Origin: Dysidea avara | Lineage: Eukaryota; Porifera; Demospongiae; Dictyoceratida; Dysideidae | Length of the DNA: 64,000 nt | Reading direction: 5' to 3' | Assembly: GCF_963678975.1 (NCBI RefSeq) | Contig: NC_089275.1 | Span: 15,035,682 to 15,099,681 of the forward strand | Shown: positions 1 to 64,000 of the stretch, one piece after another | How the letters are laid out: each line of letters opens with the position of its first letter | How positions within the stretch are numbered: the stretch's first letter is position 1 | Made by a program: the position numbers and the translations under genes | The notes under the pieces: model-generated | What the model saw: only the letters and a program-made list of their open reading frames with translations | Told to the model about the DNA's origin: nothing | The model's database searches: none

Positions 1-602
1 TACATGCTACTGCCTTCATGACTAAAATGTCCAGCCATAATGTAACCATCATATTCTTTATGCCAACTATCTGGACACATATAATGTGAAGGGATCATTA
101 TTTTACTGCTTCTTCCTGTTGCCTCACAGAGTGAACATGGCATATTACGATACAGGGCATGATTAATGGGTCCCCCACTTCGATATTCGACAGCATATGC
201 AAATGTATCTCCGTGTTGATTATTTGAATAACGCATTGGATTGGGAGGCAAGCACATTAAATTAGATGGCGCACCTTTATGAGTATAAAGACCTCCTACA
301 GCAGTTCCTTTGTAAAGAGTGTTAGCTCCATATGGACATGTAGTGTTGCCCCATCTGATGTAACTGACCACTTGAGGACAGCCTTTGGTCTTATCATCTT
401 CATTAGTGTCATTATTAACAGATCGTTCCTCAACTTCTCTGGTGGTCCTCACACTGATCTCCTTACTCATCATCTTTGCTTCTAGTCTTTGCACTTTAGC
501 AAGAAGGTAGGAGACTAGTGGAGAATCAGTATCTTCGTCAGTGACCTCCACAGCATCAGCAAGGAAGATGATACAAAGCAGTATCAGAAGAAATATTTTC
601 AT
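1..602 (-). CDS. Secreted C4-domain (short-chain collagen C4-like) protein, 3' end off window
   Basis: The frame is open without interruption from ATG at 602 to the window edge, giving 200 visible residues. Comparison with the copy at 45 kb suggests a full length near 247. Residues 1-17 form a hydrophobic signal peptide (MKIFLLILLC...). Residues about 28-50 are a short heptad-like coiled coil (SYLLAKVQRLEAKMMSK). From residue 75 there is a cysteine-containing domain with VSYIRWGNTTCP, LYKGTAVGG, CLPPNPMRYS, MPCSLCEA and MIPSHYMCP blocks. This block order is how I remember the C-terminal domain of sponge and coral short-chain collagen C4-like proteins, which are extracellular. No Gly-X-Y collagen repeat is present, so this is a C4 domain on a coiled-coil stalk. 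Sequons occur at N64 and N86. No intron is apparent in the visible part. It is the only one of four copies here without a visible lesion. Confidence 0.72.
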   Translation of the reverse strand, partial: MKIFLLILLCIIFLADAVEVTDEDTDSPLVSYLLAKVQRLEAKMMSKEISVRTTREVEERSVNNDTNEDDKTKGCPQVVSYIRWGNTTCPYGANTLYKGTAVGGLYTHKGAPSNLMCLPPNPMRYSNNQHGDTFAYAVEYRSGGPINHALYRNMPCSLCEATGRSSKIMIPSHYMCPDSWHKEYDGYIMAGHFSHEGSSM

Positions 603-676
603 TCTGAGCTGACAGCTAGCTGCAAAAGAGTCTCTCTGTATATCAAGAGTCTTGCAGTACTAGGCTACTCTGCTGT

Positions 677-684
677 CTTATATA
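677..684 (-). promoter_or_regulatory. TATA box of the C4-domain gene
   Basis: TATATAAG on the minus strand lies about 75 bp upstream of the ATG at 602. The same box with the same flanks lies upstream of the paralogues at 45652 and 60657, and a TATATAAA precedes the plus-strand copy at 13088. Conservation at matching distance in three copies supports a core promoter. Confidence 0.6.
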
Positions 685-1960
685 TGTACGTGACCATACA
701 ATCATCTAATAATGTACTGAGTGTTTAATATGATGATGTTGTACTAATTGATAACATATGTCATAAATTATTATTATTATATGTAACACTTTCACACCTC
801 AGATCAAAGGAATTCCAGAGGATACGTTTGCCATGTATACCTCTTTACGGGAGACATCTAACTGTACACTGGTGTGCATTGAAATGTATCCCGGCAAAGT
901 GCCAAGAGGCTGCACTTCTAAAAGAGCAAGCCACTTTAGTCAAAGCAAGCATGGCCTTGCTGACGTGATGTGGATGAGGTAGTAGTACCACCGTCTATTT
1001 GCTTTATACTTTATACAAGCACAAACTGAAATTTATTGTGAGAATAAATAATATTAATGCTCACATGATGATTACCACAAATTGAAGTGCTGCCACAAGA
1101 AGCACTCAAATGAAGGTCTGGTAATTATTACACTGTATCATCACAATCATATAACAAACAATGATAAAGAGAACAAGTTTGCCTAAACATAAAGTAGTAG
1201 TAGGCAGCTATCATTAATACAGTTATGTACATACAGTAATAACAGTGTGCAGTTGCAAGTTATTTGGAGTATTGTTAGAAACGCAGCACAGCTAAAAACT
1301 AAGATTCAATGTCCACGTAATACATACTGTATGTACATACAGATATGTATCAAAATTTTTATGAGCTGATCAAGAATCACAAATTAAACTTAGTATTATT
1401 GCAAAATTTGACACTCTTACCTTACCTTATAATTACTGTCTAACTAATTAATCAAATACACATACATAACTAATAACACACATGATGTATATTCTTATTT
1501 TGATTTAATCTGCACAGAACAAATTAGCCATTGAACATCTGTTGCTACAAATGTCAAAACCTTCTGCCAATACCAGAACAGAAAGTTATTATATCAATAT
1601 CTCAAAATGTAAACAATTTGAATAACTAAACAGTTTTTTTTAGTGGCTCTAAATTCTGCTGAAGGGAATGATTTGTCAGGGAGTAGTGGATAACCATAAC
1701 GCCAGTTGTCTGCTATGATCCACAGTACAAATTACATACACATGCTTGTACACCACATGTGTAGCTAAGATGTAATTTAATCACCTAAGAAACAAGTTAG
1801 GCACCAATGCTCATTCCATGAACATCTTTCTCACAGATATGTACTATACATCAATGTGTTCATCCGATTTTAACATTATCAGTACTGTGACAATGTACAC
1901 AAGGGCCACTTTAAGGAAGCAAACTACAGAAGCTGTATTCACATACAACATACCTGTGCC

Positions 1961-2262
1961 ATAAGTAGCTTAGATTCATGTATAGTTTTGACTTTTGAGA
2001 AAGATTCCTCAGTAGGGTTTAGGTTGCTTGATCAGGAGAATATGGCAGTAGAAAATTAATGGACAAGAGCACCAGTTTCTTCAATTGTGCTTACTGCTGG
2101 TCCAGTATGATGAATAGATGCATTGTCTAAAATGACAACACTGACTGTTATGGCTATTGCAAAGGGCTGTAGAACATAGTTATCAGTAATACATGGTGAA
2201 TACTTGACTTTATTGCAAAAAAAAGGCGATACAATTAAAATTACTGATGAAACAATGGACAA
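1961..2262 (-). pseudogene. Remnant of a DDE_3 (IS630/Tc1/mariner-type) transposase
   Basis: Translation of the minus strand gives VVILDNASIHHTGPAV and STIEETGALVH. In shifted frames, between about 1960 and 2055, it gives LLPYSPD, LNPTEESFSKVK and TIHESKLLMAQ. Together these are the second and third catalytic blocks (DN..IHH and PPYSPDLNPIEE) of the DDE_3 transposase domain. The reading frame changes between the two blocks and the N-terminal part is absent, so this is a dead fragment. The same fragment lies in duplication copy B at 47680-47911 and appears deleted from copy C. Confidence 0.65.
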
Positions 2263-3479
2263 ACTAGCTATAGCTTGATTTACAGTAGCACTGGTGGTAA
2301 CAGAATTTATGCTAAAGGTCTAGCATAGCATAGCTGGTTGGTTTATTTTGTATTCTATCACCATTAAATTAAACATGCACAATTTGTAGAATAGATTACC
2401 ATGCAGCAGAGCCAGAGTGTCCAGGTGTGTCTACCACTGAAGTAATCAACAAATTACAAATACAATACATTCTTGTGTTAATTATACTACACTATACAAA
2501 TGAACTGAGTACTCACAACCTAGCCAAGTGATTGGCATATCCACACAACAAACACTGTATTTACAGTGTGTACACAACTGGACATGCAACTGGCAAGCAT
2601 ATATGTATGGATTTATTTATCGTTACATAGCCACAAAAGTAGCTACAATTAGCTATTGTAGACAATTTATAATCCTATTGTAATGAGACCAGCCTATATA
2701 ACCAACATGTATCCAACTTACGTAATTGTCCACTATATCATGTAAGTAACATTGTGTACAACTTTTTGGGTGAGAAGGTTTTATTAATGGATAAGACAAC
2801 AATTTCAACAATTTTAGTACGAGTATCACTTGGATTCCACACTATATCCTCTACAGTGTATACGGTATCCCTGTATGTATACAATTTCACTTAGGTGAGA
2901 TTTAGGTTTTCCTGCAAGCTGCAATTAATAACAACAGGATGAGGTGGACTAATCATTTGACCAAGAGTCCATTAAAATTTCACTGTCACAGCTAGAACCA
3001 AACTATAACAGACAAAACATGTTGTAATTATTTTGGAATAAACCATTAACATGCTAACTCGAGCATGTACAAGCATACCACAACACATTACTGCATGCTT
3101 TCCTACACAAACCGCCCTTCCACCGCACCAAGCTCTATAACATTACGGCATGCGACCACAACATAATTATTACAACAACACATCACTTTACAGACCAGTT
3201 ATAATACAGACATACATACATACACATACAACTCTTTGGGGGAGGTAGGGCAACTGAAGTATGATACACTAGCCCAAATAGGCAATGAGTATGTGTTATC
3301 ACTGTCACAGCAAACTTTACATAATACATCCAGTATTACTTATGTCAAGCCAGCAGCAGCAACATTCAGCAACCACATTGCAAACATACAATTGTAACAA
3401 GGATTAGCACATTCAGTTGTGACACATTAAATTTAGCATTTTGTGATAACACACACATACAGAGCCTTGGACTAGGCAG
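2263..3479. other. No gene seen; duplicated non-coding DNA
   Basis: AT-rich sequence with many stops in all frames. Up to about 2990 it belongs to the segmental duplication. From 3000 to 3479 I recognise nothing beyond short CA/TA-rich runs. Confidence 0.5.
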
Positions 3480-3812
3480 TTGTTGACTTTAATCATTCAG
3501 CAATTTGTGCCCACACCTCAGTTACCAGAAGCAACATATAAGAAAGCAGGCTATCAGGGTGGGTGGGTGGGAAATTTTGATATCGTTAACTTCACAAGCT
3601 TAGATCCTCTACTGCCTGAGGAGTATTCCAGGATCATTGACCCTGGTAAAGCACCAAACAATCATAACGTGACAGTAATAATGATGAGCAAAGCCAGACC
3701 TGTTACTATATTAGGATTGTGGAATTTAATTATGATGTGCACTTATATGCAACCAGGCGACAGATGGTCACACATGATGTTACATGTTGACAACTCACCC
3801 AATGGAAGCTAG
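3480..3812 (+). other. Unrecognised 110-codon open frame, possibly an exon
   Basis: An open frame with fairly balanced amino-acid composition (PTPQLPEATYKK, GGWVGNFDIVN, LLPEEYSRIID, GKAPNNHNVTVIMM). I do not recognise the family. The first codon is not a clear start: TTG rather than ATG. Its 3' end from about 3721, plus about 50 bp of following DNA, recurs in diverged form at 20316-20460 (shared stretches around GAAGCTAGCCTGTTAAC). This could be an old coding exon, a transposon-borne ORF or chance. Confidence 0.2.
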
Positions 3813-3942
3813 CCTGTTAACTTTTGTTTGTTGCTAGGGCAAAAAACTACATTTAATATAAAATGATATGTGCTGATGGCACTGACCAGTCATTCAAAGT
3901 TTTGCTGATTAGTTAGTTTTTCCTACACTGATAAACTAGAGG

Positions 3943-4012
3943 ATGATCCTTACAGTTGTGTTATTGCTTGATACCATCTTTGACATTTGGGGATGTGTAG
4001 ATATAACTCTAA
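3943..4012 (+). other. Possible first exon encoding a signal peptide
   Basis: ATG at 3943 starts MILTVVLLLDTIFDIWGCVD, a plausible secretion signal, and the frame meets a consensus 5' splice site (A|GTAAGT) at 4013. Nearly the same 20 residues are encoded on the opposite strand starting at 49261, there also followed by a GTATGT donor-like site. I could not find a convincing next exon; the first acceptor-like AG at 4056-4057 leads to stops. Confidence 0.25.
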
Positions 4013-4099
4013 GTAAGTATGTATATGTATGTAATTATGTAAATATACTTGATATAGAACTCCAGATTATTCCCTGGAAATTCATGGTACACAACTGAT

Positions 4100-5180
4100 C
4101 ATCTAACAGATCCATAGTAAGTATGCTAAAACATATACACATAGTACATGAAATCTAGAGATTGCTTGTCTAAAGGTCATGTACAGCACTGTAGGACAAA
4201 TGGGTTGCAAGACTTAGTAGCTCTTTTACTCTATGAAATGGTACAAATTAAATACTGTCAGTGGTTGTTCTGACTGTTGCTGAATTCAGTTATAAGCTAT
4301 GTCATATTTCCCTATGTAAATAAAGATAACACAGAAATATATATAGCAGGAGATTTGCAGGTAATTGCATACTATATACCTTCTATAACTCATGCAAGTG
4401 TTAGCTAGCTAAACTATTCTGTAGCTACACTTTGGATACAGTACTTGAATTGTAAACTCATGATTTACTAGTTAAAAAGATTGATAAACATGCCTCATTT
4501 TGTCATTAAATATAATGCATTAAACCTTGCTAAATACAAATTAAATTTTATTGCTGGGTATTAACCAGAGTAAGGTGATCAGATTAAATCACTATGTGGC
4601 TTCCTATCAGATGTGTGGTGGAATGTATATCCCTTGGGTGGCTATGCTGTCCGTTTCTGATCGACTGCAACATCTACTGTCTGACCATTGCCTTCACCTC
4701 TGTTGGCTCTTTTTCTTTCATTCCTTCATCCACTTCCTTCTATCCTCTTGAGCTAACTTCTTTGTACTCAACAAAACATTACACAGTCAAGTTTGTGGTG
4801 TCTTGCAAGTGTGCATGTATCAGTTCACATGTCAGTATGCTATCAAGTCAGCACAGATTCACCTTTCTGCTATATACTTCAAATGTTTGATCAGCCAATT
4901 AACTACCAGTATTCTTCAGTCAACACTCACCCTACACATGCAGAACTGAAGTTTACCACTTCCTGTATTGGTAAGATGCCTGTAACAATAATCATATACA
5001 GTTAACTGATTTCTTTTCACATATCAAAACATTTGTCAACTATTACTGTATATTATAAAAATCTGTAGCGTAAAACATACACGGAAATGACTAAATACAG
5101 TGCCATAACTTCTGCATACTTTAATTTATGGAGATCTGGTATGGTTCATCAGAATTCTTAATCAATGGCGAATTGAGTGA
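4100..5180. other. No supported gene
   Basis: Short open frames of 66-98 codons between 4551 and 5005 have no recognisable domain and cysteine-rich low-complexity composition. I regard them as chance. Nothing else stands out. Confidence 0.45.
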
Positions 5181-5420
5181 TATTATTATTATTATTACCA
5201 TGTTACAGTGACCAGCACTGAGGGTCTGACAACAACGTGTACTGCAGCCTTAGGATTACCTAACCTAAGTTCAAGGACTTAGACTTTATGACTTGACTTA
5301 GTGACTGATAAGGTGTAACAGAAAAGGGGCCAAAGTAAGGAAAAAATCCCTCCAACCCCAGGATTCGTCGAACTGCAGGTCACCCAATGTCTAGTCAGGG
5401 GCACACTCAGTCTTCCTCCA
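5181..5420 (-). mobile_element. tRNA-derived SINE, copy 1
   Basis: Read on the minus strand it has a tRNA-like head with an interrupted B box near 5365, then about 200 bp of body shared with the copies at 5456 and 20741, and an (AAT)n tail (ATT repeats at 5181-5197). A small insertion disrupts the B box. Confidence 0.55.
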
Positions 5421-5455
5421 AGAGGAATGGATTTTCTTCCTTAAACCTAAAGTAT

Positions 5456-5673
5456 TTATTATTACTACTTTACAGTGACCAGCACTGAAGGTCTGACAAC
5501 AACGTGTGCTGCAGCCTTAGAATTACCTAATCTAATTTCAAGGACTTAGACTTAATGACTTGACTTAGTAACTGATAAGGTGTAGCAGAAAAGGGGCCAA
5601 AGTAAGGAAAAATCCCTCCAGCCCCAGGATTTGAACTGCAGGTCACCCAATGTCTAGTTGGGGCCACACTTAG
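5456..5673 (-). mobile_element. tRNA-derived SINE, copy 2
   Basis: The same element in the same orientation, 40 bp after copy 1. The minus strand carries an intact-looking RNA polymerase III B box, GTTCAAATCC, after GGTGACCTGCA, the shared body, and an AAT-rich tail. The spacing suggests two independent insertions or a local duplication. Confidence 0.6.
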
Positions 5674-6612
5674 TATATAGGAGTTTGTAAAGTGACCAAG
5701 AGAAAAGGCAAGATATAGAGCCTTCAGCCTTGTATTGCCAAATTACACATTCAGTAATAAAATAGCGGGGAAAACCTGTTTTTTTTTGTATGTTTAGTGT
5801 AACTTGGTATAATTGGATAGGCACTTAATTCAGGCGGATTCCTAATCAGCAAGTGTTGACAATTAGAATGATACCAAGTTTAGCGAATTTGGTTGAGGGT
5901 AACAGGTTGCTTTTTGGAGGTTTTCCCACTTGAGTAATTAAATCCTCCAATATAAATTGCATGGGGGCACATATTACGTTGTAATCAATGGTAAATAAAT
6001 GTTACTATGGTAACACTAGAGTATTACTTCGGGCAGAATTGTGTAGAGCAATGGGCTTTGGTAAAACTGGGAGTGGAGTGGGAGCGGGAGATTTCTTTAG
6101 AGCAATTCAACAGCTTTAAATTTTTGTATAATGTCCTGTATAGAGATTATGGGTGCTAATGCTTGCTTTTTTGCAGTTTTTGTATTTAGTACAAAATGCA
6201 TGTATTTTTAATTACATAGGGCAAGAAATGATGGCTGTCGACAAGGTTTTTTAACCAACAGGCTTGACTAAGCTAAGACTACCAAAATGAGATTATTAGC
6301 TGTTGTAAGAACTAATAGCAAAACTTGATGTTATGTAAAATTTTATTTTGACCACTTTGGTTTACAATCCCCAATAGCAAGTTTTGATACGAGCAGAATT
6401 TATCCAAAATCCAGCTATAGGAAGGACATACAGTGTTGATAGGCCGTAGACTATAAGTGTATACTAGTGCATGGCTGCCAGTTTCAGAAGATAACGGAAA
6501 GAAAGAAAAAGTGACACAAATACATGTATTAGGTAGGCTTGTGTCGATTATGCCGGCATGATTTTTGGCATAGCATAAAACATAATGCTGGCATAGCTAA
6601 ATGGCATACTTA
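5674..6612. other. No gene seen
   Basis: AT-rich non-coding sequence with no open frame of note and no repeat recognised elsewhere in the window. Confidence 0.4.
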
Positions 6613-9159
6613 GGGGACATCTCCAAACTGATTTTGGTACGCTTAACGTCATAATGACGTTAAGGGGAGAGGGGGGTTCAGCCCATGACGTTATTAACTT
6701 TTATTAAAGCAGTTATAGTGTAAACAGCTATAGAACAGAGAAAGTGACGTGACTCAGCTATACTGTTTGTGGACTATGTTTTCAGGTAAAGAATATAACC
6801 AAGCGGCTTCTTTTCCGCGTAATGTACAGACTGGCTAGTATATTTTCGCATTTAACCACAAAGGCTATCCCAGACACAAGGGCGTGCGTTCAACTCGATG
6901 TTCAAGTTCACCACGAAGAGCATCGCTCTGTTGCGTAAAGAAGTGTGGCTGTTAACCTCGAAGATGAGCTTAAACCTAAGATCTCCCCAGTTACTACTAT
7001 TGATTCAATCACAATTTCACCTGATGATGTTCTTGGCCAGTTGAGCTCTCTGGATGTTACAAAGTCCTGTGGCCCTGATTGCATTACACCTCGTATGCTG
7101 AAGCTAACAGCTGATCATGTGTGCTATTCACTGAGTAGAGTGATGAATAAGTCTGTTATTTCAGGATCGTTACCTTTTGACTGGATTTCTGCCAACATTG
7201 TTCCCATTCATAAGAAAAACGACCGACATTCTCCTGACAATTATCGTCCAATTACTGTAGTTTGACCTCAATCATTGTGAAAGTTTTGGAACGTATAATT
7301 CATAAACATTTATATTCAGTATTGAGAAAAAATGACCTTTTGAGTCAGCACCAGTATGGCTTTCAACCGAATCGTTCTACAACTACACTTCTGCTTCAAG
7401 CTTTAGATGACTGGACACTCTCACTGGAGCACCGTGAGTCTGTTCACTGCTTGTTTTTGGACTATGCCAAGCTTTTGACTCGGTTCCACATGAACGGCTA
7501 CTTCTGAAATTAGAATCCCTTGGGATAAGTGGTAATCTGTTAGAATGGATGCGCTCCTTCCTTACTAAGAGATTTCAGAGGGTGGTTGTAAATGGTTCTT
7601 ACTCAGATTGGGCACCAGTCACTTCTGGAGTGCCACAAGGGTCTGTTCTGGGCCCTCTGTTGTTTTTACTTTACATAGATGAGCTGTCTTCAACACCTCA
7701 TGTGTGCAAATTAAAGCTGTTTGCCGATGATGTACTCCTTTATTTTAGTGTGAAATCAGTGAAAGATTGCCAGCTATTACAGAATGATCTTTCTGCTATA
7801 GTCTCATGGTCTAAACTGTGGCAGCTTAATTTGAATCCTCTTAAGTGTGAGGCTTTATCTATTACCAACAAAAGAAAGCCTATTACTTTTACTTATTTTA
7901 TTGGAGATCAACCACTACAATAGACTAATCTTGTGAAGTATCTGGGGATTCAAATTAATAGCAAATTACAATGGTCTACTCAATGTCAGGCTGTTGCTAC
8001 TAAGTTTAAGACGTACCATGTTTGGGTGTGATTCGGAGGCTAGATGTAGAGCATACAAGGCTATAGTAAGGCCACTGTTGGAGTATGCTTGTGTAGTGTG
8101 GTCACCACATACTGCTAAAGATGTGAATTTGTTGGAGGCTGTCCAGAGACGTGCTGCACGGTGGGCTTGTGGTAGTCGTTGGAACCCAACCACATGTTCT
8201 CGGTCTCTTCCCCATGAAACCTGTTATCAAAAGTTGCATTTACCTCCCTTGTGTTCCAGGCGTGACTATTTATCAGTTTGTACTCTTCAGGACATTCGTC
8301 ACAATGGTTCCATTCCTTTTCTGAAGTACTGTACTTACAACACGTTGGCTACACGTAGTCATTCTCTTTCTCTTGTACCACCCCTGTCAACAATTAATGC
8401 TAGGAGGTATTCTTACTTTGTACGGTTATGTTTTGTCTGGAATCAAGTGCCTATTGATATCTTGGGAATTGCAACCCGTACTGCCTTTCGCCATGCTGCA
8501 TATAAACACTTTTGTGGCATTTTCTAAGTAATTTATTGTTAATGTTGTATTGCTTTCGTGTATTGGTATTTTGTTGTGTAATGTTGTCTTTGTTTTGTAG
8601 CTAATGTTGTATTTTGTAGTTATTTTTGTATTCTGGACAGTACCTTGTACAGGCTTACACCTTTTGTACTTGTCCTTCCCGGTCTGTGGTAAATTGATAA
8701 TAATAATAATAATAAGATAACTCTGGGGGAGAGCGTCTGAGAAACAAATAAACACTGAACCAAAGGCGGAGTATCGCTTCCGAGATCGCTTCAAATTTTC
8801 ACTTCGTCGCCATGTTACCCTACCTTTGAGCATTCTTCAATTGAAGGAGCACTGTTCCCTGTACATACAGCTCAGTCTTTAGTTCAGTCTTCGAATATTC
8901 TCGAGGATTCGTCACGGTGCGGCTAAACTAATTACGGTAAGGAAACGAACAAATACTAGAAGCCTATGCGTTACACGGAAAGGAAGCCGTTTAACTTCTG
9001 CGCAAACAGCGTTAGACACTCTCCTCTCTTATTATTAACTCTTGATATAACGTTTCGTGCTTCTATTGCCAATGCATTGTTTTCATAGTGTGACGTTAAG
9101 GAGGGGGGGGGTCTGCATTATGACGTTAAGCGTACCAAAATCAGTTTGGAGATGCCCCC
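6613..9159. mobile_element. PIF/Harbinger-like DNA element with TTA target duplication, carrying a LINE
   Basis: About 45-bp terminal inverted repeats match between 6613-6657 and 9113-9159 (blocks CATCTCCAAACTGATTTTGG and TACGCTTAACGTCATAATG). Both ends are flanked by TTA (6610-6612 and 9160-9162), the target duplication typical of PIF/Harbinger. No Harbinger transposase was found inside; most of the interior is the decayed LINE at 6945-8716. Either a non-autonomous element was later hit by the LINE, or it captured it. Confidence 0.6.
6945..8716 (+). pseudogene. Decayed non-LTR retrotransposon reverse transcriptase (CR1/Jockey-like)
   Basis: Successive open segments give an RT domain in order. 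These are CGPDCITPRML and NIVPIHKK with NYRPITVV (to 7259), VKVLERIIHKHL and QYGFQPNRSTT (7262 onward), FLDYAK (about 7460), GVPQGSVLGPLLFLLYIDEL (about 7625), and the catalytic FADD at 7720-7731. After these come YLGIQINSKLQW and a C-terminal region with LLEYACVVWSPHT to 8527. Lesions: a frame break near 7262, a one-base loss in the DYAKAFDSVPHE block near 7470, a stop at 7921, and another shift near 8000. The element ends in a (TAA)n tail at about 8698-8716. An upstream endonuclease domain is missing, so it is 5' truncated. Confidence 0.75.
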
Positions 9160-9401
9160 TTAGGAGCATAATGGGCAAATTTCTGTCATGATATTTATAA
9201 CTTCTGCTATAACAGTCACAAAGTCAAGGGCAAACCTGTTTTAGATGGTGAAATGATTCCTGACAACGAGTAGAATAATGCGCTACTACAAGTTTACACC
9301 GCTCAAAGAAATGAATGCTTTAATTTCTATCGTGGGTTTCAGTTTTATAGGATACATGCAGTCACGTGCCTACTAGCACTAAAACACGACAAAGCAGTTT
9401 A

Positions 9402-9797
9402 GGCCACTCCAAATAAATTCTCTGTTTCCCGTCCTGGACTCAGGCATATTTGCATGCGGGCGGACGGACGGTCCATTTCCATTATTTCATTATACGATTG
9501 GCTAGCTTTTCAAGCCATTATTCGCCTGGCACTGCCAAAAAGGCTGCATAAAAGCATGCTTAAGCTTGTTCCTTCCTTTGTAAGTTGCAAAAATAACACA
9601 AACGTGAAGTTTGTGCTGCACTGCTGACACGTGTCGAGTCTGAGCTGACACTGTTTCAATACAGCTTTTACTGAGCCTATCAGTATGCAAGAATAACCGG
9701 AAAATAATAGAAGAATACGGAATAATGGAATATTTAGGGCTGGCAGTAACCAGATGCGGGCGGTGGACGGGAAACAGAGAATTTATTTGGAGTGGCC
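9402..9797. mobile_element. Harbinger-like MITE, TTA-flanked (family GGCCACTCC), copy 1
   Basis: Perfect-looking terminal inverted repeats of about 34 bp start GGCCACTCCAAATAAATTCT and end with its complement. TTA flanks both sides (9399-9401, 9798-9800). The interior matches the inverted copy at 37345-37724. Confidence 0.75.
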
Positions 9798-10104
9798 TTA
9801 GCTGAGCTTCAATCATTGAATTTGATATTATAACACATGTATCATTGTCTGATTTTGAATATGATGATTATAATTATTGGAAGCTCAATTGAAAGACGCT
9901 CTGATCATATTTAAAGGTTAGTATTGAGTCAGATAGCTAGTGAATGTCTGGACATACGGAAAATAGTGAAGGCTCTGCAGGGTTTGGGGTGAGACTGAGG
10001 TAAATAGGAAATATTTGAGTCAAAAGATCGATATTCTCTAATAGAACAGTAAAACACTCTAATAGAGCAGTCATTGCATACAACAGAGAGAATGAGAACC
10101 ATTA

Positions 10105-10796
10105 GACCACCAGTTGTAGATTCCTTGTTTCCTGTCACCCGCCCGCATGGTAATTTTAGAGCCGCATGCAAATTTATTATTACGTTTGATAGTCACGTGA
10201 CCTAAATATTAATACTGGCAGGGAGTCAGTTGTGTGATCATGTCATTGGGATGAAGACTACTGTCATGGTGTATTATTGGATAGGTGGACTCTGATGTGA
10301 GTTTCTGGTGTTATTTAGTGCATGGCATCTGGCCTAATACTAGCAGTGAATCTCTTTAAGCAGCCATTGATAAACTTGAGATGCGCATATTAATCAACAC
10401 TAGTCCCATTCTCAATCTGTTATTAATGTGTGAAGTATTCGGAAAATTTGTACTGTATAAGTCAGGCTAGTAAGTACAGTGCTAGCTAGCACATGTCACC
10501 ACAAGCATGACAAACCCAGCTCTATGTGTAAATGCCTTTCTGGCTGCTCAGGAAACACTGTAACTCTTCAAATCTAACCTTCTAGAGGTATGCATCTTGT
10601 TGAATCCCACAACTAACATTGAATGTAGCTCTCCTGAATCTAAGAGAAAAAAAAGCAATTTGGAGTTAATGGGCTCCCTTTAATATTCTTGATATTGAAT
10701 AGTAGATTTTAACAGTACAATAAACAATAGCCGCCCGCCTGCATGGTATTTTTTGTCTGACTAGGACAGGAAACAAGGAATTTAGAATTGTTGGCC
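10105..10796. mobile_element. Related TTA-flanked MITE, 692 bp
   Basis: Imperfect terminal inverted repeats of about 32 bp (GACCACCAGTTGTAGATTCC at the left, GGCCAACAATTCTAAATTCC at the right read inward, both followed by TTGTTTCCTGTC) with TTA on both sides. Subterminal CCGCCCGC-CATGGTA blocks are also mirrored. Two or more CTCTAATAGA motifs lie just outside its left end at 10027-10073. Confidence 0.6.
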
Positions 10797-10861
10797 TTAC
10801 ATGTTTATCCCCAGGAGGCTAAAATGTTTTTGGTATGGTACAGCAAATGCAAGTTTCATAA

Positions 10862-11131
10862 TATGTGACTGGGCCTACAAAAATAGGGCACGTGGGCACA
10901 TGATTTTTGCCTACTTTTTCAAACTTTCAGCACTCATAACTTTTTGTACCATTATGCAATGCCATTACCAGTATGCACTGCAATTTTCCACTCTTAGTAA
11001 GCATTTAATTGGCTATATGCCGCAAATTACAGATTGCAAATATGTTCCACTACTGATCATGAGATATGACCAGTAGTGTGACAGGGTGTGGTTTGTGCCC
11101 ACATGCCCTGTTTTCACAAGCCGGTCACATA
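10862..11131. mobile_element. MITE with TATGTGAC termini
   Basis: Terminal inverted repeats TATGTGACTGGGCC... and its complement ...GGTCACATA, with mirrored GGGCACGTGGGCACA blocks just inside. Elements with the same TATGTGAC(C/T)GG ends occur at 21304, 48267 and 54563. A TA target, as in Tc1/mariner, fits the flanks. Confidence 0.55.
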
Positions 11132-11988
11132 CTGAGCAGTTGCTGTCCTTCGAATACCAACTACTACAACTCAGAAGATCAATTAGAACAATGCATAATA
11201 TTTTATTTACATACAAAACTGCAAAGATATTAGACAATAAAAATGTGTATAGCTTCTGAGGGACTATAAACATGCCCCCAGACTCCCTACTCTAATATAC
11301 CTATAAACTCTGGAGTACATGACACTTCTCAATTTACATTGTATCACATGAAGAATGTTCCTATATAAAGAAAAAACAGAAAATAAAAGCATATTGCACT
11401 TCTGAAAAGCATAAAAACAAACATCATAGGCAGAAAATTGGGGAAATGCCAAAAGCATAATAGAAAAATTTTGGAGCATAATAGACTCAAGCCCACACAT
11501 AGTGAATCAACTCACCAGAAGCTAAGGAGTCAATACAGTATAGTCAGTATGTTGATTTTGATAGCATTAAACCACTGACACTTACAAATGTAACTATTGG
11601 AATTAACGTTGGATGTACACTTATTAATGCTCAATGTTGATGTATAATCTGTGGATTTATCATTGGAGCTGGAGAGAATCCAGGTGCGTCTACAATGTAC
11701 GTAGTTGTAATCAGTAAATTACAGATACATTTCATGTAAACTGATGTACACATACCAGTAAATTTATTTTAATTTACTTAGTTTTCATTACACAGTCAGG
11801 TAGAACTTTCCCATGTATCAACACAGCAAATTATATGTAGCTAGTACATACACATCTGTACTATATTTGCTGTGTGTGCAGTATGTACACATGATAATTA
11901 TTAGCACATATTCACCATTCACTGGTTATAATTATGCAATTATGCATTATCTATAGTTATTAAGTTGCATAAAGATAGGCAGGCTAGG

Positions 11989-12036
<48 letters not shown>

Positions 12037-13039
12037 TTGATAGCTATGAGTATATATAGACTTCAAAATTTTTTTGTTTTGATCCCACATTAAATTCTCT
12101 ACACTCAGATACATTTGTAGAGTGCAAACTATATTAAACACCACAGTTTCAGAGTCTTGCAAAACTTATTTATTTCATGAAAGTGATGATGAAAGTTTAG
12201 TTCAATTTTAAAAGACAGCCTATATAATTGATGTTGAGTTTCTATAAAAATAACAGGGTGAGTGGATTTAAGACGGTTGAACACTACTAACTTTCATTTT
12301 TTACTTGTATTTATGTCCTCATGACAGTTTGAAAGTGTGCAAAATTTTTATGCCAAATGTAAATACACAGGCCCAAAAGGCAATTGCATAATGAAATTTT
12401 CAGCAATACAATGACCATAGATACCCACCATCTGCTTGTAACAACTCAAGTGTATCAAACACAATCAATGGAAAAAACTTGGTTTGAATAAATGGGGTTA
12501 TAGCTAAAAAGTGCACTAATCCAAAAGTGGCTGTTTGACCCTGCTGTGGTTTGGGTGTTTTTGTTTGTCTTTTTGTTTAGTAGTTTTTGTTCTGTTCATG
12601 AGTAGCTATTAATGGCTTTTTATTGCTGGTTAGTCTCAATAATATAGTTATTGGTGACTTCAGTGTCAATAATGCTGGCCTTTTAACAATACTTAAACAA
12701 CATAATACTTCTCAATGACAATATTAATGATACTTAACAGTTTTAAAATTGAACCCTATACAGAAATACACTGTACATACATTATACTGATTTTTATTGG
12801 GCATTAAAACTGTATCTGTTGCAACATATATTTAGTGCATGGTGTATATGTATAGTTCTGGAATTACAGTAATACAAGCTTGTAATTTAAATACATCAGT
12901 TGTTTGTTGTAAAATACAAGGCAGGCTGTATGATTGTGACACACTAGTAGCTAAATAGATATGTGTATCCATGCAGACAGTAGTTATTAGTACATCAATA
13001 TGCAGCTATATAAACTACATTTGTGGTCAGTCACTAACA
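11132..13039. other. No gene seen; contains a GACA microsatellite
   Basis: Non-coding AT-rich DNA. A (GACA)n tract of about 12 units lies at 11988-12036. A short stretch around 11650-11740 (CCAGGTGCGTCTACAATGTA) weakly resembles 2428-2470 in the duplicated segment. Otherwise nothing is recognised. Confidence 0.45.
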
Positions 13040-13047
13040 TATATAAA
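13040..13047 (+). promoter_or_regulatory. TATA box of the plus-strand C4-domain copy
   Basis: TATATAAA lies 41 bp upstream of the ATG at 13088, so its leader is shorter than in the minus-strand paralogues. Confidence 0.4.
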
Positions 13048-13087
13048 TTACTAGTACTGCAACAATATTGACAGAAGTGCAGTCTAA

Positions 13088-13841
13088 ATGATGAAAAAGC
13101 TTCTACTGATACTCGTTTGTGTCATTTTTGTCACTAATGTTGTAGAGGTCAGTGATGAATTAGATATTGATCCTCCACTAGTCTCCTACCTTCTTGCTAA
13201 AGTGCGGCGACTGAAAGCAAAGATGATAAGCAAGGACATCAGTGTGAGGACCACAAGAGAAGTTGAGGAGCAATCTGTTAATAATGAAGATGATAAGACT
13301 AATAAAGGCTGTCCACAAGTGGTCAGTTACATCAGATGGGGCAACGCTACATGTCCATATGGAGCTAACACTCTTTACAAAGGAACTGCTGTAGAAGGTC
13401 GTCATACTGATAAAGGTGCTCCATCAAATGTATCGTGCTTGCCTCAAAATCCAATGCGCTATTCATATAATCAACCTGGAGATGTTTTAGCTACACTGGT
13501 AGAATATCGTATATAGTGGTGGAAGGATTGATCATACTTCATGTCAAAACATGCCTTGCTCACTCTGTGAGGCAACAGGAAGAAGTAGCAAGATAATGAT
13601 TCCATCTCATTATGTGTGTCCAGATGGTTGGAACAAAGAATACAATGGCTTTATTATGGCAGGACATTATACTCATGAAGGTAGTAGCATGTATTATTGT
13701 ATTGATGAAAATTTGTAGCAAATAAGAAGTACTGGAGGTCGTGATAGTACAGCACAACTGTTTTACACAGTCCGTGGATATGGGTCTCATATACCTAAGG
13801 ATGGACATGCTCTCTCTTGTGACAAAGTAGCTAACTGTTAA
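13088..13841 (+). pseudogene. C4-domain secreted protein, frameshifted pseudogene
   Basis: Paralogue of the gene at 1-602: signal peptide (MMKKLLLILVCVIFVTNVVE), coiled coil (SYLLAKVRRLKAK), then the cysteine domain (VSYIRWGNATCP, CLPQNPMRYS). After LVEYR an extra ATAT near 13511-13514 shifts the frame into a stop. In the next frame MPCSLCEATGRSSK, YVCPDGW and MAGHYTHEGSSM follow, then an in-frame TAG at 13716-13718 where paralogues have GAG. The end reads LSCDKVANC instead of the family LPCVVCTK. Without the 4-bp insertion the frame would be 249 codons plus stop. It is the only copy on the plus strand, outside the large duplication. Confidence 0.75.
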
Positions 13842-14019
13842 CTCTTCAAAACTTGCAAATATTATTTAGAAAACTATTTAGCGCACACACTTCATGCATA
13901 CTTATGCTTGTACTACACACATACAGTAGATGACTACCTTCTAATAGTTGTATTCTTTCATGATGTAATATTGACGTGCTTGCACATTTGCATTTATATA
14001 CATGTATTACTTTTTTTCA

Positions 14020-14025
14020 AATAAA
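14020..14025 (+). terminator. Poly(A) signal after the plus-strand C4 pseudogene
   Basis: AATAAA lies about 180 bp past the ancestral stop codon, a reasonable 3' UTR length. It may be a relic. Confidence 0.35.
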
Positions 14026-15714
14026 GTCTCAATTATAAGTAGTAAGGTGAATATGTAGATGGTAACCAATATAACAATATATAATTATAATCAATGCACA
14101 TTTCAGCGTGTAGTTACACCAATGCATGTACAATACCAATAGCATTGATTGTTACCTAATGGACAAAATAGTTTAGAGAACTGTAAACCATTATAAATTG
14201 TAAGATACCATAATACATAAACAATGCAACAAATTTCAGTTTTTGTACACATATGTAGAGTACACATACAGTACATGCACTTGGTATGGTGCACATCCAT
14301 TCCTTGGGAGACAGTTCCTAAGAAATGCCACCCAAGCAATCATTATGAGTGTTGTTTTATACAGTACTTAAATGAATAAAATCAACTGTACACACACTTA
14401 TTGCAAATACATACTCAGCATACTCACATTTATTAACTCCTTAAGGGGAGTATATATCCATAGGAGATTCGTAACAAGCAATACTGCAGGAGTGCAGGTA
14501 GCTATTGACAGATTTTGAACATTAAAATGCTTCAAAATATTATTTATTTTTGATTTCACATGTAGAAAAACTACTTCAATAATGATTAGTTCTGACTTCT
14601 AAATGTTAAGTATGTTTTATGGCTGGCCATGCAGGTATCCAAATTCTCTTGAAATGAAAACTTAAAGTTCAGCTGCTAAATTTTCAAGTTGTATACTTAC
14701 ATTTATGCATATTAACAACCATTTTTATTAGACTATTTTAACTGCTCTATTTGGAATACAACTGATTGCTCTGTTAAAGTAGCTTGAACTTATCTTTCTC
14801 TCTTAATTTTTTGAGAAATCAATTAAGGTATAGTTATACGTACATGTATATTTGTCTGCTCTCATTCTGAATACATTAAACTTCTCTACTCAATGGGAGC
14901 CATACATTTTGCTGGATTAAGGAGGTTGTTGGATTATCAAGTCACCTCCATAATCCAACACTGTACTATATCTAGTGTCAGATTATGCAGTAAATTACAT
15001 GTGTTTTAAATGTGAATATGCAAGTATTACAGCTTTTTTCTATTATTGTTAGCCAATTAAATGGTGCTCTGTACAGTCCGCTTATATGGCTTCCCATGAA
15101 ATTGAATTTGTTCTATAACTTACAAATGGTTTTAGCAAATGTGCTGTACTTTTTTACTGGATATAAACTAACACTAGTACACAGTTTTGTCCAAACCCAA
15201 CTGCTAAATTTGCTTTAGAACATGAGTTACAGTTTTTCCCTTTATACTAGAACTAGTCCTACAGTTTATGCACAAGAGCCTTGATACGTTTATGATACAC
15301 TATGCTAAACAGCACAAACCATTGTGCGTTTTTATTTTTGTCTTTTAGCTTCTCAATCATCACATATTTATCTTTCGGGTTGACAGTCCCAGAGATCCTT
15401 ATTTTACTTCTACTTTATTCATCATCTGAATTTGCTATTTCAAAATGGCAAACGCTCTTCTTTGGTAAAATTACTAAAGTAGCTTGTATGAAAATTTCAT
15501 GTCTATTGGATTAAAAATGACGGAGTAGTTCTAATTTAAGTGATAGGGTGTAGAATAGCAAAATTCGTGCGCTTGTTGCTATGGGATACCTAATTTACAG
15601 GTACTAAAATGGGTCAACATGTCAAAGACTAATTCAGTGACCACAATATTTCTTTTAGTGCAAAACAGACTATGTTTTGGGAAGCCTTGTATGAACTGTA
15701 CAGAGCACCTTTAT
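14026..15714. other. No gene seen
   Basis: Non-coding AT-rich DNA. Short open frames near 14103, 15012 and 15302 are rich in Leu/Ile/Phe codons from base composition and show no domain. Confidence 0.45.
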
Positions 15715-16190
15715 ACACCCAACAGTGCTTACGCCCAACAGTACTTACGCCCAACAGTACCTATGCCCAATTGTAACTTCGCCCAATAGTGCCTATACCC
15801 AACAGTACTCACGGCCCACAGTACCTATACCCAACATTACATTACAACACTCTAGCATTACCAACATTAAGTGACAGCCCACATTACAAACATCTAGCCG
15901 CAACAAACATTACAAACATTAAGTCACAACAAACATTACAACATTTAGTCGCAACAAACATTACGAACATTCAGTCACAACAAACATTACAAACATTCAG
16001 TCGCAACAAACGTTACGCACATCGCAACAAATAACCACATGTAATCGCAACACATAACCACATTTAGTCGCAACAAATATCGCACATATAATCGCAACAC
16101 ATAAGCACATATAATCACAACATATAACCACATTTATCCGCAACAAACATAGGCACATTTAGTCGCAACAAACGTAACCAGTTTGAACAT
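15715..16190. repeat. Two adjacent short tandem-repeat arrays
   Basis: At about 15715-15835 an imperfect repeat of about 18 bp (ACGCCCAACAGTACYT) occurs seven times. At about 15840-16190 a second repeat of about 20-25 bp built on CATTTAGTCGCAACAAACAT runs for some 15 imperfect units. The arrays share a CAACA core, suggesting one evolved from the other. Confidence 0.65.
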
Positions 16191-17313
16191 AGCATTTATT
16201 GTTAAATCGCATTAGTGATAACACACGCATCTTTGGACTGAATTACTTTTAACCAAGTTCAGCAATTTGCACCCAATTTCCCCCAAAATAGTTGTTAACA
16301 GTGATATAAAACATAACACATAATGATGTATATTCTTGCAGAACTTGTGTCTATTTGTCATACTTGAATTAATGTTCCAGTACTATTAACGTACACATAC
16401 CATATCAAAGCTCACAATGAATACAACATCATGAGTGACAAAATCCAATAATTCCATTGACTGTAACTCTGATTTACCATACCACTCATTACTGTTACAT
16501 TATGACTATGTAATACTGCCACATGTGATGGTAATTAACTCTTAATGACATCAGAATCTATGAATGATGTAATGTATATAGTAGTAGTAGTATAATCAAT
16601 ATGTGTCTGTATATTATTATCACAGTGGTCGTGTTGAAACCATAAATGGTGTCTACCACTACTGGGACAAGCCATCAAGTTGTGCTGCTGCCCCCCTTTG
16701 AATAGTTTCTTATGTACTGACCGTAAGATTTGATGACAAATATGGGATGTGCACAACCATAAATCTGTGACATGTTTTATGTGAATACAATGTATCCTCT
16801 GGTGATATTCTGTGTACCCATATATTTTCAATGAAACTACATGACTAGCTTCAGCGGCCGTATCACTATGCACACAAACCCAAGTAATGCAGGGTAATGT
16901 GAACCTACACATGAATATGCATGATGGTAACAAGTGCTACAAATTAAATATGATGCGTAACTCTAGTACGTTTGTTCGTGACATGTTGGGATAATGCACA
17001 GAATGAAGAGTTTGAGTTGAATAAAATATCAGGGATCTTCGTGAAGTGTTCAAATGTAATAAGGATTATTAGTGATTATCAGGGTTCCAAGCTTGTTAAC
17101 TATGGAGCATGCATCATCTACTGCATAGTAATTAAGAACACATGCAGAGGGATCTATAAAAATTTTTTGTTACTGCTGAAACCCACAGGTGCATACAGGT
17201 GAGGGCACTGAAAGGTTCTAGTTTGAATGCGTTCTGAGCAAGAGGGTTGCCCAAAACGGATGGGTTCACAAACGCAGATTGTAAGTTGTGCGCTGTGTCC
17301 ATGGAGTGTGGGG
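16191..17313. other. No supported gene
   Basis: A 132-codon minus-strand open frame at 16535-16933 is Cys/His-rich without recognisable domains. I cannot support it as a gene. Nothing else is seen. Confidence 0.4.
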
Positions 17314-17640
17314 CAGTGGCGTAACTAGACTTGTACCGACACCAGGACCCAGTGAAATAAATTGAAATCGTATTCACAAGTGAAGCTATTTAAGTAGCTA
17401 AATTATCGAAGCGATAATTATTTCTAGAGGCGCTTATACCGATAACTTGGCAGTTTGAAGTGATTTCACAATAACGAAAGGTAATATAGCTGTTTCGCAG
17501 CCAAAAATGTGTGCAAGGTCTCGATCGATTATTCGGCAAAATAGTTTTTTCTACTACTCTATTACTAATTCCGTGGGCGTGACTTGATTGCTGACACCCG
17601 GACTCAGGCCCGGGTAGGCCCGGGTTTAGTTACGCCACTG
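17314..17640. mobile_element. hAT-like MITE, 327 bp
   Basis: Termini CAGTGGCGTAACTAG and TTAGTTACGCCACTG are inverted repeats. Flanks GTGTGGGG and ATGTGGGG are an 8-bp target duplication with one mismatch, as in hAT elements. The interior has a CCCGG-rich palindromic stretch near the right end. Confidence 0.7.
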
Positions 17641-17748
17641 ATGTGGGGCTGTGTAACCGAAGTTACACCCCTGTCAAATGTCTGATAAGAACAGCTGTAC
17701 AAAAGCCTTGTCACGGTGATTGCATAGTTCACACTCAAGAGTGAGTGG

Positions 17749-18074
17749 CAGTGGCGGATTTAGGGGGGTTTCAAGGTTTCCACGGAAACCCCCTTTGAAA
17801 AATGATTGCGTAACAATTAAATGATTTAATTAGCGCGCCGTGTGCCTCGATCGAGATACTCTAATAGAGCAGTCGCAGTAGCTATTAAAGTAGTGTGTAG
17901 CAAGTTATTTAAGATATTTTATGTACTGTCACTAGGCTGTGACCTTTTTTTATTTTTTTTGGTCTCACCTTACCAAACCAGACGATGTAGTGCAAACTTT
18001 TGCGTATCTCATGTCAGTGTATATCTCCACCTTCTAAACTGGAAACCCCCTTTATAAATTCCTAGATCCGCCAC
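17749..18074. mobile_element. hAT-like MITE containing the CTCTAATAGAG motif
   Basis: Termini CAGTGGCGGATTTAGGGGG and the complementary AATTCCTAGATCCGCCAC; TGAGTGG is duplicated on both sides. The shared GGAAACCCCC blocks are mirrored inside. One copy of the dispersed CTCTAATAGAGCAGTC motif lies inside at about 17850-17875. Confidence 0.65.
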
Positions 18075-18786
18075 TGAGTGGTACTGTAGTAGTGGGGTGC
18101 ATGCACCCCACTTACGCATGCTGGGTAGGGGAATCCCCACAAATAAGGTGGGGCAAGTGTGCTTTGTAACTGGGTGAGCACCTTTGCATTGTTACAAATG
18201 TTGAGGTATTGACAATTGGCGTGTTGGCAAGTTATTAGGTTGGTCAAATCACAGCAGATTTGCACGAGTGATTGTGGTGGGAAGGTAGGATGGACTGCTA
18301 GGGGGCAGGTTGGAAGTTTAAAGTTGCATTGCACTAATAATTGGGTTTAATTATCGGTAAAAGCCGATATTAGCTAATTTTACAAGTAGCAGTATCAGTT
18401 ACAAAGTGGAGATATTTCGTTGATTAACTAAAACCCACAATCAATCATTGATGACGGAAATGAACAGGTGAAAGTAAAGCTGTGAAATGCAGCATACAAC
18501 ACTTAACTGTTTATAACTATGTAGGCTTTTTTTTTGCAAGTATGGCTGCCAGGCTATAGTAGGCTGTGGATATTTATTGACACCCCATGTAATGAGTCAA
18601 TCACTTTTCGCAAATGGTCTCGAATCCCACCAGAAACACTGTTTGATAAGCTGGCTTAGCTATTTTATAACCACTTGGCTTTTTTTCCATGAAGGGGTTA
18701 ATGGCAATACTTCAACGACATTGTAAAATCGTATGCACACTCAATTAACTACATTGATTACATTATCATTACATTTGCAATTTAAT
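18075..18786. other. No gene seen
   Basis: Non-coding sequence with no repeat or domain that I recognise. Confidence 0.4.
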
Positions 18787-19871
18787 TTAGGTGGTTTCCT
18801 GCTCCCCCTTCCTTCTTCTGAAGGACTGAATATCAGCATAACCTTTACAAGAATAGGCAAATATTGATATTGGTAAAATTAATGTGAAAAATGTGTATCG
18901 GTGCAACAATAGTTTAAGGAGTATAATGCACTGGTAGCTGAACATTTCTAGCACTCGGGATAGTTTAGCTAGAAGAATGGTGGAGACATACATGTTCCAG
19001 GCCACCATCCATGAGGCAAAGGAGTTGATTTTTGGAGTGGGTGGGGATTGGGGCAAGTTGAAGCGCATCACTCTGAGATGATATTTTCCGCATGAAAAAC
19101 ATTTGCATATATGCTGCTGAGTGGTGGGTGTGTCGATTACAGAGGATATGGCATGGGCGAACGAGCTGTTGAATTCTATGTACTACTCCACAAGGATTCC
19201 AGTGCGCAAACGTGCCGGTAGTGGAGCTATTAGCGGAGGAGGATGAGTAGTACCAAGAATGGCTAGTGCAGTTGTAGCTGGTTGAGGCTACCCGAAGATG
19301 GCCAGAACAGCGGGACATGGCCTGAAGTGTAAGTTGTTGTTGATTGAGGAGCTTTGGTTGCTAGCTGTAGACTGCAGCTGAGGAAATATATTCGGGTTGA
19401 CTGCTGGTTGAGAGGTAGGGGTCACTGTTGTTCCAGAAGTAGGAAGCACGAGTTGTGCCAGGGAAGCCTGTGGACTGGGGATAGCAACGGTGACCTGTGA
19501 CAGGTATTTGGGTGCAACAGGTTTGCAAGCTGTATTGTGACAAAAGTAGGCGCAGTGACTCGTTGCTCATTGTAGCCGCGGCGTCACTGTGACTGGCGGT
19601 TGCGTTGATATATTGAGATGACACTGTGGGAGTCGCATAGGAAGCCTGACCAGTGACAGGTGGAGTTTCGTCAGCGTGTATGTGTTGTTGCGTCAGCCTG
19701 TAGTTTCAAAGAGTCATGGAGTTCATCCTCGGAATGACGCAGGTTTCTGGACTTCCGCTCCGCCAAGGGATCCAAGCTACGACAGCCAATCCGGCAGAGC
19801 GAAGGACCGCCCGAGAGCCAGGTCCAGAACCTCGACGAGTCCCTCCGCACGATCAGTGGTTGTCTGAGCAA
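18787..19871 (-). pseudogene. Decayed retroelement-like ORF (gag/ORF1-type)
   Basis: Several overlapping minus-strand frames read as one broken protein. It starts with a charged GC-rich stretch (about 19871-19671) and a Ser/Gln/Thr-rich middle. It ends with DALQLAPIP, SFASWMVAWNMYV and LEMFSYQ near 18965-19080. The last block resembles a W-x3-W-N-x-(Y/F) segment I associate with ORFs upstream of reverse transcriptase in invertebrate retroelements (for example DIRS-like). Frame changes occur near 19670, 19360 and 19070. The local GC content is higher than the surroundings. The family assignment is tentative. Confidence 0.4.
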
Positions 19872-20315
19872 CCCCTCACAGCACTATCGGGACGCGTTGC
19901 TAGCTATCGCTACCGCTATTGAAAACAAGCCCGCTTGAGCCGGTAAACCCACTATTTTACGTCACGCGTTCAGTTGATAGTTGAATAATGCAATAGCTAT
20001 ATTTAAATTAAGACAGTTACACACATGCAGTGTGACTTAGCTGGTTTTGTAGCAGAGCAGCTAGGAGGTTGCAAGCTGGTGGTGAGGGATTCCACTGGCG
20101 TAGCCTAGCGATCTCACTCAAGCAGCTTATGACTTCTCTAGCAGCAGCAGCTCAGAATTACCGACAACGGTTTATCCTGTTAAACTTCTCTTATACCTCC
20201 AACTTCTTTAGTTCGACCTCTAATTGCTGAGAAACTAAAACCGGGCACCAAATGCACAGATGACACAATTAGACAATTGTGGCAGATACAACTCAGTTCC
20301 ACTACTATAAAGGAA

Positions 20316-20460
20316 TGTGGAATTTAATTATGATATGCACTTATGCAACCAGATGACAGATGGTGCTAAAAGTTGATTTCTGCTCCTGACCCACCACTCC
20401 AGGAAGCTAGCCTGTTAACTTTTGTTTGTTGCTGAGGCAACAAACTACATTTTGTGATTT
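20316..20460 (+). repeat. Diverged copy of 3715-3860
   Basis: Shares AATTTAATTATGAT(A/G)TGCAC, TGCAACCAG-GACAGATGGT and GAAGCTAGCCTGTTAACTTT with 3721-3850. It may be part of an unrecognised dispersed element or an old exon. Confidence 0.45.
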
Positions 20461-20740
20461 CATTGAACAATCAGGATAGCACATATTTTATAAACACAAT
20501 AATCACTTTAGCTGTAGTGCATTTGCATATAATTATCATTATGGGTGTGGGAGTGCAATAAAAAGAAGCTTAAGGTAGTATCAAGTAAATGCACATTGAA
20601 AGGCTTGCTTACCAATTTAGTCAGTAGACAAAACATTTAGCAGCTAAGAAGTTCCACTTTACAACATGCCAGAAGTAACTTTCAACTATCAGGAACCACT
20701 CATTGGAGTAAACTAACTATGTACATATAGACACTGCAGT

Positions 20741-20925
20741 TCATTTCGAATCCTGGGGTTAGAGGGATTTTTTTTCCTATTAACTTGGACCTCTTTCTGT
20801 TACACCTTATTAGCTATAAGTCATAAGCCTAAGTCCTTGTGATTAGGTTAGGTAATCCTAAGGCTGCAGCACAAGCTGCTGTCAGATATTCAGTGCTAGT
20901 CACTGTAAAGTGTTAATAATAATTT
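20741..20925 (+). mobile_element. tRNA-derived SINE, copy 3 (5' truncated)
   Basis: Matches the body of the SINEs at 5.2-5.7 kb in opposite orientation. It starts at the B-box region (TTCGAATCCTGGGGTTAG) and ends in an AAT-rich tail at about 20910-20930. Confidence 0.6.
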
Positions 20926-21303
20926 ATTTTTTTAAATAGTATACATTGTACCTTTGTATTCCTATTTGGGTTCTTTGCTTATACTTCATATAATTATGCA
21001 CACATGTAGGCATTAGATTGCTTATAACTGACAAACTGCTCATAAAATAATGGTAGAAGGCATGCGTCTTCTACCAACCATCATCAGTCAAAAGTATATA
21101 GATACTGTATAACAGTTGCAACTCACCAAGAAAAATGTGGTGGCATTGCTAATTCTTTAGCATGAGAATAGGAAGTTATATTCTTTCATTTAAATGTACG
21201 CCTATTATAGTTGGAAAGAGTTATAATTTATCAAGCTATCCATATAATTATTTGTTGAGAGGAGTTTCATCAAATTTGAATTGGAAAATACTGTAAAGCT
21301 CAA

Positions 21304-21539
21304 GTGTGACTGGATCTGCAAAAAGGGGTCTTATAGCGTTTCCGATTGGCTTCACATACATAGCTTCACTTGTGAAAATGGTTGTACTCTGAAATTTAAT
21401 CACATTATAGCCTTATCATAACACTATTACTTGATGTAGTATGAAGGTGATAAGTTGAATACATGAGGAGTTACGAATAGTTAAACTTGGGAATTTGGAA
21501 AAGCTATAAGACCACTTTTCACAGATCCGGTCACAAATA
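21304..21539. mobile_element. MITE with TGTGACTGG termini
   Basis: TGTGACTGGATCTGCAAAAA at the left and the complementary TTTTCACAGATCCGGTCACA at the right, with mirrored GGTCTTATAGC just inside. Same family as 10862-11131. Confidence 0.6.
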
Positions 21540-21778
21540 TTGGCTGTGGATTTCCTTATAGCAATAGCTTTTATGTTATAGGCATACATTCCAAACACCC
21601 CGAAACACTCCACAATATTCAAATCCCATTATTTTCCAATGATAGCAGTACAGTAAAGCAAGAAAAATGACAATAGTTTCTTTCACCAGCGAAGTTTGAA
21701 ATGTAATTACTTTTGTAAAGGAAAATTTTATGGAAATGCATGGCATCAATATGGAGAACTTTTCAACACTTCACAGCA

Positions 21779-21784
21779 TTTATT
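21779..21784 (-). terminator. Poly(A) signal of the NMT-like gene
   Basis: AATAAA on the minus strand, about 85 bp downstream of the stop codon at 21867-21869. Confidence 0.4.
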
Positions 21785-21866
21785 TGCAGACAGAATAGTC
21801 ATAAAATACATACAGAAAAATTAAATACAACTTAGAGTAGCTAAACTACAGTATACATGTCAGCTA

Positions 21867-23608
21867 TCAACAAAAAGAAAACAGACAACATTTTTCCTCA
21901 TCAATTTCAGGATAGGCATAGTTGTAGAAGTGCCAGTAGTATGCACCAAATTGTACAAATGAATCAAAGTTATCTTTTTCAAGTCCAAATTGAAGAGTTG
22001 CAACTTTAACAGCTTGTTCTTGCTTGGCACAAAGTAGTAGATCAATGACAAGTTGTTTTGCTGGTGTTTTAGTAGGAATTATTGCAATGGCTGTAGCTAC
22101 TTTTTTGTCCAGTTCATAATCCAGGTTAAACCCAAACATATCAGTTATAGCACCAGTGGCAGGGTCCTCAACAACATACGTGACTATATAGCCTGGCACT
22201 GATGGAAATAGGAAATAGTGTGAGAACTCTTCTTCAGATTGAAAGATTTGCCCAAACTCAAACTGCAATACATACTGGTTGGTGAGAGTGTATGCCTTAG
22301 TAACATCTTTGGATGTCATCCTTCGCAATCCAGCTGTTTTGGGAGTGTTGTAGGGTAGAGGAAGACGAAATGGACTAGAGAGCCAATAACAATAAGTAGC
22401 TAGAACAGTTACAGGTTTTATAATGAAAGGTTCTTCGCTGACTATTATGCCTTGAGATATTCCATTTACGTTACCTTTCCTCATTATTTCTTTGACTACT
22501 GTATTGTGCATTTGTTCGCTGCGCAGAAATTCCCTACCAGTATAACGTAAATGCAAAGCAGTTACAACTTTTCCTCCAATACTAATGCAAATTGGAAAGC
22601 TATAAAGTACTGAGGCTAGCTTACCATTTGATTTTAATCTAGTTCCAAATAAAAATTCTGATTTAAATTGAGGATGCAAAGTGTACCACCATAGGTAGTT
22701 CTTATGCTTATACTGTCTGATTGTATTATCAATTTCAAGTAGCTTCACCATCTCATCAACATTGTCGTAGGTCAGATTGGCCCATTTTAACTCTTCGTGT
22801 AAGATATGTGGTTCCTTTCTCACATGCCTTGTTAATTTTACAATAGGGCCAATCATCCTATCATGTACTTCTTGTCCACGCCATAAAACAGGCAGCTTCA
22901 GCCACCACACAACTTTAGGAATTGCTAAGTAAGTGATTGCCTGTGGTGGGAGTTGAGATTTTTTCTTATTCAATGATAGGTATGCCTGATAAACATGATC
23001 AACATGAATGTGCCAAATAATTTTCACTGATCCAAGTACAATTCTACAAATTGTACATGTGTCTGAGCCAGTTTGGAAGAGTTCATTCTCCAGGTAAAAC
23101 CTATGCTTGTGTAATTCACCAATGGTCATTTTCTGGTGGTCCTTATTAAGAATCTCCTGTATTACAACATGACCAGGCTTTTCACGTACTATTACTGGAA
23201 AGTATGGTGCTGCTTCCTGAAGAGTCATGGAGAAGAATGTTTCTTTGAAATTTTTCAAAGACTGTTGTGCAGCAGGTACCATAGAAGCATTCACCATAGC
23301 CTCTAGCATTCTGGTGTCCAAGAAGTTCCAATATGAAGTTTGTGCTAACATTGTGCACAGAGATTGAAATGATAAAGCTGCAGTAACCATAGGAAGGATT
23401 TCATGTGACTTAGGAAATCGTTGTGACTTGGCACTCTCAATTGCGGCTCTTTGTATGATTGGAAAATGACGATTTTCTATAGCTGTTGTTACAGCACTTG
23501 AGAGTCTTGAGAAAGCTAATTCAATATCTTCATCCTTTGAAAATGTAAGTGGTGAGGCAACAGTTAAAGCTAGAGAATCCTTACAAAATCGTTGCACTGA
23601 TTGTGAAC
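21867..23608 (-). CDS. Last exon: sponge helical domain fused to N-myristoyltransferase-like domain
   Basis: The exon is open for about 580 codons and ends in TGA at 21867-21869. Numbering in the open frame: residues 5-255 are an all-helical-looking region with YWNFLDTRMLEAM, PAAQQSLKNFKETFF, MTIGELHKHRFYLE, GSDTCTICRIVLGS and LPVLWRGQEV blocks, which I remember from expanded sponge proteins of unknown function. Residues about 275-584 match glycylpeptide N-tetradecanoyltransferase (NMT), with KLASVLYSFPICISI, TPKTAGLRRMTSKDV (residues 426-440), YVVEDPATGAITDMFGF and YYWHFYNYAYP near the C terminus. NMT transfers myristate from CoA to N-terminal glycine. The CoA-binding RSKR-LAP region is poorly conserved (FLRSEQMHN). 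The exon begins after TTAG at 23609-23610 in phase 1, matching the donor phase of the Death exon at 31119. Confidence 0.75.
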
Positions 23609-23730
23609 CTAATTTAAACAAGACAAGCTACATAAGTTGTGTAGAGATCCAGTACATACAAAAGAGTCTGACTTACAAACATATAATGTATTATATATTA
23701 CTATGTACATGTTATATAATATCTAAACCA

Positions 23731-24050
23731 AAACAGCCAAGCTGTAAAAAAAGTGTGCGGCCCTCAAAAAGGCTATGGTGAAAAAAGATGTGAAATCCAA
23801 GGTGGCGGCCAAGAAATGGCTGTGATGGTAGGTTAATGGTAAAAATTTTAATAACGACAATTCAAGTGAATTTTTGTGCTACTTGGTCTTGGCAAAAAAA
23901 TTCACCTAAATTGCCGTTATTAAAATTTTTACCATTAACCTACCATCACAGCCATTTCTTGGCCGCCACCTTGGATTTCACATCTTTTTTCACCATAGCC
24001 TTTTTGAGGGCTGCACACTTTTTTTACAGCTTGGCTGTTTTGGTTTAGAT
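23731..24050. repeat. Near-perfect palindrome, about 150-bp arms
   Basis: The left arm from CAGCCAAGCTGTAAAAAAAG to ATGGTAGGTTAATGGTAAAA and the right arm are reverse complements with few mismatches around a short loop near 23880-23900. The transcript would fold into a very long hairpin. Other copies are at 42953-43270 and 28150-28420, with one arm at 53101-53210. Confidence 0.85.
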
Positions 24051-24119
24051 TTCATTTCTTTTTGTATTTGCATACCCCAAAGCCGGCCTTTGGGACTTTA
24101 TAATACATATATTTATCAT

Positions 24120-25690
24120 AGAACTCTTCATGGTGGTTTCTTTGTAACTGAACACTCTACAAGGGGACTTCTTGCTGCTCTCTCTGCAGGGTGAATGTTT
24201 GTAGCTGAACAATCTACAAGGTAACTTCTTCTAGCTGATCTATCTACAGGGTGATTTATTTGTAGCTGAACTATCTACAAGGTAACTTCTTTTAGCTGAT
24301 CTCTCTACAGGGTGATTTGTTTGTACCTGAATTCTGTGCAGGAGATTTGTTTGCAGCTGAGTTCTTTACAGAATGGTTTCTTTGTATCTGAACTCTCTAC
24401 AAGGTAACTTCTTATAACTGATCTTTCTACAGGGCAATTTGTTTGTGGCTGAATTTTCTACTGGGTGATTTCTTTGCAGCTGAACTCTCTACATGGTGGT
24501 TTCTTTGTAACTGAACTCTCTACAAGGTAATTTCTTCTAGCTGATCTCTCTACAGGGAGATTTGTTTGTAGCTGAACTCTCTACAGGTAATTTGTTTGCA
24601 GCTGAACTCTCTACATGATGGTTTCTTATAGCTGAACTCTCCACAAGGTAACTTCTTCTAGCTGAACTTTCTAAAGGGTGATTTGTTTGTAGCTGAACTC
24701 TCTACAAGGAAACTTATTCTGGCTGATCTCTCTACAGGGAGATTTGTTTGTAGCTGAACTCTCTACAGGTGATTTCTTTGCAGCTGAACTCTCTACATGA
24801 TGGTTCTTTGTAGCTGAACTCTCTACAAGGTGACTTCTTCTAGCTGATCTTTCTACAGGGTGATTTGTTTGTAGCTGATCTCTCTACAGGGAGATTTGTT
24901 TGCAGCTGAACTCTCTACATGATGGTTTCTTTGTAACTGAACTAGGTGACTCCTTCTAGCTGATCTTTCTACAGGGTGATTTGTTTGTAATTGAACTCTC
25001 TACAGGTGATTTTTTTGTAGCTGATTTCTCTACATGATGGTTTCTTTGTAGCTGAACTATCTACAAGGAATCATTTTGTTAACAATTTTGACAGTAATAA
25101 CCTATGTACTTTTTATTTCCGTTGCCCCTGTTCCAAATGTTTAAACATTCCAGCTCCTACAAACTATTTTATTCTTTAACTTGTACTCTTTATAGCTACC
25201 CCTTGTAATTGTTATTTGTAGTTATATAGCTTATTGTAATTTGTAAGTAATTAATTATGGCTACCAGTGCAAGACACTGGTAGACCTTCAGTTCTGTAAT
25301 TTAATTGTTATAAGCTCTTAAATATTGTTTAATTTTGTTTATTGATCTGTACAGTTCTGTAAAGTATTAATAATAATAATAATAATAAAAAATAATAATA
25401 ATAACAAGGTAGCTTCTTCTATTGATCTCTCTACAGGGCGATTTGTTTGTAGTTGAACTCTCTACATGGTAGTTTCTTTGCAGCTGAACTCTACAAGGTG
25501 ATTTCTTCTAGTTGAACTATCTCTTTCCATAGTTGCATAAACTCCCTACAAGGTAACTTCTTCTAGCTGATCTCTCTACAGGGTGAATTGTTTGTAGCTG
25601 ATCACTCTACAGGGTGAATTGTTTGTAGCTGATCTCTATACAGGTTACCTGTTTCTAGCTGATCTCTTGAATTCTCTTCAGGGTGACTGT
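24120..25690. repeat. 30/31-bp satellite array (copy I)
   Basis: Monomers of the type AGCTGAACTCTCTACAAGGT...TTCTT and AGCTGATCTCTCTACAGGGTGATTTGTTTGT alternate for about 1.5 kb. It is the reverse complement of the array at 40.9-42.77 kb, where a four-monomer, about 122-bp higher-order unit is clearest. Confidence 0.8.
25090..25400 (+). mobile_element. Insert in the satellite ending in (TAA)n, LINE 3' end-like
   Basis: About 300 bp of unique sequence splits the satellite and ends CTGTAAAGTATTAATAATAA followed by more TAA units. A TAA tail is also seen on the LINE at 8.7 kb, and the final stretch resembles its 3' UTR (CTGTACAG...TTGTA). Probably a 5'-truncated LINE. Confidence 0.45.
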
Positions 25691-26531
25691 TCTATTAGGA
25701 TGACTGCTCTATTAGAGTATCTCGATCTCGCACTTGCTGCACCAAGTTGGATTTCGTGTTATAACTCCGTGGCTTTAAGTCTGATTCTTCTACACCATTG
25801 AAGAGCCTTTCTAAGATGATTACTCCATCTATACAGCGATTTTCAAAGCATTACCCCAAGCGGTTTATCTGGTAGGCGTGGCAAGTAATAGTTTTTTATT
25901 AGCTAATCTCGATTGCGTAATTGTTACACACTGTTGGTTTTTTCGTTGTATCTTCCTGGTTTTTAGCTCGATTTCTTTCAAACCACAAAAGGTCTGAGGT
26001 TCAATAGTTAACCTATTCACCCACCGATTTTCAGCTTCTTCCCATACGCGGTTTACCCTGTAGGCGTGACAACATATTGGTGTTATTTTTCGTGAATAAT
26101 CGCTCATAACTCTTTGCCTGTGTATCGTATTCCAACCAAAGTTGGTACAGAGATGCGTCTTTATATCCCCCTTCTGTGTGCCAAATTTCAAGGCGATCGG
26201 ATATGGCGTTCGCGTTTTATAGCAGTTTTTGTAAGTGTGCGAAAAGAGGAAGAAAAATAAGAAGAAAAAAAACGAAGAAACTAAGCCAATTTTTGAAGTC
26301 GCATATCTCGGGAACGCTTGAAGCGATTTCTCTCAAATTTGGAATGTGGAGTACTGAAGGTGGAGGGAATGTCCACAGCAAAAATCGTCTTGTTTCATCA
26401 AGGCAGCACAGAGCTACGGAGGTGCGAAAATTGCGTTTTCTTCCTTCCTATCAATATACTCACGGGTGTTGCGCGCCGGCTTCTTGGGCCGCACGACACA
26501 CTACCGTGTGTCTTGACATTACTACCTAATA

Positions 26532-26757
26532 TAATAATTTGAAAATGAAGTAGGGACCTAAGTGATAAAAAGTAATGAAACAAGAGATGAATGATAGTAT
26601 TACAGCATGGGTGCATGGGAAATGCCTATATACATTGGAATAATGCAATTATTTTGTTCGTTGTCAAAGTAGGTATTTTACCACTGAGCCATGCTGTAAT
26701 ACCATCATTCATCTCTTGCTTTACTGCTCAGATACCTACTTCATTTTCAAATAATTT
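26532..26757. mobile_element. Small inverted-repeat MITE
   Basis: AATTTGAAAATGAAGTAGG at the left and its complement CCTACTTCATTTTCAAAT at the right, with mirrored AGAGATGAATGATAGTATTA blocks inside. About 225 bp. Confidence 0.55.
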
Positions 26758-27057
26758 TTTTAAATGTACTAGTTTGTTTAGTTTTTGCAGCTATATAGCT
26801 ACACACATGACTAATCTGTTAGAGTGTCTGCTGTATTAGAGTATATCAAGTCATCCAAGGGGCGCAGTCACTTTTCCTTATTTACTGAGGTTTTCACCAG
26901 TTTTCAAATCTGCATGACGCCATGCATGAGAGCAGACCGGAGACCGGTTAGCATAATGGCAAAAGGCTGTGTGTGCAATCACGCTAACTGCTACGTACTC
27001 ATGCACAGCATCACGCAGATTCGAACGCTGGTGAAAACCTCAGTAACCTTGCTATTA

Positions 27058-27700
27058 TCAAGACACATGGTAGTGTATCATGCAGCCAAGAAAACCAGCG
27101 CACCACACCTTGAGTATATTGACAGGAAGAAAGAAAACAGCTTTTTCACGCGTGCATAGCTCGATGGCCCCTTCTCCAAAGCACACCATTTTTGCATTAT
27201 ACCTGTCTGCCACGCCACACAGCAAATTTGATTAAATTTGCAACAGCCATTTGCCAGATATGGGTGTTCAAAGTTTCATTTTAATTTCTTCTTATTCCTT
27301 ACGGGGGGGGGGGGGGGGGGGGGGGGCTATAGGGTTTTGATTTCTTTATGCAACACTTTCCAAAAATCGCTATAAAACGCAAACGTGTAACTTGATTGCC
27401 TCGATCTTTGGCACAAATGAAGAGCGTGTAACGGTGGATTCATGTACCAATTTTGCGAGGAATATCCAAGGAGTTATGAGCATTTATTAATGTAAAAAAA
27501 ATCTAACTTCTGTCATGGCTACAACGTAAATGGAGTATAGGAATAACTTGAAAATTGGTGTGTAGATAGGCTGATCATCGTAGCAGTGCCTTTTGATAGT
27601 TTGGATAGTAATAGATCTAGAGTTACAGTGACAAAGTTATAAAGCAAAAACCAAACAAATGTAAAATTGCGGGATAGAGATACTGTAATAGAGTGGTCAC
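27058..27700. mobile_element. Composite element, copy IV (diverged tail portion)
   Basis: Begins TCAAGACACATGGTAGTGTA like the inverted copy II, followed by GAGTATATTGACAGGAAGAAAG and GCTATAAAACGCAAACGTG blocks. It runs to the diverged motif ATACTGTAATAGAGTGGTCA at about 27680. A G23-24 run lies at 27303-27326. Neither satellite nor palindrome follows. Confidence 0.5.
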
Positions 27701-27734
27701 CACAGGGTAAAAAAGGTGTACAAAAAATGGCAGA

Positions 27735-27830
27735 AAAAAAACCTTACCAGAGTTCGAACCAGGGACCTCCTTACCTAACACCTGCATCCTTAACCACTGC
27801 ATCACTGCTACTTTGGCTGATCACCTCATT
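27735..27830 (-). mobile_element. tRNA-like SINE head (family 2, copy 1)
   Basis: The minus strand reads GATGCAGTGGTTAAGGATGC (A-box region), then GGAGGTCCCTGGTTCGAACT (B box), then a T-rich tail. The same order occurs at 34631-34702. The stem ends do not pair as in a functional tRNA. Confidence 0.5.
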
Positions 27831-28149
27831 TAATTTCAGCTTTACGAAAGAAATTTCTAGTTGAAATCTACTTATAATTAAATGTTTGTAATTTCATAGA
27901 TCTACCAATGGAAGTACTAGATTGTTCTAGAGCATTCTATGTATGTTCTATTAGAAGTCCTCAAAAAATGTGCACTCTATTAGAGTATTACAATAATATT
28001 ATGAAGTATTGAATTAAATCATGCAATGAAATACATTTATAAGTATGTCTGCAATAATCATCATTGTATCTGCTTACAAAAGAAGAAATGTGAGTAAACA
28101 CAAACCTCAAAGTCAGCCATAGGCTGGTTTTGGAGCCTTATAAAGTACA

Positions 28150-28420
28150 AAAAGAAGCGAAATCCAAACAAAAACAGCCAAGCTGTGAAAAATTCATGCA
28201 ACCTTAAAAAATCCTGGGTGAAAAAAGTATCAAAATCAAAGGTGGCGGCCAAGAAAAGGCTGCAATGATGTTAATGCTAAAAGATTTTAATAATGCAGCT
28301 TTTTAGCATTAACATCATTGCAGCCATTTCTTGGCCCCCACCTTTGATTTCACAACCTTTTCACCCAGGCTTTTTAAGGTCGCACCATTTTTCACAGCTT
28401 GGCTGTTTTTGTGTGGATTA
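28150..28420. repeat. Diverged solo copy of the long palindrome
   Basis: Arms CAGCCAAGCTGTGAAAAATT ... GGTGGCGGCCAAGAA and their complement around a loop at about 28285-28300. Same ends as the 23731-24050 palindrome but without satellite or tail. Confidence 0.7.
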
Positions 28421-29615
28421 TAAATACAGCTAGACCAGTAAGCGGTTGAGGTCATCATGTTCAAGTAAAGAGGTGACTGTGGTCTTTATGCTTGATCATT
28501 ACTAGTCAAATTAAGATTCTACAGTAAATGGGCAGGGTTTCAAACCTATCATGCAGTTACAGGTATCTACCAGGCATCCAGTACTTTTCACAGTAGCGTA
28601 AGTAATTTAAATAATTTTAGTGGTATCTAATATGCTACTCAAGCAAAGTGTTAATGTGGAAATTAATGCCTCAATATGGTTCATTGCATAAAGAGGACGG
28701 TGACCAGCCTGAAGATAAAAGGAAAGACAAGGAGCAGGGGGCACACACTTGTTAGAACCACATGCCACTGGTGAGTTTGTTATTGTGATGTAAAATAGTG
28801 GTTGTGGGTTGCTTGATTTGGCCTACAACCTTGTGACTGTGGTCAGGCAGGCAAGTAGGCTGGCTAGCTGGTAGAACAAAATTTGTGAGTTTAAGCAATT
28901 GTCTTGTTTTTATTTAATTCTGCATCCAGCCTTCTGTAAGTGTTCTCATATTTTTATACTGTATCACTGATGTTAGATGGACCAATATTCCATAAATGTG
29001 ATTTTTGTCATGTAAGATGTCTCTAGGATGATTTTTAAAATTGACATTAAAACTTTTAGGTGGCATGCATCATTGTAAGGTCAATCCCTACTTAAACAGT
29101 ACTACTGTACTGTATGATACAGTAAGTCTGAGTTTACACCAGATACGTATGTATGATGATACATATAATGTATACACAAAAATACTGACATACATATACA
29201 CAACCACACCCACATACACACACATACAGACCTAATCACCTTATAAGGTGATACCACAGACACACACACATGCACACAGACACACACACACACACACACA
29301 TACAAACATGCATATGGTTTGACCATGCCCACAATACAGATAATGAAAAAATTACCCACTGTGTGCTACTGCCAGTGAAATTTCTTTAGTAGTAAGTGGA
29401 TGCTTACCCATCCAGGGTAAAGCCCATGTATCTACAGTTTAGTTGAAGATGAAAACACTCTAGAAAACAGATAGGTGCTAAAAGGAATTTCCATGATATT
29501 ATTGGACTTATCCGTTCAATCTGGCATAATTAGCTACAATGTTAAACAGTACCTCCCATAATCAGATTGCTTTAGGCGTGCATATAAAAACATATGAAGT
29601 GGTTGACTCGTGTAG
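28421..29615. other. No gene seen; CA-rich microsatellite
   Basis: Non-coding. A broken (CA)n tract lies at about 29190-29310. No domain or mobile element end is recognised. Confidence 0.45.
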
Positions 29616-30913
29616 TAGAGTGGCATAGCACCAAAAAAATGAGCATTTCGTGCACTTTGTGATACAATTATGAAACTTTCCACACAAATTGTGCTCCTCG
29701 TGACATAAGTTTTTTATATAGAGCCATCACGGAATTGACCTTTGGTGACCTTTTCAGCCATTTTTTTCATAGAAAATTAATCATTATTGTCTTTATCTCC
29801 CTGAGGCATTATTTTACACTCTAAAACATGGTATCAAATTAAAGGTGTCGATCTAAGAACTATATTGACTTTTGTTTGAAGTTAGTAACTCATTCTACTA
29901 CAAAGTTATGATCATTATTATAAGTCATAAAATTCTTTGCCCTTGGGGTGTAAATTACTAATGGGCAAATAATTCATAGGATTTCATGGCTAATATAAAT
30001 GTGACTGGATTTTGGAAAAACGATCCGAATCGCACATTAGAAGTTTCGAGATAAACGGTTTTAAAGAATTCAAGCCAGCATAACTCTCCAAGGATAGCAA
30101 GTATGCGTATAAAATTTAAACTAAGGATGCGTCAATCTGTTACCTTTCAGACCACTTCCAGTACTTGTAGCTGCTTGTAGAGTTTCCCGACAAATAAGAT
30201 AGAAATCTGAGCTGTTGGAAGAGCGAAGTAGTATCACGAGTGCTCACAAAGGGGTGGGGGTGGGGGTGGCGGGGTGGGAAAGGGTTAGACCTCAAAATGG
30301 AGGCAGACCACGATTGGAGTCCTGAGATGAGATTACAAGGCTGTGCTGGCACCTTAGTGGGCTGATATGTAGCAAAATCCACAGGAAAAATATCTGGCCT
30401 ACATTATCAGGCTGTCCACCAGTAAATCACTGTGTCTTACCAAGCCAGGTCCTTCACAAGGCCTAAAACCGCCATTTGAGCTCTACGCACACCCCAGAAA
30501 AGACGTCTGTTGAAACCGGCCTCGAGTAGTTTGAGTGGTGCCAAAACTACTGGTACGATAGTGTAGCTATCCACTGGTGATGTTGGTTTGATTTTGTCTG
30601 ATGTGCGATTTGGATTGGTTTTGTAAAATCTGGTCACAAATGATCATAACTTTGGAATGCAATTATCTATTGAAAAGCCGAGTAGGTTGTTTTAGCAGCA
30701 CCTTTAATTTGAAACTGTGCAAAATGATACCTCAGGGAGATAAAGACAAAAATGATGAATTATCAATACAAAAATGGCTGTAAAGGTCACTATAGGTCAA
30801 GTATGCAATGACCCTATATCAAAAAAATATATGTCACAAGGAGTACAACTTATATGGAAAGTTTCATAATTGCATCAAAAAGTGCACAACTATCGCACTA
30901 TGCCGCTCTACTA
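29616..30913. mobile_element. DNA element with long (about 250-bp) terminal inverted repeats
   Basis: 29616-29860 and 30690-30913 are diverged inverted repeats (TAGAGTGGCATAG at one end, CTATGCCGCTCTA at the other; both contain CTCCCTGAGG(C/T)ATTATTTT or its complement). GTGTAG flanks both sides (29610-29615, 30914-30919), possibly part of an 8-bp duplication. The interior codes for nothing recognisable. It lies in the intron between the NMT-like and Death exons. Confidence 0.6.
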
Positions 30914-31118
30914 GTGTAGCAAATCAATGAGCAAAAGGGAGATTTGCAATACCTGAGGTCGGGTTTTTAAATAATTTAATAACCTGCTAGCAGGTCTTTT
31001 AGTCGATTTTAAAGACCTCGTTATCTCCCAAAGATCACAGCATTTTATGCATACCATTTTCTAAGCTATAATAGTTTTAAAGCTATACATTTCTTTTCAG
31101 TAAACTGCTAAACTTTAC

Positions 31119-31412
31119 CTTCAGTGGAAGACACTAACATTTCTTCAATCTTAGATGCTACATCATTTAATTCAATTCCAGGTGCCCTCAGTGTTTTAAT
31201 TAACTGGCTCCATGTAGCCTCAGGATGCCTGTGTAACCATATCTCCAACATCTCCTCACAAGCCTTACTGGAATTTGTAGCATGATTTGTTTTGATGACA
31301 TGCAAATCCTTCACATTTTCTTCATCTAATAGCTCCAACCCAACATCATACCATTTTGGAACAATCAATTCTCTTACATGTCTCAAATGTTTATGAGTTG
31401 GATGATCAGCAC
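31119..31412 (-). CDS. Internal exon encoding a Death domain
   Basis: The 98 codons contain a Death-fold-like region. HLRHVRELIVPKWYDVGLELLDEENV and NSSKACEEMLEIWLHRHPEATWSQLIKTL follow the helix 1 to helix 5-6 pattern of Death domains, with the conserved W of ATW and the LxxWL-type helix. Death domains are protein-protein adaptors in apoptosis and innate signalling. The exon is bounded by a strong acceptor (CGTATCTTAG before 31412) and donor (GAAG|GTAAAG after 31119). Both borders are phase 1. The next minus-strand exon with a phase-1 acceptor is the helical/NMT-like exon 7.5 kb downstream, and joining them keeps the frame. The first coding exon was not found. Confidence 0.62.
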
Positions 31413-32117
31413 CTAAGATACGACATGTAATGGTAGCAAGAGTAAACAATTTATTCTTGATGGTAGTGAAGTAACTTTTCTACTAGGACAAATGACACAA
31501 ATCTTGAAAAGGGGTTACAGAGAAGTGAATAATTTACTTGTTTTGCACTTCAATTTATGTAGCCAATTGTACTTTTCATGTATATACTTAACAAGTAATT
31601 TCTTGCGCATTAAAAGGTACTGCACCTTACAATACTAGGCATATCTATCTGTAAAACTGTTATAATTATTGGTAGCATTTGTGATCTTAATTATAATATT
31701 ATTATGATGAACTTCAATGCATGGACAACACAATATTCCTGGTTGAACACTAAAAAGGGGAACTGTACATATGTACGTATGCTATGCATCAATCCCAGAC
31801 TCTTTGAAGTGGTAGTAAATTTGGCTTATATTAAACATTCAATAATGGAAGCTTTCAGAGTTGAAACTAATCTCCACAAAGTATTACTCTACACCAATTT
31901 GTATGGTTTACTGAACAAAATAGGGTCTGTGGCTTCGATTATATCTGTGACATTGGGGTGGTAGAACCAGGTAGGCAGGGTATTTTGAATGCTGTCAATC
32001 AAAAATGTCCTAATAGAGTAGTCGGTGATCGTTCTTTTGGAGTATTTCTTAGTAATTTTGCTTAGTGTTCCCAGGTTCTATCTCAGAAAACCATACTTTG
32101 CAGACACCTCTAGCCAT
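31413..32117. other. No gene seen
   Basis: Upstream side of the Death exon. An 86-codon plus-strand frame at 31704-31964 has no domain. One diverged copy of the dispersed motif (CCTAATAGAGTAGTC) lies at about 32010. Confidence 0.4.
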
Positions 32118-32823
32118 GGGGTAGGTAAAAACAGTGAACCAGGGGACCAAGGACCCCGGGGACCCATGGAAATCCAACTCTGCTTGGAATTTTATACACT
32201 TCACAGTATTCTATACTTGTACTAGGTACCTCTGCAAGTAGTCTTGCATGGCCAATCCACTTTCCCCCCCTTGCGGCATCTCGCACGATGTTTACACCAA
32301 TTAGAAATTATAAGCGCCACTGAAAAAGTGTCTGAAGCTGACTGCATTTATAGGCCACTGCTTGCTGCACAGTAAGCATACTAGTCTATTATGCCTCCTA
32401 GCTACTAGAGTAGTTTAGGAACATTGTGCAAATGCATCATGATGTTTGAAGAGCTGCTGGAACTTGCTTAGCTTGGCTTAGCTAGTACTTGCTCACCTGC
32501 TGCACAATGAGCATGCTAGTCTATTATGTCACCTAGCTACTAAAGTTTAGAAACATTGTGCAAACAAATATTCTGGGGAAATAGCGAGTGATTAATGCAG
32601 TCAGTTTCAGACACTTTTTCAGAGGTGCTCGTAATTTCTAATTAGTTTAAACATCGTACGAGACACCAGCAAAGGCGGAAAAGTGGATTGACCATGCAAG
32701 ACTACTTGCAGAGGTCAAGTATAGAATACTGTGAAGTGTATAAAATTCCAAGAAGAGTAGGATTTCCACAGGTCCCCTGGTCCCAGGTCCTTAGTCCCCA
32801 GGTCCACTGTTTTTACCTACCCC
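32118..32823. mobile_element. Fold-back DNA element, about 230-bp arms, 8-bp target duplication
   Basis: Arms 32118-32350 and 32595-32823 are inverted copies (ends GGGGTAGGTAAAAACAGTG and CACTGTTTTTACCTACCCC). CTAGCCAT flanks both sides (32110-32117 and 32823-32830, sharing the last C of the element). The two arms also contain matching GACCAAGGACC-type GC-rich blocks. No coding capacity. Confidence 0.7.
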
Positions 32824-32830
32824 TAGCCAT

Positions 32831-34530
32831 GACCATCACAGAACTTCATCACACATTTGCCTACCTAAATTCTACATGCTTCCCTATGCCTGTGACAATG
32901 AGATGAATCTTAAGAATGATTATGATGAGTACACATAGCAGAGGAGACAATGTCAAAGGCACAATAAAGATAATTTTTTTGGTGCCAACAAGTCTGGCTC
33001 TATGCAATTTATCTCTTAAAGAGGAATGTTACTATAATGTGGCAAAATGGGTCAAATGTTTTAGTTTTGCATATACAGCCTCAATACACCTGGTATAGAG
33101 AAGTTCTACTATACATAAACAGCTAAGTTTGCCCACATGAGTCATGAGCATAAGAATGTGTAAAAGTTCTTACCTAGTGTTTAGTACACCTTATGTACTG
33201 TATGTAGCAGAACACTTACATTCATAGCATAAGATGGGGTTGCTTTGTGATATATAGTATAAGCGACCTACAGTTTGCTAGATGTATGCACATCAATATA
33301 GATTGTGATATACGATACCAACAGAAAAAGGTTGGGCATGTACATAGGTCATTATAGAGAAGACAACCTAAATAAGGGCTCTCAGTACCACTGTGTCTTT
33401 CACAGTGAAAGAAATACATTTAGATATCATCTGGGTAACTATTCAAGGATGACCTTGCTTCTATAGCCTTATGGTCATGGTACCATAACATTCCCAGTGG
33501 CTAGCATACATCTATAGAAATCCACTCGTGATCGTGAAAAGCAGACAAAGTAAATCAGTAGCATAGCTGTGGTGTGTATTGATGTGGCTATCCATTTTTA
33601 ATAATGAAAAGTAAAGTTCAACAGTGTGTGTATAGATCAATGATTTTCAAAAATTTGGTCATGCACATAGCTAATAATAGCACTTAGGATAAAGATGCTG
33701 CATATGTGTATGGACCAATGTGTGGGCACAAACTACACACTATCACATAACAAGTCTTATCTCAGTACTGCGATGGAATATTTTCATTCTGTCACTTGTG
33801 CCATACAGCCAACTAAATATTTAATAAGTGCTGGAAATTACATGGCCATATGAAAGCCACATAAAAGGTTAAGTCATGAAAGTTTGAAAAAGTAGGCAAA
33901 TTTTGCATACCCACATACCCTATTTTTGTAGGCCTGGTTACATATATAATTCGTATAACTATAGTAAACTGTTAGTTGCTGTAAGTTGTAACTGTAATTC
34001 ATACATTATATAAAAGTTGATTAATTAATTAATGGACAGTCAAGGAAATCGACACTAAAAGTTGGTAGACCAAAGGTGTTAATTGACTGATGTAGCTAGG
34101 AATAATTGGTTTTCATATCAAAAATGCAATTGGGAGCTGTCAAACAAAATAAAATTCCTAGAGATTTTTTAAAAAAGCAGTGTATCCCATGTGCATAACC
34201 CTCAACATAACTTGCCTGTTTTTCCATTATTTTATAACACAGATTTGCTGACCTTATTCCTCAGCAACCTATACTATTAACAAAGCTCCTTTCTAATGCC
34301 ACATGAATCATTTTCCATGGTGACAGTAATTAGCCATTGATGATGCCAGCTGTACACTAGTCTATTGAGAAAATCGCTTTTAATTTACCACTATTGTAGA
34401 AGTGTCATTTTCCGGAAATTATCACAGGAAATTACTCTATGTTTAACATCAATATACTGTATTCACTGATGTGTCAGTAACAGTAATCTTCCTGAACTAA
34501 TAAGACAAAATTTCTAATGAAGCATTAAAA
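32831..34530. other. No gene seen; likely a decayed MITE near 33.7-33.95 kb
   Basis: At 33697-33955, GTGTGGGCACAAACTAC and AAAAAGTAGGCAAATTTTGC...TTGTAGGCCTGGTTACATA resemble the MITE at 10862-11131. The rest is non-coding and unrecognised. Confidence 0.35.
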
Positions 34531-34630
34531 TTTTAGGTTGTTGCTATTGTTCCGGCAGTCACATGAATAAAAATAAAACTTAGACAAAAAAAGGTTTTCA
34601 AATGAAAAAAAAAGAATAACAAAATATCTT

Positions 34631-34702
34631 GAGCTGGAATCAAACCCGGGACCTCCAGTGCTTGAGCCCAGCATCTTAACCATTGTGCTACGTGGCTCCC
34701 AG
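34631..34702 (-). mobile_element. tRNA-like SINE head (family 2, copy 2)
   Basis: On the minus strand GTAGCACAATGGTTAAGATG fits an A box and GGTCCCGGGTTTGATTCC a B box, about 35 bp apart. The 5' GGGAGCC does not pair with the 3' side, so it is a SINE head or tRNA pseudogene rather than a working tRNA. A T-rich tail follows. Confidence 0.5.
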
Positions 34703-34814
34703 CTACACAACTTGTTTAGTTTCTACCTTGTATATCTCCGAGTGGAGTAACTTCTATATAATATATTGAAGCTGAAGGAGAAACCAAAGCTGAACCCGAC
34801 CCTACCCCTAACAG

Positions 34815-34940
34815 TAAAGCTACTTTTCGTGTCCCCTAAAGTTGAATGCTCGTAGCAGCCTACTAGATACATTCCCTAAAGTCGAATACTCAGGGCAACC
34901 TACTATATAGATACGTGCCCTAAAGTTGAATACTCTGGGC
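34815..34940. repeat. Threefold tandem repeat, about 52 bp
   Basis: The unit CCCTAAAGT(T/C)GAAT(G/A)CTC...CCTACTA occurs three times in succession with small changes. Confidence 0.55.
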
Positions 34941-35088
34941 ATAGCATACAACTAATGTGCTTGATAGTGAGAAATCTAGTGGACTGCCGGAACAATAGCC
35001 CTGACAAAATATTTCTGGCTGCAGGAACAACTTCGAAAATTTTATGCTTTCTTGTAGGCAGCTATATACAACATGTACTGGATATAGT

Positions 35089-35613
35089 CAGTGTTGGGAG
35101 TAACGTGTTACAAAAGTAACGCATTACGTAATAGTATTACTTTGTGGTAACTAAGTAATATAATGAAATACGCTATAAAAACAGGTAGTATAACTCAAGT
35201 TACTTTACTTGCAAATGTAACGCATTGCCTAAGTAATATAGTTACTGTAACGAGTCTAATATTACGTAATATTATTACTACAAGTAACGAAGTTACTAAT
35301 CTCGTTAGTGATCCACTGAGTAACGCCTAGCCACAACGAAGTAATAAAACCTACTGAATGAAGCTTATTCACCAGCTTCTTACTTATAACCGAGATCTGC
35401 ACATTGTCCAACAACGCAATCATGTCATGTGATAAGGTGGTAATTTCACACATGACAGCTTAAGGCTGTGGACACAAAGTAATAATATAATATGTAATAT
35501 TATTATAGTTACTTTATTTTATGGGTAATATGTAACTGTAACTAAATAGTTCAGTTGTAAGTAATATGTAATATGTAACTAGTTACTTTTACAAAGTAAC
35601 TTGCCCAACACTA
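35089..35613. mobile_element. hAT-like element (CAGTGTTGGG family), 525 bp, complete
   Basis: Ends CAGTGTTGGGAGTAACG and AAGTAACTTGCCCAACACTA are inverted repeats. GATATAGT is a perfect 8-bp target duplication (35081-35088, 35614-35621). The interior is rich in GTTAC repeats and encodes no transposase. An inverted relative, enlarged by nested insertions, is at 51845-54959 and is aligned against this copy to define its empty sites. Confidence 0.8.
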
Positions 35614-35621
35614 GATATAGT

Positions 35622-37131
35622 CTTAGGCATTCCAGCATCCGAGATTTTTTAATAAAAAAATTCTCCGTATATTCCCCAATAGAACCCTGGCACAAAATAA
35701 CAACTCGTGTTTAACTTGGGATTGCTCCGTCGTCTGAGCTCCAATGAGGATGAAAATCGCTGTGGGGTTTGTCCACATGCTGATCATCATGAAAATCTTA
35801 GTTTTATCGTGAGCGCTACATATATGTAAGTTTTGTGTTGTTTTGTAATCTTTTCAAGCCATGCAATGTATGTAGAATACTTCAAAACTTTTAAAAACGT
35901 ACTGTTGGGTAGAAGGCAGTCACTGGTGCTTACTTTAAAGTGCGTAGTTACTTCACTAGGGTTAGCGATTTTCAGCTCCAGAGCAATTTTCTGATGGCTG
36001 TGTCATCAGCTCAAAAGTATAACTTGAACCACTTCAAAGTCGGCATAACAATGCCATAATTGAAACCACAACTCCACCTTAGGTATTGTTGCATCATTGT
36101 GGCACCTCCACTGTAGTTGTTTGCCTTTATAAGTTGTTAACTTGATGTTTTTACTTATACTTGAGATAGCCACTTACCTATGTGTATACACCATTGCATT
36201 GAGAAGTGTGCAGTGGGTGAAACATATTTGCTCACCACAAAGCATACAAAGATCGCTGAGATCCAATACGATCTGAAGTTACTCTCATTACATGTACAAA
36301 CTTGCAGCTAATGCACTTTCAAGATAATCTAGATTGCTCAATGGCTTCCTGATTCAATTGTGCCATTTTCCCCTTTTAAATGTATGGGGAGCCCTGGTGA
36401 AAATTGTACCTTTTTTCAGTTGTTAAGCACTATGCATGCCAAAGTAGCTAATTTCAACCCAACAAACTATATATTTCTGAGATCGGCAATCAATACTCTA
36501 TCTATTGAGCATATAAAAAGCACATTTATCCAATATTTAAAAATCGGGCTGGAATGCCTAATAGTCTATATGAAAAGCCATTAAAACTATTTGGCTGTTG
36601 GCACATATTGCCAACAAATAACTAATAGTGGTGTTTTCACCTAAATGTTATTATTCTACTTCTATTATACCTTGGTGTACAATACTCCCCTCCTCTCAGA
36701 ACCCTGAAAGATCTGTTAATAGTTTATATACATTTGCACCAATACCACCAGTAGTCAAGTTTGAAGGTTTCAAAACAAAATGTGCACTCACTTCTTTGAG
36801 GTATTCTCACAGTTTGGCTGTTTTTCGTTGTCATTTGTGCCGTTCGCTGTCGGTAATCACGAGTCACGCCCCTTTTATCTCACGTGATACTTAAATTTTG
36901 GTCACAGTACAGTCGACTTCCCGTTGGTCGACTAGGAAAATAAAGCGCCAAAAGTTACGTGTTTAAAAGTAGCCAATGAAATGAAATCAGTAGTCTTCAG
37001 TTCAAAGTAGCGCCGTTTGCCTGGCATGAAATTTCATTGGTTATTTCTATTCACGTGCCATTGCATTTGGTATACGTGGATGGATAGCCAACCTGAATAG
37101 ACTATACTAGTGGTGCCTTGCACGTGCAGGG
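35622..37131. other. No gene seen
   Basis: Short frames at 36360 and 36628 show no domain. The sequence becomes more CpG-rich near 36.84-37.0 kb without a recognisable promoter. Confidence 0.4.
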
Positions 37132-37270
37132 GTCGTGTGATAGTCCCGTGTGGCTTGACCACTATTTTCTTTGGGGTGGCGCTTATCGATAAGAGATTAT
37201 AAGGGTGCTTATAATATCCAATCAGTAAGCGCCACTCCGAAGAAATAGTGATCTGGCCACACGAGACTAT
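37132..37270. mobile_element. Short MITE, about 140 bp
   Basis: AGTCCCGTGTGGCTTGACCAC at the left is mirrored by GTGATCTGGCCACACGAGACT at the right, with TGGCGCTTA blocks mirrored inside. Confidence 0.5.
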
Positions 37271-37344
37271 TTCCAACTCTGAGTTCACCATGTACCTAGA
37301 AAAGATAGCATAAGTAGGGTGATGGGCTACAGTAAGATAGCTTA

Positions 37345-37724
37345 GGCCACTCCAAATAAATTCTCTGTTTCCCGTCCACCGCCCGCATCTGGTTACTGCC
37401 AGCTCTAAATATTCCATTATTCCGTATTCTTCCATTATTTTCCGGTTATTCTTGCATACTGATAAGCTCAGTAAAAGCTATCTTGAAACAGTGTCAGCAG
37501 TGCTATCAAGTCAGCACAAACTTCACGTTTGTGTTATTTTTGTAACTTACAAAGGAAGGAACAAGCTTAAGCATGCTTTTATGCAGTCTTTTTGGCAGTG
37601 CCAGGAAAATAATGGCTTGAATAGCTAGCCAATCGTATAATGAAATAATGGAAATGGACCGCCCGCCCGCATGCAAATATGCCTGAGTCCAGGACGGGAA
37701 ACAGAGAATTTATTTGGAGTGGCC
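37345..37724. mobile_element. Harbinger-like MITE, TTA-flanked, copy 2 (inverted interior)
   Basis: GGCCACTCCAAATAAATTCT terminal inverted repeats with TTA on both sides (37342-37344, 37725-37727). The interior is the reverse complement of 9402-9797. Confidence 0.75.
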
Positions 37725-37841
37725 TTAAGTAGGGTGATGGGCTACAGTGGAGTGCTTTAGTTTGTCAAATCTCATAGCCTAGCTATCAACTGCCAAGAAC
37801 TTGTTTTTGATTATAGCTACTAGTTAAATTGATACACACTA

Positions 37842-38235
37842 TAGTACGTTCACGTTGAGCTGAATCCTCAAAAACATTTAATAACTCATGGATGCAATTA
37901 TACATGATCTTGAAATTTGGCTCATTTGTAGTACTGCTTGATCCGCTAAAAATATTTCGAAATCTTTTTGTTCAAATAGTTGAGATACTATTTACGGCCA
38001 ATCAAAATTTTCACAATACATTTCCTATGGGGAAGCCATATAAGTACAGTGTCCATTACAGCCCTTTCCCGAACTTGTAATGGAGCCAAACCGTACGTGT
38101 CTGTTGTTGACACCTTGGTTGTTACCAATAATCATCTAGTTGGCTGAAATGTTAACTCTGTTGAGAAAAAATCCACTTTTAATTTTTAGCTGTTTTTCAG
38201 GATTCAGCTCAATGTGAACATACTATAGTGCTGAA
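37842..38235. mobile_element. MITE with CACTATAGTA termini
   Basis: CACTATAGTACGTTCACGTT + GAGCTGAATCC at the left and the complementary arrangement at the right give about 38-bp inverted repeats with a few mismatches. The target duplication is unclear. Confidence 0.55.
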
Positions 38236-38304
38236 GCTGTGGACAAAGACATGCGAAGTGTAAATAATTTGTGCAATTAATTTACAACCAGCATCTCAAC
38301 GCAC

Positions 38305-39660
38305 TCAAACAACCAGAAGCATTGTATGTAGCAAAATGTGTCTCTCTCGTTGTATACTTGATGGACGTGAGTTAAGGTCTCCAATCCAGCCAGCAGGAGG
38401 GACATTTGGAAAGAAATAGCTTAAGACAGCTTCAGTACAAAGCATTTTAGCAGAAATAATTTTACTATAGGGTAATTCAATTGCAATCACCAGTTCACAT
38501 ACAGCATATTGCATGACGTCCATTAAAATTCTTAACAGAAGATTAGTTATAAACTAGATCAATTCCAATAAACTGTAGTCACCTCATTAGCAACAGTGAT
38601 GTAGATGTTATTGATGTGTAGGACAGTAACAGGATGTAGCATATTTTTGTGTTATTTAGGGAGAATACCTTGCAGACATACTGAAGATGACTAACATGCA
38701 CAATACAGCCAGTGGATGTACGCAATGAATAAACCGCTGGTCAATGCCACTCACACCTTGTACAAAACAGATAAGACTGAATCGAGGTGTCAATTTAGCG
38801 ATACTAGAAATAAATACCACTAAACTATTTAGACTGTCAGAATAATATAGGGTTTGTCCTAACAAGATATCTACTATGTTGCCACTCAACATAGTAGTAA
38901 AATTGTGATGCCATAAAAGTATCCAAGTACAATTTTAAAGTATGTAATTGCAAAGATACCAACGACAGTTAGTATCCAGTAAAGTGATGATGCCACAATA
39001 ACCATGCAGGACTGTTTTCCACATGGTGTACGTACAGTGGTTGGAATCAATGCATTCTGCAAAGCCAAAAGACAAAGTATGTATACATACCCATCATTAC
39101 ATTCTCCGGAAGCAGTACCACATCATTGTGAAGAGCACTGACCATTGCTTGTAGGTAGTAGACAGATTCCAGTGTCGACACTACAGTTATCAAAACTCAA
39201 TAATAATTATTTTCTAGACAAGCAGCCACAATTGATGTATTTTTAATCCTTCCAAGCCAGTATCCCTTTTTAATACTTGTGTCACTGCCGGAACAAGTAA
39301 CATTATTATTGTCAGTATACCATACACACTTTCTGGCATTTAAATCAAAAATGAATCCTGAGTGGCAACATGTGAAATTGACTAACAGGTTTACAGTTAT
39401 GGGTGTCAATCAAATGATTTGTCATAGAATGAAAGCAACTGAATTTTAGCAATCTTGCTCCAATGAGGTGTTGTATTACTAGAAATTGCAAGTTGATTAT
39501 TCCATGAGATTTTTGACAGCCTATTGCAATAACTGTCTATTATTGGTATAGGCGGATCTGAGGGGGGGGGACAAAGGATGCTGTGTCCCCCTGGCCCTTC
39601 TCTTGCCCCCCTTTGACCTACAGAACTAGCTATATTGATACCATAAACTAGAATCACTGT
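38305..39660 (-). pseudogene. Broken multipass membrane protein, C-terminal exons (Pmp-like family)
   Basis: Read downward on the minus strand in shifting frames. The segments are SFYDKSFD then PITVNLLVNFTCCHSGF, VTCSGSDTSIKKGYWLGR, DNCSVDTGICLLPTSNGQC, VASSLYWILTVVGIFAITYFK, VDILLGQTLYYSDSLNSLV, LTPRFSLICFVQGVSGIDQ, FIHCVHPLAVLCMLVIFSM, ICYILLLSYTSITSTSLLLM and YAVCELVIAIELP. I remember this order (CHPGF, CSGS-TIKRGYW, then TM helices with GYxY, KLTPQF, GMSGIDQQF and YVHPLAV) from a large sponge/amphioxus family. Those proteins join a beta-helix ectodomain to a multipass domain. At least five frame changes or stops (for example at 39406, about 39195 and about 38890) show it is dead. A GC-rich stretch at 39551-39615 looks like a MITE fragment inside it. 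Confidence 0.6.
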
Positions 39661-40028
39661 ATTCAGAAGTATAGAAAGCCAATGGGAAAAATTGAAGACA
39701 ACAGTTATAAATGTACTTTACAGTTGTGGCTAAACTGTACACTGTAAAGAAAGTAAGGCAAATAAAATTGAATTTTTGTGCAAAGATCGACATACTCTAA
39801 TAGAGCAGTCACTACTCTAATAGAACAGTTGCAATTCTAATTTCATCAATTTACAATTTTATAAATTATAACAAAACTAACTATTCCTTATTTTATTTAT
39901 TATACACTTATTCAGATAGGCTAACCAATCTTGCAAAGCATACACTTTGTTAGCTAAGCGTTATCATAAATGCTCACAAATTCAAACCTAGGAGGTCTAA
40001 TTTTTCACATCTTGCAAACTAACTGGAA
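39661..40028. other. No gene; two motif copies
   Basis: Intron-like AT-rich DNA of the broken gene. It contains ATACTCTAATAGAGCAGTCA and a second CTCTAATAGAACAGT at 39784-39835. Confidence 0.4.
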
Positions 40029-40899
40029 TCAAGACACACGGTAGTGTGTCGTGCGGCCCAAGAAGCCGGCGCGTAACACCCGTGAGTATATTGACAGGAA
40101 GAAAGAAATCGTAAATTTCGCACCTCCGTAGCTCTGTGCTGCCGTGATGAAACAAGACGATTTTTGCTGTGGACACTCCCTCCAACTTCAGCACTCCACA
40201 TTCCAAATTTGAGCGAAATCGCTTCATGTGTTCCCGAGATATGCGACTTCAAAAATTGGCTTAGTTTCTTCGTTTTTTTCTTCTTATTTTTCTTCCTCTT
40301 TTCGCACACTTACAAAAACTGCTATAAAACGCGAACGCCACATCCGATTGCCTTGAAATTTGGCACACAGAAGGGGGTATAAAGGCGCATCTCTGTACCA
40401 ACTTTGGCTGGAATACGATAAACAGGCAAAGAGTTATGAGCGATTATTCACGAAAAATAACACCAATATGTTGTCACGCCTACAGGGTAAACCGCGTATG
40501 GGAAGAAGCTGAAAATCGGTGGGTGAATAGGTTAACTATTGAACCTCAAACCTTTTGTGGTTTGAAAGAAATCGAGCTAAAAAACCAGGAAGATACAACG
40601 AAAAAACCAACAGTGTGTAACAATTACGCAATCGAGATTAGCTAATAAAAAACGACTGCTTGCCACGCCTACCAGGTAAACCGCTTGGGGTAATGCTTTG
40701 AAAATCGCTGTACAGATGGAGTTATCATCTTAGAAAGGCTCTTCAATGGTGTAGAAGAATCAGACTTAAAACCACGGAGTTATAACACGAAATCCAACTT
40801 GGTGTAGCAAGTGCGAGATCGAGATACTCTAATAGAGCAGTCATCCTAATAGAGCAGTCATCCTAATAGAGCAGCCACCCGAAGAGAATTCAAGAGATT

Positions 40900-42765
40900 A
40901 GCTAGAAACAAGTAACCTGTATAGAGATCAGCTACAAACAAGTCACCCTGTAGAGAGGTCAGCCACAAACAATTCACCCTGTAGAGAGATCAGCTAGAAG
41001 AAGTTACCTTCAGTGTTAAAATGAAGAGTAACCACAACTCTCAAGGAGTTCCCAGTGTAGGGAGGATTTAACACCCCTGGAGAGTAACCATTACTCTAAA
41101 GGAGTAACTGGGGAGTAACACATGCTCTGAAAGTGGTGTCGCTTACTCTTCAGAGTAATGGTTATTCTCTTCAGAGTGTTGGTTACTCTCCATGAGGTGT
41201 TAAATCCTCCCTACACTGGGAACTCTCAGAGTGGTGGTTACTCTTTATTTTTAACAGTGTTGTAGGGAATTCATGCAACTATAGAAAGAGATAATTCAGC
41301 TAGAAGAAATCACCTTGTAGAGTTCAGCTACAAAGAAACCACAATGTAGAGAGTTCAGCTACAAACAAATCGCCCTGTAGAGAGATCAGCTAGAAGAAGT
41401 TACCTTGTAGAGAGTTCAGCTACAAAGAAACCATTCTGTAAAGAGCTCAGCTGCAAAAAAGATCACCTGTAAGGAATTCCACTACAAACAAATCACCCTA
41501 TAGAAAGATCAGCTAGAAGAAGTTACCTCATAGAGAGTTCAGTTACAAAGAAACCGCCATGTAGAGAATTCATTTACAAACTAGTGACCCTGTAGAGACA
41601 TCAGCTAGAAGAAGTTACCTTGTAAAGAGTTCAGCTACATAGAAACCATTCTGTAAAGAGCTCAGCTGCAAACAAATCACCTGTACAGAATTCAGCTACA
41701 AACAAATCACCCTGTAGAGAGATCAGCTAAAAGAAGTTACCTTGTTGATAGTTCAGCTACAAACAAATCACCCTGTAGAGAGATCAGCTAGAAGAAGTTA
41801 CCTTGTAGACAGTTCAGCTACAAAGAAACCATCATGTGGAGAGTTCAGCTGCAAACAAATCACCTGTAGAGAGTTCAGCTACAAACCAATCTCCCTGTAG
41901 AGAGATCAGTTAGAAGAAGTTTCCTTGTAGAGAGCTCAGCCACAAACAAATCACCCTGTAGAAAGATCAGCTAGAAGAAGTTACCTTGTAGAGAGTTCAG
42001 TTTACAAAGAAACCACCATGTAGAAAGTTCAGCTACAAACTGGTGACCTTGTGGAGACATCAGCTAGAAGAAGGTACCTTGTAGAGACTAGAGAGTTCAG
42101 CTACAAAGAAACCATTCTGTAAAGAGCTCAGCTGCAAACAAATCACCTGTACAGAATTCAGCTACAAACAAATCACCATGTAGAAAGATCAGCTAGAAAA
42201 AGTCACCTTGTAGGGAGTTCAGCTACAAAGAAACCACCATGTAGGGAGTTCAGCTAGAAGAAGTTACCTTGTAGAGAGTTCAACTACAAAGAAACCATCA
42301 TGAAGAGAGTTCAGCTGCAAACAAATCTCACTGTAGAGAGTTCAGTTAGAAGAAGTTACCTTGTAGAAAGTTCAGCTACAAAGAAACCATTCTGTAAAGA
42401 GCTCAGCTGCAAACAAATCACCTGTACAGAATTCAGCTACAAACAAATCACCCTGTAGAGAGATCAGCTAGAAGAAGTTATCTTGTAGATAGTTCAGCTA
42501 CAAACAAATCTCCCTGTAGAGAGATCAGTTTGAAGAAGTTACCTTGTAGAGAGTTCAGCTACAAAGAAACCATTCTGTAAAGAGCTCAGCTGCAAACAAA
42601 TCACCTGTACAGAATTCAGCTACAAATAAATCACCCTGTAGAGAGAACAGCTAGAAGAAGTTACCTTGTTGATAGTTCAGCTACAAACAAATCACCCTGT
42701 AGAGAGATCAGCTAGAAGAAGTTACCTTGAAGAGTGTTCAGTTACAAAGAAACCACCATGGACAG
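40900..42765. repeat. Satellite array with about 122-bp higher-order unit (copy II)
   Basis: Four 30/31-bp monomers recur in order: GTAGAGAGATCAGCTAGAAG..., GTAGAGAGTTCAGCTACAAAG..., GTAAAGAGCTCAGCTGCAAAC..., GTACAGAATTCAGCTACAAAC.... The whole unit is seen several times between 41.6 and 42.7 kb, with deletions of single monomers elsewhere. Confidence 0.8.
41009..41269. mobile_element. MITE nested in the satellite
   Basis: CAGTGTTAAAATGAAGAGTA at the left and complementary TACTCTTTATTTTTAACAGTG at the right; GGGAGGATTTAACACC is mirrored inside. The satellite monomer is cut at GTTACCTT and resumes at TTGTAGGG. Confidence 0.65.
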
Positions 42766-42952
42766 TTCTGTAATAAATATATGTATTATATATATAATTT
42801 GTACATTTACTGATAAAATCAGAAATATTTAAGGTACATCTGCTTCATCTTTTCTTCTTCCTGTGGTAAAGAAATAAAGATGAGTTTAAAAAGTCCCAAA
42901 GCAGGCCATAGGCCGGCTTTGGGGTATACAAATACAAAAAGAAGTGAAATCT

Positions 42953-43270
42953 AATCCAAAACAGCCAAGCTGTAAAAAAAGTGTGTGGCCCTCAAAAAGG
43001 CTATGGTGAAAAAGATGTGAAATCCAAGGTGGCGGCCAAGAAATGGCTGTGATGGTAGGTTAATGATAAAATTTTAATAACGACAATTCAGGTGAATTTT
43101 GTGCCAATTGACCAAGCGGCACCAAAATTCACCTGAATTGTTGTTATTAAAATTTTTACCATTAACCTACCATCACAGCCATTTCTTGGCCGCCACCTTG
43201 GATTTCACATCTTTTTTCACCATAGCCTTTTTGAGGGCCGCACACTTTTTTTACAGCTTGGCTGTTTTGG
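42953..43270. repeat. Near-perfect palindrome, about 150-bp arms (copy II)
   Basis: Same arms as 23731-24050, with a slightly different loop around 43095-43125. Few mismatches separate the arms. Confidence 0.85.
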
Positions 43271-43289
43271 ATTAGATACTATATACCTT

Positions 43290-43690
43290 GCTCTCCAAGC
43301 ATTACATCTTGAATAATGTATGCATCGCATTTAGATGTGCTGTGGAAGGTAGTATTAGTTTATCAGGTGAAGTTATAAATAACTCATTGCGCAATGTAAA
43401 ATTTGGGTGAACTCCATTGCACAACTGAGACAAACTGAAATACACTGGATCACCTGCAACAATGGCTGTATTATGTAGTTTGAATTGTGTATCAATGATG
43501 TTCTTTTGGGAACAGTCAATGGCATCTGCAAATATGGCTCCACCATATCTTGTGGCAACATTGTTGATAAATGTAACCCTAGAAGCATCCATAAAGCTTA
43601 CAGATGAACCTTTGTTTACATACATGTAGATAGCTCCACCATCTTCAGTTGTGCTGTTCTCAAATGATACGTCATATTTATGTTTTCATT
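43290..43690 (-). pseudogene. Beta-helix (Pmp-like) ectodomain exon of the broken membrane protein
   Basis: The frame encodes YDVSFENSTTEDGGAIYM and VTFINNVATRYGGAIFAD, two turns of the FxNN...GGAI beta-helix repeat, followed by FTLRNELFITSPDKLILPS. It then shifts frame to SKCDAYIIQDVMLGEQ, a block that in the family follows directly. That exon end meets a GTATAT donor-like site. A TGA precedes the first repeat, so the exon is incomplete upstream. The multipass C-terminal part of the same family lies on the same strand at 38.3-39.7 kb, beyond the composite element. Confidence 0.6.
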
Positions 43691-43699
43691 TTGGCAAAA

Positions 43700-44832
43700 C
43701 ATAGAAATAGCCTGCACCAAGAAATACAATCAGTGATCCAGTAAACAATTGGCACTTATAATCTCTAATAAATAATTCCACTCATGAGAAATTAGAGTCT
43801 GGGCACAAGACAAGTTGCCTAGCACATAAGAATATAAAGGAAGTGGTTAATGATTTTTGCACCACACCTCCGTCATTCAATATAATACAAAAGGATTGAT
43901 TTTTCTTTAGCTGTGTAATGGGCAGGATATAATTATAGGCTAAAATTTGCTATAAAGGTGACTCCAGGAAGTTTTGAAAATCATGTATTCTGAGATTAAT
44001 TCTAGCAACAATTTTCACCAAAACATCTTTAAAGCTGACATTTTAAGCATATGTTAGGAAATGATTAATATAGGCAGCTAATGCTTGCTTCTGTTAGCAT
44101 AGTATCAGGAGCAGGATAGACTTAATTAAGAGCTGTGCTGGAGCTATATGTTTGAAGCATGCACTAGCAATTCTGGGAATCTGGGCACATTCCCCCAGGA
44201 AAAACTTCCAGTTCTTAAACACTACTGTTGGTACAGATCATTTTTAACTGTTTTATATATTAGGATAATTGACTGCTCTATTAGAGTACTTCTATCTGAA
44301 ATTTAGATACCTTTACAAATCAGTGCAAAAATCTTGCCTGAATGTACTTAATCAGTTTCTGAAAACCCCACAACCCCTCACCCAAACCTCCTAACTCTAC
44401 TAATGTGGTGCCATAATATAAATTCTTTTCATAATAATTTTAATAGTGCTACAAATTGAATTAGTGTACTTTCTAGTATCATTATTTTGCATGAATTTGT
44501 ACACAGCTACTGGTATGTGCTATGAAACAAATCCTGGCAAACTTACATGCACAGTGCATCATTGCAAAGGTGCCAAACATTAATTATCTATCTATTGTTT
44601 TCAGTGCACACAATTAAAATCAATTATTTAAACAAAAAGTAAACTACACTTTTACAGGAATGTTCTGTTACAAAATAAAATTAAAGTCAATGACGCAGAA
44701 TTTATACTACAGTAGTCTCTATAGCTAGTGTAACATTTATAGTGTAAGTGTATCACAAGAAAAGCATGTGAGGCTACAACCCAATTTATGTAAACTATAG
44801 CTACCGTACTATTATAGCTGCACAGCTAACAT
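43700..44832. other. No gene seen; one motif copy
   Basis: Non-coding DNA between two minus-strand pseudogenes. GACTGCTCTATTAGAGTAC lies at 44269-44288. Confidence 0.4.
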
Positions 44833-45578
44833 TCACTTTGTGCAAACTACACAAGGCAGAGCATAGCCATCACCAGGTACATATGACCCAGTTGTACGAA
44901 CTGTGTAAAATAATTGTACATTTTCTGCATCTCCACTACTTGGTATTTGCTCAAGATTTTTGTCAATACAGTAATACATGCTACTACCTTCTTGATTATA
45001 ATGTCCAGCCATACTATAACCATTGTACTCTTTGTGCCATCCATCAGGACACACATAATGTGAAGGGATCATTATTTTACTGCTTCTTCCTGTTGCTTCA
45101 CATAGAGAACAAGGCATGTTACGATACAGGGCATGATTAATGGGTCCATCACTTCAATATTCGACAGCATAAGCCAACGTGTCTCCACCTTGATTATTTG
45201 AATAACGCATTGGATTGGGAGGCAAGCACAGCAAGTTAGAAGGTGCGCCTTTGTGATCATAACATCCCCCTACAGCAGTTCCTTTGTAAAGAGTGTTAGC
45301 TCCATATGGACATGTAGTGTTGCCCCATCTGATGTAACTGACTATACTTGTGGACAGCCTTTAGTTTTATCATCTTCACTAGTGCCATTATTAACAGATC
45401 GTTCCTCAACTTCTCTTGTGGTCCTCACACTGATCTCCTTACTCATCATCTTTGCTTCTAGTCGCTGCACTTTAGCAAGAAGGTAGGAGACTATTGGAGA
45501 ATCAGTATCTTCATCAGTGACCTCCACTGCATCAGTAAGGAAGATGACACAAAGCAGTGTCAGAAGAAATATTTTCAT
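44833..45578 (-). pseudogene. C4-domain secreted protein, pseudogene in duplication copy B
   Basis: Closest relative of the gene at 1-602. Signal peptide (MKIFLLTLLCVIFLTDAVEV), coiled coil (SYLLAKVQRLEAKMMSK), then the C4-type domain ending in ALPCVVCTK and stop at 44833. The full frame would be 247 codons plus stop, but there are two lesions. An extra TA near 45342-45346 shifts the frame at GCPQV, and a TGA at 45154-45156 replaces CGA within VEYRS. The intact C-terminal 94 residues (MPCSLCEATGRSSK to CTK) show the domain end that is missing from the edge-truncated copy. The promoter with its TATA box is preserved. Confidence 0.78.
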
Positions 45579-45651
45579 TCTGTATTGACAGATAGTTCCA
45601 AAAGAGTCTTTCTATGTTTCAAGAGTCTTGCAGTACTAGCTACTCTGCTGT

Positions 45652-45659
45652 CTTATATA
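45652..45659 (-). promoter_or_regulatory. TATA box of the copy-B C4 pseudogene
   Basis: TATATAAG about 75 bp upstream of the ATG, in the same context as at 677-684. Confidence 0.55.
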
Positions 45660-47679
45660 TGTACGTGACCACACAATCAACTAATGTACTGAGCATTTAA
45701 CTATGATGATGTTGTACTAATTGATAACATCTGTCATAATTATGTGTACTATATAAACTATGCATTAGAAAGAACCAACAGATACATTCCAGCCATTGTT
45801 GTAAGATATTGTTAAGGTGAAAGTATTTAATCACAATTAATTTTTATGTCCACAGCTACAGTATATACTATGTGCAGTAAGTGTAGTTTGTGCTTGGTTA
45901 TCATGTGTGCTATACAGGGCAATGATATGCAATTTATGCTATACATCAATTTCTGTTGTAACAATATGAAAAGTACAAGGTAGCTACGTAGTAAACATGA
46001 TGGCTTTTGCTATACCGATAATGAATTCCCTGAATAATTGCATCAGCTGAAACAGGTGTTAATAGTGCCTCTCTCATTTGTTAGGTGATTTGGTTGAACA
46101 CATGTGCATGTGTAATTTTTTGTATGGCTTTTTCGTCATCACAAGTACACCAACAATTATTAGAAAACTAATTTTTAACAAGCAGCCATACTAAAGTTGG
46201 AATGCTTTGGAAATGGTGGTAAAGGTAAGGTCTGGTAATTATTACACAGTACCATCACAATCATAACAAACAATTATAAAGAGGACAAGTTTGCCTAAAC
46301 CACATATTAAGTAGTGAAGAAGTAGGTATCATTAATACAATTATGTACATAACAACAATGTGCAGTTGCAAGTTAACTTTTTGATTTGAAGTATTCTTAG
46401 AATTGCAGTACAGTTAAAAACTAGGATGCTTGCATAGTCCACGTAGCTTAAGTGTACATACATATATGTACCAATATTTTTTTATAAGTTGATCAGAATC
46501 ACAAATTAAACATAATAATTGTTGCAAAATTTGACACTCATACCTTACTTAACTGGTATATACTATCTAACTTATTAAGTGAACATACATAGCTAATAAC
46601 GCACATGATCTACCACTGTATTAAGAAAACCATTTGTACTCATTTTGATTTAATCGGCACAGAACAAATTATTGATTAATATTGAACATCTCTTCTACAA
46701 CTGTCAAAACCTTCTGCTAAAACTCAAATAAGATACACATACTGCCTTCACAAAACGCTTGCAAGCATGGTACTGCACATGTGTTAACTCTAAATAGTGC
46801 ATCCTTGTACTAATATTTCTGCCATATGGGTGTCTGTGCGCTCCAATAACTAGGTTTAATATTATTAAACGTCATATACACTATACAGTATCTCAAAATG
46901 TCAACATTTAACTAACTAAGCAGTTTTTAGCAGCTCTCAAATTCTGCTAAAGGGCATGACATGTTAGTGAGTACTAACTGTTAATTTTTCTGCAATTTTT
47001 GAGTGAAACAATTTCTTTAACTTTTACACTGATCATAAGACAGGAATAACAAAATTAATAATATTCAGTACTGCTATTTTTGTGTACACATGCAAGAATT
47101 GGTTAAACAACATAAATAAACTATTCTTATAGATCTAGAATTAATGTGGCAGAAAACATTATTAGTGATGGTGACAGCTAGCTATAGAGCAGAAGAGATC
47201 ATTTTTCAAGCTTTGCTTATTGTGTTTATACTTTATATAAGCAAAAAATAAGTAAAAATTTTAGAACTTCATGTTCACTTCAATATTTTCACCCTTATAT
47301 AGCATTCTCAAGTAATGCTAACAAGTACACCATAACCTGGATTTATTTGACTATGACAGCTTGTCCATTAAAGGATCACTATGTGATCATAAGATCCAGT
47401 TTATCAGTGCCGTGGATAACCTTAATGTATAATTCTAGTTGTCTGTCATGATCCACAGTACAAATTACATACACATGCTTGTACACCACATGTATAGCTA
47501 ATATAATCTAATCACCTAAGAAACAAGTTAGGCACCAATCTTCATTCCATGCACATCTTTCTCACAGATATGTACAGTATGTTCAGCTGACTTTAACATT
47601 ATCAGTATTATGACCATGTACACAAAGGCCACTTTAAGAAAACAAACTACAGAAGCTGTACTCACATACACCATACCTG

Positions 47680-47911
47680 TATCATAAGCAGCTTCATGAT
47701 AGTTTTGACTTTTGAGAAAGCTTCCTCAATAGGGTTTAAATTGGGGAATAAGGCGGCAGGAAATTAAAAGGACAAGAGCATTGGTTTGTTCAATTGTACT
47801 TACTGCTGGTCCAGTATGATGAACAGGTGCATTGTCTAAAATGACAACACTATGACTGTTACGGCGGTTGTAGAACATAGCTATAAGTACTACATGATGA
47901 GTACTTGGCAT
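47680..47911 (-). pseudogene. DDE_3 transposase remnant, copy B
   Basis: VVILDNAPVHHTGPAVSTIE, then after a frame change NLNPIEEAFSKVKTI. Homologous to 1961-2262 and broken by an independent indel in the PPYSP-LNP block. Confidence 0.65.
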
Positions 47912-48266
47912 TATTGCAAAAAATTACAAAACAATGATGGATAAAACACTGGACAAACTAGCCTGAATTACAGTGTAATTCTGAGCACTGGCAGCAACAA
48001 AATTTATGCTAAAGATGTAGTATACGTAGCATAGCTAGTTGGTATATTTTGTATTCTATCGCCATTAAATTAAATATGACGTACAATTTGTAGAATAGAT
48101 TACCAGTTGAGCCAGAGTGTCCAGGCATGTCTACCACTGAAGTTTTAAACAAATTTACTAATGCATTCTTGTGTATATTATACTACACTATACAAATGAA
48201 CTGAGTACTCACAATCTAGCCAGGTGGTTGGCATATCCACACAACAAACACAATACAGTAAACACA

Positions 48267-48640
48267 TATGTGACCGGATTTCACATAACAAGGCTTCCAC
48301 ACACACAAACTCAAACTTACGTTTTTACCAGAAATGGATTGCTGGTCTAACACACTATCATATTCCACACTGTACTTCCTTCAGCACTCCCCACCCTATT
48401 ACTGCCACCTGTGATTATCACCCGCTCGAAAAAAGCTGCCCAAAACAGGGCAAATTTTGGGTATCAGAAATTAATACACCCACTCAATGATAGCTAGTAA
48501 ATAGATGAATAATGGGTGCAAATTTTGTTTGCACAGCTGTAGGCACTGGGAAGTTATTACACAATGATTACTTAAAATCGCCATATCTCCTAACGAAGTT
48601 TTGTGCGTCGAAGCCTTGTTTTGTCAAATTCAGTCACATA
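48267..48640. mobile_element. MITE with TATGTGAC termini inside copy B
   Basis: TATGTGACCGGATTTCACAT at the left and complementary TTCAGTCACATA at the right, with AAGGCTTC mirrored inside. Copy A has no insert at the corresponding position (about 2565-2575). Confidence 0.65.
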
Positions 48641-49199
48641 TAGTGTGTACTTAACTGGACATGCGAATGGCAAGCAAATGTGTGGATTTATTTATAACCA
48701 TACAATTAGCTACAACTAGAAGAAAGATTATTTACCCTATTGTTATGTAATCAGGTCTAGCAAACCTAACCCACATGTACCCAATTTAAGTAATTGTCCA
48801 CTATATCATGTAAGTAACACTGTGTACAACTTTTTGAGTGGAAAGGTTTTATTAATGGATAAGACAATAATTTCAACAATTTTAGTACGAGTATCACTTA
48901 CTGTAGATTCCACACTGAAACATCTACAGTGTATACGGTATCCCTGTATGTATACAATTTGATTTAGGTGAGATTTAGGTTTTCCTGCAAGCTCCAGTTA
49001 ATAACGACAGGATGAGGTGGATTGATCATCTGACCAAGAGTGCATTAAAATGTCAGTCACATTAGAACCAAACTATACCAGACAAAACATGTTGTAATTA
49101 TTTCCATATAGGGAATAAACCATTAATATAAAATGATATGTGCTGATGACACTGACCGGTCCATTAAAGTTTCGCTGATTGGTTTCATAGTGGCTATTC

Positions 49200-49261
49200 C
49201 TATCTGTACATACCCAAATTTCAAAAATGGTATCAAGCAACAATACAACAGTAAGAATCAT
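49200..49261 (-). other. Possible signal-peptide exon, mirror of 3943
   Basis: ATG at 49261 encodes MILTVVLLLDTIFEIWVCTD, with 17 of 20 residues shared with the frame at 3943-4012 on the other strand. A donor-like GTATGT lies within. Protein-level conservation of a signal peptide suggests a real gene family start, but no following exon was found. Confidence 0.25.
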
Positions 49262-49619
49262 CCTCTAGTTTATTAATGTAAACACACAACTCAACAATAC
49301 TATTAGTGAAGATGATGTGATCAACTTGTAAGACAAGGGGAGACCACAGGTAAGGGGTTGTGTTGTGTGACATAATAATGAGTTACCATGACAACAGATC
49401 AGAATGTCTAGGTGAATAGTGGAGTATCCAAGTATGGGTTGATGTGCCAGTCACTGTTGTCATGGTGATTGCTGTTGTCATGTTAATGGGACATGTCACT
49501 ATGAAAACTGCAGCATGTAAATGAACCACACTCATGTGAGCTACACTATTAACAGTTACTATAATATTAGCATGTTCTAAGTACCTTTAGGAAGATGTTA
49601 AATTTTACAATTATAATGG

Positions 49620-49915
49620 AACAAGTACAAGGAGAAAATTAGGAATTTTAAGTTTGGTTAGGGATCATACTGATAGTGGAAAGAAAAAGTAGTGAAACAG
49701 GGAAGATTGCCTACACCTGCAGTAATACTATTAGACATTCAATCCTTAATTCAGACTATGCCTTGCATAAATGATTTAGGGATTGAATAAATGATTTAGG
49801 GATTGAATGTCCACTAGTATATCTGCAGGTGTAGGTGACCTTCCTTGTTTCAATAACTTTCTTTCCATGCTCTCTAATTGAATTTAAAATTCCTAATTTT
49901 CCTTGTACTTGCTTG
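49620..49915. mobile_element. Fold-back MITE
   Basis: Inverted arms: GTACAAGGAGAAAATTAGGA, GCCTACACCTGCAG and GACATTCAATCC at the left are mirrored at the right. About 295 bp. Confidence 0.55.
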
Positions 49916-52148
49916 TTTACCTGCCATAACATTATTATGACTGGTGAACCAGCATCTATCCACATCAAAAGAAAGAATGGAACTGGACTTGGTGTTTAGT
50001 CTCATGTCCATATAGTACAGTCATTATGTGAGTCAATCTCACACTAATTGCAACCAAAGCAAACTCAGCAGATTTAGTTTCCTTATTATGTCCTCAATGA
50101 CAGAAAAAAAGTCTTAAGGAATCCTCATGGAGGAACAATGTGAAAATCATTGAAATAAAAACCCACTTTTTTACTCCTTAACGGTTTGATGTTTTTACAG
50201 TGTTTATAGTCATATCTCAGCTAGGGTACTACTTATATCAAAACTTATTATACCATTAAAAAGCTCTCACAAAGCCGAATCTTTTGGTACTAAACTTATC
50301 ACCTTAGAAAAATGTGTTAATGAGTTATAATCAAATATAATTAATAATATACGGTGCCATCAAAGAGACTGTAGCAAATGCCCTTGTATGACAACTCAAG
50401 TGTGTCAATACCATTGTTGTGAAATATGCTTGTGCTGCCAGCTCCCTTGCAGTTACCACAAGCGGGAGTGCATGCATTATTGTACTTCTTGCATGAGCAT
50501 CTTAGTGTACTGCAGTCAGTCTGGCAGTTGCATCTGATCACCCATAGCAGATGTTCGGGACCAGGAGGTAGCGATATTTGAAGTGGCACAAACCCCTCTT
50601 CACACCCTTGCCATCCCCAGTCTCTGGGATGAAGTTCTACAGCTGATCCTTTTCATTCTTGAACTTGAAGGTACACGTGAACGATGTGGTGCTTTGCTGC
50701 TGCTGAAGTTGGTGATAAGGATTGTGGTTTTATGTGGGATATTTTTTTGAAACTACCTTTTCACAGAACCATCTATGTCAGAGGGAATCTAGTGTGTCAG
50801 TTAACATTCCATTGTAGACTAGTGCTAGAGCTTTCTCTCCTGCATCTATCACATCATGTGTGGAGGCTGAATCAGAATGGAACACCTTTGCTTGCTCATG
50901 CAACATACTGCTTGCTTTGAACTTGCAAAGGGATGTCTTTTTTTCCAATCCCATAGAGACGTGATGTTCCCAAGAATAGCATGGATGAAGAGGATGTTGT
51001 TACAGATGTCTTGACCAAGCTTTTCTTTTGCGGCTCTGATGTTCCAGACGTGAAGCTTTTTTGTGTTTTTCTTTGGCTCAAGATGAAAGAAGATGTCATG
51101 GCAGTCGAGACTTGTGTGGTAGCAGAGCAGAACACTGAGGTCAGTGTCTTTACCAACTAGCACAGTGGTACAGATCGAATACCCTTCTGAACAATCAAAA
51201 GATCAACATCTCCTGGTGCATGGTAAGTTTTGTAGTTACTTTTGTACTCAGCATGAAAATAAATTGCTGCTCATTTGTTCGGTTGGACAAAAACTGGTCC
51301 TTCTTCATTGTGGTGGTCATGTTAGCAGCAACTGTCACAGTTGCACCAGCCTTTCCTTTTGACTGCCTCTGATGTGTTACATCTTTTGTGTTCATGTTTT
51401 CATAGCTATCAAATACAACTATGGCATCCTTGTACTTTCTTGCTACATATTCTGTGTACTGGTGGTAGATGTCTCCATATGTAGAGCCGCAAGAACATGC
51501 ATGGGATGCATTGTAGAAGTGTTCCACCATTCAGGATATACTGAATGCCATCATCTGGGATATCTGCTAGGACACCACTTTCACAAATCTTCTATATTGC
51601 ATCAGCAAATGCTGGCTAACTTCTACACAGCTCATGTTTGAAGGCTAACTCCAGATCATCTGATGATTACATGACAGTAGTAAGTCTCTGATCTGAAAGA
51701 GGAGCTGTGGATCAGCCTGAATCCCTCCAAAGATGACCAAAAATCTCTCCTTAGATGACAAAAGTACAGGCCTGCCATTGCTTGATGTGCTTGGCATTGG
51801 CTCCTCTTGGTTGGTGTCTTTTGCTATTTGATGTGGGTTGCAGCCAGTGTTGGGCAAGTTACTTTTAAAAAGTAACTAGTTACATATTACATATTACTTG
51901 CAACTGAACTATTTAGTTACAGTTACATATTACCCATAAAATAAGGTAACTATAATAATATTACATATTTTATTACTTTGTGTCCACAGCCTTAAGCTGT
52001 CACGTGTGAAACTACCACCTTATCACGTGACATGACTGTGTTGTTGGACAATGTGCAAATCTTGGTAATAAGTTTCATTCATTATTTTGTTGAGGCTAGG
52101 CGTTACTCAGTGGATTGCTAACGAGATTAGTAACTTCGTTACTTGAGT

Positions 52149-53084
52149 AATAAATCAATTACCGGACAATTCTTTTCCCGGACACCTGCAGTTGCCAAAC
52201 GAATGAATCGCTAAGTCTGATATTTGCAACGTAGGAAGGCCTAGGCTAGACTACTTTCCATGCCAAATATCAGCCCGATTGGGTAGGAATACGAGGCTAA
52301 AATAGCTGTCCGGATAAGCAACCAATAACCGGACGAATCAATCAATTATCCGGACAGTGGTTCTTAACTCCGCAACCAGAAGTCCGATTTTCACCAAACT
52401 CTAGGGCATGTAACATCAGTATTTGGCTGTATGCTGACAAAAATGTGGGGTCTTGGCTATACTTCAGTTGGCAGATACGGTATGCTAAAGTCAATGTGTT
52501 TCGTTACCACTATTTCCGGACACCCCTTGTCTTGCTGGAGTGTTGACGAACTGACGAGATCTCCAAAGCCACTTAATCAGTGTAAATACTTACCATACAC
52601 ATTGTACCATGCATATGGTAGGTATTTGTATCGATTGGGTAGCTTTGGAGATCTCATCAACTCGTCAACTGGCTGAAATACTCCAGCAAGATGAGAGGTG
52701 TCCGGAAATAGTAGTAACGAAACACGTCGAATTTAGCGTGCTGTATCTGCCAACTGAAGCATAGCTAAACCTCTAAAGTTTTGTCAGCATACAACCAAAG
52801 ACTGATGTTACATGCCCTGGAATTTGGTGAAAATCGGACCTTTGGTTGGAGAGTTAAGAGCCACTGTCCGGATAATTGATTGATTTGTCCGGTTATTGGT
52901 TGTTTATCCGGACAGCTACTTTAGCCTCGTATTCCTACCTACTTCAATCAATCGAGCTGATATTTGGCATAGAAAGTAGTCTAGCCTAGGCCTTCCTACG
53001 CTGCAAATATCAGACTCAGCGGTTCATTCGTTTGGGAACTACAGGTGTCCGGAAAAAGAATCGTCCGTAATTTATGTATTACTC
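52149..53084. mobile_element. Fold-back element, about 400-bp arms
   Basis: AATTACCGGACAATTC and GAATCGTCCGTAATT lie at the ends; long mirrored stretches include AGGAAGGCCTAGGCTAGACT and TATCCGGACAG. CTTG flanks both sides. Its position is absent in the relative at 35089-35613. Confidence 0.65.
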
Positions 53085-53096
53085 TTGTAGTAATAA

Positions 53097-54548
53097 TCTA
53101 ATCCAAAACAGCCGAGCTGTAAAAAAAGAGTGCGGCCCTGAGAAAGGCTATGGTGAAAAAAGATGTGAAATCCAAGGTGGCGGCCAAGAAATGGCTGTGA
53201 TGGTAGGTTATTGACAGACCTTCGACCTTATTTTACGCAAATAATCGGTCATAACTCCGTGAATGTTCATCAGATTCCTACCAACGTTGGTACGGAGATC
53301 CGCCTTAATGAGCCCTTTAAGTGTGCCAAATTTCAGCCCAATCCGAGCACGCATTCGCAGAGGCGTAGCTAAGGGGGGGCATTTGCCCCCCCATCACTAA
53401 ATGATTTTTTTTTTAAACCTTCGTCACAAGTTTACCAGTATTAAACTGACACGCAAATGACTGTAAATTATGTACACTACTACGCGGTATCACCAGGGGC
53501 TGCTAGTGAATGCGCACACACAACATTCAACTCGCTCGCGAATCCATCGAACGAAAATATTAGACACATACTTCTATATTTAGCCTAGATTACTCGCGTG
53601 ATAGAACATTTTTGAATCTAAAAAGAGTGACCCGCTTCTCCACGGCAGGAGTCACAACTCACAAGTGACAAAGGAGACCAGATGACGCTATGAACCTACT
53701 GTCTACGAGGTGATAAAGTGTTAGCTAAATAAATGTACCAAGTTTATTTTATCGAGTCGATCACACTGGACCTTTGTACGTATGGCAGTGCAGTCTGTTT
53801 TTACTTAGTCAGTCAGGTGGATCAGTCAGGCTTACAAGTTCTGCTAGCAAGACAGGTGGGATTTCGTGCAATACATGGCATTTGAATTTCGCTGAGTGAA
53901 GTGAGTGAATACGTCATCCTGTCAGCAGTGTGCTAGGACTGCAGCACAGGCTGTGGCTAACGTAAAGTAACCTGTATTTGCACTAAAGTATTAGCTCTAC
54001 CGGACTGTGGATGAATTTGTTGGAGTACAGTTGTGGCACGTGCGATGATGCTCGACAAATATAGCTACCTCGATTGGAAGCAGTCTGTACCGAAATGGTT
54101 ACGTAGCTAGTTATTTAAGCTGTAATAATACAACACCGTATGTTGGCTAGCCCACCATTGGGTCATTAGCCTTTTTTGCAATTATGAATGATTTTGAGTG
54201 TTTCGTGGGGGGCATGCCTGCCCCTCCATCACCTTCTGGCTAGCTACGCCCCTGCGCATTCGTGTTTTATGGCGAAGTGTGCGAAATGAAGATGAAGAAA
54301 AAAACGAAGAAATTAAAGCGAAATTTTGGTCGCTCGTATCTCGAAAATGGCTGGAGCGATTTTCTTCACATTTGGAATGTAGACTCCCCTAACTAGGCGG
54401 CACGTCTCTAGCAAATTTGGTTCCAATCGGATAAGGGATCACAGAGCTACATAGGTGTGAAAATTGCGTTTTCTTTCTTCCTGTTAATATACTCACGGTG
54501 TGGCGCGCCGGCTTCTTGGGCCGCACGACACACTATCGTGTGTCTTGA
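53097..54548. mobile_element. Composite element, copy III (single palindrome arm, no satellite)
   Basis: Starts TCTAATCCAAAACAGCCGAG (one palindrome arm to about 53210), goes directly to the conserved tail and ends CACACTATCGTGTGTCTTGA. The tail is split by the hAT MITE at 53358-54254. The insertion site in the hAT host is an exact A|T junction with no duplication. Confidence 0.65.
53358..54254. mobile_element. hAT-like MITE, 897 bp, perfect 8-bp target duplication
   Basis: Termini CAGAGGCGTAGCTAAGGGGG and GGCTAGCTACGCCCCTG; CGCATTCG duplicated at 53350-53357 and 54255-54262. The uninterrupted target is visible in the related elements at about 26212 and 40325 as GCGTTCGCGTTTTATA or its complement. 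No open frame of note. Confidence 0.85.
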
Positions 54549-54562
54549 TATTACATAATAAT

Positions 54563-54818
54563 TATGTGACTGGATTTGTGAAAAGGTACCTTTTCCACAC
54601 ATTTCACATACCAGCAAACAAAATGATGTAACACTGGACTCCTTATACTGATTAACTTGCTCTAAGTATCCAAATGTATCCAGATACTGTAGCTACATTC
54701 ATTGAAAATTTCAAGCAATTATGTGCCATGATCAAAAAGTTATGAAGCTTTAAAATTCAAAAAAATGGGTCAAAATTTGTGTGTGAAAAAGGTACCTTTT
54801 CACAAATCCGGTCACATA
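54563..54818. mobile_element. MITE with TATGTGAC termini
   Basis: TATGTGACTGGATTTGTGAA at the left and TTCACAAATCCGGTCACATA at the right are near-perfect inverted repeats, with GGTACCTTTT mirrored. Absent from the 35089-35613 relative. Confidence 0.75.
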
Positions 54819-55296
54819 TTAGATTCGTTACAGTAACTTTCTTAGATAACGCGTTACATTTGTAAGTAATGTAACTTGAGTTATATTACCTGTTTTTATA
54901 GCGTATTTCGTTATATTACTTAGTTACCACAAATTATGTAACGCGTTAATCCAACACTGGTTGCAGTATTTGCGGCAACATTGCTGATGTACTACTTCCC
55001 CAAGCATAGTACAAATGCTGTCATTCCTGGAAATACTGACCTGGTTGATGGTCGAACTACCCTTTGCTGTTAGAGTAGAAGATGGGACACCTGTATCTAC
55101 AGAAGTCTTGTAGATGGTGCACAATACAGGTTGTGCATCCATTGCTGGAAGAAGAATTGAGAATATTTGAGTGAGCTGGAATACTAAATGATCAACTTAC
55201 CTTTATCTAAAGGTCCCTGGTTCATTCCCAGGTTTCGACATCTAATGTCAAGATTGACATAGTTTGCCCTGGCTTGTTCAGTTAGTTACTTAATAG

Positions 55297-55390
55297 TTAT
55301 ACCATGGCCACAAGGGATTTGCCTGATATATATTCCCGAGGGCGAGGGCATATATATATCAGGCAAATCCCGAGTGGCCATGGTATAAGT
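55297..55390. repeat. Short perfect-looking palindrome
   Basis: CCATGGCCACAAGGGATTTG ... TATATAT around a GAGGGCGAGGGC centre, mirrored to CAAATCCCGAGTGGCCATGG. A second hairpin of different sequence (CCCTGACCACAGGGC...GCCCTGTGGTCAGGG) lies at 55930-56020. Both are small fold-back sequences upstream of the transposon gene. Confidence 0.6.
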
Positions 55391-56325
55391 AATATATGCC
55401 ACTCTGGCATGCTCACCTAATAGGTGAAGGAAGACAAACCTACATTCACCACATTACTTTTATACAGAGGCTTGCAAAAATCGATTGTGGGTTTAAATTG
55501 TGGGCACAAAAAGAAATGATTGTGGGTTTCACTGGTTGTAGTGATACCATTTTAAACCAAATAACCACTTTGTGGATGAATAAAGTTACCTAAGGTGCTA
55601 AAATAAACAATTAGACATATAGGTTGTGAATGTATGAGGCATCTTTTCACGCAGTTGAAATGTACTCTGTAGAAAAACAATCCCCACATTGCAAAAATGA
55701 TTATTTAGTGATGCTTAGTAACTGAACTATGCAATGCTGACTCACTCAATTCTTTTTACTTCACAACAATGCCCCTAACTAAATCAACATGTTTAACTCA
55801 AATCCACAATGCAAAACTTTAAGCAGCTCTAATTCAAACCCACAATGCAAAACTTTAAGCATCTCTATATAAACAATCAAAGGGAACTGATGCTTTGTAG
55901 TTGCTTCAGTATCAAAGGCAGTTGTGGTCAGGGCTATATCATGATATTGCCCTGACCACAGGGCGATATCTAGATATTGCCCTGTGGTCAGGGCAATATG
56001 TGATATATAACCCTGTGATTTCCTTTGATCTGAGGTGTCAAAGTGGTATATAGTTAGTAAGTACTCTTCTCATGCTATCACCAGCATTAAAAAACCACTA
56101 CAACTACTCTGCCTTGTATACCATGCAATATTGGGCCTGATCATTCTCATTGGTAGATGCGATATTTTGTGCATCCACAACATAACCGTTCTCCTGCTGG
56201 TTGAAAACTCTCAAGCTCACTCCAGTACTCTAGTTCTGTAGCATGCAAAAATATGCATAAGGGCATTACTACAGTAGTTACAGTTGCAAAACATGTACAT
56301 GTACAAAGAGTAAGCAAATCCAGGA
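55391..56325. other. Upstream part of the transposon; no further exon recognised
   Basis: Between the first recognised exon of the transposon gene and the right inverted repeat. Frames at 55396 and 56035 on the plus strand show no domain. Confidence 0.35.
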
Positions 56326-56631
56326 TATATTTAATTATAGCTCATTAACACATTTTTCTAAGGTGATAATTTTAGTACCAAAAGATTCGCCTTTGCGACA
56401 GCTTTTTAGTAGTATAATAAATTTTGATATAAGTAGTACCCTAGTTGAGATATATGACTATAACACTGTAAAAACATCAAACCGTTAAGGAGCAAAAAAG
56501 TGGGTTTTTATTTCGATGATTTTCACACTGTTCCCCATGAGGATTCCTTAGGACTTTTTCTGTCATTGAGGACATAATAAGGAAACTAAATCTGTTGAGT
56601 TTGTTTTTGTTGCAATTAGTGTGAGGTTGAC

Positions 56632-59289
56632 CCAATATCCTTGGTAAAATTCCTGTACTAATACCCTATTTCCTTGGTGCTTCAAGGGCAGATTTAGGGG
56701 GTGTATTGGGAGCTAAAGCACCCCCTCCAAATTTTTACCTGTGCATGCTAGAAAGCTGTAGTACCGGTGTAATTGTACCTTATTCATACATGGATGAGCA
56801 ATGAAAATAAGATAGAAAGAGTACGGGGAATAACTAACCTCTTCTAAGAATTAAAAAGAGTGGTTCAAAATTATGCTTTGGGACTAAGACTTAATTTATA
56901 GCTGCTAAAAATGAAATACTCTAATAGAACAGTCAACTACTCTAATAGAGCATCCATCTATACACAACCACAAATTAAAACTATTCATCTTGACCTGTGC
57001 ACTGCTATCTTACCATTACACCAACTGTCCTCCCATAATTGTTTAAAGTTAAAAAATAATTACCTTTTATGTACTGAATCATAGGAAACATCAATTCAAA
57101 TATATATTCTAAAAATAACATCTTGAGGGTACTTTAAGGTACAAACTTGATTCTTGAGTTATACTGCTTCCTCTTGCAAATAAAAAGTAAAAATGTTGGC
57201 ATCTATTGAAGCTACAATGTCTGAGAGTTGCACCCTCACTTTCATGCTACATTTATCTAAATCTCTATTTAAAATATAGTTGTAGCACAAACACAATGTA
57301 ACCACTATATATAGATAGGTATCCCTTGTATACTTGTATGTAATAAATATATAGTTCTTTATCAACATAAGCAAATAAAGTACTGTAAATCCTCCAAAGG
57401 AGCTAGATACTCTACAATACCCACATTTACCATAAGTGATTCTAAAGAAGGGAATTTCCCTTCCCTGGTGAAACTATATTGAAAATGCTTTGAAAGCAGT
57501 TGTAACATATATTCAGTGGATGCGGTTTGCATTCTTTTAGTGTTATCAGCATCAATTTAAGCTACAGCCTCTGGGGTTTTCACTACCACACCACTTGAAA
57601 ATCAACTTTTAGCTCTAACCATACTGCAGCATATACTGTCTGTGTGCCAATTAAGGAGGGCTAGTTGTGGCCATGTGAAACCTAGTTGTATATGTAAATA
57701 ACTTTTGACTAGTTGTAGTCAGATTGAGATAGCAACTTGCACCACAGAGCAGTGGTTATATAAAGTTACAGTTATGTACATGTGCATTTTAAATATCTAC
57801 ATGTGATAAAATTACCTCAAGATCCAATCCTGTGTTTCTGAAAATTTCTTCTTCCACCATTTTACCTCACAATTCAGTCTAATCGTAGTGCATATATAGC
57901 TACTTTTTATTCTGTTTGGCAGTCCACTATATACATTGCCTTAAAATCCAATAGCACAATACAGTGTAGTTCTGTTTATTAATTAAAATTATTCTCGTCT
58001 GATTTAACTCCATCTTGTACGTTCTTGAAATTCTTCAATTTCAACCTCTTTTCACAATTATTTTTAGTACAACATTTAGTTTAAAATAGTTTCTAGATTC
58101 AACCTTGTGATAGCTATTTTCCAAACTTGCATGGGCAAGCATGCCCCCAGAATCCCTAGCTGGAACATGCTACACATCTTAACTGCATGTACATGAGTTA
58201 CTCCTCTGACACTTAATCACCCAACCCTCTCCTTATTTTTACTTTGTGGACATTTACAATATAGTTTGAGCCATACATGAGACTATATAATACACAATGG
58301 AAAATTTGTTTACATGTGCAGCCAGCTGATACAAGAGTTCATAATTTTATAAAGGGGGGTTATTATGAACTCTTGATAATAATAATATAAAGGGATATTA
58401 TAATTATGAACTCTTGCTGACACCCATTTCTCTCCCTTTCTCTTTTAAGATGTATTATCATTACTTTTAGCTATATAAGTATTGTGAGCCACTTCAACAA
58501 AGTGGTATATAATTTTTTTAAATCAAAATTATTACTAAAGTCAATCTCAGTAGCTAAATTTGCAAAATTTTCCTCTGTGTGTTGGGGTGGGCCCCCAGAC
58601 CCCCAAGATAGAGCATGCTCAACATGCTGAGTGTGCTTTGCACGCTACTAGTTGTATCAACCAGTTGTCACTTTTCTTACCCACTCATTATAAATTCCCT
58701 TATTAGCATCCCTTTCTGAAATCCTATATCCACTCCTGCATGGACATGCACTGCATTTTGTTTAGAGTACCAATGGAAGCTACCAACTATAAAGTATTCA
58801 CTCATATTTTTACAGGTTACTAAGCTATTTTTCTATATGTAAGTACAGCGTCAATTGTTTTTTTCTAAAAGTCCTATTGCAAATGGACAAAGAAAAGTTC
58901 AGAAAAAAATTAATCTAATAGCAACTTTTGGTTTTGCAAATGGCCTATTGCAGAACTGCTTTTCAATTAGATAGCAATCTTACCTAAATTGGTTGAAATA
59001 TTCTATTCACACCCACTAGAGGTGCCATTTTATCATCTGCTGAAGCTCAAAAGTATTGCTAAGTTTGCTACTGCCAGGGTCCAGAGGATGGAGATATGGT
59101 GGGTTGCATAGGCAATTCTCTGGTGAAAAATAACTTTTAAAAAAATTTGGGGAAAAGTTGCAGTATAGATTAGCATTGTTATTTTGAGCATTTTTTAGCA
59201 TAAATTTTAGGCTATTTTCAAGCCTTCAAATTGCAAAATCCTGCAGCTTCTGGGGTTGCACCTCCAGACCCCCTGAAATTCTACTTCAT
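56632..59289. other. No gene seen
   Basis: Contains a short GCAGATTTAGGGGG...CACCCCCTCC stretch near 56690-56740 that looks like a hAT-type MITE end, and two copies of the dispersed motif at 56916-56955. Otherwise unrecognised AT-rich DNA. Confidence 0.4.
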
Positions 59290-59790
59290 ATTACAGCCAT
59301 ACAACAATAGTTATGCTGTTCCCTACTTGGCCCACCCTGTAGGTCAGGTCTAGAATAGACACTGGTGGGTTGTACTGACTCTCCCTACACTGCCCTCTGA
59401 TTCTGGGAAACATGACAGTTTCAAGCACTTCAAATGGAAACATTGCCAGGGAAGTAATGGCAAAGGAAATTTCTGATGAATATTTCCTATAACACACCCA
59501 ATGTGGATGCAGTCATTGGCTATAATATGTTTTGTGTGCTCTCTACTTCTATACCATTAAGTTGGATTTTCTTGTTGGCATTGGCATCTTCAGTGTCGCA
59601 CAAAGTAAACCAACCAATTCCCGTATATCAAAACCATGTGCATGGTCAGCAAGGACAATGTCACTTGGAAGTAGCTTCTTCAATATTTCACTGTTGAGTG
59701 TCAAATGTTTGTCACTGAATCTTCCCTCTCACCATTCAGAAGTAAAACTGACAGTTCCTTGTGGTGACACTCCAATTAAATATGTGTAGA
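59290..59790 (-). pseudogene. PIF/Harbinger-type (DDE_Tnp_4) transposase fragment
   Basis: The minus strand reads YLIGVSPQGTVSFTSEW, then after a stop [43 protein letters not shown], and further on VIGNIHQKFP. These are the GxxPxGxxxFxSexwgGrxSDk and (V/M)aDkGFdI blocks of the DDE_Tnp_4 nuclease domain. Several in-frame stops and frame changes make it a pseudogene. Nearby MITEs with TTA duplications are the type such a transposase would mobilise, although their termini were not matched to it. Confidence 0.6.
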
Positions 59791-59904
59791 CCTGCGTCAA
59801 ATATGCCAGCATAAAAAAAAAGCATAATAGGCCTATGCCAGCATAATGCTGGCATACTAGGTAGATAATTCAAAGTATAGAGCTTAATTCCATGAAAATA
59901 GATT

Positions 59905-60005
59905 GATACTCCCTAATAGAGCAGTCAGTGGAAACTACAAAGATTGATACTCTCTAATAGAACAGTCACTTTATAGTGAAATGCTCTAATAGAGCATTCA
60001 CTAGC
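59905..60005. repeat. Cluster of three dispersed-motif copies
   Basis: TGATACTCCCTAATAGAGCAGTCA, TGATACTCTCTAATAGAACAGTCA and ATGCTCTAATAGAGCATTCA-type units follow each other at about 35-bp spacing. Confidence 0.7.
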
Positions 60006-60273
60006 TGATTAAAATGTTCCAAGATAATTGTAACATATGTTGCTACCTTAGGAGCATAGTACAAGCATAATAGGAATACTGTAAGAGCAAAATGAGTGAA
60101 ACTTTTGGGAAATTCCTGAAAGAATTTTGGGCAAAATTTAGAGCATAATTATTTGACTCAAGCATAATATGTGATCAGATCTGCGAGAACTGTGCAATAG
60201 TGCAAACCTAAATTTAACCATTGATTGCAATGTGTATATAAAATACTTGCATATACAACAGTGGTCAGATCAT

Positions 60274-60450
60274 ACCTCAACTTCTCTTGTAGTCCTCACA
60301 CTGGTCTCCTTGCTCATCATCTTTGCTTCCAGTCGTTGCACTTTAGAAAGAAGGTAGGAAACTAGTGGAGAATCAGTATCCTCATCAGTGACCTCCACTG
60401 CATTGGTAAGCAAGATGACACAAAAGCTGTATCAGAAGAAATATTTTCAT
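60274..60450 (-). pseudogene. C4-domain protein 5' fragment in duplication copy C
   Basis: ATG at 60450 with MKIFLLI, then an extra base in the signal-peptide region shifts the frame. In the shifted frame EVTDEDTDSP, VSYLLSKVQRLEAKMMSKE and SVRTTREVE follow. Homology stops at GAG followed by GTATGATC, which resembles a splice donor, and the cysteine domain is absent. A dead fragment rather than a gene. Confidence 0.65.
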
Positions 60451-60477
60451 TCTCAGCTGACAGCTAGCTGCAAAAGA

Positions 60478-60648
60478 GTTCTGCAAGAATTCTTGCAGAA
60501 TATACTAGCTAGCTACTCAAGAGTTCTGCAGTATATACTAGCTAGCTACTCAAGAGTTCTGCAGTATACATTAGCTAGCTACTGAAAAGTTTTGCAGTAT
60601 ATACTAGCTAGCTACTCAAGAGTTCTGCAGTATATACTAACTAGCTAC
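60478..60648. repeat. 33-bp tandem repeat in the leader of the C4 fragment
   Basis: The unit GCTACTCAAGAGTTCTGCAG-TATATACTAGCTA is repeated about five times between the ATG (60450) and the TATA box (60657-60664). The paralogous leaders at 603-676 and 45579-45651 have a single unit. Confidence 0.75.
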
Positions 60649-61728
60649 TCTGCAGTCTTATATACGCATGTGACTATACGATCAACTATGCACTGTACAC
60701 ATCTATGATGATATACTAATTAATAACATCTGTCATAATTGTTAAAACTATGGATAAAGAAGCAGCAACAGATGTATCCCAGTCACTGTTCTGAGATCAT
60801 ACAATGTATTGTTTAATCTAAATGGACTTTTATGTCCACGGCTACTATTAGTTCATGCTCTTTTATCATACGTAAGCAAGTTTAGCCAAAATTTTTATAA
60901 AATTCAATCTCAAAGGCCTTTTTAAAATTTTCTTGTGGAGGCATTCCCCCAGACCTCCTAGAAAGTGCATATATGCATGCTGAGTGAGCTTTACATATTG
61001 TACAAATTGTATCAACCAGTCACCACCCTGTTTCACAACTTTTTTTACCTAGGCTTTTAAAGTCACACCTTTTCCACAGCTTGGCTGTTTTTGTGCAGAA
61101 AATAAGCAAACACACATGATGTACCACTGTATTAAGGCATCAATGTAACAAACTGTAATCAAATTATTGAACATCTGCTCTACAACACTCACATCATTCT
61201 TCCAAAGGCCAAACCAAAATGTTACCATATCAATATCTCAAATTGTCAACATTTAAACGACTATTTATAAATAGTGGTTTAGCTCTAAATTCTGTGAAAT
61301 TGAACAATTTGTCAGGATATATCACTGATCATAAGATGGAATAACAGTATACACTACTGCTATATGTCATGATGTGTGCATGAAAACTGGTCCAACAACT
61401 TTACTCTAGTGGCAAAAAACACAGTAATGACAGTGACAGCTATTGAGCACAAGTGGCATTGTTCAAGCTTGGATTATCTGTATATTATGTAAATAAAAAA
61501 ATTATAGTACTTAATGATGTCTACTAAAATATCTTTTGAAAACTTTGATTCTGCAACAAGATTGTTGCCAGCTAGCAAGTATGTCTTCTGTAGTACAAAA
61601 TGAAAACAATCAAATTTACTTGATATATACATTTTGGAAATTCCATACATACAGGTTTACAGCACTAAGTATATAATTGTGCAACATCTAAAATAGCTAC
61701 AGTTCATAAAGTTCAGAGTACTGGAGAT

Positions 61729-62626
61729 TTATGATAAAGGTCCAGGATTAGTATCATTACGGGCTCCAGGTGGTGGTGGATCACAAATTTGCCAATTGCA
61801 GTCATTAAGGTTAGTCTCATGAGGATTGGCGTCCGACATATGAATACCACGGCCGCGGTAATCTTGCAACAGAAATGTGCTTGCTTGTAATGTTCTCAGT
61901 GTACAATACAGAGGAGGGTTATGGAGTGTGTAGTAGGTGAACCAAGCGTTATATATTTGTATGTACTCATTAATGGAGAACATTGGACAATATGGCTGTG
62001 CTAGAAACCTCTGTGAAAAGAAAAGTGTAGTTAGTAAATGTATGAAAGGTGTGTGTATGCTTACATTGATTGTCTCAAGATGGTAGATTGCTTGTGAGAT
62101 TTGGCATACAAGGTGCCTTATATGCACATCATTATGATTAGAATTCAGTAGCATGTTTTATAGCATTGCCCAGAGATGTGTGACATCTGTACACATTGGT
62201 GAACTTAGTTGGTCGTAACGTTGCTGGAGTGCTGGCGGAAGAGGATTGTGTATTATTCTACATGGGGTTACCTACAGTAAAAATGAATTTTATTATTACA
62301 CGTTTCACATTCAAACTTTGTTTAATGGATGAACTTACAGCCATCATATGAACTTTCTCTTGAGCTCTTAGAAATATGCTACGCAGACGACAGCGATAAT
62401 GAGTGAAGTGATAATTTCTGGCACCCTGCATTGCTTCAATATACTCAGTCACAGCAGAGGAGGAGGATTGTTTGGAAATCTCATGAAAAGGCTCTTCTTC
62501 CTTCACAGACTCTTCATCCTTCACAGGATCTTCATCCTCCACATCAGTAGGAGCAGTACTACCAAATTGCATCTGATAACTGAGGACAATTAGAAAGCAG
62601 CCAATGAGCACTGTGAGTAGCTTCAT
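61729..62626 (-). pseudogene. Three-exon secreted protein with one in-frame stop
   Basis: Exon 1 (62626-62339): signal peptide MKLLTVLIGCFLIVLSYQMQ, an acidic stretch (DVEDEDPVKDEESVKEEEP), then ARNYHFTHYRCRLRSIF; donor GTAAGT. Exon 2 (62271-62065): VTPCRIIHNPLPPALQQRY to HLWAML, a TAA at 62158-62160, then NMLLNSNHNDVHIRHLVCQI to LETIN; donor GTAAGC. Exon 3 (62010-61729): RFLAQPYCPMFSINEY to a Pro/Gly/Asn-rich tail and TAA. All introns are phase 0 and short (54-67 bp) with good pyrimidine tracts. Without the single stop the protein would be 258 residues with seven cysteines outside the signal peptide. The family is unknown to me; a secreted helical factor is possible. It could be a recent pseudogene, a null allele or a base-call error. 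Confidence 0.6.
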
Positions 62627-62710
62627 CACAATTAAATCTGCCAATAAAGTTGACGGTGCATGGGCAAGCTTGTTTTCAACTTGAACTGCAAATTTCTGCA
62701 AATTTCTACT

Positions 62711-62718
62711 CTTTTATA
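62711..62718 (-). promoter_or_regulatory. TATA box of the three-exon gene
   Basis: TATAAAAG on the minus strand, 85 bp upstream of the ATG at 62626. Confidence 0.5.
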
Positions 62719-63638
62719 ACTTGAATTGCTACTACTGTATGTAGGAATTTACATTCCTCACCAACGATAGGCATTCCAGTGTCCAAGCACAAGATTTTAA
62801 TTTAATGCTGTTGCGTCAATGTACGAATTATTAATTTTTTTCACCCTGAATGGTTTTATGACTTTAACTAGTAATGTCAATGAGAACATATACTATTTGA
62901 ATGGCTTTTCTGGATTTATTTGACTGTGACAGCCTATCTATTGCAGTTGTGTAGTTAACCATACGATTTATTATTATGTACTAGTTGTCCGTTATGATTC
63001 ACAGTACAAATTGCATACACATTCGTGTACACCACATGTGTAGTTTGTAGATGTAATCTAATCAGTGAAGAAATAAGTTAAAAGACTGTCTTCATTCCAA
63101 TGGCACCCTTCTCGCATATATGTACAAAGAGTTAGTAAGAATTTAAGTATCATGACCACACAAGGACCACTTTAAGAGAGCAAGCTAATGTATACTTGTG
63201 CCATACACATATTATAGCTATTTTACAATAATATTATTAGTAGACAATTTATTCATCTTGTTATTTCATGATCACATGTGCCCAAATTATATATTAATCT
63301 ATCGTGTAAGTTCATAAATTGTGCACACACTTCAAGTGGAAGTATTTTGTGAATAGAGAAGTTAAGGATTTCATCAATTATATAGTAGGACTGAGCATCG
63401 CTTGGATTCCACATTGAAACCTCTAGTATTCACTTCCCTATAACTTATTTCAGGAGATATATAGGTTTCCATTCAAACTAACTTACTGACAACCGGGTGA
63501 CGTGGATTAATCCTATATATGACCAAGAGTTCAATAATAGACTCTTTCCAAAAATACGTCACTGCTTAGCAACCATCTTTCCGACATTTTGATTGGGGCC
63601 ACGTATACATTTATTTTAATTAACGATAGGTGCGATTA

Positions 63639-63796
63639 ATGGCTTCCGAGGGCAGTTCTACGCTAACGGAAGCTGATGTTCCTGGTGCTTCCTTAGATGG
63701 CCGAGCTCCAGAAGCTCTTAAGATTTCAGAGTTGAAGTTCTGGTTGCGTCGTCGCGGAGCTACGGGGTTATCCAAGTTGAAGACAAAGAGTGACCG
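63639..63796 (+). CDS. First exon of a SAP-domain protein
   Basis: ATG at 63639 starts MASEGSSTLTEADVPGASLD, followed by EALKISELKFWLRRRGATGL and SKLKTKSD. The LKISELKxWLrrRG...KLKTKSDL pattern is a SAP motif, a helix-turn-helix that binds AT-rich DNA. The frame meets a donor-like GTACGT at 63797. I remember similar short N-terminal SAP segments in invertebrate mobile-element proteins, so this may be a transposon-derived or host gene. The upstream 100 bp are GC-richer and contain TACGTCAC (CRE-like) and TTAGCAAC (RFX half-site-like). Confidence 0.5.
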
Positions 63797-63823
63797 TACG
63801 TGCAAAGGTAGCTGTATTTCCTG

Positions 63824-64000
63824 CAGGGCCGCCCACAGGAGGGGGGGGGGGGGGGGGGGGGCAACTGGGGAATTTTGCCCCGGGCCCCAGCCTGAAAGGG
63901 GCCCCAGGAGGCCCCATGAAGGGCCCCCTGAATACCTGTTTAAAAGATCGATATACTCTAATAGAGCAGTCTGATCTAAATACTCTAATAGAGCAGTCAC
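63824..64000. mobile_element. Start of a GC-rich element with poly-G and two motif copies
   Basis: CAGGGCCGCCCACAGG begins a GC-rich block with a G20-type run (63841-63860) and CCCCAGGAGGCCCC palindromes. It passes into GATCGATATACTCTAATAGA GCAGTC and a second motif copy at the window end. It looks like the left end of a hAT-like MITE inside the intron of the SAP gene. Confidence 0.4.

Follow-up and report, generated by a model that had tools for sequence, protein, structure and literature searches.

Gene structure at the locus

The 64,000-nucleotide stretch of the Dysidea avara genome analyzed here (contig NC_089275.1, positions 15,035,682 to 15,099,681; hereafter the window) carries, on its minus strand, a Death-domain exon followed by a terminal exon that encodes a helical domain and a domain resembling N-myristoyltransferase (NMT; Table 1). 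The acceptor of the Death exon reads ATCTTAG/GTGCTG (31413/31412) and its donor CTGAAG/GTAAAG (31119/31118); the acceptor of the helical/NMT exon reads TTAAATTAG/GTTCACAA (23609/23608). The phase-1 sites match, and joining the exons restores a glycine codon (GGT), which is completed at the junction and followed by 579 codons and a stop; the joined frame comprises 677 residues up to this one terminal stop. The exon borders, phases, glycine codon and open frame described in the first-pass annotation are confirmed base for base. The phase-1 acceptor of the Death exon requires a further exon before it, for which our upstream search gave no conserved start. Downstream, a possible poly(A) signal lies about 83 nt past the stop, in a window that is not enriched in AATAAA-type hexamers.

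Table 1. Features of the Death/NMT-like gene in the window
Feature	Position	Strand	Basis
Death-domain exon, 294 nt, phase 1 at both ends	31119..31412	-	Pfam Death match; splice sites read
Acceptor AG of the Death exon	31413..31414	-	Sequence read; AG/GT acceptor at the same place in 3/3 paralogues
Donor GT of the Death exon	31117..31118	-	Sequence read
Intron, 7510 nt	23609..31118	-	Comparison with paralogue introns
Intron insertion 1, ~636 nt	30002..30637		Limits are alignment ends
Intron insertion 2, ~5.95 kb, contains tandem array 24124-25068	23658..29612		Alignment to paralogue introns
Terminal exon (helical, NMT-like, stop), 1742 nt	21867..23608	-	Reading frame, splice site, Pfam
Helical domain, exon residues 1-230, motif YWN-F-L-D	22917..23606	-	Profile searches, family members
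NMT-like domain, catalytic residues replaced	21870..22916	-	Pfam, PDB match, alignment to human NMT2
AATAAA, possible poly(A) signal	21779..21784	-	Hexamer search

The Death domain (PF00531) is recognized over residues 14-92 of 97 with 34.6 bits, against a cut-off of 22.6 (E = 2e-8). Both halves of the NMT fold exceed their Pfam cut-offs, the N-terminal half with 44.2 versus 25 bits (2.5e-11) and NMT_C with 58 versus 27.9 bits (1.3e-15), and the best PDB match is an NMT (9.9e-19). For the helical domain, we found no consistent Pfam match (six families, none of them matching more than a single one of 13 members) and a single PDB match at 0.057, which establishes no relative. A Pfam scan of the two exons, which considered NACHT at E-values up to 1, detected neither NACHT nor LRR. 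Single-sequence structure predictions reached pLDDT values of 39.5 and 32.4, and no conclusion rests on these models.

Exon pairing in paralogues and across the genome

A phase match by itself is weak support for joining two exons, as it arises in one of three cases by chance. The pairing observed here is above chance because the same pair recurs in three paralogues and because Death places accompany NMT-like places genome-wide. The paralogues, which are 93-94% identical, share the exon pair, its order, strand and splice positions, and their Death exons are 91-92% identical to that of the window; the donor lies at the same place and differs by one base (GTAAAG in the window, GTAAGG in the three paralogues). 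In these copies, the exons are 911-943 nt apart, and the 7.5-kb intron of the window is homologous to this short intron, plus two insertions: positions 1-478 of the intron of one paralogue (L035) align with positions 1-481 of the window intron, and positions 474-862 with 1118-1506. Across the genome, 17 of 45 NMT-like places have a Death place within 15 kb upstream on the same strand, among the Death places listed, compared to a mean of 0.31 and a maximum of 3 in 1000 local shifts.

The first-pass annotation had inferred that a single gene joins the Death, helical and NMT-like domains. This inference is strongly supported by the short-intron paralogues, by the genome-wide linkage and by a further locus, L021, which has the CARD-like form of the protein in a single frame (see below), and the one-gene question is thereby answered as far as genomic sequence permits.

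A family with alternative N-termini

The genome (550.8 Mb, 108 contigs) yielded 48 NMT_C matches and about 45 NMT-like places, fragments included, as well as at least 105 NACHT places. Searches of prokaryote and viral contigs found no relatives of the family. The 75 rows of the search divide into the 45 NMT-like places, 24 helical-only places and 6 second fragments of loci already counted. The top 20 rows by score constitute group 1; among the other 25 are fragments, some of the group-1 kind, and L009.

Upstream death-fold places were taken from capped lists: of 684 Death candidates, 150 were scored and 150 listed, and of 353 CARD-like candidates, 150 were scored and 148 listed; 12 hand-picked Pfam Death places were kept out of the linkage counts. 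Among the places listed, 19 of the 45 NMT-like places have a Death place within 20 kb upstream on the same strand and 15 have a CARD-like one (shift control for the latter: mean 0.48, maximum 4). No NMT-like place has both within this distance (0/45), and no listed death-fold place lies upstream on the opposite strand. At 11 of the 45, no death-fold place is found within 20 kb upstream among the places listed, which is not proof of absence. In the family tree, whose labels predate the final linkage counts, L026 is labeled Death because of a place 12.7 kb upstream of it.

The exons of the second subfamily do not reach the Pfam cut-off for CARD (PF00619; best 19.2 versus 23.9 bits), and we therefore label them 'CARD-like'. 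Among four such exons scanned against Pfam, three match CARD alone (0.0013, 0.0019 and 0.053) and one (L028) matches nothing; a PDB profile search ranked RAIDD (0.17) after a designed protein (0.095). Of the seven sequences recovered with a CARD profile, six had been used to build it. The best 13 of the 148 CARD-like places listed, the top one being the query itself, all adjoin NMT-like exons. In L021, a single open frame of 711 aa spans the CARD-like, helical and NMT parts; its N-terminus matches CARD at 0.15 (Pfam) and is 54% identical to the CARD-like exon of L011 (3.6e-23). The window gene is part of a family that numbers about 45 places and uses two alternative N-termini of the death-fold type, which is beyond what the first-pass annotation could see.

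Loss of catalytic and pocket residues

The family resembles NMT1 and NMT2, which consist of two adjacent GNAT domains (PF01233 and PF02799), in that homology extends over both halves and the framework is conserved. The end of the chain, where an active NMT has its catalytic C-terminal carboxylate, also falls at about the same distance past the YN motif when counted along the sequence, namely 17 residues in the window gene and 16 in human NMT2. Unlike in NMT1 and NMT2, however, the NMT part lies in a single coding exon, is coupled to a helical domain and to a Death or CARD-like one, and lacks the catalytic and peptide-pocket residues. In addition to the family's places, the same genome has a separate gene with the canonical C-terminal motifs GDG and YYLYN in several apparent exons.

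Tyr180, Tyr192, Asn246 and Thr282 are NMT pocket residues with roles described in PMC7048800. In an alignment of 19 members, which includes four near copies, none of the 19 retains either tyrosine, Asn246 or the aspartate of GDG, and 17 have lost Thr282; at Tyr180, Tyr192, Asn246 and Thr282, the window gene aligns with Arg, a gap, Arg and Val. Identity with human NMT2 is limited to 0-2 of the 15 pocket sites, versus 22-32% elsewhere, and the alignment shows the Ab-loop as deleted or rebuilt. NMT catalysis therefore looks lost in the family, and these losses led us to reject an active NMT fused to a Death domain. The first-pass annotation had considered either lipid modification or a derived acyl-CoA fold; judged by the same residues, the latter would fit better and the former worse.

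An alternative is that the domain retains acyl-CoA transfer, or at least binding, as a derived acyltransferase or a sensor of acyl-CoA or lipid that couples lipid state to death-fold signaling. As in GNAT folds generally, the HKKLRSKR stretch binds the CoA phosphates, and Lys257 and Arg258 of this stretch are kept in all 11 of the CARD-like-group members and L009 taken together; in 17 of 19 members, the chain also ends 14-17 residues past a YN or CN motif, close to the value for human NMT2. Against this stand the Death group, window included, in which neither Lys257 nor Arg258 occurs (0/8), the losses of Asn246, of both tyrosines and, mostly, of Thr282, and the altered Ab-loop. We consider this alternative unlikely.

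Variability around the former peptide groove

Around the former groove, sequence variability is unusually high; this is clear in the CARD-like subfamily and less so in the Death subfamily, to which the window gene belongs. Within two residues of the pocket sites, with gaps dropped, entropy is 2.33 versus 1.05 bits in the CARD-like group (0 of 331 circular shifts as high) and 1.44 versus 0.88 bits in the Death group (1 of 333). At the 15 pocket sites alone, the rise is not significant: out of 374 shifts, 69 are as high in the CARD-like group and 187 in the Death group. When gaps are treated as a state, all four alignments lack a significant excess in the Death group (72 to 142 of 374 shifts as high). 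Only in the CARD-like group does variability peak at the groove; there, it is focused on one surface and the framework is conserved. In the Death group, the most variable stretch comprises residues 141-147, outside the groove.

Raised variability at the groove could also stem from relaxed constraint, the active site being dead. In this vein, the pseudo-NMT could be a mere scaffold or dimerization module, the family regulators or adaptors of NLR signaling rather than receptors, and the variability drift, which would be expected once catalysis is lost. The small excess at the groove in the Death group fits this, as do the 24 helical-only places, 9 of which have a Death place within 30 kb upstream on the same strand among the places listed, so that Death-helical proteins may exist without NMT. 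By contrast, some 45 places with alternative Death and CARD-like N-termini, and variability on one surface of a conserved framework in the CARD-like group, resemble receptor families, and we regard a pure scaffold as doubtful.

Discussion

On balance, we favor the view that the window gene is one of an expanded family of intracellular proteins, death-fold receptors or adaptors whose recognition domain is a pseudo-NMT, and that this family parallels the NLRs with Death or CARD domains. The Death exon, or the CARD-like exon that takes its place in the second subfamily, would bring in a death-fold adaptor or caspase, the helical module may link or oligomerize, and the pseudo-NMT domain, its catalysis lost, would serve as the recognition part, with the former peptide/acyl groove providing a diversified surface for binding. 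By analogy to known death-fold biology, signaling would proceed by assembly. A receptor function is inferred, and a ligand bound in the groove might be an acylated or glycine-ended microbial peptide or protein, or an effector that targets the real NMT, in which case the domain would act as an integrated decoy.

Two further alternatives concern the window copy itself. Its intron has gained about 6.6 kb of insertions, and by our count 11 of the 45 NMT-like places are broken, partial or diverged, as one might expect if it were a decaying pseudogene; this is nevertheless very improbable given a frame that is intact over all 579 codons and dN/dS values that, relative to three near copies, are below 1 in all three parts and in every pair with dS above 0 (a simple NG86 count over four near copies, with no significance test). 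That the exons represent two neighboring genes, as their distance of 7.5 kb in a gene model built from genomic sequence might suggest, is hardly credible in the face of the matching splice sites and ~0.93-kb introns of the three paralogues, on which we reject it, the Death and CARD-like linkage across the family and the single frame of L021.

The favored reading, a receptor or adaptor family with a pseudo-NMT recognition domain, has parallels in several known systems. PMC12909245 describes NLRs with CARD or Death N-termini (NLRC and NLRD) in Dysidea avara, and the present family shares with them the alternative Death or CARD(-like) N-terminus and the lineage-specific expansion in one genome; unlike these NLRs, the window's two exons have no NACHT or LRR match in Pfam, and the recognition part would be a pseudoenzyme. 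The integrated-decoy immune receptors that plants possess (PMC4246468) likewise have a host protein's copy built into a signaling protein, although the decoy role is hypothetical here and signaling would rely on death folds rather than on plant NLRs. Lastly, the pseudo-caspase FLIP(L), as presented in PMC7586951, is likewise a pseudoenzyme tied to death-fold signaling, but its dead enzyme is a caspase, whereas that of the window family is an acyltransferase from another pathway.

The more far-reaching proposal, which we put forward tentatively and hold to be possible rather than probable, is that of a new class of animal innate immune receptors: some 45 copies and fragments, most with a Death or CARD-like tip, that would sense through a dead, diversified NMT groove, with peptides bearing an N-terminal glycine or an acyl group, or effectors that target NMT, as candidate ligands, and that would operate in parallel to the NLRs without a NACHT motor.

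NMT is usually regarded as a housekeeping enzyme. An apparently disabled and multiplied NMT joined to Death or CARD-like modules suggests a possible, as yet undescribed class of intracellular immune sensors. If this is true, it would show that the fold of an acyltransferase can be co-opted for recognition, and an early animal lineage would possess a second large death-fold repertoire beside its NLRs.

Structure of the gene

Reading of the sequence confirms the exon positions, splice sites and phase 1 junction that the first-pass annotation had given for a Death exon joined to a terminal exon with a helical and an N-myristoyltransferase (NMT)-like domain: splicing the two restores a glycine codon and yields an open frame of 677 residues with a single stop at its end. 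All Pfam matches in these exons exceed the cut-off (see table), and in a sequence search of the PDB (E up to 1), 44 of the 45 entries listed are NMTs, the lone exception having an E-value of 0.63. As the Death exon begins in phase 1, at least one further exon is expected upstream; a search of the upstream sequence for this exon did not find it.

Features of the window
Feature	Positions	Strand	Match
Death exon	31412-31119	-	Pfam Death 2e-8
Helical/NMT exon	23608-21867	-	Pfam NMT 2.5e-11, NMT_C 1.3e-15
Reverse-transcriptase fragment	7438-7920 (adjacent frames 6939-8527)	+	RVT_1 1e-22
Frame adjacent to the fragment	7937-8524		no Pfam match
Open frame	43305-43685	-	Chlamydia PMP repeat 6.3e-9

That both exons belong to one gene, as had been proposed, is strongly supported by paralogues with short introns. 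Three places on the same contig share 93-94% identity with the NMT exon, and all three have a Death exon of 91-92% identity close upstream on the shared strand. The introns between the two exons measure 911, 943 and 926 nt, and their splice sites read GTAAGG at the donor (GTAAAG in the window) and ATTAG/GTTCACAAT at the acceptor. The window intron (7510 nt) aligns with these introns from both ends and is enlarged by two insertions, roughly 636 nt and 5.95 kb in size, the larger of which contains a tandem array. These insertions account for the long exon spacing that had left the join uncertain.

Family size and linkage to Death exons

Across the genome (550.8 Mb, 108 contigs; the window lies at C4:15035682-15099681), NMT_C has 48 matches, and a search with the NMT-exon protein returned 75 rows, comprising 45 NMT-like places, 6 extra fragments of these and 24 places with the helical domain only. 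By manual count, 34 of the 45 NMT-like places are full length and free of stops. Among the 150 Death places listed, one lies within 15 kb upstream on the shared strand of 17 of the 45, upstream on the opposite strand of none, and downstream on the shared strand of two; when the NMT-like places were moved locally 1000 times, 0.31 of them on average, and never more than 3, had Death upstream.

Searches of Pfam and the PDB found no relative of the helical domain. Nine of the 24 helical-only places have one of the 150 listed Death places within 30 kb upstream on the shared strand, so the Death-helical combination may be the more ancient arrangement. Two helical-only relatives, L038 (C5:27.9M) and L039 (C6:34.8M), form a sister family without NMT; an additional small open frame lies after each of them and, in L038, also a frame that appears helical-like by eye, with no Pfam name for these frames. 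In another locus (L026, oriented 6848-7870; C9:21.64M), the NMT-exon frame extends upstream through dozens of 7-residue SQGPFQS-type repeats right before the helical domain, which may represent a linker made of repeats or a frame left open by chance.

A CARD-like subfamily

When the open frames upstream of the NMT exons of a second subfamily, beside the Death group of the window gene, were compared, a common CARD-like exon emerged. A profile built from six such exons matches in 7 of 26 oriented loci, six of which had supplied the profile. Every match shares the strand of the NMT exon and lies either upstream of it or, in the locus L021, in frame with it. There, CARD-like, helical and NMT parts share a single unbroken frame of 711 aa with its own ATG, so that this fusion requires no splicing. 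A genome search with one CARD-like exon listed 148 places, of which the top 13 (query included) all lie upstream of an NMT-like exon on the shared strand, and those ranked 14-20 never do. Among the places listed and within 20 kb upstream, Death is found at 17 of the 20 top-scoring NMT-like places and 2 of the other 25, and CARD-like exons at 0 of 20 and 15 of 25, respectively; no NMT-like place has both, and 11 of the 45 have neither. The CARD label itself is weak: all Pfam CARD scores on these exons fall under the cut-off, and the best CARD in a PDB profile search has an E-value of 0.17.

In a tree of 18 members, to which L009 and human NMT2 were added, one clade holds seven Death members and one unassigned, and a mostly CARD-like clade holds five CARD-like members, four unassigned and one Death member (L029). 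This suggests that N-terminal modules were exchanged at least once, provided that the Death exon upstream of L029 is its own. Of all members, L009 (C1:63389136; 4.2e-56 against human NMT2) resembles NMT most closely. Its diverged helical part and NMT share one frame, with none of the listed Death or CARD-like places within 20 kb; it may resemble the family founder.

Loss of NMT active-site residues

Human NMT1 uses Tyr180, Tyr192, Asn246, Thr282, the Phe247/Leu248 backbone and the C-terminal carboxylate, according to excerpts of PMC7048800, where the hydrogen-bond networks of the pocket are termed strictly conserved in NMTs. In an alignment of 19 of the 45 places (four being near copies) to human NMT2, Tyr180, Tyr192, Asn246 and the GDG aspartate are absent from all 19, and Thr282 from 17. 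At 15 pocket sites, drawn from literature passages (Tyr296 by mention alone), each member matches NMT2 at 0 to 2, compared with 22-32% at other sites. By this alignment, the domain looks like a dead enzyme. Lys257 and Arg258 (in the HKKLRSKR stretch), which we take to bind CoA, are kept in all 11 of the CARD-like group plus L009; none of the 8 Death-group members has them.

Many members have Cys- or aromatic-rich ends (CCLFSFC in the window) in place of the NMT tail; L020 and L027 instead continue for roughly 40-55 residues. A separate gene with several apparent exons (C3:773913-775676) carries the KFGMGDG and YYLYN motifs in the C-terminal half, the part that was read. Adjoining this canonical NMT gene is a 769-codon open frame in which a short peptide, SDVLVTEC, recurs over most of the length (L013 2250-4556; C3:770.2-772.6k).

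Sequence variability and selection

With gaps dropped, mean entropy within 2 residues of the pocket sites is 2.33 bits against 1.05 elsewhere for the 10 CARD-like members, a value reached by 0 of 331 circular shifts, with 29 of 49 sites scored. For the five non-redundant Death members it is 1.44 against 0.88 bits (1 of 333 shifts as high). The pattern is concordant across four MAFFT modes. With gaps counted as a state, the CARD-like excess persists (0 or 1 of 374 shifts as high) but that of the Death group disappears (72 to 142 of 374). The variability would fit a diversified binding surface, but also the drift of a dead site. Against a diversified groove, the 15 pocket sites alone show no significant excess (69 of 374 shifts in the CARD-like and 187 of 374 in the Death group), and variability in the Death group peaks at residues 141-147, outside the groove. 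The corresponding peaks of the CARD-like group are centred near 172-198, 285-287, 420 and 470-475. Pairwise dN/dS of the four close copies suggests purifying selection: values are 0.12-0.55 in the Death part (five of six pairs, as the sixth lacks synonymous changes), 0.11-0.27 in the helical part and 0.24-0.60 in the NMT part.

Proposed function

Within the open-licence literature, the family appears to be new: full texts do not describe an NMT with a death domain in sponges, myristoyltransferase with Porifera retrieves goldfish nocturnin only, NMT with caspase recruitment domain yields nothing that is pertinent, as judged from titles and the opening of abstracts, and the best 12 of 2,913 results of a looser full-text search contain no 'myristoyltransferase domain'.

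We consider the proteins most likely to act inside the cell as death-fold receptors or adaptors. Death and CARD folds have an established role in assembly. The Death or CARD part would serve assembly, the helical part would be a linker and the pseudo-NMT part would mediate recognition. Candidate ligands are a peptide that is acylated or ends in glycine, an effector directed against NMT or, for the CARD-like group, an acyl-CoA. NACHT is likewise present in the genome, at no fewer than 105 places, with 105 of 703 candidates scored. According to excerpts of PMC12909245, the NLRs of one demosponge have either CARD or Death, the same alternative as is seen in the NMT-like family, and therefore provide a precedent for its two-flavour layout.
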